This document shows, one piece after another, positions 1-64,000 of a stretch of 64,000 nucleotides of DNA. The translations under genes and the position numbers were made by a program. Origin of the DNA: Lentisphaerae bacterium GWF2_50_93 (GTDB lineage Bacteria > Verrucomicrobiota > Lentisphaeria > Victivallales > GWF2-50-93); NCBI GenBank assembly GCA_001804815.1, contig MHBI01000075.1, forward strand, positions 1-64,000, given 5' to 3'. The first letter of the stretch is position 1; every line of letters begins with the position of its first letter. The notes beneath the pieces were generated by a model. The model worked only from the letters and a program-made list of their open reading frames with translations, did no database searches and was not told the DNA's origin.

Positions 1-195
1 GCTGTTCGTCACGCCATGGCATCTTAACAAAAGCGAAAGCTGTTATCTTCTCCACGGTTCCAGTGGAATCCAAAGCGCAGAATGATCTGCGCACTCCAAA
101 GATTCGTCCTCCGTCCTGAGGACTCATCATAAAGAATTCTAAACAGAGCAAAAAAATGCGTATAGTAGACAGGGCTAAAGCCCGTCCCTACACTT
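1..195 (+). repeat. Dispersed intergenic repeat, copy A
   Basis: This stretch is almost the same as 29084-29276, with a few substitutions and small indels. It ends in the hairpin-forming module ATGCGTATAGTAG-ACAGGGCT-aaa-GCCC at 156-191, which occurs alone in other places in the window. The copy may continue beyond the window start. No coding frame is conserved between the two copies. Confidence 0.85.
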
Positions 196-413
196 TAAGA
201 ACGCTCGAACACGAGCTACTCCTCCTTTGAAACTTGCCTTAAAAGTAGGTTGGGCTTTCCAGCCCGACAAGATGGCGGCCAAGAATGACCGCCTTACTCA
301 ATTGGCAAAAGTTTCTTATTGATAAAACTGCGACCTCCGCAGTCGGTCGCTACGAACAAATATCCAGCGCCCCCCGTTCAGCATTGGACGTTTCCGCCGT
401 GGCGGATTGAATG
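196..413. other. Intergenic stretch with several short palindromes
   Basis: No gene is seen. At 200-222 there is an inverted GTAG-headed hairpin (complement reads GTAGCTCG-tgtt-CGAGCGTTCTT), at 252-267 a GGGCTTTCCAGCCC palindrome, and near 331-350 GCGACCTCCGCAGTCGGTCGC. All resemble the REP-like hairpins found in other intergenic gaps of the window. Confidence 0.6.
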
Positions 414-487
414 TTCGACGTTCATTTCCAACATCCCGGCATTCACTTCGATATTCGAATGCTCATAATTCGGCTGTTCGCTTGTTC
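414..487. repeat. Degenerate TTCGAnn array, copy 1
   Basis: TTC triplets recur at about 7-8 nt spacing (414, 421, 442, 448, 454, 469, 477, 485). The array runs into the stop codon of the minus-strand trmL gene at 486-488. Similar arrays end at the stop codons of the genes at 8852 and 33690. Confidence 0.55.
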
Positions 488-959
488 AACTTCCCCCGCC
501 AACCCGCTGCCGCATTCCTTCATAGACTGCTACTGCGACCGCATTACCCAGATTCATGCTGCGGGCGTGCTTTCCAGGCATAGGAATCGTATACATCTCC
601 TTGAGATGGTTCCTGTAGATTTCCTCTGGAAGACCGCTGCTTTCATTCCCAAATACCAGGAATGAGCCCTTTTCATAGGGGCAGTCCCAATATTTTTTTC
701 CGCCTTTCGTAGAAAAAAAATATAATTGGGAGGATTTATTGGCTTCGAAGAATTCGTCGGTGTTCTCATAAACGACTAAATCCACATGCTTCCAGTAGTC
801 CATGCCGGCCCGCTTGAGGTATTTGTCTTCCATTGAAAAGCCAAGGGGCTTTATCAGGTGGAGTCGGCTTTCCGTGTTCACGCAGACACGTCCGATATTC
901 CCGGTGTTCTGCGGAATCTCAGGATGGACAAGGACTATGTTGAAATACTTGATACTCAT
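486..959 (-). CDS. trmL: tRNA (cytidine/uridine-2'-O-)-methyltransferase TrmL
   Basis: This 157-residue protein is a SPOUT-class methyltransferase of the TrmL (YibK) type, which methylates the ribose of the wobble base 34 in tRNA-Leu using S-adenosylmethionine. Visible family marks are the N-terminal VLVHPEIPQNTGNIGR, the central FGNESSGLPEE and the C-terminal IPMPGKHARSMNLGNAVA that forms part of the trefoil-knot cofactor site. The length equals the usual family length. It is the last gene of a minus-strand run that includes the eboE-like and eboD-like genes; only 26 nt separate it from the eboE-like stop. The stop codon is embedded in a TTCGAnn repeat array. The housekeeping role is well supported, the operon membership is inference from spacing. 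Confidence 0.93.
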   Translation of the reverse strand: MSIKYFNIVLVHPEIPQNTGNIGRVCVNTESRLHLIKPLGFSMEDKYLKRAGMDYWKHVDLVVYENTDEFFEANKSSQLYFFSTKGGKKYWDCPYEKGSFLVFGNESSGLPEEIYRNHLKEMYTIPMPGKHARSMNLGNAVAVAVYEGMRQRVGGGS

Positions 960-985
960 ATCTGGCCACAGACTTTCACTGACCT

Positions 986-2119
986 TTAAATGACATAATA
1001 TAAACCGCTAATCACCCAGTCGTATTCCTTTTTCATGGAATTGATGAGTCCGAGTTTTTTCATCTTGTCGGGCAGGACGGAAAACGTGTATGTCTCAATC
1101 TCGAGATTCGATGAAGCTCCGGCTGTCTTCAGGATTTCCTCAAGCTCCTGTTTCGCGGCAATGAGTCCTCCTGGCAGCTTCGATGTGAATATCGGAATAT
1201 GGTAATGCACGATCCATGGACGCTTCCTGTCGGCGGACCGCATGGCGTCTGGAAGATCCAGGTATCTTGAAACTGTTCCATCCTTTTCAAGCACTCGTGT
1301 CTGGTGCAGATAAACTTCATCTGCGAACTTCGCAAGCGCTTTCTTGCTGCCATGTGTCGGAGCCTTCAGAGCCGCGCTCAACTGGAACTTGGCGATTGGA
1401 ATTTTATTCCTGATAAGATTTCTCAAGCCTTCGCCGGGTTTTCCGAACAGCACTTCCTGGTGGCAGGTGTCGTAGCAAATACCTAAATATTTCTTTTCAC
1501 GGACTCGTGAAAAGAAATATTTATTATAGAACTCTATAAATTCGAACGGAGACTCCCAAAGACAATCCGGTTCGGGTTCTATTCCCAAAATTATCTTCTT
1601 CCCAGTCTTGCCATGGATACTTCTAAGATGGTTAGTCGCAGCCTGCAGGTTGGCTGCGACTTTCGCAACCTGCTTTTCGGAATTGACATTCGCCTTGTAT
1701 GCACCTGGCAACGTACTGAGGCTTCCAGTTACGCCGGGAGGAAGAAGCTCCGCGAGGATGTCCGCGATCATGCAGGTATATTTCAGGCGTTCCTTCGTAG
1801 TCCAGTCGGGGAGATATACTTCCTTCTTCACCGGTCTGCCATGGAAGTTCCCATATGGAAATGCGTTGAATGTGAAGACATACAGATTGTTGGAGGAAAG
1901 CCATTTCTTGAATCCCTGGAGATTCGCCTTTTTGCGGAATTCGCACGCCGTCGCCGCATCTAGCCACATTCCGATTGCGAACTTCGCAGAATCCGAGCCG
2001 GTGACCTCGCGCCTGAGCCGGAGGACAGTCTTCCGGATTTCCGAATCTTCAGCAAGCCAGTCCTTCTCGGCAAAGACGTTCATGCTGTAGCAGAGATGGG
2101 CCTTGGCGTTAATTTTCAT
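986..2119 (-). CDS. EboE-like TIM-barrel protein (sugar-phosphate isomerase/epimerase fold)
   Basis: The 377-residue product resembles EboE, the xylose-isomerase-like TIM-barrel member of the ebo gene cluster. Features seen: the opening KAHLCYSMNVFAE, a central LGIEPEPDCLWES strand typical of a metal-binding Glu in this fold, LGICYDTCHQEV with Asp/His that would serve as ligands, and a late WIVHYHIPIF strand. In cyanobacteria and algae, ebo genes are linked to export of a precursor to the periplasm; the exact chemistry of EboE is not known to me. Its partner eboD-like gene lies two genes upstream in the same operon. Start at 2119 follows a strong hairpin at 2132-2163. Other ebo genes (A, B, C, F) are not in the window. 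Family assignment is from recall of sequence pattern. Confidence 0.68.
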   Translation of the reverse strand: MKINAKAHLCYSMNVFAEKDWLAEDSEIRKTVLRLRREVTGSDSAKFAIGMWLDAATACEFRKKANLQGFKKWLSSNNLYVFTFNAFPYGNFHGRPVKKEVYLPDWTTKERLKYTCMIADILAELLPPGVTGSLSTLPGAYKANVNSEKQVAKVAANLQAATNHLRSIHGKTGKKIILGIEPEPDCLWESPFEFIEFYNKYFFSRVREKKYLGICYDTCHQEVLFGKPGEGLRNLIRNKIPIAKFQLSAALKAPTHGSKKALAKFADEVYLHQTRVLEKDGTVSRYLDLPDAMRSADRKRPWIVHYHIPIFTSKLPGGLIAAKQELEEILKTAGASSNLEIETYTFSVLPDKMKKLGLINSMKKEYDWVISGLYYVI

Positions 2120-2131
2120 AGTCTTCTCATT

Positions 2132-2163
2132 TATTTTTCTTTGCGGGGGCGCAAAGAAAAATA
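2132..2163. other. Perfect 14-bp hairpin between operon genes
   Basis: Arms 2132-2145 and 2150-2163 (TATTTTTCTTTGCG and its complement) enclose a GGGG loop. It lies exactly between the stop of the membrane protein gene (2164) and the start of the eboE-like gene (2119). There is no U-run beyond the stem, so it is better read as an RNA processing or stability element than as a clean terminator. Confidence 0.6.
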
Positions 2164-2817
2164 TTACTGGGCCTGTTTTTTGGGAACGACATGCAGCTGG
2201 CCGTCGCGAACGCTGATTGATTCGATTTTCTGGAGCATCGGCGTGATCTTCGGATCAGAATTGGCCTTCTCCGCGAGGTTGCCGGAGCTGAAGGATTTCA
2301 TGAAGGCTTCCGGGATTTTCTCGCCCCGGACCTCTATGGAATCGGCGAATACCATCAGATGCCCTGACACCATGCACGCCCTCAGGACCGCCGATCCGTT
2401 GAGGTACTGTCCCTTGAACATGTCGTTCAGCTCTCCAAGTGGGACGCTGAGCTGTCCGTTGATCTTGTCGCCCTCGATATCAACCTGTATCTTGCCGGCC
2501 ACCTGGCTCAGCCCCGGATGCTTGTTCACAAGAATGTTGATGTCCTTCGAGGAAAGTACCAGCTCCGGCGCAGGCTTGTCCTGCCTGAGGGCGTCCGTGA
2601 AGTCGTTGACCCGCTTGATCACGACGTCGACTTCCTGCTGGGAGGCTGCAGGCGACGGCAGTGTGCGCGGTGCCTTCTCGGTATATTTCTCCGCCACTCC
2701 GGATACGAGCGACTTGAATCCAAAGAAGGCAAGGACGGCACCGACTATCATCAGGATCAGGATGATGGCGCAGCCAACCGCCAGGAATTTCAGACAACCG
2801 GATTTTTTTTCAGACAT
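2164..2817 (-). CDS. Membrane-anchored protein of unknown function
   Basis: The product of about 217 residues has one N-terminal transmembrane segment (around residues 11-33, LAVGCAIILILMIVGAVLAF) followed by an extracytoplasmic domain with alternating hydrophobic strands (for example LVLSSKDINILVNKHPG and KINGQLSVPLGELN). I do not recognise a named family. The start at 2817 is preferred: it overlaps the eboD-like stop by 8 nt in the ATGTCTGA arrangement, which suggests translational coupling. An upstream in-frame ATG at 2847 would extend the protein into eboD. Its place between eboD-like and eboE-like genes suggests a role in the same exported-metabolite function, but this is only context. 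Confidence 0.75.
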   Translation of the reverse strand: MSEKKSGCLKFLAVGCAIILILMIVGAVLAFFGFKSLVSGVAEKYTEKAPRTLPSPAASQQEVDVVIKRVNDFTDALRQDKPAPELVLSSKDINILVNKHPGLSQVAGKIQVDIEGDKINGQLSVPLGELNDMFKGQYLNGSAVLRACMVSGHLMVFADSIEVRGEKIPEAFMKSFSSGNLAEKANSDPKITPMLQKIESISVRDGQLHVVPKKQAQ

Positions 2818-3979
2818 GACGCACCTTTGTTTTTTCAATTTCCTCAAGATATTTTATTCCTTCGAGAAGGATTTTTTCATCGAGTTCGTTGACTTCGGTC
2901 TTCCTGCCGAGGCCGTTTGGAAGAGTAATGTGGAGTTCACCTCCGAGGTGCTCCCGGAATTCCCTTATTCCCGAGAATATCCTATAGTTCCCATCCCTGT
3001 CTTTTTCCAGGAGATAATCGGACCACGGCTTAAGTCCAAGTATTTTCAGACATGAAAGCAGCCTTTCGAAATCCCCTTTGTAGAGGAGTCCTTTCTCAAC
3101 GGCATAGTATGAGTCCAGGGCAAGCCCGATGGCGACGGCCTCGCCGTGCCGTATCTTCCCGCCGCTCATCATCTCGAGCTTGTGCGCGGACCAGTGTCCG
3201 AAATCAAGCGGACGCGCGCTTCCGAATTCGAACGGATCCCCGCTTGTCTGTATATGCATCACGTGGAGTTCGGCGCAGCGCTTCACCAGTTTTTCCATGA
3301 CCGGCCTGTCACGCTTCTTGAGCTTTTCAGTATTCCTGCAGAGCCAGTCGAAGAACCGCCTGTCCTTGATCATCGAGACCTTCAACGCCTCGGCGACGCC
3401 GGAGACCCAGTCGCGCTGCTCCAGCGTGTCCAGGAAGTTGAAGTCATTTATAACAGCGAAAGGAGGTGCGAAGGTGCCGATGAAATTCTTGTAGCCGAAC
3501 ATGTTTATGCCGTTCTTGACGCCTACGCCGGAATCGTCCTGGGCAAGGACGGTCGTCGGCATGCGGATCTGCCTGATCCCGCGGTGCACTATTGAGGCGG
3601 CGAACCCGACGGTGTCAAGAAAGGCGCCTCCTCCGATGATGAATATGAATGACTGGCGGCACAGGTGCTTCTCACCCATGACGCGGCAGAGTTCTGATAT
3701 GATCTCAAAGGATTTCCAGTCTTCGCCGCCGAATTTGACTATCGGCTCGCAGACAAGTCTTATGGACTTGTCATGCGTCCTGCAGTATCCGAGGATGTCC
3801 GCCGGGATTGAAGGATGGAGTTTCAGGACCCCGTGTTCGATGGCGAAGAGCACATCATGCCTTCTCCTGCCCTCTTTGGAGGATACGACCTTCCCGAGCA
3901 GCGGATTATCCCGTGAGAAGACATCTCTGGTGAAATGCACCTTGTAGTCATACTCGACATTGATTTTAACAGGCAGCAT
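2810..3979 (-). CDS. EboD-like 3-dehydroquinate synthase family protein
   Basis: This 389-residue protein belongs to the dehydroquinate synthase / sugar-phosphate cyclase fold. Visible marks: an NAD-binding glycine patch FIIGGGAFLDTVGFAAS, the strand MPTTVLAQDDSGVGVKNG, the catalytic block SGVAEALKVSMIKD, and zinc-ligand segments DFGHWSAHKLEMM and KIRHGEAVAIG. These residues are intact, so it is probably active on a sugar-phosphate-like substrate. The insertions and the partnership with an eboE-like gene point to EboD rather than to AroB of the shikimate pathway; neither other aro genes nor shikimate genes lie nearby. It is the first gene of the minus-strand operon, with 100 nt to the divergent lipoprotein gene. 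AroB or another cyclase is the alternative. Confidence 0.75.
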   Translation of the reverse strand: MLPVKINVEYDYKVHFTRDVFSRDNPLLGKVVSSKEGRRRHDVLFAIEHGVLKLHPSIPADILGYCRTHDKSIRLVCEPIVKFGGEDWKSFEIISELCRVMGEKHLCRQSFIFIIGGGAFLDTVGFAASIVHRGIRQIRMPTTVLAQDDSGVGVKNGINMFGYKNFIGTFAPPFAVINDFNFLDTLEQRDWVSGVAEALKVSMIKDRRFFDWLCRNTEKLKKRDRPVMEKLVKRCAELHVMHIQTSGDPFEFGSARPLDFGHWSAHKLEMMSGGKIRHGEAVAIGLALDSYYAVEKGLLYKGDFERLLSCLKILGLKPWSDYLLEKDRDGNYRIFSGIREFREHLGGELHITLPNGLGRKTEVNELDEKILLEGIKYLEEIEKTKVRHV

Positions 3980-4080
3980 TGGCGGACATCCATTTTTTTC
4001 ATTTCACAATTGTAAAGAATATAATTCATGTTAGATTTTTTTCCTTATTCAATACTGTTATTATTTAAGGAATCGCTCTA

Positions 4081-4494
4081 ATGGGAACCTCTATGAAACA
4101 TATTCTCCATCTGCTCGTGATCACATCCGTCCTCATCCTCGCCGCGGGCTGCTTCAGCTTCAGGAAGGAGAACAACGACAGGAACATCGTCCAGATGGTC
4201 GAACATCTGAAGAAAAGCGGAATGGCGGTTGATTCCGTGCAGCCCACGCTGTTCGACGTGATCCGGGCGCAGGACGGCATCTCCATGAAGATAGACGGAG
4301 CCGACGTGCAGATCTACAAGTACGACACCACGGTGGAGGCGCAGAAGGAGAAGATAGAGAGGATCCGCCAGAAAGGCATTATAACGATACTCGGCGTTGA
4401 ATTCCCCGCCAAGGTCAACGGCTCATTCATCATGCTGAAATACTCCGGACATCCTGAAGAGCCAAAGCTGGTGGAAGCCTTTGAAAGCTTCTGA
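4081..4494 (+). CDS. Small lipoprotein of unknown function
   Basis: The 137-residue product starts with a lipoprotein signal peptide: hydrophobic core LLVITSVLILAAGC with the lipobox cysteine at about residue 24. The mature part is polar, with a DGISMKIDGADVQIYKYDTT segment and a C-terminal LKYSGHPEEPKLVEAFE, which looks like a small alpha/beta domain that could bind a hydrophobic face. No family is recognised. The start at 4081 has an AAGGA motif about 9 nt upstream; the next ATG at 4093 also fits a signal peptide. It is transcribed away from the ebo-like operon and ends before an 11-bp perfect hairpin. Confidence 0.8.
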   Translation: MGTSMKHILHLLVITSVLILAAGCFSFRKENNDRNIVQMVEHLKKSGMAVDSVQPTLFDVIRAQDGISMKIDGADVQIYKYDTTVEAQKEKIERIRQKGIITILGVEFPAKVNGSFIMLKYSGHPEEPKLVEAFESF

Positions 4495-4501
4495 TGTAAA
4501 G

Positions 4502-4529
4502 ATTCAATGAAGCTCCTACTTCATTGAAT
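4502..4529 (+). terminator. Perfect 11-bp hairpin after lipoprotein gene
   Basis: ATTCAATGAAG at 4502-4512 and its exact complement at 4519-4529 enclose CTCCTA. The U-rich stretch follows only after a gap (near 4545-4553), so termination is likely but probably weak. Lies 7 nt after the lipoprotein stop. Confidence 0.55.
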
Positions 4530-4661
4530 ATCTTCTTCTCCTGTTATTTTTTTCACAAAAAGCGCATTCGAGCTTTGAAATTGGCGCATGTTGACCTAAA
4601 ATACGAAGTTTGTTTTTTTCAAATCAATTTAACCCAAATAAACTAAGGAAAGAAGGAATCT

Positions 4662-7370
4662 ATGGCAAGCAAGAAACACGTCTATTTCTTCGGCAGCGGA
4701 AAGGCCGAAGCCAAGGGCAAGGAACTCACGAAGGACTATCTCGGCGGAAAAGGCATCGGACTGATGGAAATGACCAGCATCGGACTTCCGGTTCCGGCTG
4801 GTTTCACAGTCAGCATTCCCACCTGCGAAGAGTATTACAAGCTGGGGCAGAAGCTGCCGAAGGGACTCGAAGCCGAAGTCAAGGAAGCACTGGCCAAACT
4901 CGAAAAGAGCTGTGGCAAGAAACTGGGCGACGTGAATGATCCTTTGCTGGTGTCGGTCCGTTCGGGTGCCGCCCGTTCCATGCCCGGAATGCTTGAGACG
5001 ATCCTCAACCTCGGACTCAACGACGTCAGCGTCGAAGGCCTTGCCAAAAAGACCGGCAATCCCCGCTTTGCCTATGACTCCTATCGCCGCTTTATCCAAA
5101 TGTTCTCCACCACCGCCATGGGGCTCTCCAAGGAACCGATGGAGGAGATGCTGCACCACATGAAGAAGAAGGTCGGCGTCAAGAACGACACCGATCTTTC
5201 CGCCGCGGACCTCAAGGAACTGTGCAACGAGTTCAAGGCGTTCTACAAGAAGAACAAAGGTGATGAGTTCCCGCAGGATCCGATCAAGCAGCTGTGGGGC
5301 GCAATCATGGCCGTCTTCAACAGCTGGGAAGCGCAAAAGGCGGTGGATTACCGTCGCATTGAGAAGATCACCGACCTCAAGGGAACAGCCGTCAACATCG
5401 TGCAGATGGTATTCGGAAACAAGGGCGACAAGTCCGGCACCGGCGTGGCCTTCACCCGCGACCCGAACAGTGGTGAAAACGTATTCTACGGCGACTGCCT
5501 GATCAACGCTCAGGGCGAAGACGTAGTGGCCGGTATCCGTACCCCGATGAAGCTCGCCGAACTGGGCAGCCGCCTGCCGGTGGCCTACAAACAGTTCTGC
5601 CAGGTCCGCAAGCAGCTTGAAAAGTATTACAAGGAAATGCAGGATCTCGAATTCACCATCGAAGACGAGAAGCTCTACATGCTTCAGTGCCGCACAGGCA
5701 AGCGTCTGCCAGCCGCCGCGTTCAAGATCGCGGTGGATATGGTCAAGGAGAAGCTCATCACCAAGGAAGAGGCGATCAACCGCATCACTCCGGAGCAGAT
5801 CGAGGGCGTCTTCTACCCGGTCATTGATGTAAAGGCCGTCGGCGCCGCCAAACTTAAAGAACTCAAGATAGCCACGGGCATCGACGCAGTTCCAGGTGCG
5901 GCCACAGGCAAACTCGTCTTCACAGCCGCCGAAACCGAAGCGCTGGCCGCCAAGGGCGAACGGGTTATCCTCATCCGCAAAGAGACCTCTCCGGAGGATG
6001 TCGGCGGAATGCACGCTGCCCAGGGAATTCTCACCGCCACCGGCGGCAAGACCTCGCACGCGGCGGTCGTAGCCCGTGGCTGGGGCAAGTGCTGCATCGT
6101 CGGATGCGAAGCCCTCGATATTGATGACAAAGCCAAGACCGTCAAGGTCGGCGGCAAAGTCTATAAGCAGGGCACCGAGGTCACCCTCAATGGAACCACC
6201 GGCGAAGTCTTCACTTCGATGCTTCCGCTCGTCAAACCCGAGCAGTCCGCCGAGTTCAAGACCCTTCTCAAGTGGTGCGATGAAATTCGCTCGCTTAAGG
6301 TCCGCACCAACGCCGACACGCCCGAGGACAGCATCAAGGCCATCGAGCTCGGCGCCGAAGGCATCGGTCTCTGCCGCACAGAGCACATGTTCTTCTGCAC
6401 CGAAGAGCGCGTGATCGCCATCCAGGAGATGATCCTCGCCGAGAATGTCGCCGCCCGTGAGAAAGCGCTCGCCAAGCTCCTTCCCTTTCAGCGCAAGGAC
6501 TTCGAGGATATTTTCACGGCTATGGACGGCAAGCCCGTCACCATCCGCCTTATTGATCCCCCGCTCCATGAGTTCACCCCCAAGTTCGAGAATGGCAAGC
6601 CCAAAAATGCCGCGCTCGTGGAAAAACTCATGAAGAGCACCGGCATGTCGGCGGCTGTGATCGAGGCGCGCAGTGACAAGCTTCACGAGTTCAACCCCAT
6701 GCTCGGGCACCGTGGATGCCGCCTTTGCATCTCCTACCCGGAGATCCTGACCATGCAGGTCACCGCCATCATTGAGGCCGCCGTCAATGTGAGTAAGAAA
6801 AAAATCAAGGTCCTCCCTGAGATCATGATTCCGCTCACCATGGACAAAAAAGAACTCAGCATCCTCACAACCCAGGCTAAGACAATTGCCGACGCCATCA
6901 TCAAGAAGGCCGGCTCAAAGGTCAAGTACATGGTCGGAACGATGATCGAGATTCCGCGCGCCGCCCTTCTCGCCAACGAGATTGCGGAAGTCGCAGAATT
7001 CTTCTCATGTGGAACGAACGATCTCACGCAGATGACCCTCGGCCTCTCACGCGACGACGCTGGCAGCTTCCTCCCAGCCTATGTGATGGGCGAGAAAGAC
7101 GGTGGCAAGGCCATTTTCGCTGATGACCCATTCGTCTCGCTTGATCAGTCCGGCGTCGGACAGCTTGTCCAGATGGCCATCGAGAAAGGCCGCAAGACTC
7201 GGCCTGGACTCAAGGTCGGAATCTGCGGCGAGCACGGCGGCGAATCCAAGAGCGTGAAGTTCTGCCACAAGGTCGGCATGAACTACGTCTCCTGCAGCCC
7301 GTACCGCGTTCCAATCGCAAGGCTCGCGGCCGCACAGGCCACGATAGCCGACAAGGCAAAGAAGAAATAG
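4662..7370 (+). CDS. ppdK: Pyruvate, phosphate dikinase
   Basis: The 902-residue enzyme interconverts pyruvate, ATP and Pi with PEP, AMP and PPi in the cytoplasm and lets glycolysis run in either direction with PPi. Domains in order: an N-terminal ATP-grasp domain (DYLGGKGIGLMEM, then SVRSGAARSMPGMLETILN and GTGVAFTRDPNSGE), the swivelling phosphohistidine domain with GGKTSHAAVVARGWGK (His about 466), and the C-terminal PEP-binding TIM barrel with GLCRTEHMFF, MLGHRGCRL and FSCGTNDLTQMTLGLSRDD. All key residues are present; the length agrees with bacterial PPDKs. The start is supported by AAGGAAAGAAGGA 7-10 nt upstream. It stands alone and ends in a strong intrinsic terminator. A long antisense frame through it is a codon-bias shadow. 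Confidence 0.97.
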   Translation: MASKKHVYFFGSGKAEAKGKELTKDYLGGKGIGLMEMTSIGLPVPAGFTVSIPTCEEYYKLGQKLPKGLEAEVKEALAKLEKSCGKKLGDVNDPLLVSVRSGAARSMPGMLETILNLGLNDVSVEGLAKKTGNPRFAYDSYRRFIQMFSTTAMGLSKEPMEEMLHHMKKKVGVKNDTDLSAADLKELCNEFKAFYKKNKGDEFPQDPIKQLWGAIMAVFNSWEAQKAVDYRRIEKITDLKGTAVNIVQMVFGNKGDKSGTGVAFTRDPNSGENVFYGDCLINAQGEDVVAGIRTPMKLAELGSRLPVAYKQFCQVRKQLEKYYKEMQDLEFTIEDEKLYMLQCRTGKRLPAAAFKIAVDMVKEKLITKEEAINRITPEQIEGVFYPVIDVKAVGAAKLKELKIATGIDAVPGAATGKLVFTAAETEALAAKGERVILIRKETSPEDVGGMHAAQGILTATGGKTSHAAVVARGWGKCCIVGCEALDIDDKAKTVKVGGKVYKQGTEVTLNGTTGEVFTSMLPLVKPEQSAEFKTLLKWCDEIRSLKVRTNADTPEDSIKAIELGAEGIGLCRTEHMFFCTEERVIAIQEMILAENVAAREKALAKLLPFQRKDFEDIFTAMDGKPVTIRLIDPPLHEFTPKFENGKPKNAALVEKLMKSTGMSAAVIEARSDKLHEFNPMLGHRGCRLCISYPEILTMQVTAIIEAAVNVSKKKIKVLPEIMIPLTMDKKELSILTTQAKTIADAIIKKAGSKVKYMVGTMIEIPRAALLANEIAEVAEFFSCGTNDLTQMTLGLSRDDAGSFLPAYVMGEKDGGKAIFADDPFVSLDQSGVGQLVQMAIEKGRKTRPGLKVGICGEHGGESKSVKFCHKVGMNYVSCSPYRVPIARLAAAQATIADKAKKK

Positions 7371-7400
7371 TTCTCTGCGATATTCGCTAGATATACAAAA

Positions 7401-7429
7401 GGGCGCCTTAAACGGCGCCCTTTTTTTTT
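7401..7429 (+). terminator. Intrinsic terminator of ppdK
   Basis: GGGCGCC (7401-7407) and GGCGCCC (7414-7420) form a GC-rich stem with a TTAAAC loop, followed directly by nine T residues (7421-7429). It lies 30 nt after the ppdK stop codon. Confidence 0.93.
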
Positions 7430-7562
7430 CCACCACGAAACGCACGAAGGACATCCGACTTCGCTGGGAAGCTACGCCGTGACAGACGAAGTTTGAATTT
7501 GAGAATCGGAAAAATGATTGACTTCTCCTGCTGTGGATGATTTATTGATGAGCAACGCAAAT

Positions 7563-7672
7563 CTTTGGAGATAACATGAGTCTTCACCTTTATCGGGATA
7601 ACCGCGAAGCGGTTCCCAAAGAGTTATCTTAACTCAAATTAAGATGAGGATAGGACTCATGTTGTCTCCAAG
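7563..7672 (+). repeat. MITE-like palindromic element, copy 1
   Basis: Arms of about 21 nt (7563-7583 and 7652-7672; GGAGATAACATGAGTC against GACTCATGTTGTCTCC) enclose a core with ATCGGGATAACCGCGAAGC and GGTTCCCAAAG. The core is shared, nearly base for base, with 24556-24646. Most arm mismatches are T opposite G, which stay paired as G-U in RNA. Confidence 0.75.
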
Positions 7673-7692
7673 GTCAGGCCGAAACGCCTGAC
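7673..7692 (+). repeat. GTCAGGC hairpin
   Basis: GTCAGGC and GCCTGAC enclose CGAAAC. A related hairpin with the same outer bases is at 29026-29045. It lies just upstream of the URO-D-family gene and fuses with the MITE-like element; no T-run follows. Confidence 0.6.
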
Positions 7693-7729
7693 AATGGAAT
7701 TTAAATCAAGAAAGAAAGGGAAACTTATT

Positions 7730-8719
7730 ATGAACACCAGGGAAAGGTTCCATGCAGTGATGGATTTCAAGAATTTCGACCGGCTCCCGATAGTGGAATG
7801 GGCTGGCTGGTGGGACAGGACGATTGAGCGCTGGCGCGCCGAGGGGCTGCCAGCCAATCTGGACAGGTATGACACCTACAGGCATTTCGGGATGGACGTG
7901 TATTACCAGGACTGGGCGCGTCCGAGGACGAATGATTTTCCACAGCCTGCCCATCACGGCGCCGGTTTCGTTAAAAGCGACAGCGACTATGAGACGCTGA
8001 AGAAATATCTATATCCTGAAAACTGCATCAACACGCAGGCCTGGGAGAAATGGGCGCCTGAACACAAGAAGGGCGGTTGCGTCACATGGTTCACGATCGA
8101 GGGTTTCTTCTGGTTTCCTAGGACGCTGTTTGGAATCGAAGAGCATCTTTATGCCTTCTACGACCATCCGGAAACAATGCACAGGATGAACAGGGATCTT
8201 GTGGAGCACCAGCTGAAAGTCATAGACAAGATCTGCAAGTATACTACTCCGGATTTCATGACGTTCGCCGAGGATATGAGCTACAACAACGGGTCGATGC
8301 TCTCCAAGGAACTCTTCGATGAGTTCATGAAGCCATATTACCAGATGGTCATTCCAAAACTCAAGGAAAGAGGAATCAAGGTGATCATCGATTCCGACGG
8401 CGACATCAGCGTGCCGTGCAGCTGGTTCGAGGAGGCGGGGTTGGAAGGCATACTTCCGCTCGAACGCCAGGCGGGAGTGGATATTTCCCAGCTCAGGAAG
8501 GATCATCCGAAACAGCTTTACATGGGTGGCTACGACAAGATGGTGATGAACAAGGGCGAGGAAGCGGTAAGGGCTGAATTTGAACGTCTTCTGCCGGCTG
8601 CGAGGAAAGGCGGATACATCATCAGCTGCGACCACCAGACTCCTCCTGGCGTTTCGCTTGAGCAGTATAGGACATACCTGGAGCTTTTCAATGAATATGC
8701 CATAAGGGCGGGAGCCTGA
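7730..8719 (+). CDS. Uroporphyrinogen decarboxylase (URO-D) family protein
   Basis: The product of about 329 residues has the URO-D fold: opening MNTRERFHAVMDF, a mid-protein block EDMSYNNGSMLSKELFDEFM, the strand KVIIDSDGDISV, and the late block RLLPAARKGGYIISCDHQTPPGVSLEQY. In Lentisphaerota and related groups such proteins occur in many copies near sugar genes; they resemble the methyltransferase (MtaA-like) branch more than true HemE, because the HemE N-terminal RP-W/RQAGR signature is absent. The substrate is unknown. The start at 7730 follows AAAGGGA; an upstream ATG at 7694 lacks a ribosome site. No haem genes are nearby, which argues against a haem role. Confidence 0.8.
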   Translation: MNTRERFHAVMDFKNFDRLPIVEWAGWWDRTIERWRAEGLPANLDRYDTYRHFGMDVYYQDWARPRTNDFPQPAHHGAGFVKSDSDYETLKKYLYPENCINTQAWEKWAPEHKKGGCVTWFTIEGFFWFPRTLFGIEEHLYAFYDHPETMHRMNRDLVEHQLKVIDKICKYTTPDFMTFAEDMSYNNGSMLSKELFDEFMKPYYQMVIPKLKERGIKVIIDSDGDISVPCSWFEEAGLEGILPLERQAGVDISQLRKDHPKQLYMGGYDKMVMNKGEEAVRAEFERLLPAARKGGYIISCDHQTPPGVSLEQYRTYLELFNEYAIRAGA

Positions 8720-8723
8720 TAAT

Positions 8724-8751
8724 CAAGAACACGTCTTGCGACGTTGACTAC
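8724..8751 (-). repeat. 28-nt GTAG hairpin (REP-like), copy 1
   Basis: On the minus strand: GTAGTCAA, stem CGTC, loop GCAA, stem GACG, then TGTTCTTG. Same length and layout as 8783-8810, 23101-23128 and 32652-32679, with different but complementary stems. Confidence 0.8.
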
Positions 8752-8782
8752 GGGCATATTCAAAAAATCTAGGAATAAGTTG

Positions 8783-8810
8783 GTAGTTAAGCTCGCAAGA
8801 GCTGTTCTTG
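8783..8810 (+). repeat. 28-nt GTAG hairpin (REP-like), copy 2
   Basis: GTAGTTAA, stem GCTC, loop GCAA, stem GAGC, then TGTTCTTG. It lies head to head with copy 1, 31 nt away, so the two form a small inverted pair between two convergent genes. Confidence 0.8.
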
Positions 8811-8813
8811 TAT

Positions 8814-8850
8814 TTCGATGTTCAAAGTTCGAAGTTGGATGTTCGATGTT
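8814..8850. repeat. Degenerate TTCGAnn heptamer array, copy 2
   Basis: Five units of exactly 7 nt: TTCGATG, TTCAAAG, TTCGAAG, TTGGATG, TTCGATG, then a partial unit that overlaps the stop codon (8852-8854) of the minus-strand beta-propeller gene. Confidence 0.7.
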
Positions 8851-8851
8851 C

Positions 8852-10123
8852 TCAGCCGATGACTTCCTTCATGTCGGCGATGTAGACGCGGCGGGTGCCT
8901 CCGACAAAGGCGTTGAAGGTCACGTAGCGCCAGGTGCGGTCCCATGCGGGATGGGGATCTATTCGGAGGACGCCATCCGGATGCGGCTGTTTCGTATTGA
9001 TCCTGACAACCGTTTTTTCCGCGCCGGTTGCCAGCTCGATCCAGCGGATCGGGATTGTGCCATCGTTGAAGGATGTTTTTTCCTTGGTGTAGGTATCTGT
9101 CAGCAGATGCTTGCCGTCGGGATGTACTGTCGGATGCCCTGAACCCAGGACGTTGTCGAACATCTTGCGGAGTCCGCTGCCGTCGTAGTTGACCTGCACG
9201 AATCGCAGCTCATCGCGGTCGATGTTGAGATTCATTGAGATGCGTTTGCCGTCAGGGAACCAGGTGCCGTGGTGCCCGCCCTTGTCCCACTGTTCCGGTC
9301 CGACCGCGCAATGAAGTTCGCTGCCGTCGAGCTTAATCGTCACCCAGGCAAAACGGACTTCGTGGGCGGCCTCCTTGAACATGTCCCAGCGCGGTTTGTC
9401 GTGTGCCGGGAACCAGCGGATGCTGAGCATGAGCCTGTCGCCCTGCGGATTGAACTTGCTGTGGAAACCGTAGACTTCAGAACTTTTTATTTCATCGCCG
9501 ACCTGGATGCGCGGGTTTGCATTTTGGAAAGCATCCTTGAGCGATAGCAGCAGCCGGGATTTGCCTGTCCTGGTGTCTGTGAGGTAGAAGCCGTCGTCTT
9601 CCACAGGACCTATGTTCATGCGGGCGGCATCGCGGGGGATCCTGACGCCGTAGCCGGGCTGAGTCTTGCTCATGGTGGTCATGTTTGCCGAGATCAGCCA
9701 GCGTCCATCGGGGGAGGCGTGGTAGACGGTGCCTTCCATGCGTTCGCGTTTTCCTGTTTTCGGATTCAGCTTCCAGGCGAACGGTTTCCATGTCGACGTA
9801 TTGACATCGTTGAAGAAGAGCTCCTCGTCGGATCCGCCCCAGTTGATGTTCGCGCCCATCTGGGGTTCCCAGCCGCAGGTGTCGGCTACGACTTCTTCCT
9901 TGCCGGTATCAAGATCGACTACAAGGATTTCACCGGCGTCACCGGGTTCAGGCTGCCTGTCCTCGAAGGGGAAACGGAACACGGCGAGGTAACGACCAGT
10001 CGGACTGATCGGCGAAGTGTCGAAGAAGCGGTGGAGGCATCCTCCCCTGTCGGGTGTTGCACAGTAGACGGGGACGAGAGGGTTGAATTCGGTGTATCGC
10101 GGGAATTTTGATTCCAGGTTCAT
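8852..10123 (-). CDS. Beta-propeller (TolB / oligogalacturonate-lyase-like fold) protein
   Basis: The product of about 423 residues consists of repeated beta-propeller blades, each with SPTGRYLAVF, SPDGRWLISAN, NPQGDRLMLSI, FPDGKRISMNL or HPDGKHLLTDT-type turns, the pattern seen in WD40-like TolB and PL22 oligogalacturonate lyases. No signal peptide is visible, so it is probably cytoplasmic. I cannot assign a substrate; the catalytic His and metal ligands of PL22 cannot be confirmed by eye. The start is placed at 10123 because AAAGGACC precedes it by 3-9 nt; an in-frame extension to 10237 would translate a REP-like repeat. It is convergent with the URO-D-family gene and its stop lies in a TTCGAnn array. 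Confidence 0.75.
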   Translation of the reverse strand: MNLESKFPRYTEFNPLVPVYCATPDRGGCLHRFFDTSPISPTGRYLAVFRFPFEDRQPEPGDAGEILVVDLDTGKEEVVADTCGWEPQMGANINWGGSDEELFFNDVNTSTWKPFAWKLNPKTGKRERMEGTVYHASPDGRWLISANMTTMSKTQPGYGVRIPRDAARMNIGPVEDDGFYLTDTRTGKSRLLLSLKDAFQNANPRIQVGDEIKSSEVYGFHSKFNPQGDRLMLSIRWFPAHDKPRWDMFKEAAHEVRFAWVTIKLDGSELHCAVGPEQWDKGGHHGTWFPDGKRISMNLNIDRDELRFVQVNYDGSGLRKMFDNVLGSGHPTVHPDGKHLLTDTYTKEKTSFNDGTIPIRWIELATGAEKTVVRINTKQPHPDGVLRIDPHPAWDRTWRYVTFNAFVGGTRRVYIADMKEVIG

Positions 10124-10140
10124 GTTGGTCCTTTCTAAAA

Positions 10141-10221
10141 GTAGGTACGTCTTTTGGGGTGTACCGAAAACAGGTACAGGCTTCCTTCGACCTTGCTCAG
10201 GACAGGAAAGCCCGTACCTAC
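10141..10221. repeat. Inverted pair of GTAGGTACG modules
   Basis: GTAGGTACG at 10141-10149 and its exact complement CGTACCTAC at 10213-10221 bracket 63 nt. A single related module is at 28898-28922 (GTAGGTACGTGCTTCAGCAT...). Layout resembles a bacterial interspersed mosaic element made of two REP units head to head. It occupies the 5' leader of the beta-propeller gene. Confidence 0.7.
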
Positions 10222-10374
10222 TTGTAAAACAAAGCATACCCTACATTTTATAAAGTTAATTTTCAATCCTGGGCATTGGATGATAGAGTAAGACAGTGAA
10301 TTAGTGCAGGTAATTTTTCTGTAAAGCCAGGAATTCGCCTGGCTTTACAGAAAAATTAAATAAAGGATATTTAA

Positions 10375-11163
10375 ATGAGGACAAGCGTGATGATTTTGAG
10401 TTTTCTGGCGGCAGCAGGGATTTCCACTGCAGGTGCGGATGAGATCCGCAGGATCAGCCTTGACGGCAAAGAGGGGCTAGCTGCTCCTGTTTCAGAAATG
10501 GGCAAGGACGGGATTGAACGCATAAACAAGGTTGTCGAGCCCGGACTTGAGCTCTTCCCTTGCAAGGACGTGAAGTCGAAGGGCACCGTGCTGGTCTGTC
10601 CCGGCGGCGGATACTACATCCTGGCGATCAACCACGAGGGACGCGACATCGCGAAGATGCTGAACGGATTCGGATATGATGTCGCCGTGCTGCTCTACCA
10701 TGTGAACGCCGGTGACAGGACCCGTGACATGGCACTTGAAGAAGCAAAAAAGGGATTTTCGCTGCTTCAGAAGAAAGGCGGTGACTTTGGATTCAACACA
10801 AAGCGCATTGGTGTGATGGGATTTTCAGCGGGTGGACACTTGGCCGCGAGACTCGCAAACGAGGTTGGAAAAGGGACGTCGGCTGACTTCATGATACTGA
10901 TTTATCCGGCATATCTTGAAAAGGACGGCAAGCTGTTGGATGATGTAATTCCGCCTGCGGTGCCATGCTTTGTATATGCCGCCGCAGACGACAAGCACAG
11001 CACCAGTTCCAACGCGTTTTCAGCATACTGCAAGGACAATAAAATAAAGTGCGACTTCACGATGGCTGAAAACGGCGGGCATGGCTTCGGAATAAAAATT
11101 CCGTTGCCAAAAGGGGTAAGCGACTGGCCTGAAAAACTGAAGTCGTTCCTCGGAACCCTCTGA
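10375..11163 (+). CDS. Secreted alpha/beta hydrolase (esterase, BD-FAE / xylan-esterase-like)
   Basis: The 262-residue product has a signal peptide (MILSFLAAAGISTAGA) and an alpha/beta-hydrolase fold. The oxyanion strand LVCPGGGYYILAINHEG is followed by the nucleophile elbow GVMGFSAGGHLAAR, the acid segment VYAAADDKHS and the catalytic His in ENGGHGFGIK, so the Ser-Asp-His triad is complete. Relatives deacetylate or deferuloylate plant polysaccharides; the true substrate here is unknown. The start at 10375 has AAAGGA about 7 nt upstream. It lies just before a sensor kinase gene, with 244 nt between them. A related but truncated hydrolase is at 34879-35250. Confidence 0.85.
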   Translation: MRTSVMILSFLAAAGISTAGADEIRRISLDGKEGLAAPVSEMGKDGIERINKVVEPGLELFPCKDVKSKGTVLVCPGGGYYILAINHEGRDIAKMLNGFGYDVAVLLYHVNAGDRTRDMALEEAKKGFSLLQKKGGDFGFNTKRIGVMGFSAGGHLAARLANEVGKGTSADFMILIYPAYLEKDGKLLDDVIPPAVPCFVYAAADDKHSTSSNAFSAYCKDNKIKCDFTMAENGGHGFGIKIPLPKGVSDWPEKLKSFLGTL

Positions 11164-11407
11164 TCCTGCTATTTGCTCCACGTTGTTTATTATTTCGAAA
11201 GCATGCGCCTGACCGGGTGGAACTGGTCCGGCAAACGCCATTGCCGGGACTCACGCCGGGGCCCTGTCACTCGCATCCTGGCGCTTCACGCGGGGCTGCG
11301 ATGATATAAAGCGCACGCGGGCAAGGTGAAGTGACGTTAAAATAAATAGCGAAACCCTCTTGCGGCAAACTTGAAAGTTGTGTGATTCCAAGATATCGTA
11401 TACAACT

Positions 11408-14056
11408 ATGAAAAAAGGTATTCATATTACTGCGCTGTTCCTGCTCGTCGGAATACTCTTTCCCGCCGTTCAGCTTCCTGCCGCTTCAGGCAAGGTATCC
11501 ACCAACGACATAATGGTCCTCCACTCCTACAACCAGGGTTATCTCTGGACCGACATGGAGACAGATGGGATACTTTCCGTGCTTGCCCATAAAAGCAGCC
11601 TTTATGACCTGCATGTAATCTACATGGATTCAAAGAGGTTGCGCACGAAGGAGACGGACGGTCTTCTGGCCCAGATGCTTGCCGCTAAAATGGCGAAGAC
11701 CCATTATGAGGGGATATTGGTCTGCGACAACGATGCGCTGGAGTTCGCACGCGAGCACAGGAATTCCCTTTTCAAGGACAAACCTGTTGTTTTCTGCGGT
11801 ATAAATGATTTCAACCATGCCATGATATCCGACTGGCCGACCTGCACCGGGGTGGCTGAGACGCAGGACTACAAGGGATCCTGCGAGATTGGATTCAAAC
11901 TGTTCCCAAATGCAAGGAAGGTTTTTGTGATCTCAGATGATTCCCTGACCGGCAAGGCTCATTTCGAAGGGGTGAAGAAGATCGAGGCTGAGTTTCCGGG
12001 AAAGGCGTTCGTCTACTGGAATTTCTCGCAGCATTCCATGGACGAGACGGTAAACGAGATCGCTTCCCTCGGTTCCGACAGCATTATTCTCCTCCTTTCA
12101 TTCTTCAAGGACGGCAAGGGGGAGATGTTTTCACTGGAGGAGGCCGTCCAGAAGATGATGAAGAGTGCAAGGGCTCCAGTATTCACCGGAAACGACACGC
12201 GTATAATGTTCGGAGTCGTCGGAGGGAAGGTGGTTGCCGCCCATGATCAGGGTGCGCTCGGAGCCAGGATGATGGAGCAGGTGATGCAGGGGGTGCAGCC
12301 AGGTGCGCTCCGGATAATATTGGATCCGCCTACCAGATACACTTTTGATTATGACGCCCTGGTGCGCTTCGGCATCCCACTGTCTTCGCTTCCAAAAGGC
12401 AGCATCGTCATCAACAAGCCTTCGTCGTTCTATTCCGTGAACAAGCCGTTGTTTATGACAATCATCATCATCCTAATGCTGCTGGCAATCATCGTCGTCG
12501 TCCTTTCGGCATACGTGGTCCAGAAGAGGAAAGGCCAGAAGGCGCTCAGGGAGAGCGAGGAGAAATTCAGGGCTGTCTTCGAACAGGCGGCCGTTGGAGT
12601 GGGACAGGTCGACTCCGAGGGGAACATCGTGAGGGTCAACAGGAAATATGCTGAGATGCTCGGTTATACCCCGAACGAGATGGAAGGCATGAATTTCAGG
12701 CAAATAGCGGTTCCTGATGACTTGAAGGAGACCCTTGACCAGATGGACAGGCTTTTGAAAGGTGAAATAAAGGATTTCACGCTCGAGAGGAGATGCCTGC
12801 ACAAGGATGGAAGCATTGTCTGGGTGCTTTTGAATGTCTCCCTGCTGCGCATAGGCAGCGAGGTCTACCAGGTGCCTATCCTCCAGGACATAACTGAAAA
12901 GAAGAGGCTGGAGGGCCAGCTGATCCGTTCTGAAAAATTGTCCGCTGTCGGACAGCTTGCCGCCGGAGTGGCGCATGAGTTCAACAATGTGCTGATGGTC
13001 ATGAGGGGCAGCATCGAGCTTGCCGCATGGGAGGACATGAGCAGGAAGGAGCTCAGGGAATTGTTCGAGCTTCTGGAAAAGCAGGTGGACCGGGGCCGTG
13101 ATATCGTATCCAAGACGATGTCTTTTGCAAGGCCCAAGCCTGTGAGCAAGTGCGCTTTCAAGCTGAAGGACATGCTCTACGAGGTTCTTTCATTGCAGCT
13201 CGAGCAGATGAGGCTCGAAAACATCTCCCCGGAAATTGACGTCCCCGAGGATCTTGAACTCTGCGCCGACCGCGATCAGATCCAGCAGGTTTTCGTCAAC
13301 CTCTTCCTGAACGCGCGCCATGCCATATGCCAGAAAGGTTTCGGATCGATCAAGGTTTCCGCCGAGCGTTTCGGCAAGGGCGTGAGCATACGTGTCAAGG
13401 ACAATGGAGTCGGCATGAACGAGGATACGAAGAAGATGATCTTCACTCCTTTTTTCACGACCAAGGGCGCTTTTGCGAACAACCTGCTCCATATAAAAGG
13501 TTCGGGGCTCGGGCTGTCGGTATGCGACAGCATTGTGCGGATGCATGGCGGCCAGATAGGATTTGAGAGCCAGGAAGGCGCAGGGACGACATTCATCATT
13601 TATATTCCTGACTGCAGGAATGAGGCCGGCGCAGGAAAAGATAGCGCCGACATGAAGGTTCTCGAAATCAGCGTTTCAGACCTCAAGGTCCTGGTGGTCG
13701 ACGACGAACCCGACATCTGCCTCCCGCTTGCAAGGACGCTGACGCATCTTGGCTGCAAGAAGACACGCGCCACTTTCTCTCCTTTCGAAGCCCTTACCTA
13801 CATCCAGGCGGATCCGCCGGACCTTATTTTCCTGGACATGATGATGTCCGGTATTTCAGGCGTCCAGATATTGGACAGGATTAGGGAGGAGAAGAAGAAC
13901 ATCTCAGTTGTCCTTATGTCAGGCAAGCTTGATGTCGATGTCGATGAATTGAAGAAACTGGGCGCCATGGGCTTCATCCAGAAACCTTTCGGACGGGAAG
14001 AGGTGAAGACGGTTTTGGAACAGGTGAAGGACTCAATCTCCTCCAGGAAGAAGTGA
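11408..14056 (+). CDS. Hybrid sensor histidine kinase with periplasmic binding domain
   Basis: About 882 residues. Order of domains (from 11408): signal peptide 1-27; periplasmic ABC-substrate-binding-like domain about 30-340 (IMVLHSYNQGYLWTDMETDG); one membrane segment about 346-368; PAS about 382-505 (ESEEKFRAVFEQAAVGVGQV); HisKA with phospho-His in GVAHEFNNVLMVM (about 523); HATPase with RDQIQQVFVNLFLNARHA, VKDNGVGM and GSGLGLSV; receiver domain with DDEPD and phospho-acceptor Asp in LIFLDMMMSG (about 810). No output domain follows, so the signal presumably passes to another regulator. An upstream in-frame ATG at 11378 would lengthen the protein by 10 residues; the one at 11408 fits the signal peptide. 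Convergent with the GH65 gene. Confidence 0.9.
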   Translation: MKKGIHITALFLLVGILFPAVQLPAASGKVSTNDIMVLHSYNQGYLWTDMETDGILSVLAHKSSLYDLHVIYMDSKRLRTKETDGLLAQMLAAKMAKTHYEGILVCDNDALEFAREHRNSLFKDKPVVFCGINDFNHAMISDWPTCTGVAETQDYKGSCEIGFKLFPNARKVFVISDDSLTGKAHFEGVKKIEAEFPGKAFVYWNFSQHSMDETVNEIASLGSDSIILLLSFFKDGKGEMFSLEEAVQKMMKSARAPVFTGNDTRIMFGVVGGKVVAAHDQGALGARMMEQVMQGVQPGALRIILDPPTRYTFDYDALVRFGIPLSSLPKGSIVINKPSSFYSVNKPLFMTIIIILMLLAIIVVVLSAYVVQKRKGQKALRESEEKFRAVFEQAAVGVGQVDSEGNIVRVNRKYAEMLGYTPNEMEGMNFRQIAVPDDLKETLDQMDRLLKGEIKDFTLERRCLHKDGSIVWVLLNVSLLRIGSEVYQVPILQDITEKKRLEGQLIRSEKLSAVGQLAAGVAHEFNNVLMVMRGSIELAAWEDMSRKELRELFELLEKQVDRGRDIVSKTMSFARPKPVSKCAFKLKDMLYEVLSLQLEQMRLENISPEIDVPEDLELCADRDQIQQVFVNLFLNARHAICQKGFGSIKVSAERFGKGVSIRVKDNGVGMNEDTKKMIFTPFFTTKGAFANNLLHIKGSGLGLSVCDSIVRMHGGQIGFESQEGAGTTFIIYIPDCRNEAGAGKDSADMKVLEISVSDLKVLVVDDEPDICLPLARTLTHLGCKKTRATFSPFEALTYIQADPPDLIFLDMMMSGISGVQILDRIREEKKNISVVLMSGKLDVDVDELKKLGAMGFIQKPFGREEVKTVLEQVKDSISSRKK

Positions 14057-14132
14057 TAATTACAGCCGAGACCGCCTTGACGTACGTACTTTCAAAAGAG
14101 CCCGGTCTATCGTCAGCGTGAATATTTGCCTG

Positions 14133-16436
14133 TCATGCGATTCGTCCAGCAGGCATTTTCATTTCAAGTCCTTTTTCGTCCAGAGTACATGCCTTGCCGA
14201 ACAGTTCCACCCTGACCGCCCCATTGCCGTCGATGCTGAGACGTACTTTTTCCCTGTCGACATGGACATCGAGGATCCTGTCCTGATAGCGCAGGCTGAA
14301 CTTGAATGATTTCCATTTCTTCGGGAGGGAAGGCCTGAAGGACAGGAATTCGCCATCCGTCCTGAGTCCGCCGAAACCATAGACGACATTCATCCATGCC
14401 GCAGCCATTGAAGTCGTGTGGAGCCCCTGGTTGGTGTTGTTGTTGTAGTTGTCGAGATCAAGCCGCGCCGCGTGTCCCCAGTAGGAATATGCCTTGTCAT
14501 GCATTCCGAGTTCTGCGGCCATTATCGAATGCACCCCGGGTGATAGCGATGATTCATGTGAACAGCGGGATTCATAGAAGTTGAAATTCGCCTTCTTGAC
14601 CTTGTCGGAGAACTCCTTTGAATAGAAATATTGTATGAGCATGGCATCGGGCTGCTTGATCATGTCCGTCCTGAATAGCTTGTAGTACGCCCAGTTGTGG
14701 TAGAGGGGGAATTCCTCCTGTCTTATCTTGTCGACCTCAAGATGCGGCATGTCGAAATATCCGTCGTGCTGCTCGTATATGCCTGTTTTCCTGTCCTGCG
14801 GAATTCGCATGTGCTCCGCCATTTTCTTCCAGTTTCCCATCTCGTCCTTGCCAAGATTGAGTTTTTTGACGATGGAATCGAATTTTGCAGGGGCCTTCTT
14901 CCTCATCTCCTCCAGGACGGCGATGGTGTATTCAAATGCTTTTTTGACCATGAAGTTGGTGTAGCAGTTATTGTTCACCATCATGTGGAATTCGTCCGGA
15001 CCCATCACGCACCAGAAGCCGTATTCGCCTGTCAGCTGCGACCATCCGCCGCGGCTTGCATAGTAGCGGCTGATCTCGGCGAGCATTTCAATTCCGTGCC
15101 CATGCAGGAAATCCTTGTCCCCGGTGAGATGTGAATAATGCCAGATTCCATACGAGATGGCGACCGGCACATGTATCTCAAGATCCCCGTGCTGCCAGAC
15201 CGAACATGCCTCCGTGCCGTCGATTGTCTCCATCGGATACCGTGCGCCTTTGCAGCCCTTTTCTATTGCACGCTGCTTCGCCTGTGGAAGCGTGAGGTAG
15301 CGGTATTCGAGAAGGTTCCTCGCAGCCGCAGGATTGTTGAAGATGTAGAACGGCAGGCAGTAGGTCTCGGTATCCCACCAGGTGTGCCCGTGATATTCCT
15401 CGCCGGTGAGTCCCTTGGCGGAAATGTTGAGCGACGGATCGACTCCATGGTAGGTCTGGTGCAGCTGGAAGATGCCGAAACGCACGCCCTGCTGGTTCTC
15501 CGGATCACCGTCTATTTCAATGTCCTGGGCGGCCCATATTTTCTTCCAGTAGCCGACATGCTCCGCGCGCAGCTTTTCATATCCTGTGATGTCCAGCTTC
15601 CTGGCCGTTTCCAGGCTCCTCTTCCAGAAGACATCGTCATCGACGGCTTTCTTGTCGGTGGTATTGACGACAATGCGTTGCAGTGTGACCTTCTCGTTTT
15701 CTTTGAGGTTAATGCGATATGAACGGGAGACGATCTGCGGCCCGGCTTCTTTCTTTACATCAGCTTCAGCCGAACAGCTTGTCTTCATTGCCGAGAAAAC
15801 CTTCTGGCCGCTCTTCAAGGTCCGTGCCATTATTGCAGATTCATCTCCGCAGTGCTCCTTCCGCAAGGTGTTCCAGAAACTCTTGCCGCGGTTGTGCTGC
15901 AGGTTTGAAAAGTCGAGGCCCAGCTTCACTTCGATCCTTCCGGAAAATCCCAGCGATGAGAGCGTGATGCGCTGCATTCCGACATTGGGTCTTACCATGC
16001 TCAACATGCGTTCGAACTCGACCCTAATGTCGCCTTTGCCGGTGTGCCACGTGAAGCTTCTCTTCAATACGCCTTCGCGGAGATCAAGGGAGCGGATAAA
16101 TCCGCTGAAACGCGATTTGCCCAGATCGAGAGCTTCCTTTCCGACGCTTATCCTCGTGTACAGCCAGTCGAGTGAATTCAGCATGAAATGGAAGCGCCTT
16201 GGAAATCCATTGTAGTTCACCGGATGGTTTATCGGTTCCTCTTCGAATATTCCATTGAAGAAGCTGCCGACGAACCTTTCAATGGTGCAGCCTTCCTCGA
16301 AATATCCGCGGACTCCCATGAACTCATTGCCAAGGGAGAAGATCGACTCCGAAACTTCAGCGTGTTCAGGATGGAATCCATCCTCTTCGATTATCCACGG
16401 ATCCGTTGCGAGATATTTCTTTGCGACTTTGCTCAT
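14133..16436 (-). CDS. Glycoside hydrolase family 65 protein (disaccharide phosphorylase-like)
   Basis: About 767 residues with the GH65 arrangement: N-terminal beta-sandwich (ESIFSLGNEFMGVRGYFEEG), (alpha/alpha)6 catalytic barrel with YHGHTWWDTETYCLPF, QAKQRAIEKGCKGARYPMET and GYWFCVMGPDEFHMMVNNN-type block (seen as VMGPDEFHMMVNNNCYTN, where the Glu is the general acid), and a C-terminal sheet (RLSIDGNGAVRVELFGKACT). Family members phosphorolyse maltose, trehalose or kojibiose; the exact substrate is not readable. No signal peptide, so intracellular. AGAGG precedes 16436 by 9 nt, and only 3 nt precede the ATG at 16442, so the former is chosen. Last gene of a minus-strand operon with pseudopilin, FAD oxidoreductase and GH-A hydrolase. 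Confidence 0.9.
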   Translation of the reverse strand: MSKVAKKYLATDPWIIEEDGFHPEHAEVSESIFSLGNEFMGVRGYFEEGCTIERFVGSFFNGIFEEEPINHPVNYNGFPRRFHFMLNSLDWLYTRISVGKEALDLGKSRFSGFIRSLDLREGVLKRSFTWHTGKGDIRVEFERMLSMVRPNVGMQRITLSSLGFSGRIEVKLGLDFSNLQHNRGKSFWNTLRKEHCGDESAIMARTLKSGQKVFSAMKTSCSAEADVKKEAGPQIVSRSYRINLKENEKVTLQRIVVNTTDKKAVDDDVFWKRSLETARKLDITGYEKLRAEHVGYWKKIWAAQDIEIDGDPENQQGVRFGIFQLHQTYHGVDPSLNISAKGLTGEEYHGHTWWDTETYCLPFYIFNNPAAARNLLEYRYLTLPQAKQRAIEKGCKGARYPMETIDGTEACSVWQHGDLEIHVPVAISYGIWHYSHLTGDKDFLHGHGIEMLAEISRYYASRGGWSQLTGEYGFWCVMGPDEFHMMVNNNCYTNFMVKKAFEYTIAVLEEMRKKAPAKFDSIVKKLNLGKDEMGNWKKMAEHMRIPQDRKTGIYEQHDGYFDMPHLEVDKIRQEEFPLYHNWAYYKLFRTDMIKQPDAMLIQYFYSKEFSDKVKKANFNFYESRCSHESSLSPGVHSIMAAELGMHDKAYSYWGHAARLDLDNYNNNTNQGLHTTSMAAAWMNVVYGFGGLRTDGEFLSFRPSLPKKWKSFKFSLRYQDRILDVHVDREKVRLSIDGNGAVRVELFGKACTLDEKGLEMKMPAGRIA

Positions 16437-16502
16437 TGTCATGAACCTCTTGCTTTATCTTTAAATTGATCTGCTGTGATTCCTGTTTTTTTTGATTGCG
16501 TG

Positions 16503-17288
16503 TCAAGGAAGATCCAATGTCGAGAAATCCGGCATATAGAATTTTGTGAACTGCGAGACCCCGTTCCGGAGATCCGTCTGGTTCTGCCGTTCCGCATGGC
16601 CGTCATAGAACAGGCAGTTGGCGCCGAAATTGTGCTGGAGATGGATGCGTTCAGTCCAGCCGCCTCCCTGGTTCCGGTAAAGCCGCGCAAGCTGGCGGTG
16701 GTCGGATGCGACCCCGTCCCAGTTGCGCGTAGTCGTTATGTCGGCCAGCCAGACCACGCCTGATGTTTTCTTGACCCGACCAAGGTAATGCACCTGGATT
16801 GCAGGACGTGTTCCGCCTTCGGGATTGATCGTGGTGGAGAAGTTCTCCCCCATCAATGTCGACATCAGTGAATTGTCGCTGTTGAACATTCCATATGCGT
16901 AGTTGGTCCTTCCATGGCTCTGGGTGATTTTTAGATACGCAGGATTTGACGGACATCCGAAAACAGGATTCTTCTCCTTTATGTAGCTTGGACCGTTATC
17001 TCCAATTCCGCTTGCAAGTTCCTGGTTGCCTGCAATGAAATATGGCCAGAGATAGATTGTTCCTCCTGAATTTGTCCATGAGGATACCATTGCACCACCA
17101 TAGTCTTCCGCATACAGGAAGAAGGCCGTACCACATTGTTTCTGGTGGCTCAGGCATTCTATCTCCTTGGCTTTCTCCTTTGCATTCTTCAATGCAGGAA
17201 GAAGCATCGCCGCGAGAATTGCGATGATCGCAATTACCACCAGAAGCTCGATCAGTGTGAAACAGGATTTTTTAATATGGGATTCCAT
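16503..17288 (-). CDS. Pseudopilin-like protein, prepilin N-terminus and H-x9-DG C-terminus
   Basis: The 261-residue product opens with the type IV prepilin signal [20 protein letters not shown], with the methylated Phe after the cleavage site, then a hydrophobic helix. The C-terminal [15 protein letters not shown] gives the H-x9-DG motif typical of a family expanded in Lentisphaerae and Planctomycetes. The middle ([31 protein letters not shown]) looks like a globular surface domain with paired cysteines. These proteins are usually exported by a type II-like system; whether they form fibres or bind carbohydrate is not settled. The gene is 12 nt after the FAD oxidoreductase and 60 nt before GH65, so it is part of a sugar operon. 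It is the strongest taxonomic hint in the window. Confidence 0.88.
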
Positions 17289-17300
17289 TTTGAAAACTCT

Positions 17301-18689
17301 TTAGATGATTGCTTCGTGCTTCCTTAAGACACTTTGAATCTCTTTCACGTCAATCTTTCTTGGTGATGTATTATACAGTAAGCTGAGCGCCGCTGCAACT
17401 CCTGCGGCCTCTCCCATCCCCATGCAGGTCGGCATGAGCCTGTACGAGCTCATGGCCTCGTGCGTTCCGGAAATGCAGCGTCCGGCGACAAGGATGTTCT
17501 CCAGGCCTCTGGGAAGCAGCGCCCTGTATGGAAGATCCTGCCAGTCTCCCGGCTGCACTTCCTTCGCTTCCTCATACCATGTGCCCGTCTTCTTCGAATC
17601 AGCCTTCTTGTCCCCATCCTTCGACAGGTGAATGTCCAGGAAGTTCGCATTGCGGCAGATTCCGTCCTCGAATTTCCGTCCGCCGGTGACATCTTCCCCG
17701 GTGATGACATAGTCCCCGATTATCCTCCTTGTCTCCCTCACGCCCAGCTGGAAGCCGGTGCCGATGAGATAGCAGTCCTCGCAGCCGGGAACATGTTTCC
17801 TGTAGAACGAGACCAGCTCACGTATCTGCCTGCGCCCGTTTATCAGCGCCTTTGTCAGTTCCTCCGACTTCGTCCCGTCTATGTCGAAAGTGTGCTGCTG
17901 GTTCACTGTGAAATTGCCATTGAAGGAAGGATCCCTTGACAGGCACCCCAGTCCCTTGAGGTTGAAGCTTATCTCCCCGCTCTTCGAGGCTTTTTCGGCA
18001 GCGGCGGATACATTCTTCGACAGTTCCGTGTCTGGCAGGAAGTCGAGATAGTCGGTCTTCACGTTGCCGATCCTGAAAACAAGCGTCACGCCCTGGCACT
18101 TTCCATCGGAGTCCCGGCCCTGCCGCCATTCAGCTCCAAGCTGGAATGCAACATCGCCGTCACCAGTCGCATCTATGACTGTCTTAGCGGTGAATTTCCT
18201 GAGCCCTTCCTTCAAGGCTACTGTAAGGACAGGAAAACCTTTTTCATATGATGCGGAGACGACCTGGGCCTGGTAGATTATCTTTACTCCTGCTTCGAGG
18301 AGCATTTCCTCCATGAGAAATTTCGTGGTTTCAACATCGGTTTCAGTGAAACCTAGTTTCGGGACGAATGCCCCGCCAAGCTTTTCGAGCCTTGAAATGA
18401 ACTCTGCAGGAATCCCTCCAAGTATCCTCTGGCCTATCTTCAGCCTGCCTGTATATTCCTTGCCCTCCCTGTCAAGCCGGAACCTTTCCCAGTCGCACTT
18501 GTTGCGCGCGGCATTGTCGAGAGGCCCCCAGAAGCCGAGAAGTCCCGAGGAGGCCAGCCCGCCCACGCACGTGTTTCTCTCGAGGAGCAGTGTTTTCCCG
18601 CCTGATCTTGCCGCAGACAAAGCCGCGCCGAAGCCGGCCGGTCCGGCACCGGCTACGATGATGGGATATTCTGATGCTGTGTCTTTCAT
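17301..18689 (-). CDS. FAD-dependent oxidoreductase (FAD_oxidored family)
   Basis: The 462-residue product has a dinucleotide-binding N-terminus IIVAGAGPAGFGAALSAARS, then LLLERNTCVGGLASSGLLG, a mid-protein VIDATGDGDVAFQLGAEW typical of this family, and a C-terminal RCISGTHEAMSSYRLMPTC with a late GMGEAAGVAAALS, which closes the FAD site. Family members oxidise a hydroxyl or thioether group of unknown small substrates; here the neighbours suggest a sugar or glycoside. It sits 9 nt after the GH-A hydrolase gene and 12 nt before the pseudopilin gene, so the genes are likely co-transcribed. No signal peptide is seen. Confidence 0.88.
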   Translation of the reverse strand: MKDTASEYPIIVAGAGPAGFGAALSAARSGGKTLLLERNTCVGGLASSGLLGFWGPLDNAARNKCDWERFRLDREGKEYTGRLKIGQRILGGIPAEFISRLEKLGGAFVPKLGFTETDVETTKFLMEEMLLEAGVKIIYQAQVVSASYEKGFPVLTVALKEGLRKFTAKTVIDATGDGDVAFQLGAEWRQGRDSDGKCQGVTLVFRIGNVKTDYLDFLPDTELSKNVSAAAEKASKSGEISFNLKGLGCLSRDPSFNGNFTVNQQHTFDIDGTKSEELTKALINGRRQIRELVSFYRKHVPGCEDCYLIGTGFQLGVRETRRIIGDYVITGEDVTGGRKFEDGICRNANFLDIHLSKDGDKKADSKKTGTWYEEAKEVQPGDWQDLPYRALLPRGLENILVAGRCISGTHEAMSSYRLMPTCMGMGEAAGVAAALSLLYNTSPRKIDVKEIQSVLRKHEAII

Positions 18690-18698
18690 TTCAGTTCC

Positions 18699-19985
18699 TT
18701 ATTTTTTCCCTCTCAGCGCCACATATTGCGGACTGCCGCTGAGATTGAGGTTTATTCTTCCGTCCGCCGCATTGACAGTGCTCTTCTTCCCGTAGATGTC
18801 GTAGATTTCAAGGGCGCCTGAAACTTCGACGGGAATATCGATGGCATGGTTGACCGTCTTGTCCGGGGACAGGTCGTTCAACGGGGAAGTCCAGGCAACC
18901 AGCTTCTGTTCACCGGATCCCTTTTCAAAGAGCAGGACGAAATCTTCGGGCTTCTCCGTCGGCAACCTCTTTGACAGCTTGTATCCGTCGAGATGCTCTA
19001 TCATGAACTTGCATGCGGTATATGCCTGGGTCGGCTTATCGTCCTTCAAGAGGTTGAAGCCTTCCTTCCCGCTCCATTCGTACCAGCTGGTCATCCTCAT
19101 GTTGCACAGCAGGTCGATCATGTACTGGCGGACGAAGTGCCATGCCTGGTATTCGTAGCTCTGCTTCGGATCCCCGCCGGCATATCCTTCGGCCTTGCCT
19201 ATCGGGAATCCGCGTTCGGTATTGAGCATCGGGAAGTCTGCCGGACCTCCATTGTCGGCCATCATCTTGCGCGTCTTCGCGTAGCCTACGAGGTAATATT
19301 CCGGAGTCTTGCAGGAATACGGGTGCATGGACCAGGCGTCGATGCCTGTCTTGAGGATGCCGTGCTTGAAGCAGAAGTTCAGCCATTCATAGGAATCCTT
19401 CCAGATGCCGGATGTGGCGCCTCCGATTATGGTGCATTCAGGGTTTGCCTTGCGCATTGCCGGGACGACTTCCTTGACGAGCCCGATATATTCGAGTGCG
19501 TACTGCTCGGTGTTGCCCTTCTTCCCGTGTTTCCCCCAGAATGTCATCGTATTGGGCTCGTTCCATATCTCGAACATGACGTTGTAGTCCTTGTAGCGTT
19601 CGGCGAGGGCGGCTGCGAAGTTCGCATATCCCACGCGTCCAGCGGGATCCTTTGCATGGCCGTAGAGCTTGTTGGAAAAGGCGATGCAGGCGATGACTCC
19701 CAGCCCCCGCTCCTTCGCATCGTTCATGAGGGTGTCATACGCGCTGAAATCGTAGACTCCTTTCTCCTTCTCGACAGCTTCCCAGATGAACCCGCGCCTG
19801 AAGTACTTGAATCCTGCGGCCTTGACCTTGTCGAGGTCTTCGGCGGCACAGCAGTTCCCCTTGAGCTGTACGGAAAGCGACTGCGGAACCGTCATTTCAG
19901 GAAGCGATGCTGGATATGCCTTTTCGGCAAGCGCGAAGGAGGCGGCAACCGAAACTCCGGCGAGAAAAGATAAATGCTTGATCAT
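18699..19985 (-). CDS. Secreted clan GH-A glycoside hydrolase (GH39/GH5-like)
   Basis: The product of about 428 residues starts with a signal peptide (MIKHLSFLAGVSVAASFALA). The catalytic TIM barrel shows the acid/base Glu in EIWNEPNTMTFWG and the nucleophile Glu in FPMLNTERGFPIG, the classic clan GH-A pair. Preceding segments RRGFIWEAVEKEKGVYDFSA and GIDAWSMHPYSC are also typical. A short C-terminal beta domain (DIPVEVSGALEIYDIYGKKS) follows. Substrate could be a beta-xyloside or related glycoside; GH39 versus GH5-type cannot be decided by eye. The start at 19985 is favoured by AAAGGA 7 nt upstream; an ATG 6 nt earlier is too close to the ribosome site. First gene of the four-gene operon, divergent from a PocR/AraC regulator. 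Confidence 0.83.
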   Translation of the reverse strand: MIKHLSFLAGVSVAASFALAEKAYPASLPEMTVPQSLSVQLKGNCCAAEDLDKVKAAGFKYFRRGFIWEAVEKEKGVYDFSAYDTLMNDAKERGLGVIACIAFSNKLYGHAKDPAGRVGYANFAAALAERYKDYNVMFEIWNEPNTMTFWGKHGKKGNTEQYALEYIGLVKEVVPAMRKANPECTIIGGATSGIWKDSYEWLNFCFKHGILKTGIDAWSMHPYSCKTPEYYLVGYAKTRKMMADNGGPADFPMLNTERGFPIGKAEGYAGGDPKQSYEYQAWHFVRQYMIDLLCNMRMTSWYEWSGKEGFNLLKDDKPTQAYTACKFMIEHLDGYKLSKRLPTEKPEDFVLLFEKGSGEQKLVAWTSPLNDLSPDKTVNHAIDIPVEVSGALEIYDIYGKKSTVNAADGRINLNLSGSPQYVALRGKK

Positions 19986-20186
19986 TTTCATTTCCTTTGC
20001 AGGCTTGATGGATTCAATAAAAATTCTTTTTTCTGCATTAATGATAACTTGCAGGTCATCCCTGGGCAATGTATGGAAAAGCTGAATAATTGTGTTTAAA
20101 TGCTGTTTGCTGGAAATAAATGGGTCCGGCATATATTTTAAGCTATAAACATCATAAGTTGTGTAATTGTGCTAACAGGACTACGT

Positions 20187-21017
20187 ATGGATAAAAACGC
20201 GAACTGCAGGCAGGAGCTCGAATTCCTCCTGGAATCCCTCGAGAGGATCATCGGCCTGAGGGTCACCTTCCAGGATCCCTACGGTTTTTTCTGTGATGAT
20301 ATCGGGAACTCATATCTTCATCCTGAAAGGATATATCACCGTGTTGATTTCTGCCAGAACGGCGGAAGGCAGAGGGAGAGATGCCTGGAGCATGAGTGGA
20401 AGAAGGCCAATGCCACTGCGGCCGGAAAGGACAGGCCGTTCATCTGGCCGTGCTGGCTCGGACCGCTCCAGATACTCATCCCCCTGAAATGGCATGACCG
20501 CCATGTGGGAAGCATATTCCTCGGGCCGTTTGTTTCCAAAGCCGGAAAAGAAACTAAGGTAGAGAAGACGAAGGGCGGCAATATCCTGCCGGTCTACGAC
20601 ATGGGTGATTTTGAAAAGGATTCAGCTCTCTTCGAGGCAATCGCCCTGGGGATAATTGAAAAGACTGTTTCCGTGAACATCCATGGTAAAGGCGAAAGAT
20701 GGGAGAAGGTTTTCAGGCTTGTAATTAACAGGTATACCGAGAAGATCGGGATCAACGACGCGGCTAGGGCGCTCAGCCTCTCGCCATCAAGAGCCAGCCA
20801 TCTCATCAAGGAGCTTTTCGGAAAACCTTTTGAACAGGTCGTCCTGGAGCACCGTCTCCGGCGCACGGCCGCATTGCTCGAATCAACCGACATGTCGCTT
20901 GCGGAAATAGCTGACATTACAGGCTTCTGCGACATCTACCACCTCAGCAAGATGTTCAAGCGGAAATTCAAGGTGCCGCCGATCAAATACCGGACCGCGG
21001 CAAGGTTGAAACAGTGA
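20187..21017 (+). CDS. PocR-domain AraC-family transcriptional regulator
   Basis: About 276 residues. The N-terminal half is a PocR-type sensor domain (EFLLESLERIIGLRVTFQDP, CLEHEWKKA with Cys/His, PFIWPCWLGPLQILIPL, HVGSIFLGPFVS), which is thought to bind small ligands; the C-terminal half is an AraC HTH pair (GINDAARALSLSPSRASHLI and SLAEIADITGFCDIYHLSKMFKRKF). It faces the GH-A/FAD/pseudopilin/GH65 operon across a gap of about 200 nt and is the obvious candidate regulator of it. An in-frame GTG at 20169 lies upstream; MDKNANC at 20187 is chosen as the more natural start. The ligand is unknown; a sugar or aldehyde is inference. Confidence 0.86.
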   Translation: MDKNANCRQELEFLLESLERIIGLRVTFQDPYGFFCDDIGNSYLHPERIYHRVDFCQNGGRQRERCLEHEWKKANATAAGKDRPFIWPCWLGPLQILIPLKWHDRHVGSIFLGPFVSKAGKETKVEKTKGGNILPVYDMGDFEKDSALFEAIALGIIEKTVSVNIHGKGERWEKVFRLVINRYTEKIGINDAARALSLSPSRASHLIKELFGKPFEQVVLEHRLRRTAALLESTDMSLAEIADITGFCDIYHLSKMFKRKFKVPPIKYRTAARLKQ

Positions 21018-21068
21018 TGACGGACGGCAGCGGTTCCTAATGCAGGAAAATAATTGAAAGGCTCCAAG

Positions 21069-21854
21069 ATGAAGCCATACGAAATAATCGACTGCCATTT
21101 CCATCCGGCGGTAGACGATAAGACCGATACCGGGTGGTTTGATTCCGCGGGAAGCATGAAGTATCAGATCGAGACTCTCCGCCGCGCAGGCATCTCCCGC
21201 GCCTGCGGCGCCCCTATTGGAAAGATAGTCAATCCAAAATCATTCAGGAAGATCCGCCACTTGAACGATAAGGCGCTTGCGCTGCGCGACAAATATCCTG
21301 ACTTCTACATTCCTGGAATCCATATCCACCCTGAATTCCCTGACGAGTCCTGCCGCGAGATCGAGCGCTGCTGCGGAGGGGAAGGCGTGCGCTGGATCGG
21401 CGAGCTCGTGGGATACTGGATGGACTACGGAAACGATTATGCCAGCAGGAACGCGATTCAGATCTTCAGGACAGCTATTGAATATGGCGCAGTGGTGAAT
21501 TTCCACTGCGGTGATCTCAAGGTGATTGGAAAACTCTGCACGGCGCTTCCGGAACTCAAACTCGTTCTGGCACATCCAGGCAGCGGCAGGAAGGATTTCC
21601 TTGCGCGTATAAAAATCGTTTCAAAATTCAAGAACCTGCATCTGGACATCTCCGGTTCCGGAATTGACCGTTTCGGGATACTTAGCTATGCGATTGACAC
21701 GTCCGGCGCGGAAAAGCTTCTGTTCGGAACGGATTACCCCATAAACAATCCCGCCGTCTACGTGCACGGGACCTTGCTCGAAAATCTTTCTGAGAAGGAG
21801 AGGAAACTCCTTTTCAGCGGCAATTTTCTGCGCCTTATCGGCATCAGGACGTGA
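21069..21854 (+). CDS. Amidohydrolase-2 family metal-dependent hydrolase
   Basis: The product of about 261 residues shows the amidohydrolase_2 layout: IDCHFHPAVDDK (HxH metal ligands), VVNFHCGDLKVIGK, LVLAHPGSGRKDFLA and LLFGTDYPINNPAVYV (final Asp ligand). The family includes hydrolases and decarboxylases; the substrate is unknown. The chosen ATG at 21069 has AAAGG about 8 nt upstream; an earlier in-frame ATG overlaps the ribosome site. It is 51 nt after the PocR/AraC gene and 124 nt before the LacI-type gene, so it could be co-expressed with either. No signal peptide, so it is cytoplasmic. Confidence 0.84.
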   Translation: MKPYEIIDCHFHPAVDDKTDTGWFDSAGSMKYQIETLRRAGISRACGAPIGKIVNPKSFRKIRHLNDKALALRDKYPDFYIPGIHIHPEFPDESCREIERCCGGEGVRWIGELVGYWMDYGNDYASRNAIQIFRTAIEYGAVVNFHCGDLKVIGKLCTALPELKLVLAHPGSGRKDFLARIKIVSKFKNLHLDISGSGIDRFGILSYAIDTSGAEKLLFGTDYPINNPAVYVHGTLLENLSEKERKLLFSGNFLRLIGIRT

Positions 21855-21934
21855 ATCCATCTGCGCCGGAACGACCATCTGGTTTTAAATAAATAATGAA
21901 TCCAGCTTTGAAAATAAACTGCCGCAGGCTATTG

Positions 21935-21954
21935 TATATGAAGCGATTCATATA
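21935..21954. promoter_or_regulatory. Candidate LacI-family operator
   Basis: TATATGAA-GCGA-TTCATATA is an 8-bp perfect inverted repeat around a central CG step, which is the usual layout of LacI-family operators. It overlaps a TATAAA box (21951-21956) and lies 25 nt before the start of the LacI-type gene, so autorepression is likely. Confidence 0.6.
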
Positions 21955-21978
21955 AACCGATACATTAAGGTGGACGGC

Positions 21979-22974
21979 ATGGCTAAGATGAAGCAGATTG
22001 CGGAACGGACGGGCATGGCCCTGTCCACTGTATCGGCCGTACTTGGCGAAAAGGACTACTGCTACGTGTCAAAGGAGAAGAAGGAGCTCATAAAGCGGAC
22101 TGCCGCCGAAATGGGCTATGTCCCGAACCGCATGTCGAGAGGCCTGCAGGGGCTCTCGACCAATACCGTGGGAATCGTCGGCTCCCTTTTTTCCACCCCC
22201 GTATTCAGCATAATGCTCGCCAGGCTCAACGAGACGCTGTGGAGCGAGGGATATTCGATAATGCATGGCGATTCCAATTTCAATCCTGCAATCGAAATCC
22301 GCATAATTGATGAATTCATTTCAAGGGGCATAGACGGCCTGGTCATCTGCAGCTCGCTGGAAAAAGGGAAGCTCGATGAATTCCTCAAGGGCAGGATTCC
22401 CTGCGTATATGTAAACCAGATTAACTGCGGCGTATGCGTTTCGGTCGACAGGGAGAAAGGGGCCTTCATGGCTGTCGAACATCTCATCCGGAATCATGGG
22501 AAGAGGAAGGTTGGTTTCCTGGCCCCTTCAATCAATGGGAATGCCGAGAAATACCAGGGATACGAAAAAGCCTTGAAGAAGCACGGGATCAGACATAAGG
22601 AAGAGTGGACAGTCTTCTCGCCTGAAATGGGCGTCGCGATGAAGGCCTCGGCGGAAAGGATCATGTCGCTTGGACTTGATGCAGTGTTCGCGTCGAACGA
22701 CATAATTGCCGGCAATCTTATAAAATACATGGTCCAGCTCGGTTACAAAATCCCCGGCGATCTGGCAGTAATAGGGTTTGACGGAGTCTCATACATACGT
22801 TCGCTTGTCAGTCCCGAACTGACTACTGTCAGGCATCCGACCGAGCTGGTTGCCGACAAGGCGACGGAACTGCTGGTTTCCATGATGAAAGGAAAAAAAG
22901 TATCGAAGAAGAAAAATATAATCGAGCCGGAACTCCTGATCGGGAGTTCATGCGGCTGCGAAGGACGACCGTAA
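21979..22974 (+). CDS. LacI-family transcriptional regulator
   Basis: About 331 residues. N-terminal HTH KMKQIAERTGMALSTVSAVL and hinge MGYVPNRMSRGLQGLSTNTVGI, then a periplasmic-binding-protein-like sensor domain (VGIVGSLFSTPVF, SRGIDGLVICSSLEKG, GLDAVFASNDIIAGNLI, LAVIGFDGVSYIRSLVSPELTTV). The ligand is unknown, probably a sugar. The start at 21979 is set by AAGG 8 nt upstream; an in-frame GTG at 21970 overlaps that site. A palindromic operator just upstream suggests autoregulation. The next gene downstream, a sugar-type dehydrogenase, is a possible target. Confidence 0.93.
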   Translation: MAKMKQIAERTGMALSTVSAVLGEKDYCYVSKEKKELIKRTAAEMGYVPNRMSRGLQGLSTNTVGIVGSLFSTPVFSIMLARLNETLWSEGYSIMHGDSNFNPAIEIRIIDEFISRGIDGLVICSSLEKGKLDEFLKGRIPCVYVNQINCGVCVSVDREKGAFMAVEHLIRNHGKRKVGFLAPSINGNAEKYQGYEKALKKHGIRHKEEWTVFSPEMGVAMKASAERIMSLGLDAVFASNDIIAGNLIKYMVQLGYKIPGDLAVIGFDGVSYIRSLVSPELTTVRHPTELVADKATELLVSMMKGKKVSKKKNIIEPELLIGSSCGCEGRP

Positions 22975-23172
22975 TATGCATATGGGAAGAGATGTCAGTC
23001 AAGAACTAAAGCAACAGCCCTTGCGGGCTTAATCCTCCTTCGCCAAATGAGCTACGGAGGACAGGCTACGAACTTATGCCAAATTGCATTTGATTTGTTT
23101 GTAGTCAATGTCGCAAGACATGTTCTTGGATTGTTTCGATGAAGTTCATACAAACAGAAGAAAAGGAGACAT
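22975..23172. other. Intergenic stretch with hairpins
   Basis: Holds an AGCCCTTGCGGGCT palindrome near 23017-23031, a TACGGAGGACAGGCTACG segment, and the 28-nt GTAG hairpin at 23101-23128. No coding frame is convincing. AAAAGGAGA just before 23173 is the ribosome site of the next gene. Confidence 0.6.
23101..23128 (+). repeat. 28-nt GTAG hairpin (REP-like), copy 3
   Basis: GTAGTCAA, stem TGTC, loop GCAA, stem GACA, then TGTTCTTG. Same layout as 8724-8751 and 8783-8810. Lies in the 5' leader of the Gfo/Idh/MocA gene. Confidence 0.82.
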
Positions 23173-24477
23173 ATGAAGAAGCGTTATGCGATCTGCGGGT
23201 TGAGCTGTCGTGGAGTCTATCACTTTCTGATGCCGATACTCGGCAAGAACCACAAGGGAGGTCCGAATTTCGACAAGACCTCGGAACTTGTAGCGATCCT
23301 TGATGTCGACAGGAAGCGTGTGGAGGATTTCTGCCAGAAGGCGGAGGTGGACGCGCCTTTCTATTTTCCGAAGGACTTCAAGAAGATGGTTGCTGAACAG
23401 AAGCCGGATGTCATTCTGGTCGTCAGCCAGGACTACTCGCACTGTGAGTATATTGTAAAGGGCCTTCTTGCCGGATGCGACGTCATAGTCGAGAAGCCGA
23501 TGGTCATCAGCCAGGAGCAGATACGCAAGGTCATGGCCGCTGAGAAGAAGAGCGGAAAAAAGCTCCGTGTGGCTTTCAACTACCGCTATACGCCGACACA
23601 CCAGAAGCTGAAGCGGATGATCCAGTCGGGAATGCTTGGCAGGATTACGAACGTGGAGTTCACCTACAATCTCGACACTTTCCATGGCGCCAGTTATTTC
23701 TACCGCTGGAACCGCTCAAGGGCGAACTCGGGCGGACTCTGCATACACAAGTGCTCGCATCACTTCGACCTTGTGAACTGGTGGCTCGACGACGATCCTG
23801 TCGAGGTCTACGCATATGGCGCGCTCAACTACTATGGTGAGAAAGGTGCGCTGCGCCCACTCGGTAGGAATGGGAAGCCTCTTTCACAGGTCGGGGAAAA
23901 AATGAAATGTTCCTATTTCAAGAAGCATTATGCCGGGAAAGTTGATCCGAAAGACAGCCCGAATACAGGATGGGACCGGTTCAGGCTGCCATACGATGTC
24001 CAGTATCCTCCTGAGAAACCCCGCTACATCTACGACAAGGAGATAGACATCGAGGACACATACTCTGCCCTGGTCAAATACAGCAAAGGCGCATCAATGG
24101 CGTATTCATGCAATTTTTCCACCCCATGGGAGGGATACATCCTTGGAATCAATGGAACAAAGGGCCGTGTTGAAATAGAGCATCACAGCAATCCCGATCC
24201 AACTGGAAAGACGGATGCTGCGGCCGAGAAGGGCGAAATAGTATTCTATCCGCTGTTCGGCGGAAAGAAGATCATCGGAATTCCTCCGGTCGTGGGAGGG
24301 CATGGCGGCGCCGATTTCAGGATCCAGCAGGACCTTTTCGGAAAACAGGCGAAGGAATCGAAAGAGCTTTCCCTTGTTGCCGGAAGCCATAACGGCGGTA
24401 CTGCCGTCGCCATCGGCGAGGCCGTGTGGCGTTCCATAAAAAGCAGGAAGCCGATCGCCATAGGGAAATTCAACTGA
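23173..24477 (+). CDS. Gfo/Idh/MocA-family oxidoreductase
   Basis: The 434-residue product has an N-terminal Rossmann domain (YAICGLSCRGVYHFLMP, LVAILDVDRKRVEDF, DVIVEKPMVISQEQIRKVM with the family EKP motif) and a C-terminal alpha/beta substrate domain (RANSGGLCIHKCSHHFDLVNWW, in which the HHFD pattern is typical). It should oxidise or reduce a sugar or inositol with NAD(P). The strong AAAGGAGA motif 5-8 nt upstream supports this start. It follows the LacI-type gene and a REP-like hairpin, and is followed by a large repeat. Substrate cannot be named. No signal peptide. Confidence 0.92.
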   Translation: MKKRYAICGLSCRGVYHFLMPILGKNHKGGPNFDKTSELVAILDVDRKRVEDFCQKAEVDAPFYFPKDFKKMVAEQKPDVILVVSQDYSHCEYIVKGLLAGCDVIVEKPMVISQEQIRKVMAAEKKSGKKLRVAFNYRYTPTHQKLKRMIQSGMLGRITNVEFTYNLDTFHGASYFYRWNRSRANSGGLCIHKCSHHFDLVNWWLDDDPVEVYAYGALNYYGEKGALRPLGRNGKPLSQVGEKMKCSYFKKHYAGKVDPKDSPNTGWDRFRLPYDVQYPPEKPRYIYDKEIDIEDTYSALVKYSKGASMAYSCNFSTPWEGYILGINGTKGRVEIEHHSNPDPTGKTDAAAEKGEIVFYPLFGGKKIIGIPPVVGGHGGADFRIQQDLFGKQAKESKELSLVAGSHNGGTAVAIGEAVWRSIKSRKPIAIGKFN

Positions 24478-24480
24478 AGC

Positions 24481-24646
24481 ATGTCGGGCTTTAAAGCCCG
24501 ACATGACGGCTGTCTGCTATACGCATTATTCTGGCTCCGTTTTGAATTCCTTATGATGAGTCTTACCCTTTATCGGGATAACCGCGAAGCGGTTCCCAAA
24601 GTTAAGAGTTATCTTGACTCAAATTAAAAAGGAGGATAAGACTCAT
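24481..24646 (-). repeat. Composite repeat: inverted module plus MITE-like element, copy 2
   Basis: 24481-24526 is an inverted ATGCGTATAG(T/C)AG-type module (TGTCTGCTATACGCAT), followed by GAATTCCTTATGATGAGTC, the inverse of part of copy A/D. 24556-24565 and 24637-24646 are perfect 10-bp inverted arms (ATGAGTCTTA/TAAGACTCAT) around the core shared with 7563-7672. AAGGAGG (24629-24635) and ATG (24645) lie at and inside the right arm. Confidence 0.75.
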
Positions 24647-25224
24647 GCAAAGAAAAACTGACCATGCAGGTGCAAGAAATCAAGCTGAGAACCTTGTAAC
24701 CGTCGGGATCGACATGGGGAGCGATCTCTGGGGCATGGGGATAAACCGGTGGGACACCGGCAAATGCAGCTGCCACAAATGCGAGGGGAAGACGAAGGAC
24801 GAGGAGGCGTACAGGAAGATAGGGGAGCTTGTGAAGCGATGCGGCCGCGTTGGTGGTGTACTACGAGGCCGGGAGGAACGGGTTCACTCCCGCGAGGGAG
24901 ATAAGGAAGCGCGGGGCGGAGGACGGAGTGATAGCTGTAAGCCGACTGGAGTCTCTTGCGAAATACGCGAAGCTGAGTCCCGAATACCTGTGCCGGGCCT
25001 TCAGGAAATACACCGGAAATACCGTATTCAGCCATCTGGTCCAGAGGCGCATCCAGGATGCCGTGGCACGGCTGCGGTTTACGGAAGACAAGGCTTCTTC
25101 GATAGCGCTTGAATGCGGATTCAACGACTTCTCGTATTTCAACAGGAAGTTCAAGGAGCTTTCCGGCAGGACTCCCGGGGAATACAGGAGATTCCTTGTA
25201 ACAAATGCATCAAGGAATCAATAA
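24645..25224 (+). pseudogene. Frameshifted remnant with AraC-family HTH C-terminus
   Basis: Two frames are open in sequence. The first (24645 to about 24850) encodes GSDLWGMGINRWDTGKCSC and a CxC-x2-C patch of unrecognised origin. The second (from about 24850 to 25224) encodes a typical AraC HTH region: SLAKYAKLSPEYLCRAFRKYTG, then SSIALECGFNDFSYFNRKF and SGRTPGEYRRFL. The frames differ by one base, and the usual ligand domain is missing. A strong ribosome site and ATG supplied by the repeat precede the first frame. A fusion or a single frameshift in a once-intact regulator are the alternatives. The DNA-binding part alone might still be translated from an internal start, but the broken N-terminus suggests decay. 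Confidence 0.7.
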
Positions 25225-25332
25225 ATATTCTTTGCATTCCTGCCATTAAGAAAATAATTCCTGATTTTTGAAAATTGATTATAAGATGTCCTTCCTGCAA
25301 TTTCCCTGTTCCCAACGCATTCTTCCAATTCT

Positions 25333-26109
25333 TCACAGAAGTTTCAGCGCCTTTTCAACATCTGGGCCAGTGACTTCATATGTCCTGCCGTTGATCACCT
25401 TTAAATTATCCCTCTCGCCGGGAACCTTTGACTTGGAAACAAGTTCAAGCCTCATCTTCACCGGACGTCTGATCCTGAGGGGCTTCACATTCCCGAAATT
25501 CCTGACAGCGGCCGCGGCGCATTCAGCAATAAGCATGTGAGCCTTATCCTTTGCAAGCAGTATAGCGCCTTCCCTGCTCAGACCCTTCTTCACCTCGGCG
25601 GTGACAACACCGCGTAAAAGTCTTCTCGCCTCGGCACATGCCTTGTCGTCCCCGCTCACCATGATGACAGGAACATTGTGATCGCCTGCTATTCCGGCAT
25701 CAATGGCAATCTCGCCTGCCTTTGCGCCGTTGAGCCAGAAATGCTGCCAGCCTGCTGAGCTCATCGTATGTTCAAGCACCGCAGAAGATGTTCCAGCCAT
25801 CGCATGATAACCGAGAAGGATCATGCCGTCGAACGAATCCAGCCCAGGCATCCTCTCAGTCCCGGAATCACCCTGTATATATTCAGCGCGCGGATCCAGT
25901 TCATCCCATAGGAGATTGAAACCGGTGCAGTGTGCGTCCCTTACCAGGACTCTTTTGGCACCGCCATCAAAGCATCCCTTCACGCAGCTGTTGACGTCCC
26001 ATGTGATATACTTTCTCGACTTGTCATAATCAGGCTGTCCCTGCATCACCTGCGAGACCCTGCAGATGCCGCTTACTCCTTCCATGTCGACCATTACATA
26101 TACGTTCAT
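25333..26109 (-). CDS. M55-family D-aminopeptidase (DppA-like)
   Basis: The 258-residue product follows the DppA pattern: VMVDMEGVSGIC (D and E ligands of the paired zinc site), VLVRDAHCTGFNLL (His), LLGYHAMAGTS (His), LEHTMSSAGW (His near the active site) and GDHNVPVIMVSGDDKAC. These enzymes release N-terminal D-amino acids from peptides, for example from cell-wall D-Ala peptides; they act in the cytoplasm. All metal residues are seen. It is followed (downstream, minus strand) by nothing closely linked, and lies next to the GH78 gene with about 220 nt of repeats in between. The link to sugar genes is only positional. Confidence 0.9.
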   Translation of the reverse strand: MNVYVMVDMEGVSGICRVSQVMQGQPDYDKSRKYITWDVNSCVKGCFDGGAKRVLVRDAHCTGFNLLWDELDPRAEYIQGDSGTERMPGLDSFDGMILLGYHAMAGTSSAVLEHTMSSAGWQHFWLNGAKAGEIAIDAGIAGDHNVPVIMVSGDDKACAEARRLLRGVVTAEVKKGLSREGAILLAKDKAHMLIAECAAAAVRNFGNVKPLRIRRPVKMRLELVSKSKVPGERDNLKVINGRTYEVTGPDVEKALKLL

Positions 26110-26215
26110 TCTTAAAACCCTCTATTTTTCATCTCATTTGTTTCAAGTTTGCAGTTAAAGCCATGGCCGCCTCTGGAGCCGAAACAGGAGTCTGTCGGAC
26201 TTAAGATTTTCGCTT

Positions 26216-26287
26216 GTAGTAGCTCGTTTCGAGCGTTCTTGACGTAATCTCAAAAAACTAAAGAGCGCGCAAACATGCGCTACTACC
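26216..26287. repeat. Inverted pair of GTAGTAG hairpin modules
   Basis: GTAGTAG-CTCG-ttt-CGAGCG at 26216-26237 and, on the other strand, GGTAGTAG-CGCATG-ttt-GCGCGC at 26264-26287. Stems differ but pair within each unit. The second unit recurs at 29283-29307. Lies in the leader between the M55 and GH78 genes. Confidence 0.7.
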
Positions 26288-26331
26288 AAACAATTTCCTT
26301 AATTCCGACAACCTGCTTCGGCGGAAAAACA

Positions 26332-28584
26332 TCATAGAATCTGAGAGTTGGAATTTCCATATTTTTCAAAAGCATATTGCCCTGGCGGCATCAATTTGAC
26401 TTCTCCGCTGTACGGGATGACCAATGTCGCCTCCGTCCCCTCCGGGATATCCACGTCCCACAGGAACTTGTCATTTTCGAATATCCATGAACTCTTTATG
26501 ATTCCGAAAGGCGATTCGTACTTGGCGTCGAGCCATTTGATCCTGGAAACCGGATGTGGCTCGAGGAAGAAATGGCTGAAGCCGGGGCTGTCCTCGTCAG
26601 GCCGTATTCCGGCAAGCGAATTATAGAAGAAGTTGTCGAACCCTCCCATCATAGGATGGTTCAGGGATCGCGGACCATGCACCTTGTCTACTTCAGGCTC
26701 ACCCCAGTATTCCCACAGGGTCGTCGCCCCGCGGTTCATCAGATCCCCGAAACTCGGATACGAATCCTGCTGCAGGAGCTCAAATGCGAGCTCCGCATGT
26801 CCATGCCTTGCCAGGGTCTCGAAAAGATAACGCAGTCCGAAGATCCCGACATGATAATGGTTGCTGCAGGTTTCGCGGAGATCCTTCACAAGGGACGAAA
26901 GTACGTTTTCGGTCTCCCCGTCGGGGACGAGTCCGAAATGCAGGGCCATCGCGTCGGCGGTCTGTGAACCGAAGCCATGGGTGTCAGGCCTGAAGAATTT
27001 TCCCATGAACTCCTTGCGGATGCAGGCGGCCCACTCACCGTATTTCATGCCGTCGGCCGAATAGCCAAGCGTGTGCGCAGTCCTCGACATGACCTGGGCG
27101 CACCTGAAAAACCAAATAGTGGTTGTCAGCACTTCCGGAGTTGCAGTCGGCCTGGCGATCATCCCCGGCTCGAACCAGTCGCCGAGTCCGCCTGAAAGTA
27201 TCCAGTTCGAGGACTTCTCCTTGAACCGGTCGATCACCGTCTTCATCCCGGCGTAGTGGCGTTCGAGGAGGTATTTTTTCCCATGATGGACGTGTATGTA
27301 CCATGGGATGAGGACGAACGCCGCCATCCAGTCATGGTCCGCCGTCCTGCTCGTCCGTTTGCCGGGCGCGATGTTGAACGGTAAACCGCCGTTCGTACTA
27401 CGCGTCGTCTCAATGTCATCCAGATACTTCTCCCAGAAACCCGCGCTCTTGTAGTTCCACATGGAAAATTCGCATACGACATTAGCATCGCCGAGCCATC
27501 CGCAGCGCTCGCGTACCGGACAGTCCTCGGGTATGCCGTGGATGTTGCTCCGGTGCGTCCAGAGCGCCATCTTATGCAGGAGGTTGATGCGTTCATTCGA
27601 ACATTCGAAGACGCCTGCTTTTTCGAGGGCGGTATGCACGACCACGCCGATGACATCCTCGCATTCCGGCTTTCCGGGCCATCCGGTTATTTCAACGTAT
27701 CTGAACCCGTGGTATGTGAAGCGGGGTTCCCATGTCTCCTTCCCCGAGCCCTTGCACACGTAGGTGTCGACCTGCTCGACCATCGTTGCGAACACACCTG
27801 TGCTTGCAGTGTCTACCATGCCGTCCGGAAAAACCGTCTCTGCAAAACGCAGCCTGATCTCCGTACCCTCAGGAGCGGTTACGCTTATCCTCGCCCAGCC
27901 GGAGAAGTTCTGGCCCATGTCGGCGACCCATACCCCTGGCTTTGGCTCCACGATGGATTTGGGGACGAACTCGCGTATCCTCCTTATCGGCGGGATCTCC
28001 TGCTTTTCAAGCCTCGAACAGGGCTCCGCGACAGGCAACGGGCTGCTCCAAGGGGAATCATCGAATCCCTGGACATTCCATCCCGCCTTCTCAAGGCGTG
28101 CATCGTATTTCTCGCCGGCGTAAATATTGTTGCCGGTTATCGGACCAGTCGAGCATTTCCAGGATTCATCGCTGAACACCGAGGAGATCTTGATGTCTGA
28201 AGAAAGCATTTCCAGTTTTGCTATGAAGCGAGGACTCCCATATGACATCCCCCTGCCCCCTTGCAGGTCCTTCCAGACGAGATCCTGATTGTACCAGCCG
28301 TCTCCTAGAATCACGCCCACTGCGTTCATGCCGGGATGGAGAAAAGCCGCTATGTCGTGGACAACATAGAAAGCCCTGATGTTGTAGTCGGTCTGTGCCG
28401 GATCCAGGACACTGTCGCCGACCCGGCCGCCATTGACATAGACCTCATGGTAGCCAAGTCCGCAGATGAACAGCTGTGCGTGTCTCACAGCCTTGTCAAT
28501 CTTGAATTCGCGCCGGAACATGGGAGCGGCCCTCCCCCTAGCCACATCCGGCATCCCGATCCATTTTGCTGAAGAAAATATCAT
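26332..28584 (-). CDS. Alpha-L-rhamnosidase (GH78)
   Basis: The 750-residue product has the GH78 arrangement: an N-terminal carbohydrate-binding-like jelly roll (LFICGLGYHEVYVNGGRVGD, TDYNIRAFYVVHDI, VGVILGDGWYNQ), a concanavalin-like domain, then the (alpha/alpha)6 catalytic barrel (IPEDCPVRERCGWLGDANV, where the acidic residues include the general acid, and TADHDWMAAFVLIPWYIHV) and a C-terminal sandwich (GGFDNFFYNSLAGI, EGTEATLVIPYSGE). Expected role: release of terminal alpha-L-rhamnose from plant or bacterial polymers. No signal peptide is obvious, so it may be intracellular and act on imported oligosaccharides. Translation begins without a clear ribosome site. Neighbours are M55 and a beta-helix protein. 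Confidence 0.92.
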   Translation of the reverse strand: MIFSSAKWIGMPDVARGRAAPMFRREFKIDKAVRHAQLFICGLGYHEVYVNGGRVGDSVLDPAQTDYNIRAFYVVHDIAAFLHPGMNAVGVILGDGWYNQDLVWKDLQGGRGMSYGSPRFIAKLEMLSSDIKISSVFSDESWKCSTGPITGNNIYAGEKYDARLEKAGWNVQGFDDSPWSSPLPVAEPCSRLEKQEIPPIRRIREFVPKSIVEPKPGVWVADMGQNFSGWARISVTAPEGTEIRLRFAETVFPDGMVDTASTGVFATMVEQVDTYVCKGSGKETWEPRFTYHGFRYVEITGWPGKPECEDVIGVVVHTALEKAGVFECSNERINLLHKMALWTHRSNIHGIPEDCPVRERCGWLGDANVVCEFSMWNYKSAGFWEKYLDDIETTRSTNGGLPFNIAPGKRTSRTADHDWMAAFVLIPWYIHVHHGKKYLLERHYAGMKTVIDRFKEKSSNWILSGGLGDWFEPGMIARPTATPEVLTTTIWFFRCAQVMSRTAHTLGYSADGMKYGEWAACIRKEFMGKFFRPDTHGFGSQTADAMALHFGLVPDGETENVLSSLVKDLRETCSNHYHVGIFGLRYLFETLARHGHAELAFELLQQDSYPSFGDLMNRGATTLWEYWGEPEVDKVHGPRSLNHPMMGGFDNFFYNSLAGIRPDEDSPGFSHFFLEPHPVSRIKWLDAKYESPFGIIKSSWIFENDKFLWDVDIPEGTEATLVIPYSGEVKLMPPGQYAFEKYGNSNSQIL

Positions 28585-29359
28585 TACTAGACAATGTTCG
28601 TTGTTTTTTCCATGCTTGGAACATTTAGCCTGATCAATTCATGCGCCTTGCGAGCGCATGGATTAATCACGTCGCATGAATAATCCAGGTTAGGACAGCC
28701 ACATCTTGCGACAGCAGTCAATATACACAGTCAAGAATGGTTTGACAACAGGCAAATCCAGAACGCGCATTTTGCTGGCCGGTTGCCTAAAAAAGCATGT
28801 CTGGCTTGTTCAGTTATTTTAATTAAGTCAAGCTGAGCTCAAAAACATCTGAATTTGCTCGTAGTAGTCCGCCGAGGCGGATTTGCGCGCTAAGTAAGTA
28901 GGTACGTGCTTCAGCATGTACCATCTTAATCTAAGAATGGGACAGGCTAAAGCCCTGTCTACTATACGCATATTCCAGTACTGTCCACGTCATGTTCTCC
29001 GGTTCTTCTGTCTTTGCATCTTTACGTCAGGCGCTTCGGCCTGACTTTGGACTGCGGTGATTATTCACCGCTTTGTTTTTAGAGCTGTTCGTCACGCCAT
29101 AGCATCTTAACAAAAGCGAAAGCTGTTATCTTCTCCACGGTTCCAGCGGAATCCAAAGCGCAGAATGATCTGCGCACCAAAGATTCGTCCTCCGTCTGGA
29201 GGACTCATCATAAAGAATTCTAAACAGAGCAAAAATATGCGTATAGTAGTCAGGGCTGAAGCCCGTCCCTACTTTACTTTAAGCACGCGCAAACATGCGC
29301 TACTACCAAACGAAATACACCAGCAATTAAGCTTATTTAGTATTTCGCAGCTCGATTGT
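28585..29359. other. Repeat-rich intergenic stretch (about 775 bp)
   Basis: No gene is seen. Contents: degenerate 28-nt-type hairpin near 28701-28724; GTAGTAG-TCCGCC-ga-GGCGGA module at 28861-28883; GTAGGTACG hairpin at 28898-28922; inverted ATGCGTATAGTAG module at 28941-28971; GTCAGGC hairpin at 29026-29045; a CGGTGA-ttat-TCACCG stem with T-rich tail at 29056-29080; the long repeat copy D from 29084; and a GTAGTAG hairpin on the minus strand at 29283-29307. Confidence 0.75.
29084..29276 (+). repeat. Dispersed intergenic repeat, copy D
   Basis: Almost base for base the same as 1-195, both ending in the ATGCGTATAGTAG hairpin module and GCCCGTCCCTAC. After this point the two copies diverge into different REP-like modules. 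No conserved coding frame. Confidence 0.88.
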
Positions 29360-32300
29360 TCATTCCAAATCTATTGCGCCGGCATATCTCCTGCCGTCCT
29401 TCGCGGGCTTGCCGGAGAAATCCCTGAGGAACGGGCCGTTGAACTCCCAGGCGTACAGCTCTTCTATCGTCGTCTTCGCGTCCGCCAGCGTACCCTGCGA
29501 AATCCGCAGGAACTCCAGCGAACCGTTCAGACATCTGCCGGCAGCAGTTCCACCGACATAGAGGCCTCCGTTATTTTCCAGCGACACCTTGTCGTCCGGG
29601 CCTTTGCCTGAAGCATTCATTTTTCCGTCTACATAGATGTTCAGCTTACCGGACTTCCTGTCACATTCGGCAATCACATGGTGCCATTTGCCATCGTTCA
29701 CCCCAGCAGTCGAAGCAAGCGCAAATGCTTCAGAGTCCTTGCCTTTAACATTAAAGGAAACGGCCCCGCCGGCGTTCAACGCCAGCGAATATCCGGCATC
29801 CTTCATCTTCTCGGCAAGCACGGCATCCTTCTGATCCGGCGCAGTCTTGAAATAAACCTCGACCAAAAAATTGGAATTGTAGATCTGGGGATTCCTTATA
29901 TCGGCGCCGGAAGCCTTGCGAGTCTCATTTTTCTTCTCCTTCTTCCAGACGACATTATGCTCGAACGGCTTGTTCATGTCGTCGTTCTTCAGTACCGCAT
30001 ATTGGTCCTTGCCATTCAACACGAGCGAACCCTTCGTCCAGTTCTCGAGCGGACCGTCCTCGTAGTTCGCGGCGGCTATGTTTACGCCCTTCAGCGGGAA
30101 CATCGGCATGTTATGATAGTTCTCACGGGCAGTGAAATAGTCCGCCATGTACCAGTGCTCATCGATGATGTCGTCAGGACCTTTGCCCGATGGATAGAAG
30201 TTCCATTCGCCGACCACGCCTGAAAGCGACCATGGCACGAACGCCTTCACCCCCGAGTCCTTCGCATCGGAATCCGGAAGCGGACGGAAATCCTTCTTGC
30301 CCGGATCTGCGAGGAGATTCTTTGAGCTGACCTTGCCGAGTTCGGAATCGAGGGACTTGTTGTCCGCGAGCGCCTTCTTGAACTCATCGAAGCTGTCGAG
30401 CCATTTGCCTGACGGATCATATACTCCGAACTTTGCGACATCCGCAAATACATTGTTGCCGTAGGCGTTAGTCTCCATGGCGAAATGCTCCTTCTTCGGT
30501 CCGGCATCCTTCGCATTCCCTTCCTCCTTGGACTTCGCAGGATCCGTATGCCGGAACACCAAGTCGCCTATGCCCTGCCAGATATTGCCTAGGAACTTGT
30601 CGCGTCCGGCCTGCGGTGCCTGGCGGCGCGAGCCGACCACGAAATTATATATTGTATTGTTGAAGAACATGTTCTGGTAGCTGTGGATCTCCTGCAGGGC
30701 GGCGGTGTTGCCAAGCCTGCTTGCAGGATCCTTTGACTTGCCCCAGGCGATATTGTTGAAATGATAGTTCTTGAATGCGCCGTCGAGATAGTAGGCATGT
30801 CCGAAACGTGCGTTGCCCGCACCCTTCCCGCTTCCCTGGAAATTATAGTTCCAGTATCCTCCAGGATTGCCGGAGATGTTGTTGTAGACATATGCCGGAC
30901 CGCCCTGCCAGGTCTCGATGCCGCCCCAGTCATTCGTGTTCAGCATCGGATCCGTGACCTTGTTGTCATGGATCAGTATCCTTGAGAAAGGACGGTCGCC
31001 CAGCATCATGCTGTTCTTCCCACCGAAAATATGGATGCCCGAGCCGTAGACGCGGTCCACGATGTTTCCCGCAACTTCAAGAGTTTCCGCACCGGTTACG
31101 ACAAGATTGTGCCCCTGCGCATAACGGTTCGGACGGATGCCCGTGTTGAAGAAATGGTTCCTGAGGATCTTCACGTCATATACCCTGCCAATCGAAGGAT
31201 CCACATCCGCCCAGTTTGCTCCTTCGGAAACGCTTATCGCACCGTTGTCGGTGTTCTGGAAATCACTGTCGCAGATCATGACATTGTCGATCGCGTCAGC
31301 CTTCCCCGATGCCCGGAGGTAGATCGGCTGGTGGACATATTCAAACACGCAGTTCGATATCGTGATGTTCCTGCCGGAACCGAGAAGCCTTATGACCGCA
31401 CAGTCCACATCCTTGTTTTCAAACGGTATGGCCTCGAGCTTCCAGAAGGGATTGACGAAACGGAAATCAATGTTCGATATCGTGATGTTGTCCATCTTCG
31501 TAGCATCGATCAGGTTCAGATGCTTCGCGGCCTCGATACGGAGGGTGTTAGGATCAGCATCGCCGGGGGAACGGAGATAAAGACGTCCACCATCGCCTTT
31601 CTTGTCAAACCAGAACTCGCCTTCGGGATCATCGAGGTAGTGCGGCTTGTCCTCGAGGAAATACCTTGCGAATTTCGGAATTTTCTGTCCGCTGCCGGCT
31701 TCGTATCCCCACTGACTGCCGAAGCCAACACCGTTCTGCTTGATGTCGACGACACTCACCACCACCGGATACGGGGTACCCATCACCCAGCCCCATTCCG
31801 ACCAGACGATCGCGCCCTGGAAATAATCCGGCTCGCCTTTTATGTGCTGGGTGTCTATGCCTAGATGCTGTTTCTTGCCATTCTTGTCATTTATGAAATT
31901 GTCGAAGGGCTTCTTCGGATTGTCCCAATGCCACCATTCGCTCTTGACGTCGTCGGGATCGCTGACCTTCCAGTTCGGCACGCGCGCCAGCGGAATCCTC
32001 TTCACTGAATTGTCATTGTTGACCATCCATACGCATCTTGGTGCGAACTTCAGATCCGTGTACCAGACCTTGTCCTTGTCCGGAATGTCCTTGTTGTCGG
32101 CACCCTTCTTCCAGCCGGTGGCGAGTTCCGAACCGCAGATTACGGCCCTGCCTGCCGCGGCGGAGCCATCTGGCGAAGACGGGCCTTTTCCCCACTCCGG
32201 ATCGCATGTGAGGATTATTTTTTCGGCATCCGTACCGGAATCCTTCGGCACCAGCCTGCCGCGGTAATAGACACCGCCCTTGAACACGTAGGTCTGGATG

Positions 32301-32575
32301 CCGCCACATTCCTTTGCCTTGCCGGCAGCCTCAGGATCCCACGGATGGTGCTTCCAGGCTTTTTTCCTGGACAATCCGTCGTTGTCGTCTGAACCGGCAT
32401 CGAAATCTATATATCGGGCAGAGCTGCCCTTGACGAACTTGAACGGCTGCGGCGCCCACTGGATGTCGCCTTTCGGATCGACTTTGGCATTCTGCGCGTT
32501 CCAGCTGAATTCAGAAGCTGAATGGACATTCATCACGACGAAGGAAAATAGAACAATTGACACCAGTTTTTTCAT
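29360..32575 (-). CDS. Secreted right-handed beta-helix protein with LamG-like C-terminus
   Basis: The 1071-residue product has a signal peptide (MKKLVSIVLFSFVVMNVHSA), then a domain with YIDFDAGSDDNDGLSRKKAW, the DUF1565-like entry of parallel beta-helix proteins, followed by helix rungs with NITISNIDFRFVNPFW, NITISNCVFEYVHQPIYLR, VMICDSDFQNTDNGAISVS and LEVAGNIVDRVYGSGIHIF. Residues about 850-1040 are a concanavalin/LamG-type lectin domain (GKWHHVIAECDRKSGKLNIY, VDGKMNASGKG). Such proteins are often polysaccharide lyases or hydrolases acting outside the cytoplasm; catalytic residues cannot be named here. It is a large single-gene unit with its own repeat-rich flanks, near GH78 and a GntR/LacI-type regulator. 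Surface polysaccharide degradation is the likely context. Confidence 0.85.
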   Translation of the reverse strand: MKKLVSIVLFSFVVMNVHSASEFSWNAQNAKVDPKGDIQWAPQPFKFVKGSSARYIDFDAGSDDNDGLSRKKAWKHHPWDPEAAGKAKECGGIQTYVFKGGVYYRGRLVPKDSGTDAEKIILTCDPEWGKGPSSPDGSAAAGRAVICGSELATGWKKGADNKDIPDKDKVWYTDLKFAPRCVWMVNNDNSVKRIPLARVPNWKVSDPDDVKSEWWHWDNPKKPFDNFINDKNGKKQHLGIDTQHIKGEPDYFQGAIVWSEWGWVMGTPYPVVVSVVDIKQNGVGFGSQWGYEAGSGQKIPKFARYFLEDKPHYLDDPEGEFWFDKKGDGGRLYLRSPGDADPNTLRIEAAKHLNLIDATKMDNITISNIDFRFVNPFWKLEAIPFENKDVDCAVIRLLGSGRNITISNCVFEYVHQPIYLRASGKADAIDNVMICDSDFQNTDNGAISVSEGANWADVDPSIGRVYDVKILRNHFFNTGIRPNRYAQGHNLVVTGAETLEVAGNIVDRVYGSGIHIFGGKNSMMLGDRPFSRILIHDNKVTDPMLNTNDWGGIETWQGGPAYVYNNISGNPGGYWNYNFQGSGKGAGNARFGHAYYLDGAFKNYHFNNIAWGKSKDPASRLGNTAALQEIHSYQNMFFNNTIYNFVVGSRRQAPQAGRDKFLGNIWQGIGDLVFRHTDPAKSKEEGNAKDAGPKKEHFAMETNAYGNNVFADVAKFGVYDPSGKWLDSFDEFKKALADNKSLDSELGKVSSKNLLADPGKKDFRPLPDSDAKDSGVKAFVPWSLSGVVGEWNFYPSGKGPDDIIDEHWYMADYFTARENYHNMPMFPLKGVNIAAANYEDGPLENWTKGSLVLNGKDQYAVLKNDDMNKPFEHNVVWKKEKKNETRKASGADIRNPQIYNSNFLVEVYFKTAPDQKDAVLAEKMKDAGYSLALNAGGAVSFNVKGKDSEAFALASTAGVNDGKWHHVIAECDRKSGKLNIYVDGKMNASGKGPDDKVSLENNGGLYVGGTAAGRCLNGSLEFLRISQGTLADAKTTIEELYAWEFNGPFLRDFSGKPAKDGRRYAGAIDLE

Positions 32576-32651
32576 GCCAGTCCTTTTATTTTACTACTAA
32601 TTTCTATTTAGCTGTGTACTCCAACAGGAAGATATATTCAGCATATTGTTC

Positions 32652-32679
32652 GTAGTTAACGCAATCTTGCGTGTCTCTT
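32652..32679 (+). repeat. 28-nt GTAG hairpin (REP-like), copy 4
   Basis: GTAGTTAA, stem CGCA, loop ATCT, stem TGCG, then TGTCTCTT. Same total length and layout as the GCAA-loop copies, with a different loop and a slightly different tail, so it is a subfamily. Confidence 0.72.
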
Positions 32680-32769
32680 CGCCTTTTAAAACACAGGCAA
32701 TAATGGCTTGAGTACTAACAATAAAAAACAACCGATTGGCTCATCGTGAATGTGGATTTTCAAATTCCC

Positions 32770-32805
32770 ACATGGAGTGCGGCGAGGAATCACCGCACTC
32801 CATGT
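32770..32805. repeat. Long perfect hairpin
   Basis: ACATGGAGTGCGG and its exact complement enclose a 10-nt loop (CGAGGAATCA). A second hairpin follows directly at 32806-32820. No T-run follows on the plus strand, so a terminator role is doubtful. Confidence 0.65.
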
Positions 32806-32875
32806 GAGCGTTCCACGCTCAAGTGAATCCAGGATTGAAATAATGCATCATATTATAATTTTTGCGCAGCAAAAA

Positions 32876-33331
32876 TTATTTCGTGACCGGAAACGCTGCG
32901 CCTGCGCAGCTCGCCGTCTTGTTCTTCCAGTCGCCATCAGGACCGAGGAAAATCGTCGGAATCGCGTTCACGGCGCCTTCCTTCTCGGCGAGGGTGAACT
33001 TGAATGAAAAAGTGCCGTTGGCCTCCGCTACGTCGACCGGTTCGGCATATACCCAGAAACCGCCATACTCGCCGCCTTCCTTCTGGAAATGCAGATGGCA
33101 GTTGAGCTTGGCGGGGGCCTTGACGCCCTTAAGGGCAATCTTCACTTCCACCGTATCACCGACTTTCGCGCTTTCCGGCGTCGTCACGGTGCACCATTCG
33201 TTGACTTCCTTGGTGACCGTCTTCACCTCAGGTTTTGCCGCCGGAGCCTGCGCCATCATTTCATTTGCCAGGAACACCATGCTGCAGATTCCAAGCACTG
33301 CGACCGTCACAATCATCATCATCTTTTTCAT
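32876..33331 (-). CDS. Secreted or membrane-anchored protein of unknown function
   Basis: The product of about 151 residues has an N-terminal hydrophobic segment (MMMIVTVAVLGICSMVFLAN), followed by a beta-rich domain: VKTVTKEVNEWCTVTTPESA, VGDTVEVKIALKGVKAPAKL, LNCHLHFQKEGGEYGGFWVY, GTFSFKFTLAEKEGAVNAIP. It looks like an Ig-like or carbohydrate-binding fold, but no named family is recognised. Four cysteines (TWC-type, NCH, SCAG) may pair after export. The start at 33331 is supported by AAAGGAGG 8 nt upstream; an in-frame ATG 30 nt earlier lies before this site. It lies between the beta-helix gene and the GntR/LacI-type regulator, all on the same strand. Confidence 0.8.
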   Translation of the reverse strand: MKKMMMIVTVAVLGICSMVFLANEMMAQAPAAKPEVKTVTKEVNEWCTVTTPESAKVGDTVEVKIALKGVKAPAKLNCHLHFQKEGGEYGGFWVYAEPVDVAEANGTFSFKFTLAEKEGAVNAIPTIFLGPDGDWKNKTASCAGAAFPVTK

Positions 33332-33689
33332 CTTCTCGTCCTCCTTTGTTATTAACTTCAAATTCTATTCTCATTTACAGGATAATTCGATGAGAGTGAA
33401 CATGTTTTTCTTTTCGAAGCAGAAAAGGAAATCTACAGGGAATGTTACCGCAGAACCTCATATGCATATTACTCCATCTTATCAAAATATGATTGCAGGA
33501 TGCACCTGTTCAACCATCGTATGCAACACGGGCATCTTGCCTGTCTCTTCTCTTTTGTCCTCTATATCTTAATCACAGGCAAGATGCCTGTGCCAGATTC
33601 TTCAAGCCCGAATTCCTTACTCGGACTTAATCTCTTCCATCCATCTTAACTTCGACATTCGAATGTTCGATATTCAATTGTTCAGGCCC
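33332..33689. other. Intergenic stretch with paired GGCATCTTGCC modules
   Basis: GGGCATCTTGCCTGT (33530-33544) and its near complement ACAGGCAAGATGCCTGTG (33575-33592) form an inverted pair related to the 28-nt hairpin of 32652-32679. A TTCGAnn array at 33651-33683 precedes the stop of the next minus-strand gene. The rest is AT-rich and holds no gene. Confidence 0.65.
33651..33683. repeat. Degenerate TTCGAnn array, copy 3
   Basis: TTC triplets at 33651, 33658, 33666, 33673 and 33681, alternating 7 and 8 nt. It ends 7 nt before the stop codon (33690-33692) of the minus-strand regulator. Confidence 0.55.
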
Positions 33690-34772
33690 TCACGAATTCA
33701 CCACCTTCTTCAGTCCACCGCCGAACTCAGCCGATTCGCGTACAACTATCTCGGGTTTTATACTTATGTTCCCATCAACTTCCTCGCCCGCGAAGATCTT
33801 CCCGGCTATTTCAAACGCCTTCTGCCCGAGTAAGTTGATCGGCTGCCTGATGCTGGTCAGGGATGGACGCTGGAATTCGCCCCATGAAAGGCCGTCGATG
33901 CCCATCACAGCCATCTCCTCCGGCACCCGCCTGCCAGCTCCGAAGGCGGCCTTTATCACGTAGAACGCTATACTGTCGGCGAATGCAAGCACGCCGTCGA
34001 TCATCCCGCGCTTCACAAAATAAGGCCTGAGCTCAGGAGAGAACTTTTCAAAGTCGCCGATGCATGAATAATACTGCACCGAACATTCCCCCTTCCCAAG
34101 ATCCACTATGCCGCGCCGGAATCCTTCAAATCGCCGATCGGAAGTGTAATCCCCGTATTTGCTTGCAGCTTTGGCCATGGAGAATGTCACATATAAAAAC
34201 TTCCTGCAGCCCTTCAGTATCATGAATTCCGCAGCCATCCTGCCCGCCTCATAGTTGTCGAAATGTATCGAGGGCCCCCGGAGATCGCCCGCATATTCCT
34301 CAAGCCATATCACCGGTATCCTGTGCGAAAGAATGCTCTCAACCCTTTCAGGATTCAATGACAGCGCCGCAACGAGCAGGTCCGACGGCTCAAAATGGTT
34401 CTTCGTTATATTGACGCAGTCCTGGGGGATTATGCAGAGCCTCACGGTGATGCCTCTTGATGTCGCGAGCATGTGGAAAGCCTCATATGCGGCATACCAT
34501 ATGGGGTTCGGACTGCTTCCAATCTCCTCGACAAGGAAGCTCACGGTCTTGAACTTGGATTTGCGCAGGGCGTAGTTACCCGAACCGTGCCTCTTGTCGA
34601 CAAGCCCTTCCGCCTGCAGCATCGATATCGCCTTGTTTATGGTAAGCTGCGTAGTCCCAAGTTTCTTTGCGAGCTCCCGTTCCGGAGGAAGCCTAGTCCC
34701 ATCGCCATACTTTTCGGTATTGATCAGCTTCCTTATCTCGCCGGCTATGTCCTCTGATTTTTTTCTTTTCAT
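33690..34772 (-). CDS. GntR-type HTH / LacI-type sensor regulator (AraR-like)
   Basis: The 360-residue product joins an N-terminal GntR winged helix (SEDIAGEIRKLINTEKYGDG, RLPPERELAKKLGTTQLTIN, VDKRHGSGNYALR) to a LacI/periplasmic-binding-type sensor (VSFLVEEIGSSPNPIWYAAY, IPVIWLEEYAGDLRGP, MIDGVLAFADSIAFYVIK, EEMAVMGIDGLSWGEFQRPS, LTSIRQPINLLGQ). This AraR-type architecture represses sugar genes until a sugar binds. Possible targets are the beta-helix and 151-residue secreted protein genes that follow on the same strand. The upstream region on the minus strand holds two ATATATCA-like boxes near 34834-34866, perhaps its operator, but this is speculative. Confidence 0.9.
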   Translation of the reverse strand: MKRKKSEDIAGEIRKLINTEKYGDGTRLPPERELAKKLGTTQLTINKAISMLQAEGLVDKRHGSGNYALRKSKFKTVSFLVEEIGSSPNPIWYAAYEAFHMLATSRGITVRLCIIPQDCVNITKNHFEPSDLLVAALSLNPERVESILSHRIPVIWLEEYAGDLRGPSIHFDNYEAGRMAAEFMILKGCRKFLYVTFSMAKAASKYGDYTSDRRFEGFRRGIVDLGKGECSVQYYSCIGDFEKFSPELRPYFVKRGMIDGVLAFADSIAFYVIKAAFGAGRRVPEEMAVMGIDGLSWGEFQRPSLTSIRQPINLLGQKAFEIAGKIFAGEEVDGNISIKPEIVVRESAEFGGGLKKVVNS

Positions 34773-34878
34773 CTCGGACTCCTGGAATGGGATTGGCCAT
34801 ATCGCTCAAAAGTGATTAATTCAATTATTAAAAATATATCACTCCGATGTTTTGTCAATATATCAATTTTAAAATATT

Positions 34879-35250
34879 TTGAGATTGTCGAAGGATCCCA
34901 GGATCGAACAGAAGCTCAAGGACTTCAACCTGTCCGACGACGACAACGTCGTGACCACGCTCCTCGGCGGCCCGGTCGACCAGAAATTTGAACTGGCCGA
35001 AAGAGCAAGTCCGGTAACCTATGTCAGGAACATAAGGTCCGACAAGAAGAACTTCCCGGCATTCCTAATCATGCACGGCGAAAAGGATCCGATCGTACCC
35101 GTCGAACAGAGCATCTCCCTCCATGATGCCCTGAAGGCCGCGGATCTCGATTCATCCCTGCACGTCTACAAGGATGCGCAGCATGGAAACCTCGGTGGCG
35201 ACAGCCTTAAGGTCGTAGAGGACTTCTTCAAGAAATACCTGAAGAGATGA
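34879..35250 (+). pseudogene. Truncated alpha/beta-hydrolase remnant
   Basis: The readable frame of about 123 residues covers only the C-terminal half of a secreted alpha/beta-hydrolase (BD-FAE type): VVTTLLGGPVDQKFELAERA, FPAFLIMHGEKDPIVPVEQS with the acid Asp, and KDAQHGNLGGDS with the catalytic His. The nucleophile elbow GxSxGG and the whole N-terminal half are missing, and the frame begins with a TTG with no ribosome site, just after the promoter area of a divergent regulator. It most likely remains from a deletion. A translated domain of this kind without its Ser cannot act as an esterase. Confidence 0.78.
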
Positions 35251-35495
35251 ACCCTCCGCAGACGCAGGGGACGAACAATGTCGCCTGTCTCCAGGCCGGC
35301 TATTTTAAGCCGATCTGGAGGTTTGCCCGTCTTTGGCGGCGCCATAGACGGCCAGGATCGGCGTTCCTTGGCAGTTTTGAAATTACATCGCATATCTTTC
35401 AGAATCAGCCTCAAAGAAATACAAGCTGAATATCCGCCGGATCTATAGAAGTTGATGTGTGTTTCCTGTCCCAGCCTGGACAGGATGAGAATAGG

Positions 35496-35527
35496 CAGGG
35501 GCTTCAGCCCCTGTCTACTATACGCAT
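35496..35527 (-). repeat. ATGCGTATAGTAG hairpin module, copy E
   Basis: On the minus strand: ATGCGTATAGTAGACAGGGG then CTGAAGCCCCTG, an 8-bp stem. Copies of this module are also at 156-191, 24481-24526, 28941-28971, 29237-29272 and 35953-35985. Confidence 0.78.
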
Positions 35528-35712
35528 ATTTTGTTAAAGTATGCCGGTTTCGCCGAAACCGGCACGAGGCTCTTTCGGCGAAAGAGCCATACTTAATTGC
35601 GTAAATGAGACTGACATACCCAGCTTAACGCTTACTTAAATATCAATAAATATACGATCTATGCTGTACCGCCAGCCTGCGGGGGCTGGAAAATTTATTT
35701 AATCAATTATCA

Positions 35713-35846
35713 TCCCCACGCTTACGCATGGGGCTATAATATTACACCCTCTGCGAGGGTTGAATATAAAAAGGAAGTTCGCTTCATTTTATAATAGCCT
35801 CCGCAGGAGGTGTAATCCTGTAGCCCAAAGGCGTAAGCCTTGGGGA
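35713..35846. repeat. Large imperfect inverted repeat (40-bp arms)
   Basis: The arms 35713-35752 and 35807-35846 are complementary over most of their length (TCCCCAC-GCTTACGC / GCGTAAGCCTTGGGGA, then GGCTATAATATTACACC / GGTGTAATCCTGTAGCCC). Inside are smaller hairpins (CCCTCTGCGAGGG and GCCTCCGCAGGAGG). The central 54 nt are AT-rich. It looks like a MITE or a structured RNA. Confidence 0.7.
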
Positions 35847-36295
35847 TATGGATTATATAAAAAGACAAAAGCCCCCGCAGGACGGCGACACTTAAAGTTG
35901 AGGCATTCAGGTCGAAACATTTTTTACATAAAGACTTATGCAATGTCTAAATATGCGTATAGTAGACAGGGCTTCAGCCCCTGTTTATTGCCGTAGTTGT
36001 GTTCGCGTGCCATAGGTACGCGATGTCAATGTCCGGGTTTATGGTTTTCATGGCGTACATTGGCACCGCCTTTTCTATGGCAAGCCTGCTTGTCGGACAT
36101 ACGAGCAGCATGCTCCTCTGAACATGGCCGAAGCACCTGACGTAGAAACACAATACCCAGACCCCCTGATTCATGTCCGCAAACTACTCCTTACATGAAA
36201 ATTTTCCGACATATTTCGCAATGCGTTTGGAATCCACACCACATAACACTAGCTTAAGTGCTCTTAACAAATCTGAAATATCACATGGGGGCGGA

Positions 36296-37432
36296 ATGAC
36301 TGACAGGGAAGCGTATATAATCCTCAACATAATAAGCGGCATAGGACCGGCCAGGGTGAAATCGCTCTGCGAGCATTTCGGTTCTGTCTCCAATATCCTT
36401 GGAGCGCCTAAAAAGGAATTGCTGGCCGTCAACGGCATCGGGGAGACTCTGGCAGAGGCAGTTGTCAGCTGGAGGACGGACACCGACTACGAGTCAGAAA
36501 TGAAGCTCGCTGAAAGGGCCGGCGTTGAGATAGTCACACTGGCCGACGACAAGTATCCCTCTATTCTAAAGGAAGTCCATGACGCCCCCCTGTGCATATA
36601 TTCCAGGGGCAGGTTTCCTTCCGACGGTGAATTCATGCTCGGCGTGGTCGGCTCCAGGAGAATAACAAATTACGGCAAGGCGATGGCGGAGCATCTTTCC
36701 CGTTCGGCGGTTTACGCCGGCTGGACCGTTGTCTCCGGGCTTGCCTACGGGACAGACGCCGTCGCGCACAAGACCGTCGTCGATGCCGGTGGAAGGACGA
36801 TCGCAGTGCTTGGCGGAGGGCTGGCTAGGATATTCCCGCAGGACCATATTCCTCTCGCGAAGAGCATCATTGAAGGCGGAGGAGCCGTCATCAGCGAGTT
36901 TCCGATGGAGTTCGCACCCAACAGGCGCTCGTTCCCGATGCGGAACCGGATCATCTCCGGTCTTTCAAAAGGCGTGCTGGTCATTGAGGCCGGCAGCAGC
37001 AGCGGCGCGCTGATCACTGCGAAATTCGCACTTGAGCAGAACAGGTTGATTTTTTCAGTGCCAGGAGAAGCATCTAATCCGCAAGCAAGAGGTTGCAATG
37101 CCCTGATCAAACAGGGTGCAAAACTGACGGAGAACTTCGAGGACATCATGGAAGAATTCGAATTCCTTCCTGAATTCTCACCACCTCGCAATCTTAAAGT
37201 CATTGATGGCGATGGTGTTAAAGACGAAAGCGACTTCGCAGCCTTGAAACTTGATGAAGATGAATGCAGAATAATCGGCCTTTTGAAAAACGGAGATGCA
37301 AGCGCCGATTCTCTTGCGGGAGAAACAGGAATCAGCACTGGAAAACTACTCTCGCTCCTGATGAAGATGGAAATGAAGAAGCTCATTACCCAGTTACCTG
37401 GGAAAAGGTTTTCTCTAAGGAGCAACAAATAG
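36296..37432 (+). CDS. dprA: DNA processing protein DprA
   Basis: The product of about 378 residues has an N-terminal helix-hairpin-helix (ISGIGPARVKSLCEHFGSVS, VNGIGETLAEAV), the Rossmann DprA core (LGVVGSRRITNYGKAMAEHL, WTVVSGLAYGTDAVAHKTVV, GGRTIAVLGGGLARIFPQDH, GAVISEFPMEFAPNRRSFPM, NRIISGLSKGVLVIEAGSSS) and a C-terminal winged helix (IIGLLKNGDASADSLAGETG). It loads RecA on incoming single-stranded DNA in natural transformation. The start MTDREAYII at 36296 fits the family; an upstream in-frame extension is not DprA-like. Its 3' quarter (from 37061) is duplicated, more GC-rich, at 39062-39424. The AT-leaning 3' end may come from an insertion, as the text in the findings explains. Confidence 0.95.
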   Translation: MTDREAYIILNIISGIGPARVKSLCEHFGSVSNILGAPKKELLAVNGIGETLAEAVVSWRTDTDYESEMKLAERAGVEIVTLADDKYPSILKEVHDAPLCIYSRGRFPSDGEFMLGVVGSRRITNYGKAMAEHLSRSAVYAGWTVVSGLAYGTDAVAHKTVVDAGGRTIAVLGGGLARIFPQDHIPLAKSIIEGGGAVISEFPMEFAPNRRSFPMRNRIISGLSKGVLVIEAGSSSGALITAKFALEQNRLIFSVPGEASNPQARGCNALIKQGAKLTENFEDIMEEFEFLPEFSPPRNLKVIDGDGVKDESDFAALKLDEDECRIIGLLKNGDASADSLAGETGISTGKLLSLLMKMEMKKLITQLPGKRFSLRSNK

Positions 37433-37505
37433 CTCTGTGCCAAACAGGGCATACTCAATCATTTCCGCCAATTATCTATTTGCTAATGCTCAAAGATTAT
37501 TTATC

Positions 37506-37817
37506 CTATGGAGCGCTATTAGAAACATCTGTTTTGTTATGATTTTCATCTAATTTCTGCTCAATGCTTTTCAATTTTTGCATCAAACGCAAATGTTCAA
37601 GCATGTTTTGCTTTCTGTAGATAACCACTAAGCACATTATACCGACACCGACACTACAAATAAAAAGAAGCAAAGAATAGGCCAATTCATCACGAAGGCG
37701 ATAGGTATAATATAAAAAGAAACATGTTAATGCGGCCAACGCAATGGAATATATCAAATATTTCGCCTTGTATTTCCTACAGTATTCTTCCGTTAAAATG
37801 TATTCGTTCTTATCCAT
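37506..37817 (-). CDS. Small membrane protein of unknown function
   Basis: About 103 residues with two transmembrane segments (LIYSIALAALTCFFLYYTY and YSLLLFICSVGVGIMCLVVI) and a polar C-terminal tail (MLEHLRLMQKLKSIEQKLDE) that could form a short coiled coil. No family is recognised. The start at 37817 has AAGGA about 9 nt upstream. Base composition is clearly AT-rich compared with dprA and topA, and the gene lies on the opposite strand inside the segment bracketed by the dprA 3' duplication, so foreign origin is likely. Its direction and closeness to the YD-repeat gene (70 nt) suggest one operon. Confidence 0.72.
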   Translation of the reverse strand: MDKNEYILTEEYCRKYKAKYLIYSIALAALTCFFLYYTYRLRDELAYSLLLFICSVGVGIMCLVVIYRKQNMLEHLRLMQKLKSIEQKLDENHNKTDVSNSAP

Positions 37818-37905
37818 AAAACATATTCCTTTCATTAAAGTTCACCCATCATCGAACTGAGGAATAGCGTTCGTGTGAACGTAATTCGTTCTGCTTATAT
37901 TTTCC

Positions 37906-38811
37906 TTAATAGTACGTATAAGATGAAATGGTAATTTTAATCAACGTTGCTTTCTCATCATATGCTGCATCTTCAATCCGATTGCCCTCTTCATCGTATT
38001 TATATAAATATTTGCCCTTTAACGTCCCATCTGCGTTATACTGGACATACTCAGTCAAATTGCGCTTGTCATCATACTTGGATACTGCCTTACTCCATAA
38101 AGTTCCATCCGCTTCATATAATTCCTCATCTTTCTCGTTTCGCTTGTCATCATATCTTGAAATATATCTGAATTCAAAAGCTCCACCTGCCTTATATCTT
38201 GTTTTCTCAATCTCCCTCCCTTTGTCATCATACTTCGATATGGTTTTACGGTCGTAAACACCTTTGCTATTGAACATTTCCGTTTCAATCAAATTTCCAC
38301 TGGGGTCAAATTTAGAAACACTCCTACTGGATAAAACACTTTTACCATTAAAGACTTCAACTTCAACTATATTGCCATTGTCATCAGACTTAAATAAACA
38401 TTTATCGAGCAAATCTCCTGTTGCATCATATCTTTTCCTCTCACTCAAGGTTCCCTTGTCATCACGCTTAGAAACAAACTTTTCGGTCAAATCTCCATCT
38501 CCATTATAGTTTGTTTCCTCAACAGCATTGCCTTTGTCATCATACTTATAGATTACCATTTCGCTTAACACCCCATCTGCATTATACCGCACATACTGAA
38601 TATTATTACCTTTGTCATCGTATTTGTAGATAGATTTATCTATTATTTCCCTGGATTCCTTGCCAGACTTATTCGCAACTGAATAAAGAGTTGAGATACC
38701 TGTTTTGACCTTGCCTTTTAATCCGTATCGTTCCCATGCTGTCTTCTTGGATGCAGAGAACAAATTGGAAACCAACAGGAATGACAACATACAAATTAAC
38801 AAGTTTTTCAT
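37906..38811 (-). CDS. Secreted YD/RHS-like repeat protein
   Basis: The 301-residue product has a signal peptide (LLICMLSFLLVSNLFSASKK) and then nine tandem units of about 25 residues, each opening with (K/R)(Y/R/S/F)DDKGN-type turns (KYDDKGNNIQYVRYNADG, KYDDKGNAVEETNYNGDG, KSDDNGNIVEVEVFN, KYDDKRNLTEYVQYNADG). This is the pattern of the YD/RHS repeats that form beta shells or solenoids in secreted proteins; no toxin domain follows. The protein is AT-rich in codon choice compared with its neighbours. It lies in the segment bracketed by the dprA 3' duplication and is probably foreign. Function is unknown; a surface or periplasmic binding role is inference. Confidence 0.78.
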   Translation of the reverse strand: MKNLLICMLSFLLVSNLFSASKKTAWERYGLKGKVKTGISTLYSVANKSGKESREIIDKSIYKYDDKGNNIQYVRYNADGVLSEMVIYKYDDKGNAVEETNYNGDGDLTEKFVSKRDDKGTLSERKRYDATGDLLDKCLFKSDDNGNIVEVEVFNGKSVLSSRSVSKFDPSGNLIETEMFNSKGVYDRKTISKYDDKGREIEKTRYKAGGAFEFRYISRYDDKRNEKDEELYEADGTLWSKAVSKYDDKRNLTEYVQYNADGTLKGKYLYKYDEEGNRIEDAAYDEKATLIKITISSYTYY

Positions 38812-39061
38812 TTTTTATCCTTATGCATAGAAATTTTTATCATCTTTTCCTGATAAGCTGGTCAGAACAGAGTGCTGAAGATTTCTTGGCGCCCCTTCCC
38901 CCTTCAACTTTCAATAAAATTACAGTCCCAATGCAGGAAAGACAAGTATTAACAGGTTCACATCTATGGTAATATTCTTGAATTAGCCTCATACGGTTAT
39001 AGTTTATGATTATTGAAAAGGAGAGGAAAAGATATAAGCCTGAGGATTTTTAGCAGGCTCT

Positions 39062-39424
39062 GGCCAGGCCGACAATCCACAGGCTCGCGGCTGCAACGCA
39101 CTTATAAAGCAGGGTGCGAAACTGACGGAGAACTTCGAGGATATAATGGAGGAATTCGAATTCCTTCCCGAACTCGCGCCGGCGCATAATCTTAAAGTCA
39201 TTGATGGACATGGTGTTAAAGATGAAAGCGACTTGGCGGCCTTGAAACTTGATGAAGATGAATGCAGAATAATCGGCCTTTTGAAAAACGGAGATGCAAG
39301 CGCCGATTCCCTGTCCGCCGAGGCCGGGATTGGCACAGGAAAACTTCTCTCCCTTTTAATGAAAATGGAAATGAAAAAACTTATTTCGCAGCTGCCAGGA
39401 AAAAGATTTTCATTACGGAAATAA
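39062..39424 (+). pseudogene. dprA: Second partial copy of the dprA 3' end
   Basis: In frame, the sequence encodes DNPQARGCNALIKQGAKLTE and continues through LKLDEDECRIIGLLKNGDAS to LPGKRFSLRK, aligned with residues from about 256 of the intact DprA (37061-37432). About 60-70 nt (near 39237-39305) are identical and the rest is about 80-85% similar. There is a stop at 39041-39043 and no Rossmann core, so it cannot act alone. It directly precedes topA, which suggests that this copy is the original dprA 3' end and that the AT-richer upstream copy arrived with the insert. Confidence 0.88.
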
Positions 39425-39484
39425 ACCTTTTTATAATCTTTTCGCAGAGGCAGGTAAAAACATCTAATACTGGAACCATTATTT

Positions 39485-42052
39485 ATGTCTGAAGGAAAAA
39501 AAGTCGTCATAGTCGAGTCACCTGCAAAGGCGCGTACCATAAGCAGGATACTTGGACCGGAATATTATGTAACCGCATCCATGGGGCATGTCAGGGATCT
39601 TCCTGAGCGCACTCTTGGCGTAGACATAAAGAACGGATTCATTCCAATCTACCAGGAAACCAAGAAGAAGGTGATACAGGAACTCAAGGCGGCGGCAAAG
39701 GGAGCAAGCCACATCTACCTGGCATCCGATCCTGATCGCGAAGGGGAGGCCATCGCCTGGCATGTGAAGGAAGCACTGCAGAAGTCCACCAAGGCCGCAT
39801 TCAGCCGGGTCGTATTCCATGAAATCACAAAGAGCGCCGTCAACAACGCCTTCCAGCATCCTGCCGACATCAACATGGACGTAGTCGATTCACAGCAGGC
39901 GAGAAGGATCCTCGACAGGCTCGTAGGCTACAAGGTCAGCGAGATACTGTGGTCCAAGATCGAACGCGGCATAAGCGCGGGAAGAGTGCAGTCCGTGGCC
40001 CTGAGGATCGTCTGCGAGAAGGAACGCGAGGTGCTTGCATTCCAGCCGCAGGAATACTGGAACCTGTCGGTGAACCTTGAAGTGGAGCCGCAGGGAAGCG
40101 GCAAGAAATACCAGGCCAGGCTTTTCCAGATCGACGGGAAGAAGGCCGACATAAAGACTGGAGAGGAATCAAACAAGGCGCTTGAATCGATCCGCGGCGG
40201 ACACGACTTGAAGATCGCCAACAACGAGATCAAGCCGAAGAAAAGGTACGCCCCTCCACCATTCATCACAAGCACGCTTCAGCAGGCCGCGGGACCCGCG
40301 CTGAGGTTTTCCGCCAGCCATACGATGCGCGTCGCACAGGGACTGTATGAAGGTGTTGATCTTGGTTCTTCGGGTCCGGCAGGTCTCATCACTTATATGA
40401 GAACCGACTCCTTCACCATTGCAAAGGAGGCGCAGGAAGCATGCCGCGCCTACATTACGTCCAGCATAGGGGCCGAATATCTCCCGGACACTCCCAACTT
40501 CTATAAGAATGCGGGCCGTGCACAGGAAGCGCATGAGGCAATACGTCCTACCGACGTGAACCGCACGCCCAAGGATCTCGAACCGTTCCTTTCACCCGAC
40601 CAGCTGAAGCTCTATACGCTGATATGGAAACGTTTCGTCGCAAGCCAGATGAGACCCGCCGAACAGAAGCTCACGACAGTCGATACCGCAGTGGCCGGCG
40701 CAGACAGCAGGATCTTCACATTCCGCACGACCGCGACGGAGACGGTCTTCCAGGGCTTCCTGAAGATCTACGACTTCCTCGACAGGGACAAAGACGACAA
40801 GACGGCGGACGACGCGGACGAGGATGAATTCATGCCGACAGCATCGCTCTCTGAGCTCGTAAAGGACCAGAAGGTGCTCCTGCTTGATGCGAAATCCGAC
40901 CAGAAGTTCACCGAACCACCGCCGAGATACTCCGAATCAATGCTGATAAAGGCGCTTGAAGCTAACGGCATCGGAAGGCCTTCCACGTATGCTACAATAG
41001 TGAACACCATCCAGCAGAGGAAATACGTAGACAAGCTGAAGGGCAAGCTGATTCCGACGGAACTCGGCTTCAAGGTCAACGACTTCCTCGTCGCCAACCT
41101 GGGGGATCTCTTCCAGATAGGCTTCACGGCGGAAATGGAATTGAAGCTCGACAAGATCGAGGAAGGCGAAGTCCAGTGGCAGAAGATGCTCGAGGAGTTC
41201 TACGGGAGCTTCTCCGGCTGGGTCGGCGAGGCGAAGACGATCGGCGCACCGGAAAAGGACAAGGCCGAAAAAATAGTGCACCTGTTCGACGGCGTGCAGA
41301 CCTGGAAGGCGCCCGAAAAGAAGGGGCGCAGGACATACGACGACAAGAAATTTGCCGAATCGGTCAAATCGCAGTTCGACAAGAACGGCGGAATATCCGA
41401 GAGGCAATGGTCGGCGCTCATCAGGATGTCGGCGCAGTACAAGGACCAGATACCTGATCTGGACTCCAAACTTTCAGAACTGGGCGCAAGCCAGCCCGCA
41501 GAAGGCGCCGCTGCCGGCGGAAGCATCGGTCCTGACGGGCAGCCGGTTCCTCCCGAGGACATGGGCAAGTACAAGGAAGTGATGGAGCTCCTGGCGGCAG
41601 TGAAACCGGACGAGCCCGGAGCTGGAAGGGGCGGCAGGAAGTTTGATGACAAGAAATTCATCCTATCCATAAAATCACAGGTCGACGGCGGCAGGAACCT
41701 TTCTCCGAAACAAATCAACGCCGTCAAAAAACTGACGGCCAAATACAAGGACCAGATACCTAATTTCGAAGACATTTCAGTGAAGCTTTCGCTGAATGAA
41801 CCCGCTGCGGGCGCCGACGGCAAGACAGAGGCGCCAAGCAACGTAAACGTTGAGGAAATCCAGAAGATACTGACATCGCTTTCCACGGTAACAGCTTGGG
41901 AACAGCCTGTCAAAAAAGGGTTCCGCACGTTCAACGACAAATCGTTCTTCCAATCGCTGGAAAAACAGTTCAATGCGAAGAGGAATCTATCGGCGAAACA
42001 GGTTGCCGCTCTGAACAAAATGGCTGGGAAATATATAAAAGAGCAGAATTAA
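39485..42052 (+). CDS. topA: DNA topoisomerase I with a repeat C-terminus
   Basis: The 855-residue product carries the type IA core: TOPRIM (VVIVESPAKARTISRIL, IYLASDPDREGEAIAWH), the cap and hinge (AFQPQEYWNLSVNLEV), and the active-site Tyr in GLITYMRTDS (residue about 304), with RPSTYATIVNTIQQRKYV further on. It relaxes negative supercoils. Instead of the usual C-terminal zinc ribbons (no CxxC pairs are seen after residue 600), it has three copies of a 50-residue module starting near 611, 712 and 809 with a (R/K)xF(D/N)DKxFxxS entry and (S/A)xKQ, then YKDQIP. Such modules are probably extra DNA-binding units. The start at 39485 is preceded by no perfect ribosome site. Confidence 0.95.
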   Translation: MSEGKKVVIVESPAKARTISRILGPEYYVTASMGHVRDLPERTLGVDIKNGFIPIYQETKKKVIQELKAAAKGASHIYLASDPDREGEAIAWHVKEALQKSTKAAFSRVVFHEITKSAVNNAFQHPADINMDVVDSQQARRILDRLVGYKVSEILWSKIERGISAGRVQSVALRIVCEKEREVLAFQPQEYWNLSVNLEVEPQGSGKKYQARLFQIDGKKADIKTGEESNKALESIRGGHDLKIANNEIKPKKRYAPPPFITSTLQQAAGPALRFSASHTMRVAQGLYEGVDLGSSGPAGLITYMRTDSFTIAKEAQEACRAYITSSIGAEYLPDTPNFYKNAGRAQEAHEAIRPTDVNRTPKDLEPFLSPDQLKLYTLIWKRFVASQMRPAEQKLTTVDTAVAGADSRIFTFRTTATETVFQGFLKIYDFLDRDKDDKTADDADEDEFMPTASLSELVKDQKVLLLDAKSDQKFTEPPPRYSESMLIKALEANGIGRPSTYATIVNTIQQRKYVDKLKGKLIPTELGFKVNDFLVANLGDLFQIGFTAEMELKLDKIEEGEVQWQKMLEEFYGSFSGWVGEAKTIGAPEKDKAEKIVHLFDGVQTWKAPEKKGRRTYDDKKFAESVKSQFDKNGGISERQWSALIRMSAQYKDQIPDLDSKLSELGASQPAEGAAAGGSIGPDGQPVPPEDMGKYKEVMELLAAVKPDEPGAGRGGRKFDDKKFILSIKSQVDGGRNLSPKQINAVKKLTAKYKDQIPNFEDISVKLSLNEPAAGADGKTEAPSNVNVEEIQKILTSLSTVTAWEQPVKKGFRTFNDKSFFQSLEKQFNAKRNLSAKQVAALNKMAGKYIKEQN

Positions 42053-42149
42053 AGCATAAAAATTTGCTTTTTAATGTTTTCGATTTATATTTTGCGCTAC
42101 TAATTAGTTATCAAGCTGTTACATCGGCACCAAGAAGGTCGGCGCGAGT

Positions 42150-42959
42150 ATGAAATCAGTTCGGATATTAAAAATTTTCAATAAATTTGTCAATTTGAGC
42201 TTGTCAGTTTGCGTTTCACTGGTTATCTTTTCCGCCCTGTTTTCTTTGCTTCTTGCCGATGAGGTAAAAACCGAGTCGGGAAAAACTGGAAGCGAGCGTA
42301 AAACAGAAGTGAAAAAAGCGACTGCGGCCGAAGAAGAGGCCGGTCCTGCGGCAGAACTTGAAGCAGTACGCAGAGAGAACGAGATGCTGCGCAAGGAACT
42401 TGCTGATGTTCTTTTAAAAAGCGATGAGATTTTCGACACCTACCGACGGCTTCAGCTGAGCGTCGCCGCGACAATGGCGAATTCAGAAAAGAAGAATGTT
42501 GGCGAAGGGGAGCTTAAATCTCTCGAATCATTTATAGATGTCCGTCAGGAGTTGAAGGCGCTGGTCGCAAAGACTCTTGAACTTTTCCAGTTCACCGGGA
42601 CGGCGCTTGAGAACAATGAGCTGACAGATACAGACAAGGTCAGGCTGAAGCGCAAGATCGAGGATCTGAAGACCGAAGCGGAGAAGCTTAACGCATTGCT
42701 CTCGCCGCCGGAGTCGAAGGAGAGGACGGACAGATGCAGGATACTTTCTGTGAACGACAAGCTTCAGGTGATACTGCTTGATGCTGGCACTGCAAACGGG
42801 GTCAACACGGGGCTCCAATGGAAAGTTTCGCTTAAGAGCGGGAAACCGGTGAAGGTGAAGGTGATTGCCTCAAGGCCGTTCATAAGCGCGGCAGTCGTGA
42901 TTGAAGGGGACTTCAGTTCGCTGGCTCCGGGGATGCTGGCGGCGGTAGGCGACAAGTAG
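42150..42959 (+). CDS. Membrane-anchored coiled-coil protein of unknown function
   Basis: The 269-residue product has an N-terminal transmembrane or signal helix (LSLSVCVSLVIFSALFSLLL), a long charged helical part (EAVRRENEMLRKELADVLLK, VRLKRKIEDLKTEAEKLN) likely to form a coiled coil, and a small C-terminal beta domain (LSVNDKLQVILLDAGTANGV, PGMLAAVGDK) resembling the VxGxxxGV turns seen in MreC- or FlgT-type domains. It lies between topA and rplV, in the place where rpsS-rplB normally stands. It is not recognised as a named family. Why it precedes ribosomal genes is unclear. Confidence 0.75.
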   Translation: MKSVRILKIFNKFVNLSLSVCVSLVIFSALFSLLLADEVKTESGKTGSERKTEVKKATAAEEEAGPAAELEAVRRENEMLRKELADVLLKSDEIFDTYRRLQLSVAATMANSEKKNVGEGELKSLESFIDVRQELKALVAKTLELFQFTGTALENNELTDTDKVRLKRKIEDLKTEAEKLNALLSPPESKERTDRCRILSVNDKLQVILLDAGTANGVNTGLQWKVSLKSGKPVKVKVIASRPFISAAVVIEGDFSSLAPGMLAAVGDK

Positions 42960-43017
42960 GAATTGGATCCAGTATATATTTTGAAATAAATAAAAACAGG
43001 AAAGCCACGATAGTAAA

Positions 43018-43362
43018 ATGGAAATACATGCAGTAACAAAATATGCGAGGGTATCACCCCAGAAGGCAAGCGATGTCGCTCATCTTCTCAGAGGAAAGTC
43101 TGCAGTCAGAGCTCTTACAGAGCTGGAACTAATGCGAAAAAAATCAGCTGCGCTTTTTGCACAGACCCTCCGTTCCGCGATCGCAAACGCGGAAAACAAT
43201 CTTGATCTCAAAAGAGAAAATCTAGTCATAAAGACCGCCACAGCCTGTCCTGGCCCGATGTTCAGAAGATTTCGCGCCAAGGCAAGGGGAATGGCCGGTA
43301 GAATCCGCAAACGCACAAGTCATTTTACAATAGTGCTTACTGACGAAAAGAAGCAAGGTTAA
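43018..43362 (+). CDS. rplV: Large ribosomal subunit protein uL22
   Basis: The 114-residue L22 begins with EIHAVTKYARVSPQKASDVA and carries the family block LRSAIANAENNLDL and the loop RRFRAKARGMAGRIRKRTSH that lines the exit tunnel. It has AACAGG-like and TAAA-rich sequence upstream but no strong ribosome site. It opens the ribosomal run here; rplB and rpsS, usually just upstream, are missing from this place. Confidence 0.96.
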   Translation: MEIHAVTKYARVSPQKASDVAHLLRGKSAVRALTELELMRKKSAALFAQTLRSAIANAENNLDLKRENLVIKTATACPGPMFRRFRAKARGMAGRIRKRTSHFTIVLTDEKKQG

Positions 43363-43378
43363 GGAAAGGAAGAGCAAG

Positions 43379-44071
43379 GTGGGTCAAAAAGTAAATCCTA
43401 TAGGATTCAGAGTAACAGTAAACAAGAACTGGGATTCCCGCTGGTTTACTAAGAAAGCCAATTTCTGGAACTGGCTGCATGAAGATCTCAAGATAAGGGA
43501 TTTCATAAAGAAGAAGTACTACAGCGCTGCCATCGCGAAGATAATGATCGAAAGATCTGCCAACAGGGTACGCATCATCATCTACACGGCACGTCCCGGT
43601 CTTCTCATCGGCCCCAAGGGCGCCGACCTCGAAAACCTCAAATCAGCCGTATCTAAATTCATTGTTTCAAGGGATATCATTGTAGACGTCAAGGAAATTC
43701 AGCAGGCCGAGCTCAATGCACAGCTTGTAGCTGAAAGCATATGCGCACAGCTTGAACGCCGTATCGGATTCAAAAGAGCCATGAAGAAAGCAATTCAGAC
43801 AGGCATGGATCTTGGTGCACTCGGCGTGAAGGTACAGTGCGGTGGCCGACTTGGCGGAGCTGAACTGGCGCGTACTGAACAGTATAAGGAAGGCAAGGTG
43901 CCACTGCATACCCTTCGTGCCAATATTGATTACGGATTTGCCGAGGCGCACACCACGTCCGGAAAAATCGGAGTGAAAGTCTGGATGTGTCATAAAGAGG
44001 CAGTAGAGGAGACAAACAATGCCGTTGATGCCAAAAAGAGTAAAGCACAGAAAAGTTCAGCGCGGGAGTAA
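43379..44071 (+). CDS. rpsC: Small ribosomal subunit protein uS3
   Basis: The 230-residue S3 opens with [20 protein letters not shown] and includes a KH-type [18 protein letters not shown] and C-terminal [11 protein letters not shown]. Translation begins at GTG (43379), with AAGGAAAGGAAGAG just upstream. A lysine/serine-rich tail (about 16 residues) overlaps the start of rplP by 53 nt, which is unusual. Confidence 0.96.
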
Positions 44072-44435
44072 CGCGGGACTTGCCCGAAAGTGCAATAAGC
44101 TTGATTTCGGAGAATATGGACTCCAAACGCTTGGTCGTGCATACTTGTCCAATAACGAGATTGAGGCGGCACGTGTCGCCATCAACCGCCACTTGAACCG
44201 TCGCGGCAAGGTATGGATCAGGATGTTCCCGGATAAGCCTATAACAAAGAAGCCGCCTGAGACCCGGATGGGAAAAGGCAAGGGAAATCCCGAAGGCTGG
44301 GTTGCCAGAGTGAAACCCGGGAGAGTCCTGTTTGAAATAAGCGGATGCGGCGAGACCCTCGCAAGGGAAGCCCTCTTCCTCGCATCCACGAAACTGCAAG
44401 TGCGCTGCAAGTTCCTGACACGCGCAATTCACTAA
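44019..44435 (+). CDS. rplP: Large ribosomal subunit protein uL16
   Basis: The 138-residue L16 has the N-terminus [16 protein letters not shown] and the core [16 protein letters not shown]-type block (seen as [20 protein letters not shown]), with [20 protein letters not shown]. Its ATG lies inside rpsC: AGGAGA 6 nt upstream supports it. Overlap with rpsC is 53 nt, likely giving coupled translation. The second Met (44028) is an alternative but still overlaps. Confidence 0.96.
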
Positions 44436-44461
44436 ATTTAAAAGGCGGTTAACACGATATT

Positions 44462-44668
44462 ATGAAAGCTAAAGAAATAAAACAGATGACGAAAGAGGAG
44501 CTCGACCATCAGCTTGGCGAGCTTTTCCGCGAGAGGCTCAACCTGCGCGTGCAGGCCAAGACCGGACAGCTGCAGAACAATGCCAGGGTCGGTCAGATCA
44601 GGCGGGATATCGCAAGGATCAAGACAGAATTAAGAAGCCGGGAACTGAATGAAGCCGGTAAAAAATAA
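44462..44668 (+). CDS. rpmC: Large ribosomal subunit protein uL29
   Basis: The 68-residue L29 has the two-helix pattern MKAKEIKQMTKEELDHQLGE and QNNARVGQIRRDIARIKTEL. It follows rplP in the standard order and is followed by rpsQ. Length is typical. Confidence 0.95.
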   Translation: MKAKEIKQMTKEELDHQLGELFRERLNLRVQAKTGQLQNNARVGQIRRDIARIKTELRSRELNEAGKK

Positions 44669-44693
44669 AATACCTTTAAATTGAGAAGAAAAA

Positions 44694-44963
44694 ATGAGTC
44701 AGGAAACTGAAAAACGCGGACAGAGAAAGCAGAGAGTTGGAACAGTCAAAAGCGACGCAATGACAAAAACCATAGTCGTCGAAGTTGAAAGGCGTGTTCC
44801 GCATCCTCTTTATAAGAAAGTTGTCAAATCCAGCAAACGCTATGTCGCTCATGACGAGAAGGAAGAGGCGAAGACGGGTGATACGGTCAGAATCGTTGAG
44901 ACCAGGCCTCTGAGCAAGACTAAAAGATGGCGCCTCCTGGAAATAATTGAGAAGGCCGAATAA
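44694..44963 (+). CDS. rpsQ: Small ribosomal subunit protein uS17
   Basis: The 89-residue S17 has [20 protein letters not shown] and [19 protein letters not shown], with the end [19 protein letters not shown]. Order rpmC-rpsQ-rplN is the normal one. Confidence 0.95.
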
Positions 44964-44986
44964 TAATTTTTGGAGACTTTAGTCAT

Positions 44987-45349
44987 ATGATTCAGATGCA
45001 GACAAGATTGGAAGTGGCTGATAATTCCGGCGCAAAAAGCCTTATGGTGATAACCGTGCTCGGTCAGCGCAAGAAATTCGCCCATCTCGGCGACATAGTC
45101 ACCGCCACAGTTAAGGAAGCAATACCGGACGGCACTGTCAAGAAGGCGGAAGTCGTCAAGGCGGTGATAGTCAGGACCTGCAACAAGATACGTCGCGAAG
45201 ACGGTTCATATCTCAGGTTCGACAGGAACGCAGCCGTAATAATAGACGATCAGAACAATCCGCGTGGAACACGAATTTTCGGTCCTGTGGCACGCGAGTT
45301 GCGTGACAAGTACATGAAAATCATCTCCCTCGCTCCGGAGGTCATATGA
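44987..45349 (+). CDS. rplN: Large ribosomal subunit protein uL14
   Basis: The 120-residue L14 opens with [20 protein letters not shown] and ends with [20 protein letters not shown]. The stop overlaps the start of rplX (ATGA), so the two are probably translationally coupled. Confidence 0.96.
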
Positions 45350-45639
45350 TAATAAAGCATTCAGTTAAAAAGGGTGATACCGTTGCAGTCATTTCCGGAA
45401 AATGGAAAGGCGAACAGGGGAAAATCATTGCAGTAATCAAGAAGAATGAGAGGGTCGTACTTGAGATGATCGGTCTTTCTCCTGAGAAACAGCAGGAAAT
45501 CGGCCGCAAGACCGTTAAGAAGACTCCCGACAACCCCAAGGGCGGACTCATCGAGAGAGCAGTTTCAGTTCATATCTCAAATGTGAAGCTGAAGGTGAAG
45601 GGCGAAAAGGAAACTAAAAATAAAGAAAAAAAGCCATAA
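45346..45639 (+). CDS. rplX: Large ribosomal subunit protein uL24
   Basis: The 97-residue L24 has a KOW turn ([20 protein letters not shown]) and [20 protein letters not shown]. Its lysine-rich C-terminus ([11 protein letters not shown]) is slightly shorter than in E. coli. Start overlaps rplN by 4 nt. Confidence 0.95.
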
Positions 45640-45651
45640 GGGTTAACTATA

Positions 45652-46188
45652 ATGCCTAACATGTATGAAACATACAAGAAAGTGGTCGTTCCTGCTCTTA
45701 AGAAGAAGCGCGGATACACGAACGACCTGCAGGTACCTAAACTCCGTAAAATAGTAATCACTTCCGGAATTGGAACCAAGATGGAAAAGGACGCCTTCAC
45801 CGAGGCCAAGGAGCACTTTGCGGCAATTTCCGGCCAGCAGTGCCTGGTCACGAAGTCAAAGAAGGACGTCGCGAATTTCAAGCTCCGCAAGAATGTTCCC
45901 GTCGGAGTGATGGTCACCATGCGCGGCCAGAGGATGTATGATTTCCTTGACAGGCTTGTGCACAACGTGCTTCCCAGGGTGAGGGACTTCAGGGGGATCC
46001 CCAAGACGGGGTTCGACGGCTCAGGGAACTACAACTTCGGCCTTCCGGACATAACCGTTTTTCCGGAAGTGGACCTGGACAAGGTAAAGAGGCAGATCGG
46101 TCTTAACATAACATTCGTCACGTCAGCAAAAACCAATGAGGAAGCATTCGACCTTCTGCACATGCTCGAAATGCCTTTCGCCTCATAA
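45652..46188 (+). CDS. rplE: Large ribosomal subunit protein uL5
   Basis: The 178-residue L5 has KLRKIVITSGIGTKMEKDAF, RGQRMYDFLDRLVHNVLPRV and GNYNFGLPDITVFPEVDLDK. It binds 5S rRNA. Standard order. Confidence 0.96.
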   Translation: MPNMYETYKKVVVPALKKKRGYTNDLQVPKLRKIVITSGIGTKMEKDAFTEAKEHFAAISGQQCLVTKSKKDVANFKLRKNVPVGVMVTMRGQRMYDFLDRLVHNVLPRVRDFRGIPKTGFDGSGNYNFGLPDITVFPEVDLDKVKRQIGLNITFVTSAKTNEEAFDLLHMLEMPFAS

Positions 46189-46214
46189 TATAAAAAACGG
46201 GAGAGATTCTAATA

Positions 46215-46400
46215 ATGGCCAAGAAAAGTCAAATAGCCGAATCGAAAAGAAAACCAAAATTCAGCACTAGGGCTTATCATCGTTGTGAACGCTGCGGAAG
46301 AAGGCGTTCGTTCATAGGCAAATTCAGACTTTGCCGGATCTGCTTCAGGGAATTGGCCACGACTGGACAGATACCCGGTGTCACAAAGGCCAGCTGGTAA
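46215..46400 (+). CDS. rpsN: Small ribosomal subunit protein uS14, zinc-binding (type Z) form
   Basis: The 61-residue S14 is the short type Z form with paired CxxC motifs: CERCGRR and CRICFREL. It is not the longer non-zinc form. Zinc dependence follows from the four cysteines. Confidence 0.95.
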
Positions 46401-46416
46401 AAATAGGAAAATAATT

Positions 46417-46815
46417 ATGAGCATGCAGGACAGTATTTCAGATATGATCATCCAGTTGAAGAACGCTGGCATGGCCTCCATCAAGGAGATATCCATCCCG
46501 AATTCAAAGATGAAGGCATCTATCGCACAGGTACTCAAGGACGAAGGCTATATCGCTGATTTCAGCGTTGAAGCCAAGAAGGGTGTTGTCAAGAAACTCA
46601 ACATCAAGCTCAAGTACTACAACAAGAAACCTGTCATCGACGGAATCAAGCGGGTAAGCAGGCCTTCATGCAGGATCTACTGCGGAAGCACTGAGATACC
46701 GAAGATCCGCAACGGTCTCGGAACCGTGATACTTTCGACGCCGAATGGAATTATAAGCGGGAAGAAGGCCGCCGCAGGCAAAGTCGGCGGAGAAATTCTC
46801 TGCTATGTTTGGTAA
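46417..46815 (+). CDS. rpsH: Small ribosomal subunit protein uS8
   Basis: The 132-residue S8 starts at MSMQDSISDMIIQLKNAG (46417), with AGGAA 9 nt upstream; an in-frame ATG at 46378 lies inside rpsN and is not used. The C-terminal GGEILCYVW is the family end. Confidence 0.95.
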   Translation: MSMQDSISDMIIQLKNAGMASIKEISIPNSKMKASIAQVLKDEGYIADFSVEAKKGVVKKLNIKLKYYNKKPVIDGIKRVSRPSCRIYCGSTEIPKIRNGLGTVILSTPNGIISGKKAAAGKVGGEILCYVW

Positions 46816-46840
46816 ACAATAAAAACGTGAGGATAATTTA

Positions 46841-47377
46841 ATGTCTCGTATAGGTAAAAAACCATTGCCGATTCCACAGGGGGTCAAGGCTACTCCCGGC
46901 GCCAAGGACATCACCATCGAAGGTCCGAAGGGAAAGCTTACAAAGGCTCTTCCGCCCATGACAAGCGTCAAAATCGAAAATGGGATACTCCAGGTGAACA
47001 GGGCCGATGAATCACGTACTGCGAGGACGATGCACGGCCTGGCCCGGAGTCTCATAGCAGGAATGGTGGTCGGAGTCACCGAAGGCTACAAGAAGGATCT
47101 TGAGATCGTAGGCGTAGGCTACAAGGCCCAGCTGACCGGACAGAAGATCACTCTCAACCTCGGTTATTCGCATCCCATAGTGTACAATGTGCCCGAAGGG
47201 ATAAAGGTAGTGATCGCCGACAATACGAAGATGAATGTTTCCGGCATTGACAAGCAGCTTGTCGGAGAAGTTGCAGCAACACTCAGGCGTTTCAAGAAGC
47301 CGGAGCCCTACAAGGGTAAAGGTGTCCGCTACGCCAATGAACATATAACAATTAAGGAAGGCAAGACTGTTGCCTAA
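46841..47377 (+). CDS. rplF: Large ribosomal subunit protein uL6
   Basis: The 178-residue L6 has SRIGKKPLPIPQGVKA, LEIVGVGYKAQLTGQKITLN and the end PEPYKGKGVRYANEHITIKE, which are the two-domain L6 marks. Standard position between rpsH and rplR. Confidence 0.96.
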   Translation: MSRIGKKPLPIPQGVKATPGAKDITIEGPKGKLTKALPPMTSVKIENGILQVNRADESRTARTMHGLARSLIAGMVVGVTEGYKKDLEIVGVGYKAQLTGQKITLNLGYSHPIVYNVPEGIKVVIADNTKMNVSGIDKQLVGEVAATLRRFKKPEPYKGKGVRYANEHITIKEGKTVA

Positions 47378-47397
47378 ACTTCCTGGAGAAGAATAGA

Positions 47398-47763
47398 ATG
47401 TCTACTTACAAAACAAAAAAAGAACAACGTATCCGGAGGCACATGCGCCTCCGCAAGATACTGGCCGGAACAGCACAGAGACCACGTCTTGCGCTCAATC
47501 TCACTTCGAAGCATATCTATGCGCAGTTCATTGACGATGATTCTGGAAAGACACTCGCATCAGTATCAACACTTTCCAAGGAGTTTCGCGATCTCAAGGC
47601 CAGGCCCAACATGGATGGCGCGAAGCAGCTTGGAACTATTGCCGCTGAAAAAGCCGTTGCCGCCGGGATTAAATCCATCGTTTTCGATCGTGGCGGATAT
47701 AAATACCATGGCAGGGTCAAAGCCCTCGCCGATGCCGCAAGAAGCGGCGGTCTACAATTTTAG
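47398..47763 (+). CDS. rplR: Large ribosomal subunit protein uL18
   Basis: The 121-residue L18 has RIRRHMRLRKILAGTAQRPR, the segment NLTSKHIYAQFIDDDSGKT and the end DRGGYKYHGRVKALADAARS. It binds 5S rRNA with L5. Confidence 0.95.
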   Translation: MSTYKTKKEQRIRRHMRLRKILAGTAQRPRLALNLTSKHIYAQFIDDDSGKTLASVSTLSKEFRDLKARPNMDGAKQLGTIAAEKAVAAGIKSIVFDRGGYKYHGRVKALADAARSGGLQF

Positions 47764-47778
47764 AGGATATAATTAATT

Positions 47779-48279
47779 ATGGCTAAGAACAGAAATCAGG
47801 ATTCAAAATCATCGGGCTTCGATGAAAAGGTAATAAGCGTCAACCGCGTCTCGAAGGTCGTGAAGGGCGGTAAGAACTTCAGTTTCAGCGCCCTCGTGGT
47901 CGTCGGAGACAAGAAGGGGCATGTTGGAGCCGGCCTGGGCAAGTCCAACGAAGTGTCAGACGCTATCCGCAAAGGTGGCGACATTGCGAAGAAGAACCTA
48001 ATCACAGTGCCGATGAACGGTTCGACGATCACCCATTCAGTCGAAGCGAAGTTCCGTGCCGGAAAAGTCATGATCAAGCCCGCATCCAAGGGGACAGGCC
48101 TGATTGCAGGCGGTGGAATGCGCGCAGTCCTTGAACTCTCCGGAGTCAGCGACGTCCTCGCGAAATCACTTGGCTCGGCCAATCCTGTCACAGTCGTCAA
48201 GGCCACAATGGAAGCGATCAAGATGCTCCGCACCAAGGACGAAATACTTGCAAGAAGAAACATTCTCGGCAACAATTAA
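47779..48279 (+). CDS. rpsE: Small ribosomal subunit protein uS5
   Basis: The 166-residue S5 has [40 protein letters not shown] and [20 protein letters not shown], which are the double-stranded-RNA-binding and C-terminal parts. The next gene, only 20 nt on, is rplO; rpmD, which normally stands between, is missing. Confidence 0.96.
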
Positions 48280-48298
48280 ACATAGGACTATCCAACTA

Positions 48299-48739
48299 AT
48301 GAAACTTCATGATTTACATACCAGCCCATCAAAGAAGAGACGCAGACTGCTCGGACGCGGCGACGGTTCGGGAAGCGGCGGAACATCAGGAAAAGGCCAT
48401 AAGGGCCAGAAAGCAAGATCCGGCGTGACAATCCGTCCGTTCTTCGAAGGTGGTCAGATACCTTTCTTCAGGCGTCTTCCCAAGAGAGGGTTCAACAATC
48501 CCTCACGCAAGGAGTTCCATATTATAAATATCGCACAGCTTGAAGAGGCTTTTGCGGCCGGAGACGTGGTCGACGAGACAATCCTCCACAAGAAGGGGCT
48601 CATCGCCAAGTCGCAGAAAGGTCTCAAGATTCTCGCCAACGGTGAACTTACAAAGGCCCTCACTATAAAGGCCGATAAGTTTTCAGCTTCTGCAAAATCC
48701 AAGATAGAAGCCGCCGGCGGCAAATGCGAACAGGTGTGA
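48299..48739 (+). CDS. rplO: Large ribosomal subunit protein uL15
   Basis: The 146-residue L15 starts at MKLHDLHTSPSKKRRRLLGR, the standard N-terminus, with a weak ribosome site. The Gly-rich GSGSGGTSGKGHKGQKARSG and the middle FEGGQIPFFRRLPKRGFNN are typical. It follows rpsE directly, without rpmD. An in-frame upstream extension into rpsE is not used. Confidence 0.96.
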   Translation: MKLHDLHTSPSKKRRRLLGRGDGSGSGGTSGKGHKGQKARSGVTIRPFFEGGQIPFFRRLPKRGFNNPSRKEFHIINIAQLEEAFAAGDVVDETILHKKGLIAKSQKGLKILANGELTKALTIKADKFSASAKSKIEAAGGKCEQV

Positions 48740-48793
48740 TGTTCCTTTCGTTTACACGTCAGACCTCTTGAAACCTAACATCAGGAATTCATA

Positions 48794-50161
48794 ATGTTTT
48801 CGGCCTTTACAAACAGCTTTAAGATAAAAGAACTGAGAAATAAGATTCTCATAGTTCTTGGTATAATCGCCCTCAGCCGTCTAGCGGCCAACATCCCCTG
48901 CCCCGGGGTTGATCCGGCAGCACTAAAGGCCTACTTCGAAACAAACAAGCAGCTCGACTCGGCCTCTTTCATGAGCCTGTTCGATCTCTTCAGCGGTGGT
49001 GCTCTCGGGCATTTTGCAATAGCCACCCTGGGAATCATGCCGTACATTTCCGCATCCATCATAATGCAGCTCCTCATACCAGTAATACCAAACCTCGAGA
49101 AGATGGCGCGTGAAGGCGATTCCGGCAGGCAGAAGATACACCAGTACACTCGTTATCTGACAGTAATCATATGCATAGTCCAGGGCGCAATGGCCGCGAT
49201 GGCGATGATCAGCCCTTCAAGGCTTGGACTTCCAACCCCCACGCAGGATCTGGTTCTCCACCCCGGTCCGGCATTCGTATTCATGACTGTCATCATCCTC
49301 ACCTGCGGCACAATGTTCCTCATGTGGCTCGGTGAACAGATCACCCACTATGGAATCGGAAACGGCGCATCAATGATCATCACGGTCAGCATCATCTCGA
49401 GAATGCCAGCCTCATGCTTCCATCTCTTTGACATGGCGGCCAGCGGACAATCCGAGTCAGGCGAAAAATTCAAGCCCGTACAGCTTCTGATACTCCTGAT
49501 AATCTTCGCGCTCGTCACGGCGGCGACGATCCTCATCACACAGGGACAGCGCAGAATCCCAATACAGATGGCGAAGCGGATTGTCGGATTCAACAAGATG
49601 AAGGGTGGAACCACCTACATGCCCCTGAAGGTCAACTTCTCCGGCGTCATGCCCATCATCTTCGCGAGCGCGATACTCATGTTCCCGCCGATGATACTTG
49701 CCTGGATACCTACTGACCTGACGCGTTCAATGACGACTCTCTTCAACAATGACAGCATTTCATACATGGCCATCTACGGTTTCATGATACTGATCTTCTC
49801 ATATTTCTGGGTTGCGAACCAGTTCAATCCCATCCAGATCTCCGAGAATCTCAAGAAGGAAGGCGCCTATATCCCGGGCATACGCCCAGGAAAGCCTACC
49901 GCCGAGTTCCTTGATCACACCATGACAAGGCTCACCCTGGCCGGCGCAATATTCCTTACAGCCCTGGCCCTGTTTCCGACCGTCCTCTACACAAAAATGA
50001 GCATTCCATACATGATCGCCTCCTTCTTCGGCGGCACAAGCCTGCTGATCATAGTCGGTGTAATGCTCGACACTCTCAGCCAGATGGAATCCCATCTTGT
50101 AATGCGCAACTATGACGGCTTCCTCAAGAGGGGAAGACTCCGCAGCCGCAGAACACGCTGA
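48794..50161 (+). CDS. secY: Preprotein translocase subunit SecY
   Basis: The 455-residue SecY has ten membrane helices with ILIVLGIIALSRLAANIPCP, IMPYISASIIMQLLIPVIPN, QITHYGIGNGASMIITVSI, and MKGGTTYMPLKVNFSGVMPI as clear blocks. It forms the core of the protein-translocation channel. It ends the ribosomal run; adk, map, infA and rpmJ, often next, are not here. Confidence 0.97.
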   Translation: MFSAFTNSFKIKELRNKILIVLGIIALSRLAANIPCPGVDPAALKAYFETNKQLDSASFMSLFDLFSGGALGHFAIATLGIMPYISASIIMQLLIPVIPNLEKMAREGDSGRQKIHQYTRYLTVIICIVQGAMAAMAMISPSRLGLPTPTQDLVLHPGPAFVFMTVIILTCGTMFLMWLGEQITHYGIGNGASMIITVSIISRMPASCFHLFDMAASGQSESGEKFKPVQLLILLIIFALVTAATILITQGQRRIPIQMAKRIVGFNKMKGGTTYMPLKVNFSGVMPIIFASAILMFPPMILAWIPTDLTRSMTTLFNNDSISYMAIYGFMILIFSYFWVANQFNPIQISENLKKEGAYIPGIRPGKPTAEFLDHTMTRLTLAGAIFLTALALFPTVLYTKMSIPYMIASFFGGTSLLIIVGVMLDTLSQMESHLVMRNYDGFLKRGRLRSRRTR

Positions 50162-50277
50162 GTACGTATTCAGCAAACGATGCCGTTTACTTAATCCGTA
50201 CTAAAAATAAAATATGAAGATATCCTTCAATGGCAGCTGGCGTATTTTAGCCATGGCATAAATTCCAATTCATTTTC

Positions 50278-50305
50278 TTGCATAGTGGAATCCACGATAT
50301 ATAAT
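50278..50305 (+). promoter_or_regulatory. Candidate sigma-70 promoter upstream of cmk
   Basis: TTGCAT at 50278-50283 and TATAAT at 50300-50305 are separated by 16 nt and precede the cmk start by 32 nt. This would serve the cmk-thioesterase-ftsW-murG run. Confidence 0.5.
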
Positions 50306-50337
50306 TTGTCTCCAAACAATCATCCTTAGCGGTTAAC

Positions 50338-51018
50338 ATGTCAATAGTCAACGTAATAGCAATAGACGGCCCCGCAGCCTCGGGCAAAAGCACCATTGCA
50401 CAGAAAGTCGCCGACAAACTCGGGGGCTATTACATAAGCACCGGCAATATGTATCGGGCAATCACCCTCTTCGCAATGCAGAACGATATTCCACTTGACT
50501 CGGAGATAGATCCGGACCGCATAGACAAGATACTGAGCAGGCTCGAGCTGACCTACAGGGCTGATCCCGCGGGGAAGCTGCACCTGATCATGAATTCCAG
50601 GATTTCTGATTCTGAAATCCGTTCACCTGAAGTGGCGAAGTACGTAAGCAAGGTTGCCGCCATGGAAAACGTCCGGGCATGGATGATCGGCAGACAGCGG
50701 GAACTTGCATCCCTTGGCCTTCTCATCATGGAGGGGCGCGACATAGGAACAGTCATTTTCCCGGATGCGAAATACAAGTTCTTCCTGACCGCCTCTCCTG
50801 AAGTCCGCGCAAGGAGGAGGCTTGCACAATCCGGGGAGACAGCCGCAGGCTCCACTGTAGCTTCGGTTGCGAAGGAGATTGCCCTGCGTGATGAAATGGA
50901 CAGCAAACGCAAGATAGCCCCTTTGAAAAAGGCGGATGATGCTATATTTATAGACAGCAGCGATATGACAGTTGACGAGGTTGTCGACCTTATAACATCC
51001 CGTGCGAGGAGAAAATGA
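50338..51018 (+). CDS. cmk: (d)CMP kinase
   Basis: The 226-residue kinase has the P-loop IDGPAASGKSTIAQKVADKL, YYISTGNMYRAITLFAMQND for substrate binding, IMEGRDIGTVIFPDAKYKFF and a lid with RARRRLAQSG. It phosphorylates CMP and dCMP. Its stop overlaps the next start (ATGA) and so the two are coupled. Length is usual for the family. Confidence 0.96.
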   Translation: MSIVNVIAIDGPAASGKSTIAQKVADKLGGYYISTGNMYRAITLFAMQNDIPLDSEIDPDRIDKILSRLELTYRADPAGKLHLIMNSRISDSEIRSPEVAKYVSKVAAMENVRAWMIGRQRELASLGLLIMEGRDIGTVIFPDAKYKFFLTASPEVRARRRLAQSGETAAGSTVASVAKEIALRDEMDSKRKIAPLKKADDAIFIDSSDMTVDEVVDLITSRARRK

Positions 51019-51431
51019 AGAGGACGGAGATTCAATACCGTGTTCCATATGCCGACACAGATCAGATGGGTGTTGTTTATTATGCCCATTATCTTGTTTT
51101 TTTCGAAAGGGTCAGGAACGAACTTCTCCGTGAGGAGGGATTCCCGTACTATGAGATTGAAAAGCAGGGGATAATGCTTCCTGTGATTGAGGCTGTATGC
51201 AGGTACAGGAATCCTGCGCGCTACGACGACATGCTGACGATATCAGGCTGGGTTGACGAGATCAAGGGGGTGAAACTCAAGATATGCTGCGAAGTCCGCA
51301 AGGACGGGGAACTGCTTGCGGAGGGATATACCGTGCATGCATGCGTCAATCTGGAAACGCGCCGGCCTGTAAGGCCTCCCGAGAGCCTGATGGGGCTGGT
51401 GAAGAGGAAACTGGATACTGGCAGCTTATGA
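51015..51431 (+). CDS. Acyl-CoA thioesterase, hot-dog fold (YbgC-like)
   Basis: The 138-residue product has the YbgC/4HBT pattern: RVPYADTDQMGVVYYAHYLV (catalytic Asp in ADTDQMG), FFERVRNELLREEGFPYYEI, and RPVRPPESL at the end. It hydrolyses acyl-CoA thioesters; in Proteobacteria YbgC is linked to the Tol-Pal system, but here it stands between cmk and ftsW. Overlap of 4 nt with cmk suggests coupled translation. The physiological acyl chain is unknown. Confidence 0.9.
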   Translation: MKRTEIQYRVPYADTDQMGVVYYAHYLVFFERVRNELLREEGFPYYEIEKQGIMLPVIEAVCRYRNPARYDDMLTISGWVDEIKGVKLKICCEVRKDGELLAEGYTVHACVNLETRRPVRPPESLMGLVKRKLDTGSL

Positions 51432-51477
51432 CTTGAAATTGAAAAATCTGAATTTCCTTAATTGAAAATAAGATATT

Positions 51478-52677
51478 ATGGCCCAAATACGCTTTGCAAG
51501 TCAGGTTATTTTAAATGAAGATGAAACCAGCCGCTGGCCGCACCCAAAACATGCGGCATTGATACTGGCGATAACTGTCCTTTCGATGGTCCTCTTCGGA
51601 CTGGCGATGCTTTATTCGACCTCATCCGGAATCGCAGGCGCCACGCTTTTCAGGAAGCAGATGATCTGGGCAAGCGTCGGAATAGTCGGCGCCATGTTCG
51701 TATATCTTGCAGGCTACAGGAATATCGTCAAACTTTCGCTTGTCCTGATAATATTGAGCGCCCTGCTGCTCATAGTCGCAAGATTGGACAGGCCTATAAA
51801 TGGCGCATACCGCTGGATCCAGTTCCATGGAATGAGCATACAGCCTTCGGAACTGGCGAAGATCTCACTCATCCTTTTCCTGGCAAGCTTCTGTTCGGTA
51901 AGGCAGCGTTTCATGAATTCCTTCATGCATGGCCTTCTGCCCGCAGGACTTGTCTGCGCCCTCATATGCGGACTGGTTCTTGTGGGAAAAGATCTTGGAA
52001 CGACATTCCTGCTGGTGGTCACCATATGGTTCATGCTGTTCGCAGTAGGAGTCAGGCTTGCATATCTTCTTTTGGCCCCGATGCTCGTCCCTTTTGTGTT
52101 CCTCTACCTGAAATACATGGACGCCGAACGATGGTCGAGGATAACTTCCTTCCTGGATCCTGAACTCGTCGCCAAGGACAGCGGATACCAGCTATGGAAC
52201 TCCCTGATGGCGCTTGGTTCTGGATTCTGGGGAGGACTTGGATTCACCCAGAGCAGGCTTAAGTGGAACTATCTTCCGGAAGCGCACACCGACTTCATCC
52301 TCTCAATCGTCGGGGAGGAACTGGGGTTCATTGCAATCATGCTGGTCTTGTTCGGATATATTACGATCCTGATATCATCCGTCTACATAAGCATCATGTC
52401 GAAGGACAGGCAGGGCATGCTCCTCGGTTTTGGAATAAGCGTAATGCTTACCATGCAGGCCGTGATAAACATCGGAGTAATTTCAGGTTCTTTCCCGACC
52501 AAGGGGATCCCCGCCCCCTTTATAAGCTATGGAGGAAGCAATCTGATGATGAGCATTGTCTGCATCGGACTGCTTTTGAGCATAGCGATGGATTCCGGGA
52601 CTGGACAGGAGCCTGCGCCTGCTGAAATGCAGCCGTCGAAGATATCGGGTTCAAAACAGGACATCAAGAATGATTGA
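51478..52677 (+). CDS. ftsW: Peptidoglycan glycosyltransferase FtsW
   Basis: The 399-residue SEDS protein has about ten membrane helices, with INGAYRWIQFHGMSIQPSEL, LVLVGKDLGTTFLLVVTIWF, WNYLPEAHTDFILSIVGEEL and ISYGGSNLMMSIVCIGLL as the diagnostic blocks. It polymerises lipid II at the division septum. The neighbour murG is also a lipid II gene; they overlap by 8 nt. Whether it is FtsW rather than RodA rests on the murG partnership. Confidence 0.94.
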   Translation: MAQIRFASQVILNEDETSRWPHPKHAALILAITVLSMVLFGLAMLYSTSSGIAGATLFRKQMIWASVGIVGAMFVYLAGYRNIVKLSLVLIILSALLLIVARLDRPINGAYRWIQFHGMSIQPSELAKISLILFLASFCSVRQRFMNSFMHGLLPAGLVCALICGLVLVGKDLGTTFLLVVTIWFMLFAVGVRLAYLLLAPMLVPFVFLYLKYMDAERWSRITSFLDPELVAKDSGYQLWNSLMALGSGFWGGLGFTQSRLKWNYLPEAHTDFILSIVGEELGFIAIMLVLFGYITILISSVYISIMSKDRQGMLLGFGISVMLTMQAVINIGVISGSFPTKGIPAPFISYGGSNLMMSIVCIGLLLSIAMDSGTGQEPAPAEMQPSKISGSKQDIKND

Positions 52678-53788
52678 CAGGCTTTTAATCGTTTGCGGAG
52701 GGACAGGAGGACATTTCTATCCTGGACTTTCAATCGCCACGGAGCTCAGGAACAGGGGCGGACATCCTAGATTATTCATAACCGGACGACAGACGGAGCA
52801 GCAGGGCCGGGCCGCCTCGGAAAAAGGAATAGATTATGAAATAATTTCTCCGGCCCCGATCCCGAAAGGCCTCAAGGGGAAATTCTCCTTTGTCATAAAG
52901 CTGCTCAAATCCATTCTCGAATCGAGAAGTAAAATAAAATCATTCAGGCCTGAAGCCGTACTCGTCATGGGCAGCTTCCATTCCCTCGCCCCTGCACTCG
53001 CGGCACGCATGATGGGAATTCCACTCTTCGCGCATGACGGCAATGCGCGCATCGGCAAGGCCAATCTTTTCCTCTCGCGTTTTTCGAAGCAGCTGGCGCT
53101 TTCATTCCCGCCGGTCGACAGCGGAGGAATAAAATGCGGATGGACTGTCACAGGAATGCCGGTCAGGCAGCAGATCGCCGAATGCCGGCTTGCAAAACCT
53201 GAGGCGGTCGGAATTATAAACTCCAGGCTCGGCACCTCTTTCTCACATGAATTCCCGATAATCCTCGTGTTCGGCGGAAGCCAGGGAGCCGAAGGCATCA
53301 ACCAGAAGGTCCCGGAGGCATTCAAGATGCAGGGGGATGAATCCTTCCAGGTAATCCATATCTGCGGGACCGGGAACATGGACAATCTTGGGAAGGCATA
53401 TTCGGACGCGACATTCAAGTACAAGATCATAGAAAGCAGCGGAGAAATGGAGGTCTTCTATTCGGCCTCCGACCTTGTCATATGCCGTTCGGGAGGCAGC
53501 ACCGTCGCCGAACTCGCCATTTTTGCGAAGTTCGCAATACTGATCCCCTACCCCCACGCCACCGACAACCACCAGAGCGACAACGCGGACTTCTACTGTT
53601 CGTCAGGCGCCGGAATAAAGATCCTGGAAAAGGAGCTGAGCGTCAACAAACTTGCAAGCACCGTGGCGTTCTTCATGGAAAATCCCGCGGACTTCGCAGA
53701 AAAGGGCGCTCTTGGCGCACGGCTTGCAAAACCACATGCTTCTTCAGAAATCCTGCAGCTTATAGAAAATCTACAGCTTGCCATTTGA
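52670..53788 (+). CDS. murG: UDP-GlcNAc--undecaprenyl-pyrophosphoryl-MurNAc-pentapeptide transferase
   Basis: The 372-residue GT28 enzyme has the N-terminal LIVCGGTGGHFYPGLSIATE, a central VLVMGSFHSLAPALAARMMG, and the C-terminal LVICRSGGSTVAELAIFAKF and IPYPHATDNHQSDNADFYCS, which bind UDP-GlcNAc. It makes lipid II at the inner face of the membrane. It overlaps ftsW by 8 nt. All motifs are intact. Confidence 0.96.
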   Translation: MIDRLLIVCGGTGGHFYPGLSIATELRNRGGHPRLFITGRQTEQQGRAASEKGIDYEIISPAPIPKGLKGKFSFVIKLLKSILESRSKIKSFRPEAVLVMGSFHSLAPALAARMMGIPLFAHDGNARIGKANLFLSRFSKQLALSFPPVDSGGIKCGWTVTGMPVRQQIAECRLAKPEAVGIINSRLGTSFSHEFPIILVFGGSQGAEGINQKVPEAFKMQGDESFQVIHICGTGNMDNLGKAYSDATFKYKIIESSGEMEVFYSASDLVICRSGGSTVAELAIFAKFAILIPYPHATDNHQSDNADFYCSSGAGIKILEKELSVNKLASTVAFFMENPADFAEKGALGARLAKPHASSEILQLIENLQLAI

Positions 53789-53954
53789 TATTTGACATAA
53801 GCATTATAAATTTCCTATAGTAAAAATAACATTCTTGCAGGGTAAATAACGGGTCGTAGTTAAGAAATAGGGAAAGGAGGGCAGGACAAGGGGCGTGTTT
53901 TTGTTTCTTCTAGAATTAACAGACTACAGAAATCATCAAATGAAAGGTTTAAAA

Positions 53955-54332
53955 ATGATCAAGAAAATATCAGCACTTTGTCTTATTGCAACTCTCTTCG
54001 TGTTTGTTGGCTGCTCAAGCGTTCAGACCGCACAGAAACTCAATGACCAGAAGCTTACATTGGGTGCCGAGCAGAGCATTGGCAACATCAATGTTACCAA
54101 CTGGGGACTCTATCTTCTTTGGATTCCTCTCATAACCGGTGACAATGAAAATATCGGTTCGGTCGCATGGTTCAAGAACACAGTTACACTTGAAGACGTT
54201 GTTGGCGTCGCAACCAAGAAGGCCAAGGAAATGGGAGCGACAAAGGCTGTTGACATGACGTCAATGGTAACCCCTGGCTGTTTCCTGTTCAATATCAAGC
54301 AGGTCCAGGTTTCAGTAAACGCCGTCAAATAA
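53955..54332 (+). CDS. Small lipoprotein of unknown function
   Basis: The product of about 125 residues has a lipoprotein signal peptide (MIKKISALCLIATLFVFVGC) with Cys at about 20. The mature part has an NINVTNWGLYLLWIPLITGD segment and a C-terminal PGCFLFNIKQVQVSVNAV. It resembles small uncharacterised lipoproteins of Gram-negative bacteria. The start at 53955 is chosen because AAAGG lies 7 nt upstream; in-frame ATGs at 53895 and 53940 are upstream of the ribosome site. A strong intrinsic terminator follows. Function is not known. Confidence 0.85.
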   Translation: MIKKISALCLIATLFVFVGCSSVQTAQKLNDQKLTLGAEQSIGNINVTNWGLYLLWIPLITGDNENIGSVAWFKNTVTLEDVVGVATKKAKEMGATKAVDMTSMVTPGCFLFNIKQVQVSVNAVK

Positions 54333-54353
54333 CAATTTGACTTGATTTCTGAA

Positions 54354-54381
54354 GGGAGGCTCAAAAGGCCTCCCTTTTTTT
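54354..54381 (+). terminator. Intrinsic terminator after lipoprotein gene
   Basis: GGGAGGC (54354-54360) and GCCTCCC (54368-54374) enclose a TCAAAAG loop and are followed by seven T residues (54375-54381). It lies 22 nt after the lipoprotein stop. Confidence 0.93.
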
Positions 54382-54455
54382 ATTGTTCAAGGAGGCTGAT
54401 GCAATAGAATTCACTGCCGTCCCATGGATGATTGGATTGCTGGATGACACTTAAT

Positions 54456-55223
54456 TCAGTGCCTTTCGGCGCCTTCAGGATGGTGTCCGGCCTCTTCTTC
54501 GACCTTGCGGAGATACTTTCTGCGCTTCCTTCTGACCGGTGTCGCTACAAGGCGATGCAACCTTATATACCATGGGCGCATCTTCTCGAATTCCTCGTCG
54601 CTGATTTTCCCGGGGCAGAATTTCCTTATATGCTTCTTGAGGTGGTAGATGTCCGAGTTCCTGAAAATACAGAACAGCGGATAGGTAATCAGGTTAAGAG
54701 GGAAGAAGGGCTGAAGCCAGGTGATCTGGAAATCTATGAGATAGGGTTTCCCATCCTCGCCCACAAGGATATTGTCGGGCTTGTTCGTGTCGAGGTAGCT
54801 CATCCCCCTTTCGTGCATCAGCCGCAGCAGTTTCTCAAGCCTCTCAAAGAAGTCGTCGGAGAACTTGACATCGCGCGCCAGATCCTGTCCAGGAACGAAC
54901 TCATGGACTATTCCAGTACTGCCATATCTGCCAATCCATCCAGGAACAGCGGCCGTGTCCTGGAGCTTCTTATAGATCTTCTCCTCATGGGCCGCCTGCC
55001 AGCGTGAAAGAAGGCCATAGGGGATTCCATAATATGGGGCCGGCCTGAAAATCTTCAGCACGGCTTTCGCGCCGTCAGCAGACTGATAAAGCCCTGTCGC
55101 GGCGAAAAAATCGTGCTTGAAGGCCTTGACCTTGCGCCATTTTCCGCCTCCAACCTCAATCTCCTCGGGAATCTCATGCCCTCCAAGGGCGAGAAGCCGG
55201 TCGTATCTTTTTTGTGCATCCAT
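54456..55223 (-). CDS. Atypical protein kinase-like (RIO/lipopolysaccharide-kinase-type) protein
   Basis: The 255-residue product has the eukaryotic-like kinase fold in reduced form. The ATP-anchoring Lys is in AVLKIF (K57), the catalytic loop reads YLDTNKPDNILV (D145, N151; the usual HRD His is replaced), and the metal Asp is in YLIDFQ (D164, in place of DFG). The C-terminal part is rich in Arg/Lys (RRKRRKYLRKVEEE) and might bind membranes or nucleic acid. Lipopolysaccharide core kinases (Kdo kinase KdkA and similar) share this shape, so it may phosphorylate a sugar or lipid. It starts 0 nt after the stop of a K+ channel gene, so they are in one operon. Target unknown. Confidence 0.8.
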   Translation of the reverse strand: MDAQKRYDRLLALGGHEIPEEIEVGGGKWRKVKAFKHDFFAATGLYQSADGAKAVLKIFRPAPYYGIPYGLLSRWQAAHEEKIYKKLQDTAAVPGWIGRYGSTGIVHEFVPGQDLARDVKFSDDFFERLEKLLRLMHERGMSYLDTNKPDNILVGEDGKPYLIDFQITWLQPFFPLNLITYPLFCIFRNSDIYHLKKHIRKFCPGKISDEEFEKMRPWYIRLHRLVATPVRRKRRKYLRKVEEEAGHHPEGAERH

Positions 55224-55946
55224 TTAATCGGTCACTTCCTGCTTTCCAATCTGATGGTTTATATAGAGGCCGACAAATCTGGCAATAACCACCGTAAGAT
55301 AAATCTGTCCTGCAATGGCTTCAAAGACCGAGAGCATCTGGGCCGCATGGGTTATGGGGACAATATCCCCGTATCCGATTGTGGCAAGGGTCTCGAAACT
55401 GAAGTAGTTCAAATGCGAGAGGATGTTGAGGGGAGATTCATTTGCCATCCTGATCAGGTCCGGGATATTTCCGGAAAACCTGAACGAGCCGGGATGGCTG
55501 AGTTCAAGAAGGGAGTAGAAGAAAGTCCACATGAGGCCGATAAGTATGTAGACGCATACGGCTCCATAGACCACGTCGGAGGTCACCCGCCTGGCGCATG
55601 CGATGGTCATGATGATCACGTAGTTGATGTAGAGGATGAACAGCAGCGACAACGCCTGTGAAGCTATCACAAGTGGAATGGAGCTGAGATAGTCGTCCGA
55701 CCAGTTGGCGAGAAGCGCGAGGCAGGAAAGGGATATGGCCACGGCGAATGAATGTTTATGCTTGCTGGATTCATAGACCACGAACACGATGAGGAAGGAC
55801 ATGAAGACATCCAGCGCCACCCCAGTGAGATGGTTTTCTGCGAAGAGAGGATATACGGCAAGCATGAGTATCAGAACTCCGAGGAGGATCCTGTATTTCA
55901 TGCCGTGCAGTGCGTGGAAATTTATCATCATAAACCCGATCTTCAT
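55224..55946 (-). CDS. Two-pore-type or six-helix potassium channel subunit
   Basis: The 240-residue protein has about six membrane segments and a K+-channel signature filter ATIGYGDIVP close to its C-terminal end, preceded by a pore helix (LNYFSFETL) and followed by the last helix (MLSVFEAIAGQIYLTVVIAR). Membership of Ion_trans_2 is therefore clear. No RCK or cyclic-nucleotide domain is attached. The start at 55946 is one of several possible Met codons (55928 and 55901 are alternatives). Immediately downstream on the same strand is the atypical kinase; a regulatory relation is possible. Confidence 0.88.
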   Translation of the reverse strand: MKIGFMMINFHALHGMKYRILLGVLILMLAVYPLFAENHLTGVALDVFMSFLIVFVVYESSKHKHSFAVAISLSCLALLANWSDDYLSSIPLVIASQALSLLFILYINYVIIMTIACARRVTSDVVYGAVCVYILIGLMWTFFYSLLELSHPGSFRFSGNIPDLIRMANESPLNILSHLNYFSFETLATIGYGDIVPITHAAQMLSVFEAIAGQIYLTVVIARFVGLYINHQIGKQEVTD

Positions 55947-56031
55947 TGTGAAAGCAAATTGAAGTAATTGCTTAACAGGCTATAATTTAAACTGGAATAT
56001 GCAGTTTTAAAGTTTTTATCCAGAGAAACCG

Positions 56032-56733
56032 ATGATCGATTTACATATCAAGAAAATATGGCTCGTAAGGCATGCCCAAAGCAGGGCCCAGACGGAAGAG
56101 GAATACGGAATTGATGCAGGCCTGAGTAAAAACGGCGTCAGACAGGCAGAAAGGCTCGCAAAAGTCTTCAATAAGACATATTTCGACAGAATCTATCTCA
56201 GTCCTCTGAAAAGATCCCGCGAGACGTTCGAGGCCTCGAAAATCAAGGGCGCCTGCGTAGAATTCGACTCCAGGCTGATAGAAGAACTCCCGGAGGGGGC
56301 GTATTCACACATACTGCCATATGACATCCTACCGGATTATGCCAGGAACGACCGTCACAATGCATGGCTCGCAAGCGCCAGGTCCAGAGCAGTGGAATTC
56401 ATGGATGAAATCTACAGCCTCAATGACAGGAACATACTGATCGTATCGCATTGCGGATTCCTGAACCATCTTCTGACAGTATTCATATCATGGCACGAAA
56501 ACGATCTGATTGAAAAACTCAAATACTGCCACATGAACAATACTGGAATTTCAGTTTTCTCCCTTGGTGCGGACAGGAGGACCGACTCCATGCTTGCCTG
56601 GAACGATGTCAGGCATGTCCATGATCTGATAACGCCTGATCCCCTCCTACCCCTTGTGGAAACGGAAAATCACAAGGCAGGAGCTTCAGGAATTGGAAAA
56701 GCCCTGGGTATTTTCAGCGGAAAGAAAAAATAA
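56032..56733 (+). CDS. Histidine phosphatase (phosphoglycerate-mutase-like) family protein
   Basis: The 233-residue product has the histidine phosphatase motif VRHAQSRAQ, where the phosphorylated His is in RHA (the usual RHG glycine is replaced by Ala), then LSPLKRSRETF with the second Arg, an EELPEGAY acid segment and the second His in ILIVSHCGFLNHLL. These would give a phosphatase or mutase. The substrate is unknown. Only 3 nt separate it from the GNAT gene, so they are in one operon. Its role in carbon metabolism is not proven. Confidence 0.88.
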   Translation: MIDLHIKKIWLVRHAQSRAQTEEEYGIDAGLSKNGVRQAERLAKVFNKTYFDRIYLSPLKRSRETFEASKIKGACVEFDSRLIEELPEGAYSHILPYDILPDYARNDRHNAWLASARSRAVEFMDEIYSLNDRNILIVSHCGFLNHLLTVFISWHENDLIEKLKYCHMNNTGISVFSLGADRRTDSMLAWNDVRHVHDLITPDPLLPLVETENHKAGASGIGKALGIFSGKKK

Positions 56734-56736
56734 AAC

Positions 56737-57885
56737 ATGAAGATAGAACTCTGCGACAGCTCAAATTTTGAAGAACTGATGGACTTCCTCCATGAATGCT
56801 TCAAGACAAATGATCCCCTGCATCCGCGTTTTGAAGCCCTTTATCCTGACATATACAGGAAGGACTCCGAACTTCTCAAAGGTATAATCATAGTCAGGGA
56901 AGGCGGCAGGATGGCTTCAAGCGCCGGTCTTTTCCCTATACCGTTGCAGGCCGGCAACAAGAGCCTTGTCATACAGGGAGTCGGCGGAGTCGCGACACAT
57001 CCTGACTTCCGGGGGAAATCACTCATGTTGAAAGTGATGGATGAGATAAAGCTGATGCTCGGAAAGGAGAATCCCGCCTTCTCCTGGCTTGGAGGCAGCC
57101 GATACCGCTATGCCCACTGGGGCTGGGAAAAGGCCGGCACATGCGTCAATTTCAACATGTGGTCTAAAAACACCTCCGCTGTCCAGCCGAATGGATTCAG
57201 GTGCCGGGAAATCCAATACGGTGAACTACCCTGGCAGGAAGTCATTACGCTGAGGAAAGCTCTCTCATTCAGGGGAAATGCAGATCTTGAGAGCCTGAGA
57301 TACAGGTATCAGCGACCTTCGCTCCGGTTCTTCATCTCTGAAAATGCCGAGAAGGAGAAGGCCTTCCTGATCCTATCCCACAACAACTCAATAGCTGAAT
57401 TCTGCGGTTCACCGAAAGGTGTCTCAGACATAATCACCACGCTCATGAAGGAATCCAGGAATATCCACGTCCAGGTTCCAATGAGCAATGACTCATATTT
57501 CAAGGTCTTCAAGGCTTTCGCGGAATCATGGGAAATATCAAGCTGTGGAAATCTCGCTGTCTGCAACTTCAGGGAGGCTCTTTCACTTGCCGAGGAAAAT
57601 CCTGCAGTGCATGAACTGAAGGGACTGTCCAGCTGCGGAGTAAACCTGATCCTTTCCGACAATAAGAATCCCGAGCAGCGTGTTTTCATAGGAGTTGAAA
57701 ATGCGAAGATCGCAACCGACTACAGGCGAGAGAATTTCCCCGACATCAAAATAAATCCCGTCACAGCGGCATCACTGCTGTTCGGCCCCCAGAAACCTTC
57801 CATGGTGCTGGAAAGGCCCGATCTCTTCTGGCTCGACTGCATATTGCCCATTGTGATAAACATTCCAAGCCTCTATCACGTATAA
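56737..57885 (+). CDS. GNAT-family N-acetyltransferase (Eis-like length)
   Basis: The 382-residue product has an N-terminal GNAT domain with the acetyl-CoA motif GVGGVATHPDFRGKSLMLKV, preceded by IIIVREGGRMASSAGLFPIP; the C-terminal half (after about residue 170) is a second alpha/beta part without a clear name. The layout recalls Eis-type GNAT proteins. The acetyl acceptor is unknown. It follows the histidine phosphatase and ends in a bidirectional terminator shared with the convergent gene. Confidence 0.83.
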   Translation: MKIELCDSSNFEELMDFLHECFKTNDPLHPRFEALYPDIYRKDSELLKGIIIVREGGRMASSAGLFPIPLQAGNKSLVIQGVGGVATHPDFRGKSLMLKVMDEIKLMLGKENPAFSWLGGSRYRYAHWGWEKAGTCVNFNMWSKNTSAVQPNGFRCREIQYGELPWQEVITLRKALSFRGNADLESLRYRYQRPSLRFFISENAEKEKAFLILSHNNSIAEFCGSPKGVSDIITTLMKESRNIHVQVPMSNDSYFKVFKAFAESWEISSCGNLAVCNFREALSLAEENPAVHELKGLSSCGVNLILSDNKNPEQRVFIGVENAKIATDYRRENFPDIKINPVTAASLLFGPQKPSMVLERPDLFWLDCILPIVINIPSLYHV

Positions 57886-57888
57886 ATT

Positions 57889-57916
57889 AAAATGGGAGGC
57901 CAGAGCCTCCCATTTT
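57889..57916. terminator. Bidirectional intrinsic terminator
   Basis: AAAATGGGAGG (57889-57899) and CCTCCCATTTT (57906-57916) form a stem with A-tract on one side and T-tract on the other, so it should stop transcription from both the GNAT gene (plus) and the Pro/Ala-rich protein gene (minus). Confidence 0.9.
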
Positions 57917-57925
57917 AATTTATTA

Positions 57926-58885
57926 TTACTTCACCTTTTCGGAAAGTCCTGGCACCGTTATCTTGGAATCAAGTTGGCTATTGCAGTACTGTCCTACAAC
58001 GCTCCATGTGAAATAAATCATGACAAACAGAGCTGCAAAGGCCAGGATCGCATGGATCATGCTGGGCTCGTCGCTGGTTGCCGCTCCGGCGGAGGCGTAT
58101 GATTCCTGCTGGGACATCGCCATAGGAGGAATAGTATTATCTGCAGCACTGATAGCAGCCATTTCAGAGTCCGTGGCACCGGCAGGTGACGGAGCTGGAG
58201 CCGGAGCTGGAGCCTGTTCACCGGCAGGTTTGACTGGCTTGAGCTTCAATGTTCTTTTCGGAGGAGCGCCCGCTGGTTCACCGCCGCCTTCGGCAGGAAG
58301 CCTTACTGTTACAGCCGAACGACCTGCAGGAGCGCCTGCCTGGGCCGGCTCTTCAAGCTTCACAGTTGGAGCAGATGGTCTGACGGATGCCGCATTTGCT
58401 TCATTGCCACCTGCGGTAGCATCGGCTCTCTTTGGAACAAGCCTGATAGTCCTTTTAGCGGCCGGAGCACCTTCAGTTGGAGCTGCTTCAGGAGCTGCAG
58501 CCTGCTGCTGCGGAGGCGGCGCAAAGGAAACCGTGGCTTCAGTGTCAGGAGCTGGCGTATTTGATGACGGACGCAGTTTTATAGTCTGCTTGACCCCGGG
58601 AACTGTAGGTGTCGCGACAGGGCGCGGCTTCTGAATCTTTACTGTTTCATCTTCCTGTGGTGGAGGAGCACCGGCTTCAGAACCTTCTGCGGCGGTGACG
58701 GGCTTGAGCCTGATGGTCTTCTTTCCCTTGTCTTCCTCCGCCCCGGTCTTTATCCTGGCTATATTGGAAGTCTCAACGGAGTCCTCTGAAACATCTCCGC
58801 CGACAGCAGGGGAAATCCTTGTGACATCTCCTGGTTTTACAACAGAATCTGAAGTTGAACCAATAATCACTTTTTTATCAACCAT
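57926..58885 (-). CDS. Pro/Ala-rich membrane protein with repeated KTIRLKP motifs
   Basis: The 319-residue product is mainly disordered and rich in Pro, Ala and Gly. It contains five or more spaced basic strands of one type: KKTIRLKPV, KQTIKLRPS, KRTIRLVPK, SAVTVRLPA and KRTLKLKPVKP. These are 40-60 residues apart. A single membrane helix lies near the C-terminus (IHAILAFAALFVMIYFTWSV), followed by a short tail (QYCNSQLDSKITVPGLSEKV). No named family is recognised. The orientation could place the long tail in the cytoplasm. A binding role for a partner with acidic groove is inference. AGGAG-rich sequence precedes the start. Confidence 0.78.
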   Translation of the reverse strand: MVDKKVIIGSTSDSVVKPGDVTRISPAVGGDVSEDSVETSNIARIKTGAEEDKGKKTIRLKPVTAAEGSEAGAPPPQEDETVKIQKPRPVATPTVPGVKQTIKLRPSSNTPAPDTEATVSFAPPPQQQAAAPEAAPTEGAPAAKRTIRLVPKRADATAGGNEANAASVRPSAPTVKLEEPAQAGAPAGRSAVTVRLPAEGGGEPAGAPPKRTLKLKPVKPAGEQAPAPAPAPSPAGATDSEMAAISAADNTIPPMAMSQQESYASAGAATSDEPSMIHAILAFAALFVMIYFTWSVVGQYCNSQLDSKITVPGLSEKVK

Positions 58886-59008
58886 GTTAGTGCTCCTTTG
58901 GATTCAAAATGTATTAAATTATATGATGTAAACAGCACGATTTATAATAAATTACATTCCTCCGTTCAAAAAACAACCGTATTCATATCAAATATTCAAT
59001 GAAAAACA

Positions 59009-59100
59009 AAGAATCTCCTGACGGCCATTCCATCCCCGCCGCAAGCAACGGGGTATTACGGACACCCTCTCCCTCGCTTCACGGCTGGCCGGAGATTCTT
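59009..59100. ncRNA. Candidate structured RNA or MITE
   Basis: AAGAATCTCC (59009-59018) and its exact complement GGAGATTCTT (59091-59100) form a perfect outer stem. Inside, GGCC (59023-59026) faces GGCC (59087-59090), and CCCCG (59034-59038) pairs with CGGGG (59049-59053) around a CCGCAAGCAA loop. A hairpin with GCGGGT-aagaaa-ACCCGC follows at 59153-59170. It could be a small RNA, a 5' leader element or a MITE; strand is not decided. Confidence 0.4.
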
Positions 59101-59152
59101 TATAACAAAAGAAAATCAAAACCGCCCCAAGGGTCGCGTCACTCTTTTCATG

Positions 59153-59170
59153 GCGGGTAAGAAAACCCGC
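59153..59170 (+). terminator. Hairpin, possible terminator of upstream structured element
   Basis: GCGGGT (59153-59158) and ACCCGC (59165-59170) enclose AAGAAA and are followed by TTTCC. The T-run is short, so termination is weak at best. Confidence 0.35.
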
Positions 59171-59343
59171 TTTCCGTTATCTTGGAACTCCATTCTATTT
59201 CGAGACTATCAGCAACAGGGACGGATGAATGAATTGGCGGATTGTTGATTAATGGATGAATTGAAATGTTTATTTACGACAAAACTGATGTATGTTAGCG
59301 GTTGCGGCACAAAAACTAGAAATTAAAAAATGGATATGCCATC

Positions 59344-59922
59344 ATGTTCCTGATGATTGACAATTATGATTCATTCACGTACAACCTTGTCCAGTATTTC
59401 GGCGAGCTGGGCCATCTGCCAGAAGTCGTAAGGAATGACAAGATAACCATGAAGGAGCTGGCGAAGCTGCCCGTGGAGGCCCTTGTTGTCTCGCCGGGCC
59501 CCTGCTCCCCGAGGGAAGCTGGGATATCCTGCGATGCGATAGAATTCTTCTCGTCAAAGGAAATCCCCGTACTGGGCGTCTGCCTCGGACACCAGTGCAT
59601 AGGGGAGGTCTTCGGAGGAAAAATCGTACACGCACCAAGCCTCATGCATGGAAAGGTCTCGGAAATCATCCATGGTGGAAAAGGCATCTTCAAGGGGATA
59701 CCCGACAAATTCACAGCCACACGATATCACTCGCTGGTGATCGAACCTTCCTCATTCCCTCCTGAACTCGAAGCGACCGCCAGGACGGAGGACGGAGTCA
59801 TCATGGGCCTGCAGCACAGGAAGCTTCCTGTGTATGGCGTCCAATTCCATCCCGAATCGATACTCACTGAACATGGGCACAAGCTCCTTGGAAACTTCCT
59901 GAAGCTTGCAGGGATCAGATAA
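59344..59922 (+). CDS. pabA: Glutamine amidotransferase subunit (anthranilate / aminodeoxychorismate synthase component II)
   Basis: The 192-residue class I amidotransferase has the start [20 protein letters not shown], the nucleophile Cys in [13 protein letters not shown] and the His/Glu end in [17 protein letters not shown], so the catalytic triad is whole. It supplies ammonia to the partner chorismate-using subunit. PabA and TrpG are the same fold and often bifunctional; no trp genes or pabB are seen here, so either symbol is possible. The gene downstream in the same direction is a permuted papain-like protein. Confidence 0.9.
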
Positions 59923-60021
59923 TCATACAGGTGATTCACCATCGGTACCACCACTCAAATCCATAAGATTCCACGCTCTGTTACAAACCGCGACTTCCTT
60001 GCGGAATTCGCACGTCCCGGA

Positions 60022-60579
60022 ATGGTCTGCCTCGCCGGCGGTGAAACGCTGCTGGACCACATGATCGCACGGGCCCAGCGGCATGTTGATCCCGCGAAGG
60101 CATGGGGACGCTGGTCGCACGCTTTCATCATCGGGGAACAGCGCTGCGACGGACAGCTCTGGGTAATGGAATCCGATCTTGACATGCACCGGAAGCATAT
60201 CCGCTTCGGCGCACAGGAGAACCGCATATCGAAATTCCATGATGGTGATTTCTATTCGAGCCTGGCACTGCTGGATTTCGGACTTTCTCGGGAGACTGTC
60301 ACAAAAGTGCTTGCCGGCGGTCTCGATCTTATCGCCAGCCGGACCCGGTATTCCCTGCGTGAACTCGTCGGAACCCTGATCTCCCTGCGTCATCAGGAAA
60401 TGCGCAGCAGGAAAAATCCACTTGAGCAGCCGCAATCCTTCTACTGCTCGGCGCTGGTACGCTGCCTGTTCCTGAATGCAGGCGTGGATCTGGCTCCGGG
60501 CCTGGACATCAAGAACACAACACCAGAGGACATCTGGCGCTCGCCGCTGATACATGAAGCATGGATGCTGGAATTATAA
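60022..60579 (+). CDS. Permuted NlpC/P60 (papain-like) hydrolase, YiiX-like
   Basis: The product has the permuted papain-like layout: an early His in AWGRWSHAFIIGE and a late Cys in QSFYCSALVRCLFLNAG, together with the LDMHRKHIRFGAQENRIS strand. These proteins hydrolyse or bind peptides or lipids. The ATG at 60022 begins in the middle of a coding-like region: the frame is open from 59935, just after the pabA stop, and reads IHKIPRSVTNRDFLAEFARP upstream, without ATG, GTG or TTG. An unusual start (ATC/ATT) or a truncated annotation is possible. Function and cleavage target unknown. Confidence 0.68.
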   Translation: MVCLAGGETLLDHMIARAQRHVDPAKAWGRWSHAFIIGEQRCDGQLWVMESDLDMHRKHIRFGAQENRISKFHDGDFYSSLALLDFGLSRETVTKVLAGGLDLIASRTRYSLRELVGTLISLRHQEMRSRKNPLEQPQSFYCSALVRCLFLNAGVDLAPGLDIKNTTPEDIWRSPLIHEAWMLEL

Positions 60580-60601
60580 ATTCCTGGGGCTGCCCAGGAA
60601 T

Positions 60602-61261
60602 TTATTTCCCGTATTTCTTCCTGGTGAAGATCTCGACATTGGCGGTTCCATCGGTTGCAATTCCGAGTTTTTTGGCGGCTGTCTTTGAGAGGTCGATCAC
60701 CCTGTTCTCAGCGAATGGCCCCCTGTCGTTTATCTGCACATAGACCGTATTCCCGTTTTCCTTGTTGACGACCTTGACGGTAATCCCGGCAGGCAGGGTC
60801 TTATGTGCGGCAGTATAGGTGAAAGGCATGAACCTTTCGCCGCTGGAGGTCTTGCCGAAATAGAATCCGGTGCCGTAATAGGACGCCCTGCCGCTTTCAT
60901 GGAAATGCCATGGGCCCCATTTGTATGGAGGATAGAACCAGAAGAAAAGGACGGCGGAGAGAATTATGAAAAACCAGCTCCTCGCCTTTTTGGAGACATC
61001 TATGTGCTCCTTGACATTCAGCATGAGGGACATTGATTCCTCACGCATGGACAGCATCAGCGACGAGCTCCACAATTCCCCTATCTCATCGAAGAAGACG
61101 TTCATCCTGCCGGTGAACCAGTCCAGCTGGTCGATTTCGCAGAGGAGTTCCCAGAACGCCCTGGCAATCTTCCCAAGCGCAAGCAGGAATGCGTATGAAG
61201 CCGCTCCGAAGAGTTTGAGCAGCCTCCAAAGTATTTCAAGAATGTTGTCTACAAATATCAC
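60602..61261 (-). CDS. rlpA: Septal ring lytic transglycosylase RlpA-like protein
   Basis: The 219-residue product has a cytoplasmic N-terminal part (about 95 residues), a membrane helix (WFFIILSAVLFFWFYPP) and a C-terminal double-psi beta barrel (SYYGTGFYFGKTSSGERFMP, TYTAAHKTLPAGITVKVVN, VQINDRGPFAENRVIDLSKT), the RlpA domain with the catalytic Asp in NDRGPF. It acts on naked glycan strands at the septum. It lacks a SPOR domain and a lipobox, so it is unlike E. coli RlpA. It is last in a minus-strand run with an ABC-2 transporter. Confidence 0.85.
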   Translation of the reverse strand: MIFVDNILEILWRLLKLFGAASYAFLLALGKIARAFWELLCEIDQLDWFTGRMNVFFDEIGELWSSSLMLSMREESMSLMLNVKEHIDVSKKARSWFFIILSAVLFFWFYPPYKWGPWHFHESGRASYYGTGFYFGKTSSGERFMPFTYTAAHKTLPAGITVKVVNKENGNTVYVQINDRGPFAENRVIDLSKTAAKKLGIATDGTANVEIFTRKKYGK

Positions 61262-61296
61262 GGTAGCTCCATGGATCCATTCGTCCGGAATACTGA

Positions 61297-63078
61297 TCAG
61301 TCCCTGGTCCTGAAGAGATACCAGGTCCTGATCGTAGCCCCGGTCATGAACACGACAATCAGAAGGGACAGGCAGATGATGTTCGACCGCCAGAGCCCCG
61401 GGTACTCGGACAGGGAATTATTGGTGATCTGGGCCGCTGCGGCGATCGGGTTGAACGAGATTATCCAATATGAAAGCGTGTATGAGAGCTTGCTGCCAAG
61501 GACAAGCGGCGCCATGCTTACAACGCATATGATGGCGGTAATGACATAGCTTATCGCGGTCGCCATTCCCGTATTCTTTGATATTGACGAGGCAAAAAGG
61601 CCGCTTGTCAGGAATGTCACGGTGCTCAGAAGCAGGATGAATATCCAGATGATTATCCTCCTGTATGTCAGCCATACCTTGTCATACCAGTCGGGCTGGT
61701 GCGATCTCTGTATGACTTCAGACCACCACTGAGGTGAAAGGATCGAGCCGTCCGGGAAGACCGTCTGCTGTTCAAGATAAGCCATGGCGAAAAGGACGAA
61801 GAAACTGCTTATGATGAAGATGAGTGCGTAGAAGAAGGTCGCCTTGAGCTTGCCCATTATGACCGTAAAGGGCTTCATGGGGGTCATCCTGAGCATCATG
61901 AATGTACCGCTTGTGATCTCATCGGTTATAAGGCCGCTGCTCACGCCGGGTGCGAGGAGCGCGACGACGCAGATCTGGAAGATGATCGCCACGATCCTGA
62001 CAGTGTCGGCCCTGAGCATCGTGGAATACTGCCAGGAGACAAGCGTGAGTATGACAAGGCTGACGATGAAGATGGCCGCGACCGATCTGACCACGAACTT
62101 GGGATTCGCGAAAAGCTTGCTCCTCATCTCGGCGATGAAGACGGGGTTCGACCAGGTGCCTATGTTCTTCTTCCTCTTGAGGGGATCTATGAGATAGAAG
62201 GGCCATGTGAGCTTTCTTTTCATCGCCTGCTTGCCGCTGGTGTAGAAATCACCCTTTATGGCCTTGGATTTCACGGATGGACGCGTGATGCCGCGGGCGA
62301 AAAAGCTGAAAGACACCATCGTGAACACCACTGAAAACGCCATGAAGAGCGTGTACGGGGTAATCAGATTGCTTTTGGAAATGGTCTCCATGGAGAGCCT
62401 GTACGTCTCCGGATAAAGCAGGTAGAACATCGCATCATATGGGCTTATGCACCTTATGAACTGCCAGAGGGGCTTCAGGCTCTGCAGGAAAAAAAGATTG
62501 CTGAGGAGTGCGGACGGCAGCCAGCTTGCCCCCGCGAAAATGATGATGACCACATAATTCATGACTATCGAAGTCGAGCTTCTTGCCGACCATGAGCTGC
62601 ATGCCAGCCCCGCCACACCGTAGCTGAAGGCGGTGACAAAAATAAGGCACACTATCTTGACCACCAGCGAGACGCTTATTCCTCCCGTCAATGCGCAGAC
62701 CGATGCGATCGGGACTGAAAGGAAGACAAGTATGAGGAGCATCAATATCGCCGAGGCCAGCTTGCCCTGCATTATCTCATGCGGCTTCAGCATGGTTATG
62801 AAAAGGCTGTCATAGGTGTTGTTCTCCTTCTCCCAGGAGATGGCCGTAGCTGTAAAGGCAGGCACCATCAGGAGCACAAGAGTGAGGTTTATGCTGAAGA
62901 ACAACGTGAATATCTGCTTGCTGCTTGAAGACGCTACGGAATGTATGCCGCCCGCCGGCCAGAGCAGCAGTATCACCAGGGCCAGGAGGATAAGATACGC
63001 CCACACGAGGAAATTTGTCCTCGGCGATCTCGAGGATGCGCTGAACTCCCTCTGGAATATTGGATTTGAGATGAACAT
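61297..63078 (-). CDS. ABC-2 type transporter permease
   Basis: The 593-residue product has about twelve membrane segments in two halves, with FLVWAYLILLALVILLLWPA, LVLLMVPAFTATAISWEKEN, and SGTFMMLRMTPMKPFTVIMG as the ABC-2 blocks. It looks like a fusion of two half-permeases, as in Gld- or Nos-type exporters. Substrate unknown. It overlaps no gene but lies 18 nt after the ATPase stop (63097), so they form one exporter operon with rlpA. Confidence 0.87.
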   Translation of the reverse strand: MFISNPIFQREFSASSRSPRTNFLVWAYLILLALVILLLWPAGGIHSVASSSSKQIFTLFFSINLTLVLLMVPAFTATAISWEKENNTYDSLFITMLKPHEIMQGKLASAILMLLILVFLSVPIASVCALTGGISVSLVVKIVCLIFVTAFSYGVAGLACSSWSARSSTSIVMNYVVIIIFAGASWLPSALLSNLFFLQSLKPLWQFIRCISPYDAMFYLLYPETYRLSMETISKSNLITPYTLFMAFSVVFTMVSFSFFARGITRPSVKSKAIKGDFYTSGKQAMKRKLTWPFYLIDPLKRKKNIGTWSNPVFIAEMRSKLFANPKFVVRSVAAIFIVSLVILTLVSWQYSTMLRADTVRIVAIIFQICVVALLAPGVSSGLITDEITSGTFMMLRMTPMKPFTVIMGKLKATFFYALIFIISSFFVLFAMAYLEQQTVFPDGSILSPQWWSEVIQRSHQPDWYDKVWLTYRRIIIWIFILLLSTVTFLTSGLFASSISKNTGMATAISYVITAIICVVSMAPLVLGSKLSYTLSYWIISFNPIAAAAQITNNSLSEYPGLWRSNIICLSLLIVVFMTGATIRTWYLFRTRD

Positions 63079-63096
63079 GTTCTGTCTATCGGCTCC

Positions 63097-64000
63097 TTAA
63101 TTCTTTTTTGTGACGTTCATGAAGACATCTTCAAGATCGGCCTCGTTCTCGGCGAACCATCTGACGATGACTCCATTGTTCATCAACAGCTTGAGCACGC
63201 TCTTGACCTGCTCCCTGGTGCCGCTGAAAGTGCACTGCAGGTCATTTATGTCGGCGACCTTGACATCCTCGACATGTTCTATCCTTTCGAGGATGTCCTT
63301 CGCCTGGGTGATGTCGGAGTCCACAGTGATGTTTATCACGATCTTCTCCTGCAGGTCCCTGGTGATGTCCTTCACGGTACCCTGTACAAGGAGCTTCCCC
63401 TTGTATATGATGCCTATGATGTCGCAGACCGAAGAAAGTTCAGGCAGGATATGGCTTGACAGGAGGATTGTCTTTCCGAGGGCCCTGAGCCTTTCGATTG
63501 TCTGGCGCATCTCGATACGCGCTGTCGGATCAAGACCGCCTGCGGGCTCGTCGAGGATGAGCACGTCCGGATCGTGGATGAGGGTTTTCGCGAGTCCGAT
63601 CCTCTGGCGCATACCTCTGGAGAGCGAGGTCATCTGGTAGTCGATCATGTGTGTCGACTCGGTCAGCTTCAGCACCTCCTCGATCCTCTGCCTGCGCTTC
63701 TTGGCCGGGATCTTGTAGGCGGCGCCGTAGAAATCAATGTATTCCCAGACGCTCATCTGCTCGTAGACGCCGAATATATCGGGCATGTATCCGATCCTGC
63801 GCTTGATCTCCGGGATGTTCCTCGGCAGCACTTCCAGATCGCCGATGAACGCCCTGCCGGAATCAGGCTTGAGAAGCCCGCAGAGTATCTTTATGGTCGT
63901 AGTCTTGCCGGCGCCGTTCGGTCCGACAAAACCATATATTTTTCCGGCGGGGACTTCAAGGTTGAGCGCGAAGACACCGCGTTCCTTTGCAAAGCCCTTA
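63097..64000 (-). CDS. ABC transporter ATP-binding protein (partial at window end)
   Basis: The gene runs off the right edge; its start lies beyond 64000. Visible parts in reading order: Walker A FVGPNGAGKTTT (about 63900-63940), the Q-loop region RRIGYMPDIFGVYEQMSVWE, the signature SLSRGMRQRIGLAKTL, Walker B DVLILDEPAGGLDP and the H-loop ILLSSHILPEL, followed by a C-terminal regulatory part. It is the partner of the ABC-2 permease at 61297-63078. The signature has SRGM in place of SGGQ, which is common in the ABC-2 group. Confidence 0.93.
   Translation of the reverse strand, partial: KGFAKERGVFALNLEVPAGKIYGFVGPNGAGKTTTIKILCGLLKPDSGRAFIGDLEVLPRNIPEIKRRIGYMPDIFGVYEQMSVWEYIDFYGAAYKIPAKKRRQRIEEVLKLTESTHMIDYQMTSLSRGMRQRIGLAKTLIHDPDVLILDEPAGGLDPTARIEMRQTIERLRALGKTILLSSHILPELSSVCDIIGIIYKGKLLVQGTVKDITRDLQEKIVINITVDSDITQAKDILERIEHVEDVKVADINDLQCTFSGTREQVKSVLKLLMNNGVIVRWFAENEADLEDVFMNVTKKN

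Follow-up and report, generated by a model that had tools for sequence, protein, structure and literature searches.

A probable recombination scar at dprA in Lentisphaerae bacterium GWF2_50_93: an intact gene, two AT-rich genes and an orphaned second dprA 3' end

In the genome of Lentisphaerae bacterium GWF2_50_93 an intact dprA is separated from topA by two AT-rich genes and a second dprA 3' end; this arrangement was probably produced by RecA-type recombination of foreign DNA, bearing a dprA 3' end and the two cargo genes, into the resident dprA. The locus is best read as a recombination scar of a known kind, and neither a new element nor a link between cargo and competence was shown. Foreign genes could in this way be accommodated inside a conserved operon while the gene that is cut is kept, the missing end being supplied by the incoming DNA. 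The genome is a 6.4-Mb draft in 120 contigs, and the window (the whole 64,000-nucleotide stretch of DNA that was analysed) lies on a 123-kb contig, C75. It was compared with genus-mates that are MAGs (labelled G001, G002 and G003; GWF2_49_21 is among them) and with a wider set of 137 genomes of the order Victivallales.

The product of the intact dprA was matched in a Pfam search by the DprA domain PF02481 (DNA_processg_A; E 4e-71, whole protein) and the DprA winged helix PF17782 (E 2.6e-08). Positions 37076-37421 and 39074-39419 form a direct repeat of 82.4% identity over 346 nt (84% over 300 nt in a second alignment), and the homologous segment is thereby present on both sides of the inserted DNA (Table 1). 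The two copies of the dprA 3' end have 70 differences in 361 nt; their longest identical run is 71 nt, a length reached in 0 of 20,000 random placements of an equal number of differences. A preliminary description of this DNA had reported a dprA 3' repeat of about 80–85% similarity with 60–70 identical bases, and two minus-strand genes between the copies; both observations were borne out, the genes encoding 109 aa and 301 aa, the latter with nine YD units. The downstream copy comprises 121 codons with no start codon at its head and no internal stop, and ends 60 nt before topA. The sequence GATTTTT at the right junction (39045-39051) recurs at the left boundary (37048-37054) and is a possible 7-nt microhomology; had the joint formed at GATTTTT, however, the reading frame of the downstream copy would not match that of the native gene. 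No recipient DNA was visibly missing at the joint, a segment having been duplicated instead.

Table 1. Coordinates of features at the dprA-topA locus (positions in the window).
Feature	Position	Strand	Remark
dprA, intact, 378 aa	36296-37432	+	all domains present
dprA 5' two thirds, codons 1-255	36296-37060	+	GC3 0.69 over codons 1-250
upstream copy of dprA 3' end, forms the end of the intact gene	37046-37432	+	synonymously diverged at codons 349-375; AT3-rich codons 251-268
109-aa ORF	37506-37835	-	cargo gene 1
301-aa YD-repeat ORF	37906-38811	-	cargo gene 2
non-coding right end of insert, upstream region of YD gene	38812-39044	no strand	
right junction	39045-39061	no strand	read directly from sequence
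downstream, orphaned copy of dprA 3' end, codons ~255-376	39056-39424	+	in-frame stop immediately upstream
identical core, upstream copy / downstream copy	37241-37311 / 39239-39309	+	71 nt
topA	39485-42052	+	native downstream neighbour of dprA in genus and many other phylum members

Comparison with relatives supports an insertion specific to this genome or lineage. In the two genus-mates with an assembled junction (G001 and G003) a gap of ~60-80 nt separates dprA from topA, without insert, in agreement with the earlier reading of an insertion into dprA. The adjacency of dprA and topA is widespread in the phylum and reaches Kiritimatiellales-type relatives. A second dprA 3' end was found in 1 of the 137 genomes of the order, namely GWF2_50_93; a search of the set for dprA 3' duplications with different cargo, as had been proposed, gave no further case. 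The longest dprA-topA gap among relatives (locus L066) holds a lipoprotein-like gene and no dprA duplication. Contig C379 of G002 ends (position 3543) at dprA codon 258, a few codons from where the orphaned copy starts in GWF2_50_93; it was considered as a second insertion at dprA and rejected, because that assembly simply lacks the remainder of dprA together with topA's first half.

Of 119 codons, 42 differ synonymously and 13 non-synonymously between the two copies (dN 0.056, dS 1.76); between species, dS in dprA codons 1-250 was 1.35-2.1 where not saturated. The dN to G003 was 0.115 for the downstream and 0.110 for the upstream copy, and the orphaned downstream copy contains neither stops nor frameshifts. 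Because synonymous sites are saturated (species level) while the protein is conserved, neither copy would be an old decaying duplicate, and because protein conservation in the downstream copy equals that in the upstream one, it would recently have been a working gene end. As judged from these values, both copies were still working gene ends during their divergence, and the orphaning of one is recent. Such divergence is the prediction for an imported dprA 3' end, not for an old in-place duplicate, and supports the view that the present end of the intact dprA differs from the native end at species level. An in-place duplication of the resident 3' end, in which the cargo came with the duplicate or after it and the later divergence of the copies was accompanied by partial gene conversion, was given a low probability. 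It would fit residues that both copies share and relatives lack (e.g. GVKDESD and C324) and the identity of the copies over codons 316-338, and the synonymous change at the 3' end of the upstream copy could reflect release from a topA-linked constraint; yet the downstream copy, at species-level synonymous divergence, shows none of the decay that a duplicate of that age should have undergone (no stops, dN to G003 like that of the functional copy), and conversion would have to be confined to the middle.

With regard to which end was imported, the downstream copy agrees with G003 and G001 at 23/27 and 22/27 codons, respectively, over codons 349-375, and the upstream copy at 12/27 and 12/27, which identifies the native topA-side end as that of the downstream copy. 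Over codons 339-348 it is the upstream copy that matches G003 better (6/10 vs 0/10 for the downstream copy). Over codons 257-298 neither copy is clearly native; affinities by segment are mixed. In the fast-evolving linker (codons 299-315) the copies share residues absent from both G003 and G001. Along the repeat, identity climbs from 0.60 (left boundary) to 1.0 (codons 316-338) and then drops to 0.70 at the end, and a crossover or conversion tract in mid-repeat, between two diverged sequences, likely accounts for the identical core; its 71 nt are above the RecA threshold of ~30 bp quoted in PMC2884548.

In the proposed mechanism, the foreign fragment would have consisted of the dprA 3' end, from codon ~252 as far as the stop, of a species at roughly genus-level distance, together with the two AT-rich cargo genes, and would have recombined through the shared dprA sequence. 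The most likely route would be a single crossover of the circularised fragment; one-sided homology-facilitated illegitimate recombination (HFIR) is the alternative. Since the incoming DNA would have begun in dprA, the resident 5' part would have been joined to the imported 3' end and dprA would have stayed whole. The displaced native 3' end would have been left in front of topA, where it may survive because it contains sequence needed for topA expression. Donor, route (transformation or conjugation) and exact crossover are what we infer from this arrangement; no donor sequence was found in the searches. ComEC and DprA are both encoded in the genome, and GWF2_50_93 may possibly take up DNA. A single crossover is expected to leave native sequence on the outer side and donor sequence on the inner side of each copy; the outer side of the downstream copy looks native at codons 349-375, and codons 257-298 are without clear assignment. 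Against a crossover in the core stands the drop in GC3 at codon 251 of the upstream copy; the more natural explanation of this drop would be a clean site-specific insertion.

When linear DNA that is homologous at one end is ligated into a circle in E. coli, it integrates by a single crossover, and duplications of 109-950 bp bracket the insert (PMC3240628). By analogy, the geometry of the dprA locus is that of such a single-crossover (Campbell-type) insertion, with foreign DNA inside a direct duplication (~370 bp at dprA); unlike the products of that experiment, it is a natural event and its copies are diverged (82%) outside the core, which implies a donor of another species. HFIR, with homology at one end and unrelated DNA at the other, is on record for Acinetobacter baylyi, Streptococcus pneumoniae and Pseudomonas stutzeri, and was proposed in Vibrio cholerae for incoming T6SS effector modules that push old genes and 3' ends downstream (PMC5361080). 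The dprA locus resembles HFIR in its one-sided homology; of the microhomology of 3–10 bp at the joint, GATTTTT is a possible but out-of-frame instance at dprA. True HFIR usually deletes recipient DNA (PMC3240628), whereas the dprA segment is duplicated; in addition, a housekeeping gene was the target, and the protein sequence of the imported end is almost unchanged. Displaced 3' ends have also been hypothesized for Rhs and contact-dependent inhibition loci (cited in PMC5361080). These loci share with dprA the strings of orphaned gene 3' ends, and the dprA cargo has YD-type repeats; they differ in that the duplicated end here is that of dprA rather than of the YD gene, and the YD protein is small.

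The preliminary description had read the locus as an insertion that brought its own dprA 3' end and so kept the gene whole, and as the work of an element that repairs its target. The first part is supported by the diverged end and the insert-free genus-mates; a dedicated element is not supported. The tyrosine recombinase family PF00589 had no match on the 123-kb contig (15 matches elsewhere in the genome), and the insert holds two genes only, with no recombinase gene in or next to it. Neither inverted or terminal repeats nor a known RNA family or tRNA gene was found at the junctions. An att core was sought and not seen: identity is lowest at the boundary, and the identical core lies ~180-250 nt inside. 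Searches of viral contigs, with full-length DprA and the downstream copy as queries, gave no relatives. No paper presenting dprA as an integration site was found in the literature; the one paper with both dprA and attB deals with prophages of pneumococci, which influence the level of DprA or have their integration sites at other competence genes. One element-like feature is present, namely a target gene kept intact through a diverged imported end. Integrative elements that restore the 3' end of their target gene are known from icd (e14 and phage 21); as at dprA, the target is kept whole by a nucleotide-diverged 3' end carried by the element, but the dprA case has no integrase, boundary core or recurrence, and its scar is not limited to one gene.

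An integrative element specific for dprA codon ~252, carrying its own recoded 3' end and since reduced to two cargo genes with loss of the integrase, is weighed here as a rival and regarded as rather improbable. In the upstream copy, codon usage shifts at codon 251, the point at which the downstream copy sets in; such a shift would be expected of an element of this kind, as would GATTTTT at both boundaries, and the end of the G002 contig and the tyrosine-recombinase matches elsewhere in the genome are compatible with the element. These points are offset by the missing recombinase on the contig, the junctions free of inverted repeats, the low identity at the boundary in place of a long identical core, and the out-of-frame downstream copy that a GATTTTT crossover would give; moreover, G002 merely lacks the region in question, no recurrence at dprA was seen in the 137 genomes, no viral contig carries dprA, and scars of the same shape occur at other genes.

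Base composition argues weakly for insertion. The insert (37433-39056) has 35.7% GC, compared with 56.6% for the dprA 5' part and 54.6% for topA; the segment is not even, and its AT-richness had been described correctly. The two cargo genes have 33-36% GC. Relatives of the YD gene are AT-rich as well (34.5-38.7% GC in eight relatives from five genomes of the family, within surroundings of 45-49% GC), and since this holds for all measured relatives, the AT-richness of the YD gene is by itself no sign of recent foreign arrival. GC-richer codons had further been claimed for the downstream copy and AT-richer ones for the upstream copy. This did not hold along the repeat: overall GC3 is 0.48 downstream and 0.44 upstream, the contrast is confined to codons 257-275 (upstream 0.32 vs downstream 0.63), and it is reversed at codons 351-376 (upstream 0.65 vs downstream 0.35). 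In the upstream copy GC3 falls to 4/18 at codons 251-268 (simulated P ~0.009 for an 18-codon stretch this low), and the start of this drop coincides with that of the downstream copy.

Similar scars were screened for in ~2.25 Mb (~35%) of the GWF2_50_93 genome, including the window. On contig C50 (12878-16152) two copies of the ruvC 5' end (226 nt, 91% identity) bracket a katG catalase-peroxidase gene; the repeat has an identical core of 84 nt (chance of a run this long, 0.0015) and an identity profile of 0.88 ... 1.0 ... 0.85, and no katG was found within 1.5 kb of ruvC in the genus-mates. This is a clear second scar of the dprA shape. On contig C92 (3778-8957) the 3' end of an XRE/M78-peptidase gene and the following gene are duplicated (84-89%), bracketing DUF3800 and PIN-domain genes, and the second copy of the following gene is internally deleted. 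This locus is likely a third scar, a weaker one, the region being toxin-antitoxin-like where local duplication is common. The tie of the dprA cargo to competence or DNA uptake that had been suggested is not supported; the same scar shape occurs at ruvC, and probably at the XRE/M78 gene, with unrelated cargo. Because unrelated cargo and unrelated target genes share one scar shape, general recombination is favoured, and the scars at other genes point to ordinary recombination rather than to a special mobile element.

The other loci also bear on the assembly. Two related populations might have been joined in metagenome assembly, given a fragmented draft (120 contigs) whose nearest relatives are MAGs; we consider this artefact very unlikely, since the junctions contain no N run, the right junction showed no shared stretch of a length that could cause a k-mer misjoin, and similar structures occur on other contigs. 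A wider reading, in which foreign DNA is repeatedly fused, by general and element-free capture in this lineage, to xenologous ends of conserved genes (dprA, ruvC and others), is put forward tentatively and at present seems unlikely. If it were true, the landing site would heal itself, selection against the insertion would be removed, and the scars, recognisable by an identical core between diverged flanks and by an orphaned gene end, could be counted in any genome. Independently of this reading, as the scar is readable and present more than once in this genome, the rate of capture would be measurable by a simple scan.

As to the cargo, the 109-aa protein has two predicted membrane helices (by eye), belongs to no family above cut-off and has no good relative in nine related genomes; a match to KwaA (E 4e-4) was set aside as a generic membrane-segment match. 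The 301-aa protein has a signal-peptide-like N-terminus and nine 26-aa YD / MORN_2-like units (both assessed by eye). It scored 17.5 bits against TIGR01643 (cut-off 15.8) and stayed below cut-off against Pfam RHS_repeat (17.7; cut-off 22) and MORN_2 (26.4; cut-off 29.6); no toxin domain was found above cut-off in the Pfam search. The YD gene has shuffled paralogues in the genus, all AT-rich. No match was obtained when the YD protein was searched against plasmids and phages, the insert DNA gave weak matches to YD-repeat regions and no others in the 137 genomes, and no relative of the insert was found together with dprA pieces. In another genome (G004), contig C55 (302-3100) encodes a fusion protein whose N-terminal part resembles a sigma factor and whose C-terminal part carries YD repeats, and behind this gene lies a partial duplicate of it with an internal deletion; contig C543 (5752-13586) encodes large tandem paralogues with YD blocks and formylglycine-generating / sulfatase-modifying-factor-like domains (by eye). 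Both were considered as dprA-like scars and rejected as paralogue shuffling.

Two further observations were made. The last ~60 dprA codons (39239-39421) are conserved at synonymous sites among the native copy, G003 and G001; over codons 349-375 dS among the three was 0.20-0.36, vs >1.3 in codons 1-250, which suggests a regulatory element for topA within the dprA 3' end. Elsewhere in the window, a non-coding-looking element of 220 nt at 1-220 is repeated at 29084-29304 with 92% identity, and shorter pieces of it, some inverted, lie at 24510, 28939 and 35490-35989.
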